From Minisyncoccota bacterium (GTDB taxonomy: Bacteria > Patescibacteriota > Minisyncoccia > UBA6257 > 02-FULL-45-10c), in the NCBI GenBank assembly GCA_028715395.1, contig JAQURY010000006.1:1-37046 (forward strand): a stretch of 37,046 nt of DNA, in the 5' to 3' direction. Every line of letters starts with the position of its first letter. Position 1 is the first letter of the stretch. Under the pieces are notes generated by a model, which ran no database searches, had not been told where the DNA came from, and saw only the letters and a program-made list of their open reading frames with translations. Shown here in pieces: positions 1-37,046 of this stretch. Made by a program: the position numbers and the translations under genes.

Positions 1-497
1 TCGGAATTTATTTCAAAGGTTGCGCAAAGAAACTCTATTTCCGGCAGAAAATCATACGGGTAAACCCAGGCGCTTTTCTGCAATTGATACAATCCCAAGC
101 TTCTTATTTTTCTGCTGAAAGCCAAAGATGCGTTCTTTTTTGAATTAGGGATGTCATATATCAATATTCTCCAAAAACCGTCCCATTTTTGCGGTTTTTC
201 AATCTTCATATCCTCCAATTGATACAACTTTGTCAAAAACTTTCCGCTTTGCGACAAAACAACGCGAACCGAGCCATCGGCCATTTTCTTAAATTCCACC
301 AGTTTCCTTTTTTGGAGATCTTTTATTTTTCTTGCGCGTTTTTCCGCCAATTTTCTATTATCCTTAAAATATTCTTTAACTAATTGATGCAAAAAATAAG
401 GGGAAGAAATTGCCGCCACCGTTAACAAGCCAAATGACGCGATTTTTAAAAGCGTATCCTTGGTTAAATTATCTTTTAGAATAAATCCTCTAGCCAT
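1..497 (-). CDS. PaaX-like / Cas2-fold domain protein with N-terminal HTH-like region (3' part beyond window edge)
   Basis: Manual reverse-strand translation from ATG at 497: MARGFILKDNLTKDTLLKIASFGLL...KWDGFWRILIYDIPNSKKNASLAFSRKIRSLGLYQLQKSAWVYPYDFLPEIEFL. The W-R-I-x-x-Y-D-I-P and LGxxQLQKSxWVYPY motifs are typical of the Cas2-like domain of PaaX-family proteins. Not in the ORF track because it runs off the edge. Confidence 0.75.
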   Translation of the reverse strand, partial: MARGFILKDNLTKDTLLKIASFGLLTVAAISSPYFLHQLVKEYFKDNRKLAEKRARKIKDLQKRKLVEFKKMADGSVRVVLSQSGKFLTKLYQLEDMKIEKPQKWDGFWRILIYDIPNSKKNASLAFSRKIRSLGLYQLQKSAWVYPYDFLPEIEFLCATFEINS

Positions 498-510
498 AAA
501 ATATATCCTT

Positions 511-556
511 AACTTTGTATAGTATATGCTAATATTAGCATATACTATACAAAGTT
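511..556. repeat. Perfect 46-bp palindrome (23-bp arms, no spacer), possible operator
   Basis: AACTTTGTATAGTATATGCTAAT|ATTAGCATATACTATACAAAGTT; the second half is the exact reverse complement of the first; 14 nt upstream of the gene starting at 497. Confidence 0.95.
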
Positions 557-561
557 GCGAA

Positions 562-2217
562 TTATAAGTTGGGGGTAAATTTATAAATTTTAAATGCCTC
601 TTCGTTGCGTTTGTTAAGAATACTTGCTTGTTCCCCTTTCATTAGCTGGGAAAGTTCGGGAGTTGGAATGGAATTTGAGGGGAAAATGAAATAAATATCC
701 TTGAATCCCGCCTGATTATAGAAATCGGCGCCGTTTTCTTTCATATATTGAAAATAGGTGTCTGCGCTGATAATCGGCCAGGCATGATATATATGAAGCC
801 GGTCTAAAACCCAAAGCTTGGCTCCCCGCTGGATATTTCCGCCAAAAACAATCAGGGCCGGGTATATTTCAAGATTTTGTTTCTCTCCGTCAGCCAAAGC
901 TTTATCGCGGATATCGTTCAGAAACTTGTATTTGAAATCAAATGTCAGCGCGGGCATTTTGCCTTCCAATTCTTTTTGGAAATAATCGCCAAGTTCGTTG
1001 TATCCCCAATTATAATTCTGCTGGCGGATATCGTTGGCAATCCACGGCGTCGGACCAACCGGATAATAAAGAAGCTGATTGTTGACCGAATAAAACATTT
1101 CAAATCCCAAAAACAGCGCAAGAAAAACATAACCGGTTTTTTCCGCAACTTTATTGCCGACCGAATCCAGCGCCGCCCCGATTGCCAAAGCCATAAACGG
1201 AGAAAGCATCACTAAAAATCTGTAAAACGTTCCGATGAAAAATACCAGCAAGATAACAAGCCAAAAAAGAACGAAAAAGTGAAGCGCGTATTTTTTGAAA
1301 GTTTCCCTGAAATTCCTGAATACCGAAACGGCAATGGAAATTTTTGATAAAGCGAACACCGCCAAAAAAAGCCAGGAAAAAGTCATCAGGGCGCGCGGAA
1401 TCAAAAAGGTGAGCCGCTCTCCCAGCGTGCCGATTTGTTTCCCGGGCATATCTTTCCATTCCTGCGGATTCTGTCCGGCCATAATTGAAATCTGGAAATC
1501 AAAATGACCGACAGCGCGGTAAAGCTGGATGTTATAAATTATTACCGGACTGAATATAACCAGTGCCAATAAAGCGCCAAGCCATAATTTTTTATTCAAA
1601 AAATATTCGCGCTTGTAAAAAACGAGATAGGTGAAAAATGCCGGAATTAAAATAAACATATTGTATTTGGTCAAAAGTCCCAGCCCTATCGCCACACCGG
1701 TCCAGATTAAATATTTGTCCTCTTTCAGCGCGCGGATAAAGAAATAAACCGCCAAAAGCATGAAAAATATAAGATACGATTCAAGCATTCCCACGCGAGA
1801 AATCTGGACACTGCTGACGGTTACCGCCGAAACAACCGCCGCCAATAATCCCGCTCTTTTGGAAAAAAGCAGCGAACCAATCAAATAAATCAGATATACC
1901 GAAGCAATTCCGAAAAGAGCCGATGAAATTCTGAACCCGAAATTTGATTCGCCGAAAATATTCATTGAAATATTCTGAATCCAAAAAACCAGCGGCGGGG
2001 CATCATGAAAAGAAAGCTTGGTCCAAGAAGGAACATTCGGATCAAACCACTCTAAAGGAGTCGTCTGCATCTGCGCTTCGTCAAAATCCATAAGGCCAAT
2101 CGCGCGGAAAGCGTAAAAAACTTCGTCGTTCAAAGTATCGCCCTGCGAAAGCCAGCCGATACGCAAAAACGCGGCGACCACCAGAATAGCTATCAATATT
2201 TTTTTGGTATTATTCAT
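562..2217 (-). CDS. Membrane glycosyltransferase, GT39/ArnT-PMT-like
   Basis: 551 aa, multiple TM helices; N-terminal LNDEVFYAFRAIG...HDAPPLVFWIQNISMNIFGESNFGFRISSALFG typical of PMT_2/ArnT-like transferases. Confidence 0.8.
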   Translation of the reverse strand: MNNTKKILIAILVVAAFLRIGWLSQGDTLNDEVFYAFRAIGLMDFDEAQMQTTPLEWFDPNVPSWTKLSFHDAPPLVFWIQNISMNIFGESNFGFRISSALFGIASVYLIYLIGSLLFSKRAGLLAAVVSAVTVSSVQISRVGMLESYLIFFMLLAVYFFIRALKEDKYLIWTGVAIGLGLLTKYNMFILIPAFFTYLVFYKREYFLNKKLWLGALLALVIFSPVIIYNIQLYRAVGHFDFQISIMAGQNPQEWKDMPGKQIGTLGERLTFLIPRALMTFSWLFLAVFALSKISIAVSVFRNFRETFKKYALHFFVLFWLVILLVFFIGTFYRFLVMLSPFMALAIGAALDSVGNKVAEKTGYVFLALFLGFEMFYSVNNQLLYYPVGPTPWIANDIRQQNYNWGYNELGDYFQKELEGKMPALTFDFKYKFLNDIRDKALADGEKQNLEIYPALIVFGGNIQRGAKLWVLDRLHIYHAWPIISADTYFQYMKENGADFYNQAGFKDIYFIFPSNSIPTPELSQLMKGEQASILNKRNEEAFKIYKFTPNL

Positions 2218-2226
2218 TCAATTTAA

Positions 2227-2982
2227 TTATATTGAAACCGCTTCAATAAACAAAAACAAAGGAAATTCTTTGCGGGCCTTGTTTTCGGCGGCCGCGCGGG
2301 GTCCCGGCTGGCTTTTTTTATTGGAATTCCATTCTTCCAAACAGCTGACGCGTAATCCCGATTTTTCCAGCGCCTTAAAATAAACTTGGAGCGGGCGATG
2401 AAAAGATATTGTATTTTCACCCTCCTTATCGCCAGGATGCATTAAAATTTTAACTTTTGATTCGGAAAGATACTCTTCAATTCTGCGATATTGGATTTTG
2501 CTTTGCTCATCCCAGCCCCAGCCGCTTTGCTTGGGCACGCGGAAAGCCGGATGATTAACAACCAGAAACAATCTTCCGCCTTCTTTTAAAACACGGGCGC
2601 ATTCTTTAAAAACTCCTCCGATATTTTCAATATTCTGAATCGCCAGAATAATCGTAATTTTATTGACGCTTTTAGAGAGCAAAAATTTTAAATTGTCCGC
2701 CGGAGCAATTTCATATTTTATTTCCTGCGGAGAATCTTTTTTGGCTATTTCAATTAATTTCTTGGAAATATCGGCGCCGATAACATGGGCGCCGTTTTTA
2801 TTAAATTCGCGCGCAAAAAATCCCTGCCCGCAAGCCAAGTCCAGGACAATTTCTCCTTTTTTTATTTCCATCAGCCGCAATAAATTAGGCAAAATCAAAT
2901 CTTTCTGATAAGTGCTTTCTCCCTTCAATAATTCGTCGTACCAGCCGGCAATATTACTCCAGGAAGTTTTTTGATTGTTCAT
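2227..2982 (-). CDS. Class I SAM-dependent methyltransferase
   Basis: VLDLACGQGFFAREFNKNGAHVIGADIS (SAM motif I), LKEGGRLFLVVNHPAFR. Start approximate; ORF extends to 3027 but an internal Met (MNNQKTSW) is a plausible start. Confidence 0.8.
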   Translation of the reverse strand: MNNQKTSWSNIAGWYDELLKGESTYQKDLILPNLLRLMEIKKGEIVLDLACGQGFFAREFNKNGAHVIGADISKKLIEIAKKDSPQEIKYEIAPADNLKFLLSKSVNKITIILAIQNIENIGGVFKECARVLKEGGRLFLVVNHPAFRVPKQSGWGWDEQSKIQYRRIEEYLSESKVKILMHPGDKEGENTISFHRPLQVYFKALEKSGLRVSCLEEWNSNKKSQPGPRAAAENKARKEFPLFLFIEAVSI

Positions 2983-3042
2983 ATTCCATATATTAACATC
3001 TGAGTGCTTTTTTATAAATCGGCTCAAAATAAGGGCGTTTCA

Positions 3043-3071
3043 TTGACAATAGCGTTAATTTATTGTATACT
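3043..3071 (+). promoter_or_regulatory. Near-consensus sigma70-type promoter for the gene at 3115
   Basis: TTGACA (3043-3048), 17-bp spacer, TATACT (3066-3071); SD GGGAGGAAA just before ATG 3115. Confidence 0.75.
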
Positions 3072-3114
3072 ATATATAACAGCTATCTTAAAAATTTCAT
3101 AAGGGAGGAAACCC

Positions 3115-3936
3115 ATGTTTTGCAAGAATAAGGAAATCGACGAGCTTTATCTGCAAGCCCAAGAGCCAATTTTAAGGCTGGTTAAAAAGGTCAAGGAAGA
3201 GCTCGAGAAAAAGGAAGTAAATCTCGAAAAAGCGATTTACATCATCTTCCTTTACTTCAATTATCTGAACCTCAACCATAAACCGTTTCTCCAGGAAGTG
3301 TTAAAAGTATTTTTTGACAGGACCCGGGAGGAATACGGAAATATGGACGACGGATTTTTCCAAGGATTGGAGGTTCGCCTTCTCGCCAACGGCGGCCACA
3401 TCAAAGCAAAAGATGCGGTCGGCCTTTATGCGGGAACTCTCGGAAATATGGCCGAGTACTGGCGAAACTACATCGAACACGGAAAGATCCAGCTGAGAGG
3501 AACGGATAAGAACTACCAGAGAATGGTAATGGTGCTGGAATTCCTTAGGGCCCACATGAATGAATTTCGGATAGAGAAATTCAAGGGCACTTCCTTGACC
3601 GACGAAGAAATCGAAATTCTTCCTCACAAGGATGAAAGCACCCGGGCAACAAGCAATAGCTACGCCATGGCAGTCCACTTCAAGGAATTGCGGAATACAC
3701 CCGAAGATTTCCTAAGGGACTGCTGCAGCGAAAGCGTCTTATGCATAAAAGACGCCCACAAAAAATGGTATGAGCCGATAGCGGACGAGATTTTTTCGAA
3801 ATTAAACGAGGGGGAAGGAGTTTTAAATTTCAATCCCGAGTTTGACTACAAAAATCCCGATACCAATTATGTGGGACTGGGCATTCACGAAGAAGACGAT
3901 GTCTTGTGGATCACCATAAGATACCGCCGTAAGTAA
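3115..3936 (+). CDS. Hypothetical protein, 273 aa
   Basis: Full ORF with strong promoter, SD and downstream terminator; no domain recognised. Confidence 0.8.
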   Translation: MFCKNKEIDELYLQAQEPILRLVKKVKEELEKKEVNLEKAIYIIFLYFNYLNLNHKPFLQEVLKVFFDRTREEYGNMDDGFFQGLEVRLLANGGHIKAKDAVGLYAGTLGNMAEYWRNYIEHGKIQLRGTDKNYQRMVMVLEFLRAHMNEFRIEKFKGTSLTDEEIEILPHKDESTRATSNSYAMAVHFKELRNTPEDFLRDCCSESVLCIKDAHKKWYEPIADEIFSKLNEGEGVLNFNPEFDYKNPDTNYVGLGIHEEDDVLWITIRYRRK

Positions 3937-3941
3937 AAAAT

Positions 3942-3972
3942 AAGAGGCGCCGATACTGACGCCTCTTTTTTA
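3942..3972. terminator. Intrinsic terminator (possibly bidirectional)
   Basis: AAGAGGCG...CGCCTCTT followed by T-tract. Confidence 0.8.
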
Positions 3973-4650
3973 TTTATTATTAAGATTTTTTGTTTTTAAA
4001 AATTTAACAATTTTAACAATTACAAAAATTGATATAACTATAACAATTATAAATCCGAACAAATATGCTCCTATTAAATTAAAGAATGCGGTAAAAGGAG
4101 ATTTGCCGAAAAATAAACTTTTAAGAGCCGGTAATGCAACAATTGTTTTAACGATTTCTATCGGAGAAAAACTTTCTTTTTCCCCAATGGCCAAGGCATA
4201 TTTTCCGATATTATCTTGACTAGAAACTTCAATGACATAATCTCCTTTTTTCAAATCAACTCTTACTTCGGGACCCTTGAAATAATCATCTCCTGCAAAT
4301 TTTTCATAAAATTCAGTCCAATTATAGGTTTTGCCATTTAAATAAATGTATTCTTTGGGATTTTCTTTTTGGTAAATCTTAACTAAAAAATCCTTATCAA
4401 CATCCGGAAACTTGGGAACCAATATTCCCACATAAAAATTAAAATCTTTGTCCGCATTGATTGAATAATAATCCGGCTTGCCGTTTAAATTTCCGTAAAA
4501 AGCCTGAGAAATTTCAGGGTTTTTAACCTCTATTACTTCTTTTGAATCAAAAACAATTCTTGGCTGGTGAGCCGAAACTGATCGCCAAACAAAAATAAAA
4601 ATAAAAAACGCCGTAAAAAACAATATTTTTGAATAAAGATTTTTAGTCAT
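3970..4650 (-). CDS. Hypothetical exported/membrane protein with N-terminal signal/TM and C-terminal TM
   Basis: N-terminal hydrophobic ILFFTAFFIFIFVW, C-terminal YLFGFIIVIVISIFVIVKIVKFLK. Confidence 0.7.
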   Translation of the reverse strand: MTKNLYSKILFFTAFFIFIFVWRSVSAHQPRIVFDSKEVIEVKNPEISQAFYGNLNGKPDYYSINADKDFNFYVGILVPKFPDVDKDFLVKIYQKENPKEYIYLNGKTYNWTEFYEKFAGDDYFKGPEVRVDLKKGDYVIEVSSQDNIGKYALAIGEKESFSPIEIVKTIVALPALKSLFFGKSPFTAFFNLIGAYLFGFIIVIVISIFVIVKIVKFLKTKNLNNK

Positions 4651-4702
4651 TTATACTATTAATTATACAAAAAATAATATTTGAAATAAAACAGCTTAAA
4701 AT

Positions 4703-4730
4703 AAAAAATCCCCGATTAAGGGGATTTTTT
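4703..4730 (-). terminator. Intrinsic terminator after RRM gene
   Basis: aaaaaatcccc gattaa ggggatttttt. Confidence 0.8.
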
Positions 4731-4739
4731 ATTTGCTGT

Positions 4740-5063
4740 TTAGTAGCGATCTCCTCCACGTCCGCCTCCAAATCCGCCACGTCCTCCGCCGAATCCTCCC
4801 GTTCTCGGTCTGGATTCCATCGGGCGAGCTTCATTTACTGTGAGAGAGCGTCCATCAAGTTCTTTACCATTAAACATTTCAATTGCTTTTTGGGCTTCTT
4901 CGTCAGAAGACATTTCCACAAAGCCGAATCCTTTTGAGCGTCCCGACATTTTATCAATGATAATAGTCGCTGTCTCAACGGTTCCCGCCTTAGCAAACGT
5001 ATCTTTCAAAGTATCCTGGGTGGTGCTATAAGCCAATCCACCGACATACAATTTCTTTGCCAT
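4740..5063 (-). CDS. RNA-binding protein, single RRM with Gly/Arg-rich tail
   Basis: KLYVGGLAY (RNP2) and KGFGFVEM (RNP1), C-terminal GGFGGGRGGFGGGRGGDRY. Confidence 0.93.
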   Translation of the reverse strand: MAKKLYVGGLAYSTTQDTLKDTFAKAGTVETATIIIDKMSGRSKGFGFVEMSSDEEAQKAIEMFNGKELDGRSLTVNEARPMESRPRTGGFGGGRGGFGGGRGGDRY

Positions 5064-5072
5064 AATATTTTT

Positions 5073-5147
5073 CTTGCATAAATTAATTACTAAATAAGCC
5101 GACCTATCTTAATTTATCTCTTAACCCGCATAAACCTATGCAAGAGA
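5073..5147 (-). promoter_or_regulatory. Structured 5' leader of the RRM gene with alternative pairings
   Basis: On + coordinates: TCTCTT 5117-5122/AAGAGA 5142-5147 with inner GCATA 5128-5132/TATGC 5137-5141; TATGCAAG 5137-5144 can instead pair with CTTGCATA 5073-5080. Confidence 0.5.
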
Positions 5148-5181
5148 AAACAAACCAGAAGCTTACTATTTATATTTTGAT

Positions 5182-5210
5182 ATTAAACCTTATTGCCTGG
5201 ATAAAGTCAA
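5182..5210 (-). promoter_or_regulatory. Putative promoter for RRM gene
   Basis: On minus strand TTGACT (5205-5210), 17-bp spacer, TTTAAT (5182-5187). Confidence 0.55.
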
Positions 5211-5225
5211 TAACTTCAACTTTTG

Positions 5226-5296
5226 TCGGAGTGCTGGGAATCGAACCCAGTCTTTACGCACCCGAAGCGCACGTACTACCGGTATACTACACTCCG
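5226..5296 (-). tRNA. tRNA-Pro (anticodon CGG), CCA not encoded
   Basis: Acceptor CGGAGTG/CACTCCG; anticodon stem TGCGC-TTCGGGT-GCGTA; T arm CTGGGTTCGATTCCCAG. Confidence 0.93.
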
Positions 5297-5310
5297 ATAT
5301 AAGCAAAATC

Positions 5311-6411
5311 TTAACTTATTTTTTCGGTTTTTGCCAGTTTAACCGCCTTCAACAAATAAACGGTTAAAATCGCATGCCTTGCCAAAACAAACGGCGCAAC
5401 CCAATAAAAATAAATTATATTTTTTTCTATCAGGAACCACGGCAATATTATGAATAAAATCGCCAGGTTGGAAAATTCAAAAGCATAAAACCAGCCTTTT
5501 ATTTTTTGAAACGGCAAAATTGCCAGAAACGGCAAGATCCACAGCGCATATTGCGGAGAAAAAACTTTATTAAAAAGCAGGAATAAAACCGTAGAAATAA
5601 AACATAAAACAAGAACGGACGCCCGGCGGTATTTATACATCAAATAAGCGTAACTTGAACCGAACAATAAAAACGAAATTACATTGATTCCCGATACGCT
5701 TAAATTTCTGAAAAAGAATCTGACGATTGTCCAAATGGAATCGGGATTGGAATTTCGCAGACTATTCAGCTCAAAAAAATACAGCCAAGAATCAAAATTG
5801 GAAGCTATAAAATAAATATTGATTAAAATAATCACGCCCAAAAATATTCCGGTTATTTTCAGCCATTCTTTCCAATTTTTCTGTTTCAACAAGACTGGAA
5901 TAAGATATAAAACAGGATAAAGCTTTGCGGCAAATCCAAAAGCGATAAAAACAGCGGCTAAATAATATTTTTCTTTGCTCGCGAAATAAAGAGCCGCCGC
6001 TACGGACAAAACCGCCAATAAATCCCAGTTAAAAACAGCGAAAACAAACATTGACGGCGCAAATATCCAGTAATTCAGCAACTTCTTTTTGTCGGACGCA
6101 ATTTTATACAAAAAATAAGTTGCGGCGGCCGCGCATAAAATCAAAAACGCGCTATTGGCCAGATAATATCCGAATTGGCTGCCACCAATTGTTCCGGTTA
6201 AGCGGATAAAAAAACTTGTAAGCGCCGGATATTCTATCTGTATCTGCGCGAAAGAAAAAGCTGAAATGGCTTTCTGATAAAAACCGACGATATCGCTATA
6301 TACGATATTCCAAGGCAGTATTTTGGCAAAAAAAAGCCCGTGAAAAAACGCCGAAACGGCCGCAACCGCGGCAGTTAAATAAAGAAAATAATTAACTCTG
6401 CGGTTTTCCAT
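5311..6411 (-). CDS. Polytopic membrane protein, GT87/DUF2029-like mannosyltransferase
   Basis: 366 aa, many TM; VFAVFNWDLLAVLSVAAALYFASKEKYYLAAVFIAFGFAAKLYPVLYL, FSPQYALWILPF. Confidence 0.75.
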   Translation of the reverse strand: MENRRVNYFLYLTAAVAAVSAFFHGLFFAKILPWNIVYSDIVGFYQKAISAFSFAQIQIEYPALTSFFIRLTGTIGGSQFGYYLANSAFLILCAAAATYFLYKIASDKKKLLNYWIFAPSMFVFAVFNWDLLAVLSVAAALYFASKEKYYLAAVFIAFGFAAKLYPVLYLIPVLLKQKNWKEWLKITGIFLGVIILINIYFIASNFDSWLYFFELNSLRNSNPDSIWTIVRFFFRNLSVSGINVISFLLFGSSYAYLMYKYRRASVLVLCFISTVLFLLFNKVFSPQYALWILPFLAILPFQKIKGWFYAFEFSNLAILFIILPWFLIEKNIIYFYWVAPFVLARHAILTVYLLKAVKLAKTEKIS

Positions 6412-7949
6412 TAATCGACAAAATATTTTTGTTTTATTTCTTCTTCAATCCTGTTCTGCGCTTCATCCGCGGATTTTTTGGCGAATTTCGCCATTTCCGC
6501 CAATTTTTTGTCTTCCATTTGCCCTAAAATTTTCGCGCGTTCAACCAGCACTTCCTTATCATTTAAAGACGGATCGTCCAGGACTTCTTCCAAAATAATC
6601 GCCAAAATAAAACCGATTTTGGGTCCGGGCTGGATTTTTAATTCATTCATAATGTCTCCGCCATTTATCTTGAGCATCTTGGCGCTTACCGGGTCTTTGC
6701 TGACTTTTTCCAGACGGAATTTCAAATGCCTGAGACGATACGGCTGGGCCTTGGGCACGCCCGAACCTATCCGGTCGGCTTCGCGAAGCAACAACAAATC
6801 ATTTATATTTTCCTGACCAACTCTCCTCAGAAGCCGACGCGCGCCCGCATCAGTAACAGTTTCGGGATCATAAACAAACATGTGTTCTCTGATCAACAAA
6901 GCGACTCTCTCAATCATTTCTTTAGGAAAATGAAGTCTATCCAAAATTTGTGCCGCCATTTTTTCGCCCACAACCTGGTGACCGTAAAATGTGGCGTCGG
7001 GACCCTCTCCTCTTTTTGATTTTGGCTTGCCCACATCATGCAATAAAGTCGCCAGTCGCAAATCCAAAGGAAAATTATTTTTCACCGCATAATCCAGCGA
7101 GCGAATATTGTGCTCGTAAACCGAATATATATGATGCTTATTCTGCGCCATATTGAATCCATCTTCCAATTCCGGAATCACATACTTCAAAATCCCGCTT
7201 TCCCGCATTTTTTCAATTCCAAAAACGGCGTTACCAGTCATCAACAATTTAGAAAACTCATCCCGAATTCTTTCTTTTGAAATAAATTCTAAAAGATTGA
7301 CGTTCTTTTTAACGGCTTGCTCCGTTTCCGCTTCAATTACAAAATCCAATTGGGCGGCAAAACGCACTGCCCTCAAAATACGGAGAGCATCTTCTTCAAA
7401 ACGCTTATTGGGATCGCCAACCGCTTTGATTGTTTTTTTCTTCAAATCATCCTGTCCGCCATAAAGATCAACCAGTTTCCCTTCCTTGCCGAACATGCTC
7501 AGCGCCATGGCATTTACGGTAAAATCCCGGCGCGCCAAATCCTCCTCGATTGTTTTGGCAAATTTTATTTCGTCGGGATGGCGCTTGTCGGTGTATTTTC
7601 CTTCCAATCTATATGTAGTTACTTCTATAATTTTCAGAGCTTCATCTTCGGAGCCGGTTTTTATTCCGACCGTGCCGAAATCGTTTTCATAAACGGTAGC
7701 GGGCTTTTCCGGCGTAGCGCCGCCAAAATCGGAAAAAATTTTCTGTATTTCCTCGGGCTTGGCATTGGTGGTAATGTCCCAGTCTTTCGGCTTTCTGCCC
7801 ATCAAAACATCACGGACACAACCGCCGACCAAATACGCTTCAAAACCGGCTTTTTCCAAAACCGAAGAAACGTCCTGTATTTCTTTCTTTTCGAATTTTC
7901 CCATAAGGCTCTTCTCTTTATTATCTACGAAATTTCTTATTTGTTCCAT
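6411..7949 (-). CDS. cca: CCA tRNA nucleotidyltransferase / poly(A) polymerase family with HD domain
   Basis: YLVGGCVRDVLMGRKPKDWDITTNAKPEEIQKIF, RRDFTVNAMA, RILRAVRFAAQ, LLHDVGKP. Track ORF to 8096 is extended across an antisense tRNA; start placed at MEQIRN (7949). Confidence 0.92.
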   Translation of the reverse strand: MEQIRNFVDNKEKSLMGKFEKKEIQDVSSVLEKAGFEAYLVGGCVRDVLMGRKPKDWDITTNAKPEEIQKIFSDFGGATPEKPATVYENDFGTVGIKTGSEDEALKIIEVTTYRLEGKYTDKRHPDEIKFAKTIEEDLARRDFTVNAMALSMFGKEGKLVDLYGGQDDLKKKTIKAVGDPNKRFEEDALRILRAVRFAAQLDFVIEAETEQAVKKNVNLLEFISKERIRDEFSKLLMTGNAVFGIEKMRESGILKYVIPELEDGFNMAQNKHHIYSVYEHNIRSLDYAVKNNFPLDLRLATLLHDVGKPKSKRGEGPDATFYGHQVVGEKMAAQILDRLHFPKEMIERVALLIREHMFVYDPETVTDAGARRLLRRVGQENINDLLLLREADRIGSGVPKAQPYRLRHLKFRLEKVSKDPVSAKMLKINGGDIMNELKIQPGPKIGFILAIILEEVLDDPSLNDKEVLVERAKILGQMEDKKLAEMAKFAKKSADEAQNRIEEEIKQKYFVD

Positions 7950-8001
7950 ATTGTTAATACCTTTTTTATATCTTAATATGTAACTATATTCAATTAAATA
8001 T

Positions 8002-8076
8002 GCCCTCGTAGTATAACGGATAGAATGCCTGGCTTCGAACCAGGAGATGGGGGTTCGATTCCCTCCGAGGGCACCA
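8002..8076 (+). tRNA. tRNA-Arg (anticodon TCG) with encoded CCA
   Basis: GCCCTCG...CGAGGGC acceptor, CCTGG-CTTCGAA-CCAGG anticodon arm, GGGTTCGATTCCC T arm, ACCA 3' end. Confidence 0.95.
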
Positions 8077-8181
8077 GAGAAATCACTGTTGATCACAATT
8101 GGCTTTAAGCTTTTATTGACAAAAAGCGAAATTTTTTATAATATAAAGACCGATGTTTGACAAAATACTACTGGAGGAACA

Positions 8182-8472
8182 ATGGAGAAAATCTTGTGGA
8201 TTAGCATAAGAAAAATCACCGAAGAGGAAGAAGAGGTTATCAAAAAACTGCATGGAAAAAATGTGGCCATACACCACAAAAACGACCATGACTGGAAAAA
8301 AAGCGAGCTCGAAGAACACGGAACCATTTTCTATACTCACGAAAACGATGCCTGCCTTGAACCCATAGCTCATGGGATTCCGGTCAGAGCGTTTTTCCAC
8401 GACCAGAAGCTGGGAACTTCCGTACTTCTCATAGGAAGCTACGAAGCGCCCGTGCGCATCTGGCCCAAATGA
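8182..8472 (+). CDS. Hypothetical protein, 96 aa
   Basis: SD TGGAGGAACA before ATG; upstream TTGACA (8116) and TATAAT/TAATAT region; downstream GC hairpin. Confidence 0.75.
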   Translation: MEKILWISIRKITEEEEEVIKKLHGKNVAIHHKNDHDWKKSELEEHGTIFYTHENDACLEPIAHGIPVRAFFHDQKLGTSVLLIGSYEAPVRIWPK

Positions 8473-8503
8473 AATCGTCCGCCGATTTTCACCTCCTTTT
8501 TCA

Positions 8504-8532
8504 GTCTCCGGCGCCATCACCGCGCCGGAGAC
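8504..8532 (+). terminator. GC-rich hairpin downstream of 8182 gene
   Basis: GTCTCCGGCG...CGCCGGAGAC 10-bp perfect stem; no immediate T-tract. Confidence 0.45.
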
Positions 8533-8540
8533 GCAATCAT

Positions 8541-8576
8541 AAAAAAATCCCCCGATAAAATCGAGGGATTTTTTAT
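8541..8576 (-). terminator. Intrinsic terminator
   Basis: aaaaaaatccccc gataaaat cgagggattttttatttt. Confidence 0.75.
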
Positions 8577-8577
8577 T

Positions 8578-10620
8578 TTATTTACTAAACAGAGATTTGA
8601 AAAACTGAAGGACTGTTCCGATTAATGAATGCTGATTAACCGATCCGCTGGGTTCGCCCGTTGGCGTTGGCTCTGGCGGTGTTGCCGGAGGAGTTGTCTC
8701 GCTTCCCGGACCAGGGCCGACCTGTTGCGGCTCTACATACTGCTGCATCGGCTGAGTTGAACCGGGCTGCATAGTTCCGCCTCCGCCCGGACCCATTATA
8801 GTTTCTTGCTGAACAGGCGCCGGACCGGATTGATTCGGCTGCTGCGTACCAGGCATCATCTGCTGATTAGTTGGCGACATTCCTGGCGACGTTTGATTCA
8901 TTTGTTGCCCGCCCATAATTTGCTGACCGGGCATAGCGGGATTTATTTCGTTAAATTCTTCTGTTCCGGGCTTCATTATTCCCTGCTGCATATCCTGAAT
9001 TTTTTGCAAAGGATTAAACTGGCCAGGTTGCTGCTGAATATACTGACCTTCCATTCCTTGTGTTCCTTGAGTTCCCTGCATCGGCGGCTGTTGCGCGCAG
9101 TTTTCACCTTCACACTTCGGCATCATTCCACCCGAAGTACCAGGCATCATTTGCTGACAATCATCTCCTTCGCATTGCTGCGTATTCTTGCATTGATCAG
9201 GATTAGTCTCGCAATAACTCTTGCACTCTTCGGGGGTTTTGCATCCTCCCGGACCTGACTGCGGCGGCATCATTTGGCCGCCAGGATTCGTTGTTCCCGG
9301 ACCAGGCTGAAATTGCCCGTTGTTGTCTCCAGGCGCCATATTGCCGCCTTCTCCCGGACCGCCTTGCCCTTTCGGCATATACTGGTCAAAACACGTTTTC
9401 ATTTTGTCGCCAAAATCTCTTGTCGGCATCACTGTTCCCGATTGGAATTTTTCAGCCACAGCTTCTCCGCCAGCCGCTTCTATAATGCATGTTTTAACAT
9501 CCTGCGGAGCCTGATTCATTGTATTGGTAAAATTTTCTTTAAAATCCGCTTTGCCTTTTTCCATTCTTTGCAATTCTTCTTCCGGAATCATTCCGTTGTC
9601 TTTTCCAAATTGGAAACAAGTTTCCTGATTGTCAGGATTATTGCAAAACGCTTCGCATTCATCCTTACTCTTGCATCCGCCCGGTCCCTTGCCCTTGGTT
9701 TTTTTCGCCATCTCGGCCTCTTTTTCATTCATCATTCCCGCAGCCACAGAAAAGTTAATGCACTCTTCCATGTGCTCTTCGCTTTGGCAATACGCATCGC
9801 ACGCCTCCTGTCCTTTGCATGCCGGTGGCTTCACTCCTTTCTTTATGGCCTGCAACATTTTTTGAGATTGTTCTTTCTGGTTTTCATCCATCATTCCGGA
9901 TTCAATGGCAAAATTCATGCAAGTTTCCATATTGTCAGGATTACTGCAATATTCATCGCAAGCTTCCTTTCCTTTGCACGGAGGCGGCGTCACGCCCTTT
10001 TTAAGGGCGGCTAACATTTTTTGCGCATTCTCCAATTCTTTACCCTGCATAAATCCGGATTCTATTCCAAAATTAATGCACTCTTCCATGTGGGCTGATT
10101 CTTCGCAATAAGCGTCACATTCTTTTTTGGTCTTGCACGCCGGCGGCTTAACTCCTTTTTTAATAGCGGCCTGAACTTTTTTGGCATTATCCAGCTCGTT
10201 TGCCGGTATTAAATTATTTTTTTCGGCAAAGGCTATGCACGCGTCGATATGATCGGTATTTCCGCAATATTCATCGCAAGCATCCTTTCCTTTGCATCCG
10301 CCCGGGCCAACCATTCCTGCATCTTTAAATTTTTTGGCTGAGATTAACTCTTCTTCGCTTAATAAATTATATTTTTCGGCAAAAGCCAAGCATGCCCCCG
10401 TATTTTTGGAACTATCACAATAAGTTTTACATGCTTCTTTATCCTGGCAATTTCCCAATTCCTGAATGGGGTAGCTGATATCTCCGGGCATTTTCTGCTC
10501 TTGAGGCTGAAGCGTTGTTTGAGTTTGCGCAATCGCGCCATTTATAATTACGGCCGAGCATACGACGCTGAAACCTAAAATTAATAAACTTAATAGATAT
10601 TTTTTCATATTTTTATTCAA
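8578..10620 (-). CDS. Secreted Cys-rich repeat protein with Pro/Gln/Gly/Met-rich tail
   Basis: Signal peptide YLLSLLILGFSVVCSAVIINGAIAQ; six full CX5CX3CX8C units plus a degenerate seventh; low-complexity C-terminal half. Confidence 0.85.
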   Translation of the reverse strand: MNKNMKKYLLSLLILGFSVVCSAVIINGAIAQTQTTLQPQEQKMPGDISYPIQELGNCQDKEACKTYCDSSKNTGACLAFAEKYNLLSEEELISAKKFKDAGMVGPGGCKGKDACDEYCGNTDHIDACIAFAEKNNLIPANELDNAKKVQAAIKKGVKPPACKTKKECDAYCEESAHMEECINFGIESGFMQGKELENAQKMLAALKKGVTPPPCKGKEACDEYCSNPDNMETCMNFAIESGMMDENQKEQSQKMLQAIKKGVKPPACKGQEACDAYCQSEEHMEECINFSVAAGMMNEKEAEMAKKTKGKGPGGCKSKDECEAFCNNPDNQETCFQFGKDNGMIPEEELQRMEKGKADFKENFTNTMNQAPQDVKTCIIEAAGGEAVAEKFQSGTVMPTRDFGDKMKTCFDQYMPKGQGGPGEGGNMAPGDNNGQFQPGPGTTNPGGQMMPPQSGPGGCKTPEECKSYCETNPDQCKNTQQCEGDDCQQMMPGTSGGMMPKCEGENCAQQPPMQGTQGTQGMEGQYIQQQPGQFNPLQKIQDMQQGIMKPGTEEFNEINPAMPGQQIMGGQQMNQTSPGMSPTNQQMMPGTQQPNQSGPAPVQQETIMGPGGGGTMQPGSTQPMQQYVEPQQVGPGPGSETTPPATPPEPTPTGEPSGSVNQHSLIGTVLQFFKSLFSK

Positions 10621-10876
10621 AAGGATTTGTTTGTATATCCTTGAATGGATTAGTTTGGTCGACCGGATTTATATTTGGCTTATTTTCCAAAGGATTGGTA
10701 TTTATGTCCGGCAAAACGGCGCCCGTAATATCTTCCAATGCCTGCGTCGCGGCATCGCCGGCTTGATTGGCGGAATTAATTGCCGATGAAGTCTGCATTT
10801 TCTTCCAATAAAAATATCCTCCGACTCCCGCCCCGACAATTACGACCGCAATTAATATTATAATTATTTTTTTCAT
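10613..10876 (-). CDS. Small single-TM protein, NPF/NPLE-repeat tail
   Basis: IIIILIAVVIVGAGVGGYFYW TM; overlaps the start of the downstream Cys-repeat gene (likely operon). Confidence 0.7.
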   Translation of the reverse strand: MKKIIIILIAVVIVGAGVGGYFYWKKMQTSSAINSANQAGDAATQALEDITGAVLPDINTNPLENKPNINPVDQTNPFKDIQTNPFE

Positions 10877-10951
10877 TTTTTTGTTTAATTTATAAAAAAC
10901 GACCTTGGTTTATATACCTTCTATTATATAACTCCCCAACAACACCGCAAG

Positions 10952-11722
10952 CTATTTTTTAAAAGCCCTAAAAAACAAAGACAAAACGAATATTACTGTT
11001 CCCACCAGAATAAAAATCGGGCCGGGAGGATAGCTATAATAGCCGGAAATATATACTCCCAACACCGCCGAAATAACGCCGAAGAAAACGCTGGACAACA
11101 TAAAACCGCTTAAGCTTCTGGAAACATTTTTGGCGGCGGCAGCCGGAATAATTATCAGCGCGCCCATCAAAAGCGCTCCGATAAACTTGATTCCAAGCGC
11201 CACGCCCAGCGCGAAAAGCATCAAATAAACAAATTCCAGCTGTTTTGACTTTATTCCGATTGAATGCGCCATTTCCTGAGAAACCATATGGAGGGCCAAC
11301 TTTTTATGTATAGCCGCCAGCACGACAATTAAAATAATCGAAAAAAACATGGAAACCGCCACGTCTGTCCAGGAAAGCTTGGATATATCTCCCAAAAGGG
11401 CTTCCAATAATTCCAGCTGCGGTATTAAAATCGCTCCCAGCGCCAGAGACGCGGTAAAAAATACCCCGACTATCGTTTCCACGGCAAGCTTACTATTATA
11501 TTCCAACAGCCAAATACCAATAACGGCGATAAACAAAAATGCCACGGCGCCAATAAACGGATTTATTTTGAAAAATAATGCCAAAGCCAAGCCCGGCAAA
11601 GCCACATGGGAAAGCGCGTCGCCCACCAAAGACATTCTTTTTAAAATCGCGAATACGCCAAGCAGACTGGCCGCGGCCGATATTGAAATTCCCACCAATA
11701 ATTGAGGCAAAATGTTATCCAT
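10952..11722 (-). CDS. Metal (zinc/manganese-type) ABC transporter permease
   Basis: LLVGISISAAASLLGVFAILKRMSLVGDALSHVALPGLALA, ABC-3 family pattern. Confidence 0.9.
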   Translation of the reverse strand: MDNILPQLLVGISISAAASLLGVFAILKRMSLVGDALSHVALPGLALALFFKINPFIGAVAFLFIAVIGIWLLEYNSKLAVETIVGVFFTASLALGAILIPQLELLEALLGDISKLSWTDVAVSMFFSIILIVVLAAIHKKLALHMVSQEMAHSIGIKSKQLEFVYLMLFALGVALGIKFIGALLMGALIIIPAAAAKNVSRSLSGFMLSSVFFGVISAVLGVYISGYYSYPPGPIFILVGTVIFVLSLFFRAFKK

Positions 11723-11724
11723 GT

Positions 11725-12465
11725 TTAATGTTTATGGTGTTCTTGATGATTGTGCTGATAAAAACCCCTTTCGCCGCCGTATAGCTCTTCAATGTTTTGC
11801 GCTTTTAGCGCTTCTTCGGGAACTCCAAAACAAACTTTTTTTCTGTTTAAGCATAAAACCTGTTCGGCATATTTATAAACCACATTTAATTCGTGCGAAA
11901 TCATTATAATCGTAAGATTCATTTTATTTTCCAAATCATGAAGCAATTTATAAATGGATTCCTGCCCCTTAATGTCTATATCCGCAGTCGGCTCGTCAAA
12001 TAATAAAATATCCGGCCTGCCCAAAAGCGCCCAAGCAATTAAAACTCTCTGGCGCTGGCCAACGGAAATCTCGCCAAGTCCGCTATTCAGCATATCTGCG
12101 GACAAAGAAACCCAGCCCAGCGCTTCTTTGGCTTTTTCTTTTGATAAATTTTTAATGCCTCGCAATTTCAAAAACTCCAAAACCGTAAGCGGAATATCCG
12201 TTTCAATTTCCATTCTTTGCGGAACATAACCGATTGTCGTTCCTTTGCGCCATTTAATTTCTCCCTGGTAAGGAATCAGGCCGAGCAACGCCTTGAATAA
12301 AGTTGTTTTGCCCGCGCCGTTCGGGCCGATAACCGCAGTGACATCACCCTGGTTAACTTCAAAGCTGACATCGTCAACAATGGCTTCTTTGCTAAATTTC
12401 ACGGTTAAATTCTCAACTGATAAAATCGGTTCGTTCATATTTAATAGTTTAACATACGAGTACAC
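11725..12465 (-). CDS. Metal ABC transporter ATP-binding protein
   Basis: GPNGAGKTTLFKALLG Walker A, ISVGQRQRVLIAWAL signature, LLFDEPTADID Walker B; abuts permease. Confidence 0.92.
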   Translation of the reverse strand: MYSYVKLLNMNEPILSVENLTVKFSKEAIVDDVSFEVNQGDVTAVIGPNGAGKTTLFKALLGLIPYQGEIKWRKGTTIGYVPQRMEIETDIPLTVLEFLKLRGIKNLSKEKAKEALGWVSLSADMLNSGLGEISVGQRQRVLIAWALLGRPDILLFDEPTADIDIKGQESIYKLLHDLENKMNLTIIMISHELNVVYKYAEQVLCLNRKKVCFGVPEEALKAQNIEELYGGERGFYQHNHQEHHKH

Positions 12466-12533
12466 CCAGTAGGGATCGAACCTACGACCGTCTCCTTAAG
12501 AGGGAGCTGCTCTACCAGCTGAGCTATGGGTGC
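12461..12533 (-). tRNA. tRNA-Lys (anticodon CTT), CCA not encoded
   Basis: GCACCCA/TGGGTGT acceptor (G-U first pair), CTCC-CTCTTAA-GGAG anticodon arm, GTAGGTTCGATCCCTAC T arm. Confidence 0.92.
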
Positions 12534-12578
12534 ATATTTCCTTTATAAATTATCACTTTTCTTCAAAATTTTCCAGTT

Positions 12579-14675
12579 TTACTCCAAATGTATCTGCTTT
12601 TCAAACTTTTTAAAGCGGACAGAAAGAAGCGGGTGGTTTTTGAAATCGGGGTCGTTGGAAAAAATTTCTTCGGCGGCAGAACGCGCGGATTTTACCATTT
12701 CCATATTTTGAAGCGCCCGCATGGCGATATCGGGAAAACCGGTCTGGGTCTCGCCCATAAATTGTCCTGGACCGCGGAGCTCCAAATCTTTTTCCGCCAG
12801 TTCAAATCCGTTTTTCGCCGTCAACAAAGAATTCAATCTTCTCTGGACTGTGTCGGAAGTTGAATCCGTAAATAATAAACAAAACGACTGATGCACGCCT
12901 CTGCCAACGCGTCCGCGGAATTGATAAAGCTGGGCCAAGCCGAATCTGTCCGCGCCTTCAATCATCATTATGGTGGCGTTCGGCACATCAACACCCACCT
13001 CAATAACCGAAGTGGAAACTAAAATATCGAATTTTTTGTCTTTGAAGTCCTTCATAATCTGTTCTTTTTCTTTGGACTTCATTTTCCCGTGAAGCATTAC
13101 CAATTTAAGCTTTGGGAAAATCTGCTGCGATAATTTTTCAAATTCCTGCTTGACGGATTTAAGCTCCAGCATTTTTTTCTGCATTTCGGTAAGAATTTTT
13201 CCTTCTTCTTGCTGTCCCGGCTCAATACGCGGGCAAATCACGAATGCCTGCCGTCCTTTTTTAATCTGTTCTTCAATAAAACCATAGGCCTTCTGGCGGT
13301 TTTCGGGAGCAACCACTTTCGTGACAATCGGTTTTCTGTCAGCGGGAAGCTCCGTAATCGTTGAAAGCTCCAAATCGCCGAAAATTGTCAGAGAAAGCGT
13401 CCGCGGAATCGGCGTAGCGGACATGCTTAAAAAATGCGGCACCAATTTTTGATTCCTTAAAAGCGTCGCCCTTTGCTCCACTCCGAATCTATGCTGCTCA
13501 TCCACTACCGCCAAGGCCAATTCTTTAAACTTCACGCCTTTTTGGATAATAGCGTGAGTGCCAACGACAATTTTGAAGACGCCATTTTCAACATCGCGGA
13601 GAATAGTTTTCTTGTCGGCGGTAGCGCCGGTTAAAAGACAGACGTCATGGTCGAATTCCGGAAATAATTTCGTAATTGTCTGAAAATGCTGCTGAGCCAG
13701 AACTTCCGTTGGCGCCAAAAACGCGGCCTGTTTGCCGTTTTTTGAAGCCATAATCGCCGCCAAAGCGGCTATCACCGTTTTTCCCGAACCGACATCTCCC
13801 TGAAGCAGGCGATTCATGGGGCGCGGTTTTTTAATATCGGAAATTATTTCGTGCAAACTTTTTTTCTGGGATTCGGTCAGCGCGAAAGGCAGTTCTTCGG
13901 TTAATTTTCGCAAATAATCAACATCAACATCCAAAGCAATAGCTTTTTCCTGCGCCAGCTTTGATTTTATTTTCAAATTGTTAAGCTGGAGCAAAAATAA
14001 TTCTTCAAACGCGAATCTTTTCCGCGCGCCCTCAGCCTCGCTTAAATTAAGCGGAAAATGTATTTTTCTGATTGCCAGATTTATTTCCGGAAGAACATAT
14101 TTTTTCAAAATTTCCGGCGGCATAAAATCGTCAATGTGATCGATTTCCTTGAGAATCGGCTTAAGAATGAATCTGATTCCTTTGGAAGTAATTCCTCTCG
14201 TTTCAGGATAAACAGGAATCACACCCGCAGTATGTTTAGGGCCATTCATAGCGCCGGACGAGCCCCTGGAAGAAGTTACTTCATAAGTCGGATTGGAAAG
14301 ATAAATCTCATTTTTGGAGGAAATTATTTTTCCGGCAAAATTCGCTTCCGAACCCTGATGGAGAATTTTCCCTATATAGGGCTGATTAAACCAAACCGCT
14401 TTTATTCCGCCGGTATCGTCAATAATAAGCGCCTCAACAATTATCATGTTTTTTTTCCAACTGCGGCGGATGCTTATTTTATTGATTACACCGTGAATTG
14501 TCGCCGGCTGATTAATGGCCAGTTCGCCGATGGGAACTATTTTTGAATAATCGTCGTAACGAAACGGAAAATGCCAAAGCAGGTCTTTGACGGTTTTTAT
14601 TTTCAGCTTTTCAAACTGTTTTACAAATTTCGGTCCAATGCCGCTTATTTTTGAAATCTCAGCAGAGAGTTCCAT
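12579..14675 (-). CDS. recG: ATP-dependent DNA helicase RecG
   Basis: LLQGDVGSGKTVIAALAA, VVDEQHRFGVEQR, MSATPIPRTLSLTIFGDL, QFRGRVGRG. Confidence 0.97.
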   Translation of the reverse strand: MELSAEISKISGIGPKFVKQFEKLKIKTVKDLLWHFPFRYDDYSKIVPIGELAINQPATIHGVINKISIRRSWKKNMIIVEALIIDDTGGIKAVWFNQPYIGKILHQGSEANFAGKIISSKNEIYLSNPTYEVTSSRGSSGAMNGPKHTAGVIPVYPETRGITSKGIRFILKPILKEIDHIDDFMPPEILKKYVLPEINLAIRKIHFPLNLSEAEGARKRFAFEELFLLQLNNLKIKSKLAQEKAIALDVDVDYLRKLTEELPFALTESQKKSLHEIISDIKKPRPMNRLLQGDVGSGKTVIAALAAIMASKNGKQAAFLAPTEVLAQQHFQTITKLFPEFDHDVCLLTGATADKKTILRDVENGVFKIVVGTHAIIQKGVKFKELALAVVDEQHRFGVEQRATLLRNQKLVPHFLSMSATPIPRTLSLTIFGDLELSTITELPADRKPIVTKVVAPENRQKAYGFIEEQIKKGRQAFVICPRIEPGQQEEGKILTEMQKKMLELKSVKQEFEKLSQQIFPKLKLVMLHGKMKSKEKEQIMKDFKDKKFDILVSTSVIEVGVDVPNATIMMIEGADRFGLAQLYQFRGRVGRGVHQSFCLLFTDSTSDTVQRRLNSLLTAKNGFELAEKDLELRGPGQFMGETQTGFPDIAMRALQNMEMVKSARSAAEEIFSNDPDFKNHPLLSVRFKKFEKQIHLE

Positions 14676-14762
14676 TGAATTGCGTATATTATAGCAAATT
14701 TTGGAAAAATTCGCCTCTCTTCTAAAATTAATGACTGGAAACCCTAGACAATATTATAACTA

Positions 14763-15209
14763 TTATTTCTCAAGAATTTTTTTAAGCTGGTCAATAACTG
14801 CTTTTTCCCAATGTTTCATTGAATACCAGTACAGCAACGGCACGGCGATTACGCGCAGCCATTTTTTATGAATGGCGACTTGATAGGTATAGTCAATCAA
14901 AGTTCCATTAGTATGTTCAGAAAGCAACAGTTCTTCATGTCCGGAAGTCCCAAATTGATAACTGTCATTATCCGAGATAAAGCCTTTTCCCGGGAGAATT
15001 TGAGTCTTCATTTTTACCCGGAATCTTTTACCGAACGACCTTGCAGTTGCGTCCATCTCTAAATAATTTCCTTCCCGTTTATTAATCTGTATTGATTCGG
15101 CAACCTTTGGAAAATTCTCCGGAAATTTTTCGAAGTCGGTCATTATTCTGAATACATCATTAACAGGAGCTTTAACGACCCATTGTTTGTGAAGTGTTAT
15201 TTCATTCAT
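14763..15209 (-). CDS. SRPBCC-fold (polyketide cyclase/dehydrase-like) protein
   Basis: KQWVVKAPVNDVFRIMTDFEKFPENFPKVAESIQI. Confidence 0.7.
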   Translation of the reverse strand: MNEITLHKQWVVKAPVNDVFRIMTDFEKFPENFPKVAESIQINKREGNYLEMDATARSFGKRFRVKMKTQILPGKGFISDNDSYQFGTSGHEELLLSEHTNGTLIDYTYQVAIHKKWLRVIAVPLLYWYSMKHWEKAVIDQLKKILEK

Positions 15210-15444
15210 GTATGGTATTTTTACAATAATTTGCTGGGAATCGTGGATACTTTTCGAACTTTTAATTGGGTTGAAAATATAAAATACCCAGAATTAGTAC
15301 TTCGGGAAGTAAAACATTTTCTTTCGATGTATTAAGTTTTCTATTTTTCATATTAGTAATTATATCTTAGATAAGTAAGGTGGAGAAAGTTATCCTTTTG
15401 GGTAAGTTATTAATTGTTTGAGGAATCTAATATATTATTGATAT

Positions 15445-16815
15445 TTAATAATATATTATTTCTAATGGCTTTTTATAACCATTGATATCCCTTGATGGAT
15501 TTGGAAATTTTATCAAACAAGTAAATTCCTCCGGCAAATCTCTCCAATTATCAATAAGGTATCTCGCAGCCCCTCTTGTTCCATTAACATGGAAGCCAAA
15601 TGCAAGAATAATAATTCTACCCCCATCATTAATTCTTTCTAAAATACCGTAATCGTAATCGATACTTGGAGTTGCAATAGTCTCGCCATTGCTTCTATTT
15701 ACAAAAACATTATTTACAAACGCCAACTTTGATTTTTCTTGAAAATATTTTGTTGCCCAATTATAACCAGGACCGCCTATGGTTAATATATTTGTTTCTT
15801 TGTCTGCTTCAACTTGGATATCATTCTGTGGAAATTTATATTCTACTTTTGTAACATCAAAAGTTGAAAATTTCATAAACCTAATAAAAAGATTATCTTT
15901 TTCTCCTATTAAACTTAATAAATCGAATACTTCCTTTGTTGCCCTAAACTCATTTTCTGGGACAGCGGGTCCTTCATATAAATTTTGAGCTCCCCCTATG
16001 TCAATTCCACCCTTAACACCTATAGTAGAAACATATATCGATAATCGATTTTTCTTGTCTAAACCAAATATTCTGTATATTTTTCTTTTATTAGTAAGGG
16101 CAAATATAATAAATATTATAATTGCTCCGATCAAAGCAAAAAGAAAGTTGGCCCAAACATTTTGCCATACTGTTTTATTAAATAAATAATTGATTGTTGT
16201 ACCCATAATAAAAGTTGATTTCTCTTTATTTAAAGAATATATAGGCTTACAACTTGCATTAATTGAGCCTGGACTAACTTCTGGAAAATCACAACGTACA
16301 ATAATTTCTTTTTCTCCAATTTCTTCTCCATTTACGTCGTACGTGTCAAATTTATAAGATAAATCCAAAATAACTTGTCCTTTAAATTCTTTTATGATAT
16401 TTATCGTATAACTCCAGCCTGTTTTTCCGTTGCCAGGTACTAATAAACGGCCACCGACAAATGCCTCGGAAGCCCCTCCGTCACTAGAAACTTTTTTGAT
16501 AATATCTTGATAATTTGATAATTCAACAAAACCTGCTTGTTTACCACTATTTGAGAATTTAACCGTTAAAAGTACGTCCTTAACCTTTCGAGAAGATGCA
16601 TTTAAATTATATTTTTCTCCTTCTAACCAACTTCTATCTTTTATTATACTTCCCGTATCATCTAATATCTGTAAATTAACATCTTCGATATTTACGTGTG
16701 GTCCTAAATCGTTTGATTTTAATTGATAAGTTTCACAAGCAAGCCAAATTGTCCCGATAGCCAAAACTAAAGTGAAAATATTAGTAACCCATTGTTCTTT
16801 TATCCACTTAAACAT
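15445..16815 (-). CDS. Two-TM membrane protein with ~190-aa external domain and cytosolic domain (GGPGYN motif), unknown function
   Basis: TM1 IFTLVLAIGTIWLACETY, TM2 FLFALIGAIIIFIIFALT; cytosolic LTIGGPGYNWATKYF and ILAFGFHVNGTRGAARYLID. Confidence 0.75.
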   Translation of the reverse strand: MFKWIKEQWVTNIFTLVLAIGTIWLACETYQLKSNDLGPHVNIEDVNLQILDDTGSIIKDRSWLEGEKYNLNASSRKVKDVLLTVKFSNSGKQAGFVELSNYQDIIKKVSSDGGASEAFVGGRLLVPGNGKTGWSYTINIIKEFKGQVILDLSYKFDTYDVNGEEIGEKEIIVRCDFPEVSPGSINASCKPIYSLNKEKSTFIMGTTINYLFNKTVWQNVWANFLFALIGAIIIFIIFALTNKRKIYRIFGLDKKNRLSIYVSTIGVKGGIDIGGAQNLYEGPAVPENEFRATKEVFDLLSLIGEKDNLFIRFMKFSTFDVTKVEYKFPQNDIQVEADKETNILTIGGPGYNWATKYFQEKSKLAFVNNVFVNRSNGETIATPSIDYDYGILERINDGGRIIILAFGFHVNGTRGAARYLIDNWRDLPEEFTCLIKFPNPSRDINGYKKPLEIIYY

Positions 16816-16838
16816 ATTAAAATAAATATAGTCTTTTT

Positions 16839-17135
16839 ATGGAGAAAATACAAAAAATGAAGCCGAAACGAATTCCTAAAATACAAAATAGAATTCACTA
16901 TTGCCGGATGATAGCGGGTTTAAAACAAAAAGACATATCCTTTTTAATGAAGAAACCCGAATCTCAAATTTCTCGCTGGGAAAGGGGTAGCCGAGTGCCA
17001 AATGTTTATCATGCCATTGGGTTGGCTATTGCCACTAATAGATTGGTTGATGACTTATTCTCGGATTATCGACGAGAATGGAAAGAAAAGATTAGAAAGA
17101 AAATAAAGTTACTTAAAAAGGAAATGAATAAATAG
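16839..17135 (+). CDS. XRE-family HTH regulator
   Basis: RIHYCRMIAGLKQKDISFLMKKPESQISRWERGSRVPNVYHAIGLA. Confidence 0.85.
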   Translation: MEKIQKMKPKRIPKIQNRIHYCRMIAGLKQKDISFLMKKPESQISRWERGSRVPNVYHAIGLAIATNRLVDDLFSDYRREWKEKIRKKIKLLKKEMNK

Positions 17136-17172
17136 GAGTTTTATTTTCAATTAAAAACAAAAAAACAAATTC

Positions 17173-17559
17173 TTAGGCAAGCACTTCTTTCCTTAAAGAA
17201 TTAATATCTATTTTTTCTGGTTTAAAATGAGGCTTTTCGTGTTTTGGTAACGCCCTATTTGCAGCAACAATACGCAACATTTTAGTAATATCATCATTTG
17301 TATTTTCAAAAGATAATTCTTTATTTTTCTGTGATACTTCTTCTTGAATTAAAAGAAGCTCATGAGCGGCTGAGCGTGAAGCAAATTGTACATTCTTAAA
17401 ATCTAAAACAACTGATTTTACATCAGACTCTAATACACGAGATTTAAGAGAGTCTATTATATCTCGTGAACCTAATATGGGGGCCAAGACCTTAGCTATT
17501 TTTATAACAACCTTGGACTTTTTATTCATAATTTTGGTTATTATATTGTATATATTCAT
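17173..17559 (-). CDS. STAS-like (DUF4325) protein
   Basis: SVVLDFKNVQFASRSAAHELLLIQEEV, matching the DUF4325/STAS-like strand-helix signature. Confidence 0.7.
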   Translation of the reverse strand: MNIYNIITKIMNKKSKVVIKIAKVLAPILGSRDIIDSLKSRVLESDVKSVVLDFKNVQFASRSAAHELLLIQEEVSQKNKELSFENTNDDITKMLRIVAANRALPKHEKPHFKPEKIDINSLRKEVLA

Positions 17560-17579
17560 TGTATCACAGAAAATTTAGT

Positions 17580-18455
17580 CTATTCTACATATAAACTAAT
17601 ATCAATAGGGGCCTTGGGTATGGGTATTCGATAAGCCACAATGACTCCTTGCCAATAAAAATTTGGTAAGGAAATTAACTTTTCTTTTTCTTTGGTAGCT
17701 ATTAAAGCAGTAGAACCAGATAAAATAACAAATTCTCCTCCCAGTGCCTCGCAAACAACTTTTTTTGAAGTCCAAACTCCGTAACCTCTATCTTTATCGG
17801 GTTTAGTAGAATTGCCTTTCATAACTTCTCCGATAGCTTCTTCATCAGATAATTTTAAACCCTTTTCTTGTAAATATGCTGTTGCCAATCCCCTGCCACG
17901 ATCAACTATGCATATATCTAGTAATTCTTTTTTTTCGTATAACTGACCGAAAACAAATCCTTTATCTTTTTTGCTATGCTCAAATATATTTGACACCAAT
18001 TCAGTTATTGGATAACCGATAACGCTTTTAGCATTAGCTTTATCTGCAATCTTAAATATCATGTCAATAAATATATTTTCCAAATTTTTGCGTCCAACAA
18101 GATTTTCTCTCATTAAAATGCTAATCGGTGTATAATTTTTATATTTTTGGACTTGACGCCTGAGCTCAGAAATAGAACCCGTACCATCTGGAAATATTAT
18201 GGTATCTAAATATGATTTTATTTTACTATTATCATTTATTGTAATCTTACTTTTTGTTGTAATAATATATGAGGCTATGGGTAAAATCGTAAATGGGCAT
18301 ACCCAATTTAATTTAGATAAATCAAATTTTATATCCTCATCTTTTTTTAAATCTTTATCTTTAAATGTTTCGTATAAAGAAATAAGTTGGCTGGCTAAGG
18401 AATCATTAGTTAATTTTGGAATAATAGATTCTTTCATATTTGATAATTCTAACAA
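17580..18455 (-). CDS. HATPase (GHKL) ATP-binding protein with N-terminal STAS-like region
   Basis: N box ELVSNIFEHSKK, G1 DRGRGL, G2 GYGVWTSKKVV; N-terminal FDLSKLNWVCPFTILPIASYI. Confidence 0.8.
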   Translation of the reverse strand: MLELSNMKESIIPKLTNDSLASQLISLYETFKDKDLKKDEDIKFDLSKLNWVCPFTILPIASYIITTKSKITINDNSKIKSYLDTIIFPDGTGSISELRRQVQKYKNYTPISILMRENLVGRKNLENIFIDMIFKIADKANAKSVIGYPITELVSNIFEHSKKDKGFVFGQLYEKKELLDICIVDRGRGLATAYLQEKGLKLSDEEAIGEVMKGNSTKPDKDRGYGVWTSKKVVCEALGGEFVILSGSTALIATKEKEKLISLPNFYWQGVIVAYRIPIPKAPIDISLYVE

Positions 18456-18546
18456 AAAACCGTCTTAAAAGCGATTTTTGGTGGCAAATAAAAAGCCCTC
18501 ATCTATATATAATTTGGACTTTTTGTTTGCAAATTAATGCTATTAT

Positions 18547-18750
18547 TTATAGCAGCTTTTCAATTGAAATATCTAATGCATTGGCAATTTTCTGAAGAGT
18601 TAAGATAGTGGGATTAGTTATGCCTCCATTCTCAAGCTTAATAATTGAATTATAAGAGATATCGGCCAGTTTTGAGAGCCGATCTTGGGATAATCCTTTA
18701 GCTTGTCTTAATTTCTTTATATTAAGACCTATTTTATTTTCTTCTAACAT
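18547..18750 (-). CDS. XRE-family HTH regulator, 67 aa
   Basis: NIKKLRQAKGLSQDRLSKLADISYNSIIKLENGGITNPTILTLQKIANAL. Confidence 0.9.
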   Translation of the reverse strand: MLEENKIGLNIKKLRQAKGLSQDRLSKLADISYNSIIKLENGGITNPTILTLQKIANALDISIEKLL

Positions 18751-18886
18751 AAAATCATTGTAATTGAATGATTAGCAGTAGGAAGATAGAGAAAATTACC
18801 CTTTTGGATAAGTCTTGTGGATAAACAAAGAAGAACCTATTCGGTTCTTCTTCTCTATTCCGATACTTGTATTTTAATACTAGAGG

Positions 18887-18957
18887 CTGCCAGACTTGGA
18901 TTCGAACCAAGATGAACGGATTCAGAGTCCGCTATCCTACCATTAGATGATCTGGCA
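18887..18957 (-). tRNA. tRNA-Gln (anticodon CTG), CCA not encoded
   Basis: TGCCAGA/TCTGGCA acceptor, GCGGA-CTCTGAA-TCCGT anticodon arm, CTTGGTTCGAATCCAAG T arm. Confidence 0.93.
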
Positions 18958-19003
18958 ATGTTTTCTATATATTAAATCCAATTCGTAAAAATTTCCAGTA
19001 AAT

Positions 19004-19030
19004 AAAAAACCCGAGGTTTTCTCGGGTTTT
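19004..19030 (-). terminator. Intrinsic terminator
   Basis: aaaaaacccgag gttt tctcgggtttt. Confidence 0.8.
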
Positions 19031-19038
19031 GTTGTTCG

Positions 19039-19401
19039 TTAATTTTTGTAAGTATACGCCTCTCCTTTCTTGGTCATCTTGGCGACAATATCGTCGACCA
19101 TTTTTTCCGTAAGAACGGCCGATTCGTCGATCTTCCCTTCGCCGCCGGGATTCAGGAAGCCCGCGATGATGCTGTCCTTGTTTTTCAGCTCCTTGCGCGA
19201 CACCTCGATAATTATCTTGAGGGTTTTCCCGACTTCTTCGGCTGAGCTCTTCCTTGTCTTGAAGTCGTACTCGCAGTCAACGAGCAATTTGCCGTTGTGC
19301 CCCGGACCCCTGAAAATACCAAATCCCTTTTCATTGGCGGTAAAAGCCAGGTCCTTGGGATTGGAAAATATTTCCAGGGCGGTTATCATGCTGAGTCCCA
19401 T
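19039..19401 (-). CDS. Hypothetical protein, ~120 aa
   Basis: Start placed at MGLSMITALEIF (19401), preceded by SD AAGGAGGACAGC; track ORF start at 19461 overlaps the upstream gene. Confidence 0.7.
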   Translation of the reverse strand: MGLSMITALEIFSNPKDLAFTANEKGFGIFRGPGHNGKLLVDCEYDFKTRKSSAEEVGKTLKIIIEVSRKELKNKDSIIAGFLNPGGEGKIDESAVLTEKMVDDIVAKMTKKGEAYTYKN

Positions 19402-19415
19402 GCTGTCCTCCTTTT

Positions 19416-19715
19416 TTAATTTTCCGGAAGCTTGGCCTTTACAGGTATTTCTACTGCCCATTTGTTTATCCCATCAACCTGCTTCTTTGTCAGCTTTATT
19501 TCTCCCGACATTGCTTGCAGCGCGCAACCGCCGCAAACTTCTCCGTCGTCAGCCCAGATGCTTTTCGGCTTGTGGCAAACGACGCATTCGAAAAGTTTGT
19601 TTTTCCCGCATTTATCGCAGTTGTAGACTTTCCGCCCGTCAGGTAAAGTGTCAACAACGACCAGATTGCCTCCGCATCCTCCGCAAACAAAATAGAGATC
19701 TCTCGTATCTTCCAT
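19416..19715 (-). CDS. Zinc-ribbon-type protein with four CxxC pairs
   Basis: FVCGGCGG, YNCDKCGK, FECVVCHK, EVCGGCALQ; cotranscribed with next gene. Confidence 0.75.
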   Translation of the reverse strand: MEDTRDLYFVCGGCGGNLVVVDTLPDGRKVYNCDKCGKNKLFECVVCHKPKSIWADDGEVCGGCALQAMSGEIKLTKKQVDGINKWAVEIPVKAKLPEN

Positions 19716-19858
19716 AATACCTCCCGATATTCCGTATTAAGTTTCAAAATAATTTTGCTTTGAATAGTTTATAATAAATTGTCTATTTTGTCAATGAAAA
19801 ATAAAAATCCCGTCTCGCGCTCAGCCGGAAAATAATTTTCAGGATTTGAGACAAACAG

Positions 19859-20323
19859 CTACGCCTTCTCGCAAGTATATTGCCTGTATTTCACTCCGGC
19901 GGCGTCAAAAAGTTTCCGCGCCGCAACAGCCAATCCTTCGTCGTGATATTTATCGCTGTCGTAAATCACCTCAACTATTCCTTTTTGGATTATCGCTTTG
20001 GCGCATTCATTGCAAGGAAAAAGCGTGCAATATAATTTGCATCCTTTCAGCTCCTTGCTGGCGTTATAAATCGCGTTTTCTTCGGCATGGCAGACATACG
20101 TATATTTAATATCCAAAAAATTCCCTTCTCTGTCCCAAGGAAATTTGTCATTATCTATTCCCCGCGGAAAACCGTTATACCCCATTCCCAAAACAATATT
20201 GCTCTCGTCGGCAATCACCGCGCCGTTTTGAGTAGAGGGATCTTTGGAGCGTTCGGCTATAACGTGAGCCATTTTCATAAAACATTCATCCCAGGATATG
20301 TAATTTGTCCTCGGTCCAAGCAT
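19859..20323 (-). CDS. dCMP deaminase family protein
   Basis: CHAEENAIYNA and LYCTLFPCNECAKAIIQKGI zinc-deaminase motifs. Confidence 0.92.
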   Translation of the reverse strand: MLGPRTNYISWDECFMKMAHVIAERSKDPSTQNGAVIADESNIVLGMGYNGFPRGIDNDKFPWDREGNFLDIKYTYVCHAEENAIYNASKELKGCKLYCTLFPCNECAKAIIQKGIVEVIYDSDKYHDEGLAVAARKLFDAAGVKYRQYTCEKA

Positions 20324-20383
20324 ATATACCATTTTAACCCATAGGTTTTATGGCGCAAATGATTTGTGGTAAAATGAAAATCT

Positions 20384-21271
20384 ATGAAAATAAAGATGTT
20401 TTTAACGTTAATCGCTGTATTTTTTTCGGCGGTGGCTTGCTCCGTTCCGGCTTCGGCAACCGAAGATATCACTGTTCCGGAAATCCATATTACCAAAGAC
20501 GGGAAAGTGGAGGCCCAAGGATTATTGGTTCAGCAAATAGCCGGTACTACAATTTTTTCCAAAACATCGTGGGGTGGCGGAAATTTTTTGCGGTTTACCA
20601 TAACTACAAATAGTTCCACCAAAATCTTGCGCCGGTACGGTGAAGTTATGCCGTTTTCCGAAATCAGCGTCGGAAATTATATAGTGGTAAAAGGAACTAT
20701 CAGCAGCGGCTCCGATAGCTTGATGATAGCGGCATCGGAAATAACAAATATGTCCAGCTTAACGGGACAAATGAGTTTTTCCGGAACGGTAGTTTCCATA
20801 ATTTCTTCAAATTCTTTCACTATGAACGACAAAAAATTGGGCGTTATAACAGTTGATATTTCAAATACAAACGACATTGTAAAAGGAAACATAACTATTT
20901 TATCTTCCAATATAAAAGTTGGCGATAAGGTGACAAGCGTTACCGGAACATACAATTACGATACCAAAATTCTTAAAGCTCAAAGAGTAAAAATTTACCG
21001 CAACATGGCCCCGTTCAAACCGAAAAATTTCACCGGCGTTTTAAAGACGGCTCCGGGCACTGTTTTCCCGATGACCGTTATCGTAACCATCGGAGGAAAA
21101 AATTATAACGTAAAACTCTCTGAAACGACCGAAATCAGAAAAAACAATAAGAGTAAAACACAAATTTCCCGATTTGCCGCCGACGACAGAGTAAAACTTT
21201 ACGGACATATTGAAGAAACAGAGGAAATGAACATTATAGACGCAGAAATTATCAGAAATCTGGATTTATAA
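20384..21271 (+). CDS. Exported DUF5666-like repeat protein
   Basis: Signal peptide; repeated SVGNYIVVKGTI/KVGDKVTSVTGTY-type OB-like units. Confidence 0.7.
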   Translation: MKIKMFLTLIAVFFSAVACSVPASATEDITVPEIHITKDGKVEAQGLLVQQIAGTTIFSKTSWGGGNFLRFTITTNSSTKILRRYGEVMPFSEISVGNYIVVKGTISSGSDSLMIAASEITNMSSLTGQMSFSGTVVSIISSNSFTMNDKKLGVITVDISNTNDIVKGNITILSSNIKVGDKVTSVTGTYNYDTKILKAQRVKIYRNMAPFKPKNFTGVLKTAPGTVFPMTVIVTIGGKNYNVKLSETTEIRKNNKSKTQISRFAADDRVKLYGHIEETEEMNIIDAEIIRNLDL

Positions 21272-21278
21272 AATAAAA

Positions 21279-21304
21279 AGAACCCCGACCGCAATCGGGG
21301 TTCT
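21279..21304 (+). terminator. Intrinsic terminator
   Basis: AGAACCCCGA..TCGGGGTTCT. Confidence 0.7.
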
Positions 21305-21330
21305 GTTGTATTTGCCCTGCCTAAAAGCAT

Positions 21331-22035
21331 TTAACGCTTTTTCTCTTCTATTTCCTTTCCTATCATCCAGAAAAACATATCTACCCGCTTCATGGGCGGA
21401 TATGGCACATCCATGCCGTTAACTTTCGGCAAAACCTGCCTCAGCTCTTCGTTTTCCGCGTAAAACTTTACCAGGGCCCTGATTGTCTTTTCGTCAAAAC
21501 AGACATTCGTAAAGCCCAGCCAGCGCATGCCCCGAAGAACATATTTGTCGAAAGCCGGAACGCAGCCGAGAGCGCCCATCATGATTTTGGAAAGAAGCGC
21601 ATCGGAAGGCTTTCTTCCCGTTAAACCTTTCAAGAGAAAATCCAGCCTGTATTTCAGGGTGAATATTCTCATCCAGTAACGGTCAAAATTAAAACTGCTT
21701 TCGCAAAAATCGTTCCCGCAAAGTTCGCGATTATCGCTGTTGATCAGCTCTCTCGCAACAGAAATGCAAACTTTGTAATTTTTTTGCAAAAGCGCGCTGC
21801 TGCCCCGGAGCATTCCGTAAGTTCCCAGATACGCGTAAAGATTCAGAGCAAGAAGATTTATTTCTTTTTCTCCGTTGTTTTTACCGCGAACCATCGCTTC
21901 GGAAAAAGCATTGTAGCAATAATCCCACGCCAAGTATCTATGAAGAAGAGCTCTTACTCTCTTGCTAACATATTCACTTCCGTTCATTTCCGCTATGTAA
22001 CCGGCAAGATACCTGGTGATAAGTCCTTTTTCCAT
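21331..22035 (-). CDS. Hypothetical protein, ~234 aa
   Basis: Start placed at second Met because GGAGGAAATC-ATG supplies the SD; no domain recognised. Confidence 0.75.
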   Translation of the reverse strand: MEKGLITRYLAGYIAEMNGSEYVSKRVRALLHRYLAWDYCYNAFSEAMVRGKNNGEKEINLLALNLYAYLGTYGMLRGSSALLQKNYKVCISVARELINSDNRELCGNDFCESSFNFDRYWMRIFTLKYRLDFLLKGLTGRKPSDALLSKIMMGALGCVPAFDKYVLRGMRWLGFTNVCFDEKTIRALVKFYAENEELRQVLPKVNGMDVPYPPMKRVDMFFWMIGKEIEEKKR

Positions 22036-22074
22036 GATTTCCTCCAATCATTATTTTATTGTCAAAAGAAATAT

Positions 22075-22135
22075 ATTTTACAATAAAAATAAAATATAGT
22101 CAATAATTTGATTAATTTTAAAATTGTGTTATATT
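22075..22135. promoter_or_regulatory. Divergent promoter pair
   Basis: Minus: TTGACT (22098-22103)/17 bp/TAAAAT (22075-22080). Plus: TTGATT (22108-22113)/16 bp/TATATT (22130-22135). Confidence 0.6.
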
Positions 22136-22181
22136 TTCACCAACGTTGTTCTTTGCAAATAAAAGCCCACAAGGAGGGCAA

Positions 22182-22883
22182 ATGTTTAAATACAAAGAGA
22201 TTTTCCCGAAAAAAAGCGCTCTGCTTATCGTAATCCACGCAGAAACAAAGGAGCAGGCCGAACGGAATGCAAAAATCGCCAAAGACGCGGGGGCTGACGG
22301 GATTTTTCTCATCAACCATGAAATTGCGCGCGATGAGCTGGTGAGCATTTACAATTATATTCACCAGAAATTTCTCGGATGGTGGATAGGATGCAATTTC
22401 CTGGGGGCCAAACCCTACGAGACAATTCTTAAAGTGCCCATTTCGGTTTCCGGAATATGGACGGATAACGCGGGAATCAACGAGTATCTTGAAAAACCCG
22501 CAGCCGAAGCCGAGAGCGTCTGGAACGCAAGAAAAACATTGCGTTCGAGCTGGGAAGGCCTGTATTTCGGAGGCGTAGCCTTCAAATACCAGCCCGCGGT
22601 CAACAACCTGAAACATATTTCCAGGCTCGCGACAAAGTACATGGACGCAATAACGACCAGCGGAGAAGGAACGGGAATCGCGCCGGGAATTGAAAAAATC
22701 TCGGCAATGCGGAAAGCAATAGGCGACTTTCCTCTGGCAATCGCCAGCGGAATCACGCCGGAAAATGCCAGCCAATATGTCGGCCTGGCAGATTGCTTCA
22801 TCGTAGCAACCGGAGTAAGCAACTCTTTCACGGAGCTAAACGCGGAAAAAGTAAAAAAATTGGCGGAAACGCTGAATCAGTAA
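22182..22883 (+). CDS. BtpA-family-like TIM-barrel protein
   Basis: LLIVIHAETKEQAERNAKIAKDAGADGIFLINHE... LAIASGITPENASQYVGLADCFIVATGVS; SD AAGGAGGGC before ATG 22182. Confidence 0.65.
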   Translation: MFKYKEIFPKKSALLIVIHAETKEQAERNAKIAKDAGADGIFLINHEIARDELVSIYNYIHQKFLGWWIGCNFLGAKPYETILKVPISVSGIWTDNAGINEYLEKPAAEAESVWNARKTLRSSWEGLYFGGVAFKYQPAVNNLKHISRLATKYMDAITTSGEGTGIAPGIEKISAMRKAIGDFPLAIASGITPENASQYVGLADCFIVATGVSNSFTELNAEKVKKLAETLNQ

Positions 22884-22888
22884 GCCAT

Positions 22889-22922
22889 AACCGCCCCTGA
22901 TCAATCACGGGGCGGTTTTTTG
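22889..22922 (+). terminator. Intrinsic terminator
   Basis: AACCGCCCC tgatcaatca CGGGGCGGTTTTTT. Confidence 0.85.
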
Positions 22923-22943
22923 TTGTTTTGATATACTTAATAT

Positions 22944-23573
22944 ATGAAATATTTTCCGATATTTTTAATAGTTATTTCATTCGCGGTGGGCATTTATTTT
23001 TATCCTCAATTGCCCGACCAGATAACTTCCCACTGGGATTCGCTTGGCCAACCGAACGGCTACATGGGAAAATTTTGGGGCGTGTTTTTGATGCCGTTCA
23101 TATCTATTTTTTTGTACGCCCTGCTTATAATAATCCCCAAAATCGACCCGAAAGCCGAGAATATCAAAAAATTCAGGAAAAACTTTAATGTTTTCATCGC
23201 CGCGCTTTTTGTTTTTCTTTTTTATATCTTCGCCCTTACCATTTTTTGGAATCTTGGCCATGAATTCAATATGACTTACGCGATTGTTCCCGCCATGGCG
23301 GTTTTATTTTATATGATTGGCCTATTGCTCGAAAAAGCCGAACCAAACTGGTCTATCGGCATCCGAACCCCCTGGACATTAAGCAATGAAAATATCTGGA
23401 AACAAACCCATGCGCTCGGAGCGAAATTATTTAAGCTAACGGCATTAATCAGTATTGCCGGACTGCTGTTTTACCAGTATGCTTTCTGGATTTTAATAGG
23501 CTCAATTATTTCAGTTACAATATTTTTATACGTTTATTCATATTTTTTGCATAAAAAATTATCCTCAAATTAA
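22944..23573 (+). CDS. SdpI/DUF1648-like membrane protein
   Basis: YPQLPDQITSHWDSLGQPNGYMGKFWGVFLMPF, TPWTLSNENIWKQTHALGAKLF. Confidence 0.85.
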   Translation: MKYFPIFLIVISFAVGIYFYPQLPDQITSHWDSLGQPNGYMGKFWGVFLMPFISIFLYALLIIIPKIDPKAENIKKFRKNFNVFIAALFVFLFYIFALTIFWNLGHEFNMTYAIVPAMAVLFYMIGLLLEKAEPNWSIGIRTPWTLSNENIWKQTHALGAKLFKLTALISIAGLLFYQYAFWILIGSIISVTIFLYVYSYFLHKKLSSN

Positions 23574-23602
23574 AAAATCCCCGGTATTTTCGGGGATTTT
23601 TT
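23572..23602. terminator. Intrinsic terminator
   Basis: aaaaaatccccgg tattt tcggggattttttaa. Confidence 0.8.
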
Positions 23603-23605
23603 AAT

Positions 23606-24865
23606 TTATCCGAACATCAGCCACGCCGGCTTAAAAATAAGAAGCAAGCCGATTATCAGCATTAAAATTCCTCCGATTAAATGAGAGTAGCGCGCGTATT
23701 TTGATTCAATGCCCGACAGCTGCAAAGTAACCATTGCTATCACAAAAACAACCATGTCGTCCAGCATAAAAAAGAAAAGATAAATCAGCATATAAATATA
23801 GTTTTGCCACGCCGGCAAATGGCTGTTTGCCAAAACCTGGGTAAATACCACGGGCAAGCCCGCCGAACATATCGCCTCCACAAGATTTATTGAAAATGCC
23901 AGAATTATTATTCCAAACAGCGCCAATAAAAAGTTTTGTTTCTTAATTATGGCTTTTAATTTATCGGCAATTGACTGTTTTTTTTCTTCGCCAGCGACAT
24001 CGCAGGTGTTCGTTTTAACAGTAAAAAATTTTTTAAGATTATATCCTCCGCCAACAAGAGCGACCAGGCCAATTAAAATCCTTATCCAGGCTATCATGCC
24101 CAAAAATATTATAAGATTGAGCCAGGCGGCCATAAAAATGAAATAAACCACCGCCGAAGCGACAATAAACGCCGATCCTAAAGCCCATCTTTTCTTTTTA
24201 TCATGTTCGCCCAAAAGCAAACTTATCAAAAACAGCAAAACCCACATGGCGCACGGATTAAATCCGTCCAACGAACCAATCACCACGCTCAAAACAGGCA
24301 ATGATAAATCGGCTATGGCGATTTCGCCGAAAAACGGCACTTTTATTTTTTGAGATGCCAACAATGTGGAAGTTGCAGTCTGTCCGTTATCAGCCGTAGG
24401 CAAAGAACTATTTTGTTCTTTTATCAGCTTAATTGTTTCCCCCAGTTTATCGGGACAGCCGTCTTTAACGCACGCCTGAATTTTCATTTCAATCGGATTT
24501 GGTTTTAAATATTCGTAAAAACCGTCGAAATAAGTCTGTCCGATTATAGTTATAGGAACCCGGGAGATTTCTATTTTTGTAAGAGCACTGATTCCTTTAA
24601 GCAATTCTATGTTTTCCTGATTTTGGGAAATTTCAAAATCATGGATTTTAATGCCCGGATATTTTTGCTCCATTTCTTTAAGAAAAACTTTTTCTTTGGC
24701 GCAAAACGGGCATCCAATGGACCAAAAGAAATAAATATCCGCGGACTTTTGCTCTTCGGCCCGCGCCATACCTGCCGGCAGGAAAGCTAAATTAAAATAA
24801 GGCGTAACAACGCCAAATATAAAAATAACCGTAAATAAAATTGAAATAAAAGCCTTCTTGTTCAT
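23606..24865 (-). CDS. Thioredoxin-fold domain fused to DsbD/CcdA-like membrane domain
   Basis: YFFWSIGCPFCAKEKVFLKEM; membrane motifs DGFNPCAMWVLLFLISLLLG and VEAICSAGLPVVFTQVLA. Confidence 0.8.
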   Translation of the reverse strand: MNKKAFISILFTVIFIFGVVTPYFNLAFLPAGMARAEEQKSADIYFFWSIGCPFCAKEKVFLKEMEQKYPGIKIHDFEISQNQENIELLKGISALTKIEISRVPITIIGQTYFDGFYEYLKPNPIEMKIQACVKDGCPDKLGETIKLIKEQNSSLPTADNGQTATSTLLASQKIKVPFFGEIAIADLSLPVLSVVIGSLDGFNPCAMWVLLFLISLLLGEHDKKKRWALGSAFIVASAVVYFIFMAAWLNLIIFLGMIAWIRILIGLVALVGGGYNLKKFFTVKTNTCDVAGEEKKQSIADKLKAIIKKQNFLLALFGIIILAFSINLVEAICSAGLPVVFTQVLANSHLPAWQNYIYMLIYLFFFMLDDMVVFVIAMVTLQLSGIESKYARYSHLIGGILMLIIGLLLIFKPAWLMFG

Positions 24866-24872
24866 TCAAATT

Positions 24873-25781
24873 TTATACCTTAAGGTATCTTCTGACGGCA
24901 ATAATGCTGGAAACCGAGCCGAGCGCTATTCCCAAAATAATCTGATATCCGAGTAACCTCCAAACATTCTGGAAAAAATAAACCCAAATATCCATTTCCG
25001 GAACCAAAACTTTAATATAAGGAACGGCAAAAGACATAACCGGAACAACCAGCACCATACTGGCAATTGCCGCGACTATGCCGTAAATAATTCCCAAAAT
25101 AATATATGGACCCCTGATAAAAGCGCTGGACGCTCCCACCATGCGCATTATTCCGATTTCCTCGCGGGTTGAATGAATAGAGAGAGTAATTGTGTTTAAG
25201 GTAACCAGCACGGCTATGGCAGATAAAACCAGCATTATCGCAATTCCAATATTCTCCGCTGTCCCCACAATAGAAGTCAGCCTTTTAAGCACCAGCTCGT
25301 TTTGATTGTAAGTAACCTGCTCCACCAATCCTTCAAGGTTCTGATTGTTAAGATAAGACGCAATTACCGGATATTCTTTTATGTCGCGCGCTTTAATGTT
25401 TAAAGAAGCGGACAAAGGATTTCCTTCCAGCGCGGCCACGGCCTCGGTAATAGTCGGATCATCTTTATGCCTTTCCTTGAAATCTATCAGCGCCTGTTCG
25501 CGGGAAGTATATTCAACCGTCCTAACCTCACTCAAGCTTTCCAAAGACCTTTTGACTTTCAAAACTTCGTCTTCAGGCGTAACAGTTTTGAAATAAACGC
25601 TGATATCTATTTTTTCTTTCAATCCGCCGATAGCCCTATCCGCCACCACGCTAAATATCAATAAATTAACAAAAACAAAAAGCACTATTACCATAGTCGC
25701 GGTTGCGGCAACCGAAACCCAGCCATTTCTCCAAAAATCCTGGATTCCATATTTAATTACTCTGTATAAAGTAGTAAACAT
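24873..25781 (-). CDS. ftsX: Cell division protein FtsX
   Basis: Four-TM permease, IDISVYFK...GNPLPLSA-type extracellular domain, REEIGIMRMVGAS; downstream of ftsE. Confidence 0.93.
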   Translation of the reverse strand: MFTTLYRVIKYGIQDFWRNGWVSVAATATMVIVLFVFVNLLIFSVVADRAIGGLKEKIDISVYFKTVTPEDEVLKVKRSLESLSEVRTVEYTSREQALIDFKERHKDDPTITEAVAALEGNPLSASLNIKARDIKEYPVIASYLNNQNLEGLVEQVTYNQNELVLKRLTSIVGTAENIGIAIMLVLSAIAVLVTLNTITLSIHSTREEIGIMRMVGASSAFIRGPYIILGIIYGIVAAIASMVLVVPVMSFAVPYIKVLVPEMDIWVYFFQNVWRLLGYQIILGIALGSVSSIIAVRRYLKV

Positions 25782-25792
25782 TTATTTTTTAT

Positions 25793-26476
25793 TTAAACCA
25801 AAATATATTTTCCGTTTTGTTCGTCACTTACTATTTTACCATTATCCAGGGTTATAACTCTTTTATGCAAGCTATTGACCACTTCCTTGTCATGAGTCAC
25901 TAAAATTACGGTGGTGCCGCGTTCATTAACTTTCTGCAACAATTTTATTAAATCGGCGGAAGCGGCCGGATCCAAATTTCCGGTAGGTTCGTCCGCAATC
26001 AGCGCAACGGGGCGGTGAATTAGCGCTCTAGCAATGGCCACTCTCTGTTTTTCTCCGCCGGAAAGTTCGTGTGGGAAATTATACGCCCTATTCGCAAGCC
26101 CCACCATGTCCAACACCTGGGGAACAAACTCGTCTATGTCCGCCTGCTGCCTTCCTTCCACCTCCAAAGCAAATGCAATGTTTTCGTAAGCGTTTTTTGT
26201 GGGAAGCAAACGGAAGTCTTGGAAAATAACTCCTATCTGCCGGCGCAAAAGAGGAAAATCATGCCTTTTAAGCTTGGCTATTTCCAAATTATTGAAAAAA
26301 ATTCTGCCTTTTGACGGTTTTTCTTCGCCGGTAAGAAGCTTAATAATAGTTGATTTGCCTGCGCCATTTTTTCCCACCAAGCAGACAAATTCATTTTGTT
26401 TTATTTCAAAAGTCACGTCATCCAGCGCCACCGAACCGCCGTTATAAATTTTACTTACGCCTTGAAAAATTATCAT
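25793..26476 (-). CDS. ftsE: Cell division ATP-binding protein FtsE
   Basis: GKNGAGKSTIIKLL, LSGGEKQRVAIARAL, LIADEPTGNLDP. Confidence 0.95.
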   Translation of the reverse strand: MIIFQGVSKIYNGGSVALDDVTFEIKQNEFVCLVGKNGAGKSTIIKLLTGEEKPSKGRIFFNNLEIAKLKRHDFPLLRRQIGVIFQDFRLLPTKNAYENIAFALEVEGRQQADIDEFVPQVLDMVGLANRAYNFPHELSGGEKQRVAIARALIHRPVALIADEPTGNLDPAASADLIKLLQKVNERGTTVILVTHDKEVVNSLHKRVITLDNGKIVSDEQNGKYILV

Positions 26477-26529
26477 TTTAAACGATAAACGGGCTGTTTT
26501 ATTGGGCGGCCCGCTTCTTATTACTTATA

Positions 26530-27264
26530 TTACTCCAATTCCGCTTCGGCTTCAATAAACTTATCCAAATCTCCCTCCAAAACTTTATCCGGCTGGCTGC
26601 TTTCTTTTTTTGTTCTGTGGTCTTTTACCATTTTATACGGATGAAGAACATAAGAACGGATCTGATTTCCCCATTCCGGCTTAACTTTCACCCTCAAATC
26701 GGAAAGCTCCTGTTTTTGATGCTGAATCATCAGCGCCACCAGCTTTGATTTCAAAATTCTCAGGGCTTTTTCCCTGTTTTGGACCTGCGAACGCTCTGTT
26801 TGGCTGGCCGCGGTTACTCCGGTCGGCAAATGGACAACCCTGACGGCACTTTCAACCTTTTGGACATTCTGTCCGCCCGGTCCGCTGGAACGGAAAGTTT
26901 CAATTTTCAAATCTTTTTCCGGTATCATGAACTTTTGGTGTTCAATATCCGGCAAAATCGGCACCACTTCAATCAATGCGAAAGATGTGTGCCTTAATTT
27001 TTTAGAATCAAAAGGGGAAATTCTCACAAGGCGATGAACTCCCGATTCTTTTTTTAAAGTCCCATAGGTATATTCCCCCCGAATTTCAATCGCCAAGTCA
27101 TCAACAATAGAAACTTTCCAGCCGCGCTTAATCGCGTATTTTATATACATATTCAAAAGCATCCGCGCCCAATCCTTTGCGTCATCTCCGCCCACTCCGG
27201 GATAAACACTTAAATGCGCGGACTCTTTGTCGTATTTTCCATCTAAAGGCTTAAATAAATCCAT
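26530..27264 (-). CDS. prfB: Peptide chain release factor 2, short form lacking N-terminal domain
   Basis: VYPGVGGDDAKDWARMLLNMY, ISPFDSKKLRHTSFA (SPF), FRSSGPGGQNVQKVESAVRVVHLPTGV (GGQ); 244 aa. Confidence 0.92.
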   Translation of the reverse strand: MDLFKPLDGKYDKESAHLSVYPGVGGDDAKDWARMLLNMYIKYAIKRGWKVSIVDDLAIEIRGEYTYGTLKKESGVHRLVRISPFDSKKLRHTSFALIEVVPILPDIEHQKFMIPEKDLKIETFRSSGPGGQNVQKVESAVRVVHLPTGVTAASQTERSQVQNREKALRILKSKLVALMIQHQKQELSDLRVKVKPEWGNQIRSYVLHPYKMVKDHRTKKESSQPDKVLEGDLDKFIEAEAELE

Positions 27265-27283
27265 TATTTATCAATTTTACCAC

Positions 27284-27318
27284 AAAAAACGGCCCCACAT
27301 TATGGAGCCGCTTTTTTA
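27284..27318 (-). terminator. Intrinsic terminator after 27363 gene
   Basis: aaaaaacggcccc acattat ggagccgctttttt. Confidence 0.7.
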
Positions 27319-27362
27319 AATTTTTATTTACCATCAGCTATTGGCCATAAGCCATGCGCTAT

Positions 27363-29279
27363 TTATGGTTTCACTTCCTCAAGAGTCACTCCGAGAATGC
27401 TGACTGGAATGGTATTTGTTGATGTACCGCCCGGACCAACACAAGAAAGAGTATAGCTTGTTGGATTTGCTCCAAGAGTAACTTCTCTGTCTCCGCTCGC
27501 CGCTAAGCCCGCCGCCACATTTTCAATTTCACATGGGGTAGCTCCACTCGTGTCGCTACATGACCAGCTAAGAGTTGTTTTTCCGTACGCGGGAACATTT
27601 TCGGGATCAGCCGTAAAGGTACATCTCGGTCTCGGCCTGACGGTTATTGAAACCGGAGCGGGAGTTACAGTTCCTCCAGGACCTGTGCAAGTTAATGTAT
27701 AAGAAGTTGAGGGGACGACAGGGGTTACAGATTTTGAACCAACCTGAGGCAAGCCATCGCCGATTGAAATAGCGCCTACTTTAACCGAGCAGGAGGTCGC
27801 ATTGGCGCATACCCAGCTTAGCGTTGAAGGATCAAATTCGTTTATGGTCATAGGGTTTCCTGTATATGAAGAACAAGTCGGCGGTTTCGGATTTACTTTT
27901 ACGGTTACCGATTTGGAATCCGCTGTTCCGCCTGCGCCTGAGCAATTATATAAGGTATATACGGTTTGGGGCATTGCGGGAGTGACATTTTTACTTCCGG
28001 AAGTGCCTAGATTTACGGCTATATCGCTGCTGCCAGCTTTGATTTTGCAATTTGATCCCGAAGCATTCGTACAACTCCAGGTTAATTTTGCGACTGATCC
28101 ATCAACAACTTCCGCCTTATCGCTGGTCAATGTGCAGACTGGCTGCGGGAAGGCGCTTGTAGTAAATGATTCAACGGATCCATAAACAGTCCAAATAGCG
28201 TTTACAACAACCGGGCGATAAAAATAAGTCGTATTTCTGTCCAAGCCGGTCATTTTATATGAAAAAGTTCCGGCGCCTCCGGTATAAATACGATCTTTTT
28301 TATCCTGGGGAAGCCCATAAAGAAAACTGGAAATTGCCTGTATTCCATGTGTCAAAAAATTCGCCGCATCATTAAACTTTACAGCAATTATTTGTCCTAA
28401 AGGATTTGCTACTCCTTCCGGATCTACGTACGGCGCATCATAAGTTGGCCCAACTACCATTAAGGCCTTGTTGTTATTATACGGGGCGCATTTAGCCTGA
28501 CAGCCAAGCCAAATTGGCCACGTCCAACCGTTAGCTGAATAATAATCTCCGCCCCAATCCATACAATAAGCAGTTGGTTCATATCTGCTATTACCACCGC
28601 ATGTTTCGCAAACCAAAGGACTTCCTTGGGGATTCCATTTTCCGGGAGTATTACAACTGCTGCATTTTGCCTGACAAGTTGACCATTGATTATTTGATAA
28701 GTCAGTATCATAAGTCGGATTTCCCCAATCGGTGCAATCCGCATTCCACTCTCCGCTTTCACTGCATCTTCTGCAATTCACGAAATCCCATTGCATCGGC
28801 CTACATTTTGCGTGCGACTTTGACTCAAAAGTTTTGGGGTCTTGAGTAAATTCAAAATAAGCAACTGATACTATGTTTTTTAAATCAAAATTTGCTCTGA
28901 TTACTGCCGAATTACTTGTAATTGCATACGCGCTATTAGGAATTATTTCCGGCCAACATGGAGAAGCTCCTGCGTTGCAATCTATATTTTTTAAAGGGTC
29001 ATCTTGAAGTTTTATAATGTTACACTTGGCTGTAGCATCACAATCATCGGCTATATTGGGATTTAATACGCCTACGATTTCTTTGCCGATAGCCAATACT
29101 CCATTAACTACGGGGTAAACAATAACTTTTTTGGTTACAGTTATTACATCGTTTAAAAAATTACCTACTCCATTTTTTATATCATTTAATTCTTTCGCCG
29201 CATAAACCGATTGCAAAGAAACCGGCAATATAATGCCTAATATTAAAACAAAACAGATTAATTTTTTGTTTAATTTCAT
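27363..29279 (-). CDS. Secreted protein with Cys/Trp-rich repeats, FN3-like region and three Ig-like repeats
   Basis: Signal peptide; CRRC...CTDWG...WSTCQAKC / CETC...CMDWG...WLGCQAKC; three LSWSC/LTWSC-type units. Confidence 0.8.
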   Translation of the reverse strand: MKLNKKLICFVLILGIILPVSLQSVYAAKELNDIKNGVGNFLNDVITVTKKVIVYPVVNGVLAIGKEIVGVLNPNIADDCDATAKCNIIKLQDDPLKNIDCNAGASPCWPEIIPNSAYAITSNSAVIRANFDLKNIVSVAYFEFTQDPKTFESKSHAKCRPMQWDFVNCRRCSESGEWNADCTDWGNPTYDTDLSNNQWSTCQAKCSSCNTPGKWNPQGSPLVCETCGGNSRYEPTAYCMDWGGDYYSANGWTWPIWLGCQAKCAPYNNNKALMVVGPTYDAPYVDPEGVANPLGQIIAVKFNDAANFLTHGIQAISSFLYGLPQDKKDRIYTGGAGTFSYKMTGLDRNTTYFYRPVVVNAIWTVYGSVESFTTSAFPQPVCTLTSDKAEVVDGSVAKLTWSCTNASGSNCKIKAGSSDIAVNLGTSGSKNVTPAMPQTVYTLYNCSGAGGTADSKSVTVKVNPKPPTCSSYTGNPMTINEFDPSTLSWVCANATSCSVKVGAISIGDGLPQVGSKSVTPVVPSTSYTLTCTGPGGTVTPAPVSITVRPRPRCTFTADPENVPAYGKTTLSWSCSDTSGATPCEIENVAAGLAASGDREVTLGANPTSYTLSCVGPGGTSTNTIPVSILGVTLEEVKP

Positions 29280-29333
29280 CTTATTTTTAAATAATTATTA
29301 AATGGCCTTTAAATTATTATACCACTTTTTAAA

Positions 29334-29377
29334 TAAAAAATGACCCCTATTCCCATAAAGGAAATCGAGGTCATTTT
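29334..29377. terminator. Hairpin terminator
   Basis: aaaaaatgacc...ggtcattttc. Confidence 0.55.
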
Positions 29378-29390
29378 CGTGTTCAAAGAA

Positions 29391-30026
29391 CTAGAATCCG
29401 TACCTGACAGACCAGCCGCCCAAAGTGGAAGGCCACCAGTTAAAACCGCTGTCTACTCCTTTCTTTTGGGCGTAAAGGTCATTTCCAACCGAGCAGCAGG
29501 CTTCCCACGATATTACTATCGAGTGGTTGCCAACCATAAATGAATAATCTGCGCCCAGACTGAAGGACGTGCCAAATCCCATGCTTTGACTGAGTGGCAT
29601 CGCGGGACAGATATCGACTTCGGAAGAATTAATATTAAGAAATATTAATCCCATGCCGACAAAAGCATGAAAGCCGAATCCCGAATGTTCATTCTGGTTT
29701 GACACGTAGCCGTACACGAACCCGATATGCTGAGTTTCAACTGAAGCATAACCAAGATTTGTGTCTGCCACATCATCATGGTTTTCATCGGGCGTTACAT
29801 CTCCGGAAAAATTGAGGTTAGCAATCTCCAGTCCCCAAACAGATTTTTTCTCATCCGCTCTTGAGAGAAGCCGGGCTGAGGTAAATTTCGTGTTAGGGGT
29901 AGTCTTATCGCAAGAGCTATCGCCAACAAGTAATTCTATAGACCTGTCGCTCTCCGCCCCCACGACCACTGCTACTACCGATGAAACAACAACCGCGATG
30001 AGAATCGCAATCATTATTTTCTTCAT
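29391..30026 (-). CDS. Exported protein, beta-barrel-like composition, terminal Phe
   Basis: Signal peptide MKKIMIAILIAVVVSSVVAVVVGA; alternating Gly/aromatic stretches, ends GGWSVRYGF; SD AGGAGG. Confidence 0.7.
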   Translation of the reverse strand: MKKIMIAILIAVVVSSVVAVVVGAESDRSIELLVGDSSCDKTTPNTKFTSARLLSRADEKKSVWGLEIANLNFSGDVTPDENHDDVADTNLGYASVETQHIGFVYGYVSNQNEHSGFGFHAFVGMGLIFLNINSSEVDICPAMPLSQSMGFGTSFSLGADYSFMVGNHSIVISWEACCSVGNDLYAQKKGVDSGFNWWPSTLGGWSVRYGF

Positions 30027-30117
30027 TGAAGCCTCCTGTGAGCATCCGCTTTGCGGCGCTCTATTTTAGATTTTCAGCTTATAAAATTAACAACGAGCTG
30101 CTTTTTTACTTGCCTTT

Positions 30118-30150
30118 AATATAGCATATTTTAAGCTAAAAGTCAAGCTA
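30118..30150 (-). promoter_or_regulatory. Promoter of 29391 gene
   Basis: Minus strand TAGCTTGACTTTTAGCTTAAAATATGCTATATT: TTGACT, 17 bp, TATATT. Confidence 0.65.
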
Positions 30151-30189
30151 AGCATAATGCCCCAATGCCTGCACAACGCCTTAAGGCAA

Positions 30190-30274
30190 TATTGTGAATA
30201 TAACATACGATGAAATTAATTAAGGCAAAAAACCCAAGATCAAATTCATCTTCCACTACATTATATTCACAATA
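30190..30274. repeat. 14-bp perfect inverted repeat (arms 30190-30203 and 30261-30274)
   Basis: TATTGTGAATATAA ... TTATATTCACAATA. Confidence 0.85.
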
Positions 30275-30320
30275 AATTAATTACTCAAAAATCTTAAATA
30301 TTACAAATAAGCATGATACA

Positions 30321-30349
30321 TTGACTCTTATTTTGGATAGTGTTATTAC
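30321..30349 (+). promoter_or_regulatory. Promoter for Cys-rich peptide gene
   Basis: TTGACT (30321-30326), 17 bp, TATTAC (30344-30349). Confidence 0.6.
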
Positions 30350-30415
30350 TAAAGTACGAAATCTTGGATATTTTATCTAAGATAAAAAGATCTTTAAAAA
30401 AGGAGGTGAAATAAA

Positions 30416-30577
30416 ATGAGAGAGTTTGTCAAACTTCTCAAAACAACGGGTATAACCCACACAAGAGAAGTTCGCGGTTTCTCTCCCCAGGCCCAAGGCG
30501 ATTGCGATTGCGTATGTGACAATTGCGAAGGCGGATGGGGAGCGTGCGAATGCAACTGCGACTGTGGCGACAAATGA
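30416..30577 (+). CDS. 53-aa Cys-rich peptide, putative RiPP precursor (not in ORF track)
   Basis: ATG at 30416 with perfect SD AGGAGGTGA (30401-30409), TGA stop at 30575-30577: MREFVKLLKTTGITHTREVRGFSPQAQGDCDCVCDNCEGGWGACECNCDCGDK; eight Cys in the last 24 residues; followed by terminator. Confidence 0.88.
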   Translation: MREFVKLLKTTGITHTREVRGFSPQAQGDCDCVCDNCEGGWGACECNCDCGDK

Positions 30578-30601
30578 GGACGTTCGCCACCTAAGGTCGG
30601 T

Positions 30602-30645
30602 AGCCCCTTGCGATATTTTTTATAATGTAGCGGGGGCTTTTTTTA
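30602..30645 (+). terminator. Intrinsic terminator after peptide gene
   Basis: AGCCCC...GGGGCT followed by TTTTTTT. Confidence 0.75.
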
Positions 30646-30678
30646 TTTCAATTTTACTTGAAAATTCAAGTTTTGCGA

Positions 30679-31332
30679 TCAATGTATTATAGTAGGTGTA
30701 TTTTCAGGAGAAATATCAGCAACTTTTTCTATTATTAAAGATAAATTGGGATAATATTCTTTAAAAATTGCATCTGTGGCAAGAGCCCAGTCGGGTACAG
30801 GCTGCATTTTGAAACGCGATTTAAATTCAAAATCCATTATCAAATCCACTACACGTTCCTTAATCCAGTGTCCAACTGAATATTTTTTAATCATGTTTTC
30901 AATCATCAGATGAAAAGACTCATGTATAACAATCTTAATTAAGTATTCAGGAGGAATATTAGAAATATTTATAATTATAAAATTAGGTACCGTATAACTT
31001 CCCTGAGTTCCATATTTAGTAAGAATTACATTTATTTCATCCAATGCAAAAGAACCGCTCATCTTCTGATTGATTTTTTTCATTAAATCGCTATTTCCTT
31101 CCCACGATTTTACAATGGCTTTTTCGGCAGTCTGATAGATTTCCAAATTATATTCATTTTCCACTAATTTTCTAATTATTTCTATATCTGTGTTTTTTAG
31201 ATCTTTTATGCCATTTGGCAGAAGAAATCTATATTTGTTTTTATTAAGCCAATCTAAGTTGTCTAGAGTATTTTTTACTCTACGTACCTCAGATTCAATA
31301 TTAAATTGAAATTTTATGGGTATAACAATCAT
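30679..31332 (-). CDS. HExxH putative zinc metallopeptidase
   Basis: IVIHESFHLMIENMIKKYSVGHWIKERVVDL: HExxH plus downstream Glu (gluzincin-like). Start placed at internal Met (31332) because the track start at 31389 lies in a terminator hairpin. Confidence 0.7.
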   Translation of the reverse strand: MIVIPIKFQFNIESEVRRVKNTLDNLDWLNKNKYRFLLPNGIKDLKNTDIEIIRKLVENEYNLEIYQTAEKAIVKSWEGNSDLMKKINQKMSGSFALDEINVILTKYGTQGSYTVPNFIIINISNIPPEYLIKIVIHESFHLMIENMIKKYSVGHWIKERVVDLIMDFEFKSRFKMQPVPDWALATDAIFKEYYPNLSLIIEKVADISPENTPTIIH

Positions 31333-31368
31333 AATTACGGTAATAATAACATTATTTTTGATATAAAC

Positions 31369-31400
31369 AAAAAAAATCCTCTGACACATGCCAGAGGATT
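31369..31400 (-). terminator. Intrinsic terminator after radical SAM gene
   Basis: Minus: AATCCTCTG gcatgtgt CAGAGGATTTTTTTTG. Confidence 0.8.
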
Positions 31401-31419
31401 TATTGTGGCTACCTGAACG

Positions 31420-32454
31420 CTACCATCCCTTAATTATGCTATCGGGCTGGTATACCGTCCACAATAACAGACAGCCGCCTGAACAATTCTCAAAAACTTC
31501 ACAGCTAATGCACTTCTTGGAAGGATATGCTTTTGCTTGAGCAAAATAATTTTTCATTTGTTCTGATTCGAAAAAGGCTGCTAGCGACTCAGCAGAATTA
31601 AAATCCTGCCCATATTTGCCAACAGGAAAACCAGACATACTGTTGCAAATCAATAGCGAGCCATCTGTGTCAATAATGCCCCCCGATTGATGCTGAAGGT
31701 GGCATGTAGTTGAAATTTGGCCTCTATTCTTCAGAGTTTGAATAAACTCTTTAGGCCAAATACAAAGCGGATGCTTCATAACAAACACAAGATGTCCGCC
31801 TGTAATTTTGTGCGCCTCCTCATACGCAGACATTATTTCTTTGACCAATACATCAATGTCAACCATAAATTTGTCATCCACATGATCCTTGTGTATGGCC
31901 GGAGAACAAAAGTTAACAGATACGCCGAATGCTCCGCAATCCATCGCATACTTAACCATATCCAAAAAATGAGACGTGTATGGCTGCGAATATACGAAGC
32001 TGGCTATACTTTTGGGTTGATATTTGAACACTCTCCGAAGACTCTTTGTAACATCGTTAAATCCAGTAGACTTTGTATTCTCAACTAAGCTTTCTGGATC
32101 AAATGCCTTAAATGAAGCTCCGATGTTGGTGTTCGGATGTTTCAAATACTCCTCCCAGAATTTGTCGCTTGAGAACCTGTATGTATTGGTCACAAGCGTC
32201 GAACGAATTCCGGAAGATTTCATTGCGTCGTTAAAATCAAATAAGTGAGGCCAGAGAGTTGGTTCGCCCCCTATTAAAAACAATCTCTTGATCTCAAGCT
32301 GTTTCGCGATTTTGAGAAGATCAAGGGTGAACGACAAGGACATCTCGTCCTCTGTCCGATACTCACTTCCTGCCGCATAGCACCATTCGCAACGAAAATT
32401 ACAGCCACGGTTAACGGTTAGCCACATCAAATTCATCTTGGGAATCTTGCTCAT
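31420..32454 (-). CDS. Radical SAM protein with SPASM-type C-terminal cysteines
   Basis: NRGCNFRCEWCY (CxxxCxxC), FLIGGEPTLW, CX13GX4C (CHLQHQSGGIIDTDGSLLIC) and CX2CX5CX3C (CISCEVFENCSGGC); strong SD GAGGAGGAT. Confidence 0.95.
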   Translation of the reverse strand: MSKIPKMNLMWLTVNRGCNFRCEWCYAAGSEYRTEDEMSLSFTLDLLKIAKQLEIKRLFLIGGEPTLWPHLFDFNDAMKSSGIRSTLVTNTYRFSSDKFWEEYLKHPNTNIGASFKAFDPESLVENTKSTGFNDVTKSLRRVFKYQPKSIASFVYSQPYTSHFLDMVKYAMDCGAFGVSVNFCSPAIHKDHVDDKFMVDIDVLVKEIMSAYEEAHKITGGHLVFVMKHPLCIWPKEFIQTLKNRGQISTTCHLQHQSGGIIDTDGSLLICNSMSGFPVGKYGQDFNSAESLAAFFESEQMKNYFAQAKAYPSKKCISCEVFENCSGGCLLLWTVYQPDSIIKGW

Positions 32455-32537
32455 TTTCTATCCTCCTCTAGATTTTCAGAAATATTCTGCTATCAAGTTA
32501 CTTGCCCACCCTTGGCGGGCTGATTTTACTTAGCTAT

Positions 32538-32570
32538 AATATGAAACATTTTAACCCAGAAGTCAAGCTA
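32538..32570 (-). promoter_or_regulatory. Promoter of radical SAM gene
   Basis: Minus strand TAGCTTGACTTCTGGGTTAAAATGTTTCATATT; same architecture as 30118-30150. Confidence 0.6.
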
Positions 32571-32590
32571 CGTCCTACCTATATAATAAT

Positions 32591-32630
32591 AAAAAAGCGG
32601 CGTTGTTTTTAGACAAGCGCCGCTTAAAAA
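32591..32630 (-). terminator. Intrinsic terminator
   Basis: aaaaaagcggcg ttgtttttagacaag cgccgcttaaaaaa. Confidence 0.75.
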
Positions 32631-32645
32631 ATTCTCTGCACTTAA

Positions 32646-33290
32646 TCACTTAAATCCCGCATTAATCCCTATCATAACCGGAAGCACTCCGTTCTTTCTT
32701 ACAACATTAATCAATCCTATTTGCACGCCCTTGAGCGTCTCGGCATAATTATAAAGCCCAAGCTGAACTCCATAGGCCTCGCGAGTTATATTAACACAAC
32801 CAAAAGAAATTCCGTAAAGCTTGTCTGTCTTTGCATAAAATCCGGTATACAGAACGCCCCGAAGCTCTTTGGTGCAGCCGTAGATTCCGCTTATTTGAAC
32901 ACCGACAGTTTTGTCGGCATATCCCACCTCTCCAAACTGTATTCCCGTATAGGTTCCTACATTTGAAACCATCGTCATAACCAAACCGTAGCCCTTCTCA
33001 ATTTTCACATAGCCCAGGGCATACTGAAAACCGTAAGCGTTTTTAGCTTTTGCGTAACACACGGCATACTGGCAGATATAGCTATATTCCGCTTCGCATA
33101 CCAGGCCAGCCTGTGCCCCAATTACTGACCTTGATCTTGTGAGAATTAATCCGATGTCCGCGCCGATAACATTTGCAGAACTGTTAAATAAAGCTACCGG
33201 CGGAATTACGGATATTTTCAAAGGGGTGGTTAAAGCAAAAGCCATTTGAAACAAAAACACGCTGCATAAACAAATAAGCAATCTTTTCAT
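32646..33290 (-). CDS. Exported protein with ~20-aa Gly-x-Gln-x-Gly beta repeats (LA_2272-like surface repeat)
   Basis: Signal peptide; repeated GAQAGL / GIQFGEV / GVQISGI / GISFGCVN / GVQLGLYN / GVQIGLINV. Confidence 0.75.
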   Translation of the reverse strand: MKRLLICLCSVFLFQMAFALTTPLKISVIPPVALFNSSANVIGADIGLILTRSRSVIGAQAGLVCEAEYSYICQYAVCYAKAKNAYGFQYALGYVKIEKGYGLVMTMVSNVGTYTGIQFGEVGYADKTVGVQISGIYGCTKELRGVLYTGFYAKTDKLYGISFGCVNITREAYGVQLGLYNYAETLKGVQIGLINVVRKNGVLPVMIGINAGFK

Positions 33291-33375
33291 TTCCGCTCTC
33301 CTTTTATTTCAGATTTTATTCAATATTATCAAAGAAACTTGATAGTATTCAAAATACAAAAAATCGCTGCAAAAG

Positions 33376-34851
33376 TCAATTTTTATTTCTTTTCCTAAAA
33401 CCAATAATTCCAAGAAAAATCGCCAACAATATTATCAGCGGCGCATCGCCAAACCGGCTATATAATGTACGTCTATGAGATGATTCTACAAAAATTTTTC
33501 CGATTAAAATATCGTTTTTATTTTCTCCCAAATTGGAAATAATTTTCCCTTGTTTATCTATAAATGCCGATGGGCCATAAATATCGCTCCTTATAAGAGG
33601 CAAATTATTCTCCGCGGCCCTGATTTGAGAACTGGCAAGATTTATTTTTCTGTAAAAATAATCTTCAAAAATATCACTGTATCCTATAAATAAAGTGATG
33701 TTTGTTTTATCGGAATCACGTCTCGCCAAAAATGACTGATTGATTTCGGAACATGATAAATTGCCGAAAATATCATTGTTTATTCTTATAACTTCATCTT
33801 TCTCCGCGGGAACATAATCATAGGGATTAACGGAAACTCCCGTGGCTACAGTATAATCCCGAAGCGGGGCCAAAATTCTTTTTTGATAATAATCAAGAAT
33901 TTTACCGTCTTTCCAAAAAACAACTTCATCCGTAATTTTATCCTGCTCGCGCATCATGTCGGGCCAAAAAATAAGCGTTCTTTCCGGCGGGATAACCGAT
34001 TTAAGCCATTTACCGACTTCTTCGAATGTTCCGGCAACATTAAGACTCTTGATTCCGCTATTTTGGAATATCAAAGCTTCTTTGACAAAACTATAAGGAT
34101 AAACAATATAATCCGAACCGCTGCTGACCGCTTTTTGAATCAGATTTTTTATTTTTTCATCGATAATAAAATTTCCATTTATAATTTTCCCATAAGGCAG
34201 ACTTTTTTCATCAATCTGAATTATGGAAAACGACGAAAAATGGCCGTCAGGATTTTTGGGATTTAAATAGATATAATTTGCCCAGTAAATTCCCAAAATT
34301 GCCGCTGCAAAAATAGAAATTGTTATTAAAAACTTCTTATCCAAACGGCGATGTATCCAGCCCCAGCCGATAAATCCGTTAATAGCCGCAATAATAAACG
34401 AAATCAAAAAAATTCCGCCGATACTCGCGAAACTTAGCAGGGGAATAAAATTATGAGCTGTATATCCAAGCGCGCCATAATAAAAATTCTGGAAAATCGT
34501 CTCCGCCAGCCACTCCGCCAAAGTCCAAATCGCCGCAAATATAAAAATATCCACAATATTTCCTTGTTTAAACTTCCGATAAGCCAAACCGCCCAACCCA
34601 AACAAAATTCCGAAAGTTAGACATATCGGAACCCAAATAATCGGATGGGCATAAAGCACCGGGAAAATTATTCCGAAACATGAAAACACTCCGACAATAA
34701 AGCCTCCAAAAAAAGTCTTCTTTTTGGAATAATCTTTATTTAAAAAATAAAAATACGGCACCAAAGCCGCAAAAACCAAAAACCAAAGATTAAAAATAAT
34801 CGATGAAAGAGTTAAGAGAATAATCGTTAATAAAGTTAAAATATACAACAT
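33376..34851 (-). CDS. Apolipoprotein N-acyltransferase-like protein (divergent)
   Basis: N-terminal multi-TM, C-terminal nitrilase-like domain: YYQKRILAPLRDY, NLSCSEINQSFLARRD, RAAENNLPLIRSDIYGPSAFIDKQGKI, TLYSRFGDAP. Confidence 0.8.
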   Translation of the reverse strand: MLYILTLLTIILLTLSSIIFNLWFLVFAALVPYFYFLNKDYSKKKTFFGGFIVGVFSCFGIIFPVLYAHPIIWVPICLTFGILFGLGGLAYRKFKQGNIVDIFIFAAIWTLAEWLAETIFQNFYYGALGYTAHNFIPLLSFASIGGIFLISFIIAAINGFIGWGWIHRRLDKKFLITISIFAAAILGIYWANYIYLNPKNPDGHFSSFSIIQIDEKSLPYGKIINGNFIIDEKIKNLIQKAVSSGSDYIVYPYSFVKEALIFQNSGIKSLNVAGTFEEVGKWLKSVIPPERTLIFWPDMMREQDKITDEVVFWKDGKILDYYQKRILAPLRDYTVATGVSVNPYDYVPAEKDEVIRINNDIFGNLSCSEINQSFLARRDSDKTNITLFIGYSDIFEDYFYRKINLASSQIRAAENNLPLIRSDIYGPSAFIDKQGKIISNLGENKNDILIGKIFVESSHRRTLYSRFGDAPLIILLAIFLGIIGFRKRNKN

Positions 34852-34884
34852 CCTTATTATTATAGATTTAATTCATTCCGAAAA

Positions 34885-34911
34885 CAAAAACAGCCCTTTC
34901 GGGCTGTTTTT
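34885..34911 (-). terminator. Intrinsic terminator after pnp
   Basis: aaaaacagccc tttc gggctgttttt. Confidence 0.85.
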
Positions 34912-34921
34912 GAAGTCTCAC

Positions 34922-37042
34922 TTATTTTTGCAATTCGTTTTTCATCGCTTTTAGGGACAAGCCAATCTTTCCGTTTTCGGCTTTGATAACCTTGGCCCTT
35001 ACGACATCTCCGAGTTTCACGACATCCTCAACTTTTTTTACAAATCCTTCTTTAAGTTCGGAAACGTGAATCATTCCATCTTTGCCCGGAGCGAATTCGA
35101 CGATTGCTCCGAAATCCAAAATCTTTACAACCGGACCTTCAACTATCTGGCCGATTTCAATGTCCGTAACAATTCCTTTAACCATATTAAAGGCGGCTTC
35201 GGCAATTTCTTTGGAAGCGCCGGCAATTGAAACTTTTCCGGTCTGCTCTATGTCTATTGTAAGCGCACCGGTTGCGGCAATAATTCCATTGATAACTTTT
35301 CCTCCCGGGCCGATGACTTCTCCGATTTTTTCAGGATCAATCATTATGGTCAAAACTACAGGCGCGTATTTGGAAACTTCTTTTCTCGCTTCCGGCAAGG
35401 CTTTTTCCATCACGCCGATAATATGCTCGTGCGCTTTTCTCGCCTGCTTGATGACTTTTTCCAAAACATCAACTTCCACTCCAAAAACTTTTACGTCCAT
35501 TTGCATGGCGTTGATTCCGTCTTTCGTTCCGGCAATTTTGAAATCCATATCGCCGAAATGGTCTTCCGGACCTTGGATATCGGTCAAGATTTTAATTTCT
35601 TTTCCTTTTTCGTCCATAATCAAGCCCATCGCAATTCCGGCAACGTGTTTTTTAATCGGCACGCCTGCGTCCATCAAAGACAAACAACCTGCGCAAACAG
35701 TCGCCATTGAAGACGAACCATTGGAAGATAAAATTTCTGAAACTAAACGGATAACATAAGGAAATTCGTCAGCGGACGGAATCATGCCCTTCAAAGCCTT
35801 CTCCGCCAGCGCTCCATGTCCGATATCTCTCCTGCCCGGACCCCTGAACGGCCCAACTTCTCCGACTGAAAAAGGCGGAAAGTTATAGTGAAGCAAAAAT
35901 CTCTTTTTTCCGGAATGTTCCATCGTCTCAATCAGCTGCTCCGAGCCCGGAGGCGCGATCGTGGTAATTGCCAATGACTGGGTATTGCCGCGAACGAACA
36001 AAGCCGAACCGTGAGTGCGTTCAAACAATTTCACTTCGGCGTGCAAATCGCGGACTTCGTCCAATTTTCTTCCGTCAGGACGCGCGTCTTGTTCTAAAAT
36101 CTTTTTATGAATCAAATTATCAAGACATGTGTCAAAAAATATTTCCGCAGCATGCCATTTGTCTTCACCAACGCCCTCTTCGGCCAATTTAGCTTTCAAT
36201 TCATCTTTTAATTTCGCCAATCCCAATGCCCTTTCGGTTTTGTCGGAGTTATACATTTCTTTTTCCAGTTTGCCGTCCAAAAACGCGGAAATTTTTTCTC
36301 CAAGCTCCTTATCCGGTTCAACCAGTTTCACTTCGGCTTTCGGCTTGCCCATTTCTTTTATTATTTTTTCTTCAAAATCAATAAGTTTATTGATTTCTTT
36401 CTGCGCCGAATCAAAGGCCTTCACGATATCTTTTTCCTGCGCATCCATTCCGCCAAGCTCAATCATGTTTATCTGGTCTTTTCTTCCGGAAACGAAAGAA
36501 TCGAACTCCAATTCCTTGTCTTTCAATTCGCTCATTTTTGGATTAATCAAAATATCGCCGCCTTTTATTTTGGCGATTTTTAATCCTGCTACCGGTCCGT
36601 TCCACGGAACTTGCGAGCACGCGGTCGCAACCGACGCGGCCATTAATGCCACAAAATCGGGATCGTTTTCTTCGTCAAAAGACAAAATAGTCGTAACTAC
36701 CTGCACGTCACGGCGCATCGCCTGATTAAAAAGCGGGCGCATCGTCCTATCTATTAAACGTCCGGACAAAACCGCCTCATCGGACGATTTTCCCTCGCGG
36801 CGGACAAACCGGCTGCCGATAATTTTTCCGGCAGCATAAAACTTTTCCTCGTAATTTATCGTGAGCGGGAAATAATCAATTCCTTCTTTGTCCTTTCTTC
36901 CCATCACGATCGTGGCCAACACTATAGTTTCTCCATATTTCGCCAAAACAGCCATATTGGCTTGTTCGCCGATTTTGGAAAACTCCAAAGAAAGCTCGCG
37001 GCCCGCGAACTCAGTGGTAAATTTTTTGCGACCTAAATCCAT
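34922..37042 (-). CDS. pnp: Polyribonucleotide nucleotidyltransferase (PNPase)
   Basis: Two RNase PH domains, KH (GEVIGPGGKVINGIIAATGA) and S1 (GPVVKILDFGAIVEFAPGKDGMIHVSEL). Confidence 0.97.
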   Translation of the reverse strand: MDLGRKKFTTEFAGRELSLEFSKIGEQANMAVLAKYGETIVLATIVMGRKDKEGIDYFPLTINYEEKFYAAGKIIGSRFVRREGKSSDEAVLSGRLIDRTMRPLFNQAMRRDVQVVTTILSFDEENDPDFVALMAASVATACSQVPWNGPVAGLKIAKIKGGDILINPKMSELKDKELEFDSFVSGRKDQINMIELGGMDAQEKDIVKAFDSAQKEINKLIDFEEKIIKEMGKPKAEVKLVEPDKELGEKISAFLDGKLEKEMYNSDKTERALGLAKLKDELKAKLAEEGVGEDKWHAAEIFFDTCLDNLIHKKILEQDARPDGRKLDEVRDLHAEVKLFERTHGSALFVRGNTQSLAITTIAPPGSEQLIETMEHSGKKRFLLHYNFPPFSVGEVGPFRGPGRRDIGHGALAEKALKGMIPSADEFPYVIRLVSEILSSNGSSSMATVCAGCLSLMDAGVPIKKHVAGIAMGLIMDEKGKEIKILTDIQGPEDHFGDMDFKIAGTKDGINAMQMDVKVFGVEVDVLEKVIKQARKAHEHIIGVMEKALPEARKEVSKYAPVVLTIMIDPEKIGEVIGPGGKVINGIIAATGALTIDIEQTGKVSIAGASKEIAEAAFNMVKGIVTDIEIGQIVEGPVVKILDFGAIVEFAPGKDGMIHVSELKEGFVKKVEDVVKLGDVVRAKVIKAENGKIGLSLKAMKNELQK

Positions 37043-37046
37043 ACTT

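Follow-up and report, generated by a model that had tools for sequence, protein, structure and literature searches.

Does a short, Cys-rich open reading frame (ORF) beside a radical SAM gene in a small (715 kb) genome of Patescibacteria encode the precursor of a modified peptide, and would its neighbours mature it? The window, which is the whole stretch of 37,046 nucleotides analysed here, had received an initial annotation in which a 53-residue peptide, a SPASM-type radical SAM enzyme and an HExxH protein encoded between them were proposed to form a peptide-maturation system. Linkage of these genes in the loci of the enzyme family, conservation of the peptide and the linkage of a protease across loci all speak for this proposal. 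We consider it likely that the three genes constitute a RiPP pathway, with a precursor composed of a leader (residues 1-28) and a core (residues 29-53), modification of the core by the SPASM enzyme and removal of the leader by the HExxH peptidase.

The peptide gene and its closest relatives

The ORF translates into MREFVKLLKTTGITHTREVRGFSPQAQGDCDCVCDNCEGGWGACECNCDCGDK. As had been described, residues 1-29 are free of Cys and eight Cys follow, at positions 30, 32, 34, 37, 44, 46, 48 and 50. The core is Cys-rich and acidic, and we infer that it is separated from the leader at residues 28/29. The expression signals that had been assigned to the gene stand in part: the Shine-Dalgarno site is strong and the terminator is plausible but unexceptional (stem z -1.56), whereas the promoter (TTGACT-17-TATTAC) is poor and falls under the scan threshold. 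The features of the locus are collected in Table 1.

Table 1. Positions of the genes, motifs and signals of the cassette in the window
Feature	Position	Strand	Basis or remark
Shine-Dalgarno site AAGGAGGTGA of the precursor gene	30400..30409	+	sequence
Putative precursor peptide gene	30416..30577	+	53 aa, 8 Cys; homologs in L017, L018, L019; purifying selection
Predicted leader, residues 1-28, with TTGI...GFSPQ	30416..30499	+	Cys-free in the window; signature common to other loci
Predicted core, residues 29-53, DCDCxxxNCxGGWGACECNCDC	30500..30574	+	7 Cys conserved in L017, L018, L019
Probable intrinsic terminator of the precursor gene	30602..30645	+	stem 30602-30638 and T-run
HExxH zinc peptidase (predicted)	30679..31332	-	217 aa from probable start; longer ORF to 31389
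Terminator-like hairpin between radical SAM and peptidase genes	31374..31401	-	sequence scan
Putative radical SAM/SPASM peptide maturase, 344 aa	31420..32454	-	Pfam, NCBIfam, family A10, AlphaFold, Foldseek
SPASM region, Cys 231, 251, 270, 315, 318, 324, 328	31471..31764	-	canonical last Cys missing
CX3CX2C radical SAM cluster motif, residues 18-25	32380..32403	-	invariant across 39 family members
Promoter-like site of the radical SAM gene, TTGACT-17-CATATT	32538..32566	-	consensus match only

The enzymes closest to that of the window are found in loci L017 (80%), L018 (78%) and L019 (69%), where the place and strand of the precursor with respect to the enzyme match those in the window. Loss of the peptide or of its Cys in related genomes had been named beforehand as an unfavourable sign; these three precursors instead read GDCDCxxxNCxGGWGACECNCDC and retain seven of the eight Cys, Cys34 of the window core being the one that is not kept in all of them. 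Codon comparison of the window precursor with these three homologs gave a pN of 0.06-0.13 and a pS of 0.67-0.90 for the core, and a pN of 0.21-0.32 and a pS of 0.65-0.86 for the leader. That pN is low relative to pS, and lowest in the core, indicates that the peptide gene is coding and is under purifying selection, which is tighter on the core than on the leader. In the clade of the window, the precursor is convergent with the enzyme operon and lies outside it; the gap to the enzyme gene, put at about 0.85 kb in the initial annotation, is 843 nt.

Linkage of peptide and enzyme across genomes

A scan of GTDB species genomes yielded 46 loci, numbered L017-L062. A few of these (L058-L061) are distant and two (L054, L057) are fragments; one contig binned as viral (L063) was added. 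Relatives of the enzyme reside on about 45 other contigs, from Patescibacteria including Saccharibacteria, from gut Bacillota and from one member of the Verrucomicrobiota. Within the phylum, the enzyme was found (E 1e-15 or better) in 8 of the 380 genomes sampled, one of them the window's own, and an alignment-based second search of the same 380 genomes added nothing. Among 17 genomes of the host's family, including one of the same genus, neither the enzyme nor the peptide gene was found except in the window itself. In the sampled genus and family the host thus stands alone with both genes, and the cassette is, by sequence search, patchy in distribution. No copy of the peptide was found in viral contigs and none of the enzyme in phage records. 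When the same-genus genome was searched for an empty site, the flanking Lnt-like gene was not found, and the GC profile has no clear island border. Elsewhere in the window (26530-27264), the release factor 2 gene encodes 244 aa and lacks the greater part of N-terminal domain 1; its upstream region shows no extension, either in frame or by frameshift.

To count precursors, we defined them strictly as ORFs of at most 90 aa with a Shine-Dalgarno site and at least 4 Cys in the last 35 residues, lying outside larger ORFs. Such an ORF occurs at most 1.2 kb from the enzyme in 23 of 42 family loci, at a density of 0.253 per kb near the enzyme against 0.0094 per kb elsewhere in the same loci, which is a 27-fold enrichment. 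The 57 control loci, which have radical SAM proteins of other kinds, gave none; most of them are viral contigs that contain related copies, so that the independent cases are fewer than 57. Reading by eye with looser demands raised the number of loci with a short Cys-bearing ORF beside the enzyme to 40 of 42, the extra cases counting for less because they were found through looking for them. Homologs of the enzyme are therefore consistently accompanied by a nearby Cys-rich peptide, which is the co-occurrence that the initial annotation had singled out for checking. In most of the other loci the peptide starts about 0-45 nt downstream of the stop codon of the enzyme, and the order enzyme, peptide, peptidase is usual across many Patescibacteria and Saccharibacteria.

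The leaders share a signature of about [ST]TG[IV]xPxxxPxG (TTGIxPxxxPxG), which is strongest in Patescibacteria and degenerate elsewhere, and which recurs among loci whose enzymes are only 26-42% identical. A motif of the TG/SG type lies within the first 22 residues of 23 of 42 peptides. Among the features expected of a RiPP locus, we found a modifying enzyme linked to its precursor across genomes, an encoded precursor whose leader and core are under selection, and the gene of a putative leader protease, which is common though not universal in RiPPs; a dedicated gene for transport or immunity is not conserved among the family loci.

In 42 peptides, the core consists of 26% Cys, 15% Asp and 13% Gly, where the boundary was set at the first Cys, so that the contrast in composition between leader and core is partly by construction. 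There is a strong preference for a second Cys at position +2 (0.48, z 9.4) and for Asp, Glu or Asn right before a Cys, whereas two Cys in a row are avoided. Across the family the cores hold 2 to 20 Cys and vary in length, with Cys as the one constant and few aromatic residues. The peptides of L038 and L049 are very short. At the other end, precursors with 20 and 15 core Cys are encoded in L034 (11010-11330, Christensenellaceae) and L044 (10998-11280, Pumilibacter), and are built of repeated CHCNxYGECDC-like or CDCxC units. In the Lachnospiraceae loci L035 (247-846), L036 and L062, a DUF4760 membrane protein is encoded upstream and the precursor ends in CGACGACGACGGR-like repeats.

The SPASM enzyme and the peptidase

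The enzyme matches Pfam Radical_SAM (E 6e-17) and exceeds the cut-off of the SPASM model TIGR04085. The SPASM consensus reported for its C-terminus is indeed present, with the spacing C251-X13-G265-X4-C270 and C315-X2-C318-X5-C324-X3-C328. The more specific NCBIfam radical SAM models, among the matches listed, all score far under their own cut-offs. Alignment of 39 members showed that the CX3CX2C motif and Cys 251, 270, 315, 318, 324 and 328 are present in all, and Cys 231 in 38. The usual last SPASM Cys is absent from the window enzyme and from most members of this alignment; Saccharibacteria and a few other members have a Cys near that position. It has been described (PMC8326336) that the auxiliary cluster of ranthipeptide and sactipeptide synthases has a free site and can bind substrate, while those of SuiB, PqqE and anSME are fully ligated. 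Read together with this description, the absent ligand would lean indirectly towards thioether chemistry, although Cys 231 might itself serve as a ligand.

The AlphaFold model of the enzyme (pLDDT 93) was matched best by Foldseek to SuiB with its precursor peptide and to anSME with a peptide, and at lower ranks to ChlB with a leader and to SkfB. As the SAM barrel starts at residue 9 of the model, there is no room for an N-terminal RRE domain. No PqqD was found in the host genome, and an RRE-like fold could conceivably be hidden within the peptidase. Just upstream of the enzyme gene, the window encodes a surface repeat protein of the LA_2272 type (32646-33290).

Between peptide and enzyme, as had been noted, an HExxH protein is encoded, with the motif VIHESFHLM (HExxH at about 30910-30924) and a conserved Glu at about 30856-30858. 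Its homologs begin with MIVIPIKF-like sequences, which places the true start probably at 31332 and excludes the hydrophobic stretch upstream from the protein. The peptidase appears to be cytosolic. A fold search with its AlphaFold model (pLDDT 89) gave no significant PDB match and only a weak likeness to M1 gluzincins, and Pfam has no family for it or for the types of HExxH protein in the other loci.

HExxH proteins adjoin the enzyme in 20 of 42 loci and form three BLAST clusters and one singleton; their genes lie mostly about 150-300 nt past the enzyme, just after the peptide. Types 1-3 have a conserved Glu beyond the HExxH motif, as in gluzincins, and profile comparison by hhalign relates types 1 and 3 (95% probability) and, weakly, types 1 and 2 (52%). 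With M16 and S9 peptidases included, the enzyme has a peptidase next to it in 22 of 42 loci. In the enzyme tree, a tight clade (100/100) unites L020, L023 and L026, yet the protease encoded at the same place differs: an HExxH protein in L020, an M16 peptidase in L023 and an S9 prolyl oligopeptidase in L026. That unrelated proteases are swapped at one position argues for proteolysis, presumably of the leader, as the job of these proteins, and is the best evidence for it here. The Bacillota members L033-L036, L039, L040, L044 and L062 have no HExxH gene at the position read.

The protease gene often follows shortly after a hairpin resembling an intrinsic terminator and lacks a clear Shine-Dalgarno site (window 31332-31401; L024 3440-3508; L026 11200-11270; L041 11240-11305; L046 8420-8455), as if it were transcribed separately as a leaderless mRNA.

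What the pathway would make, and for whom

We propose that the 53-residue peptide would be made as a precursor with its leader in residues 1-28 and its Cys-rich, acidic core in residues 29-53. The RRE-less SPASM enzyme would bind the leader and modify the core, most likely through thioether links between Cys sulfurs and residues nearby, and the HExxH peptidase would then cut the leader off. The place of the cut between leader and core, the type of crosslink and the substrate of the peptidase are our reading of the locus. For the modification itself, thioether bonds are the option to which we give a modest preference. Asp or Glu residues beside the Cys had been suggested as ranthipeptide-type acceptors; the PapB spacing CX3(D/E) has single instances in the window core but does not hold as a family rule, as Asp or Glu at +4 is not enriched in 42 peptides (0.16, z -1.7).

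Among known systems, ranthipeptides (PapB/freyrasin, CteB/SCIFF) resemble the cassette in combining a SPASM enzyme with a Cys-rich precursor that has an N-terminal leader. Of the NCBIfam models, PapB matches the window enzyme best over its full length, yet at 53.9 bits against a cut-off of 340. Unlike ranthipeptide systems, the window enzyme has no N-terminal RRE, CX3D/E is not enriched, and a peptidase is part of the cassette. The Cys spacing had been noted as no obvious match to SCIFF, and neither the window peptide nor 28 relatives match the SCIFF precursor models. The only NCBIfam precursor model touched was FibroRumin (TIGR04135), also a Cys-rich RiPP modified by a radical SAM enzyme, but by 1 of 29 peptides at an E of 0.041, which is not significant, and with no FibroRumin maturase model among the enzyme matches listed. 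SuiB, which makes streptide from SuiA, is the closest solved fold and has a SPASM domain, and the SuiA leader sits in the SuiB active site rather than in the RRE (PMC8326336); it differs from the window enzyme in having an RRE, in making a C-C bond and in its fully ligated auxiliary clusters, at about 17% identity. Nearest in the literature that we found are the graspetide loci of the candidate phyla radiation, branches 1 and 2 of which have two types of zincin peptidase and in some cases a SPASM enzyme (PMC8939145). These are likewise RiPP loci with zincins, but they have ATP-grasp ligases and Thr/Asp cores and the window locus has no ATP-grasp gene.

SuiB, the top fold match, is a C-C cyclase, the known thioether spacing rule is unseen, and Saccharibacteria members keep the last SPASM Cys. 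A RiPP pathway with another modification, in which the enzyme would epimerize residues, form C-C or C-O bonds or alter the Cys itself, is thus a minor possibility, against which stand Cys as the sole constant of the cores, the variation of the other residues and the scarcity of aromatics. More improbable is a cofactor pathway like those of PQQ or mycofactocin, in which the precursor would act as the scaffold of a small redox cofactor: a few of its residues would be modified and a piece excised while the rest is discarded. This would agree with the missing conserved transporter or immunity gene, the apparently cytosolic peptidase and the M16 peptidase of L023, M16 being the family of PqqF. The host genome is nevertheless without PqqD, and cores that range so widely in Cys number and length, together with a cassette so patchy among the sampled genomes of the phylum, suit a released product rather than a cofactor.

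The initial annotation had itself raised the alternative of a metallothionein-like metal binder with coincidental neighbours; such a peptide would work without covalent modification, and the neighbours might instead serve metal handling. The CxC-rich, acidic core is what such a protein would look like, but the linkage of the peptide to the enzyme family across phyla, its conserved leader with few Cys and the peptidases found at one position leave this alternative very little probability, and we set it aside. Least credible of all is an enzyme akin to anSME whose substrate is a larger protein, the peptide being a bystander. Although anSME is among the nearest folds, the window enzyme does not score as an anaerobic sulfatase maturase, clustering with which had been named as adverse (34.7 bits against a cut-off of 349.45), its linkage to the peptide is constant, and no sulfatase was noticed beside it in the loci read.

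The three-gene RiPP pathway is the reading that we retain. Weighing against it are the wide variation of the cores, the lack of a conserved transporter or immunity gene, the PapB spacing that is not enriched, the missing HExxH gene in Bacillota and the convergent placement of the precursor in the window's clade. Neither NCBIfam nor Pfam has a model that names the enzyme family, the peptide or the HExxH protein, and no description of the cassette was found in the open-access literature, most subscription work and preprints lying outside this scope. We take the cassette for a real and apparently undescribed RiPP family that would work like known radical SAM RiPP systems. As its short precursor genes are easily overlooked in annotation and NCBIfam has no model for enzyme family or peptide, genome mining in its present form probably passes the family over. 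Some forty precursors, whose cores vary naturally, offer material for enzyme chemistry. Other maturation genes were seen near the cassette: in L017 (12242-15480) and L024 (4314-6880) there is a second, different SPASM enzyme of 435-486 aa, accompanied by a Cys-rich peptide of its own (CDCYDCxYNCEECD) and by further HExxH proteins, and L018 (3706-5954) and L024 (7220-8194) encode MvdC/MvdD-like ATP-grasp peptide maturases, one of them beside another HExxH protein. It may be that RiPP loci of more than one type cluster in such genomes.

Patescibacteria have small genomes, few secreted molecules of theirs are known and their dealings with hosts are open. A compact, recurring cassette for peptide modification would give a defined, testable product. 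Our likeliest guess is that this product is released and used towards the host cell or competitors. It is possible, though doubtful, that the family forms a RiPP class of its own, found in Patescibacteria, gut Bacillota and other bacteria. Its SPASM enzyme, lacking an RRE, would then lay a new pattern of crosslinks on alternating D/E/N-C-x-C ladders, leader proteases would be interchangeable, and in Patescibacteria the product would let reduced, host-dependent cells act on other cells.
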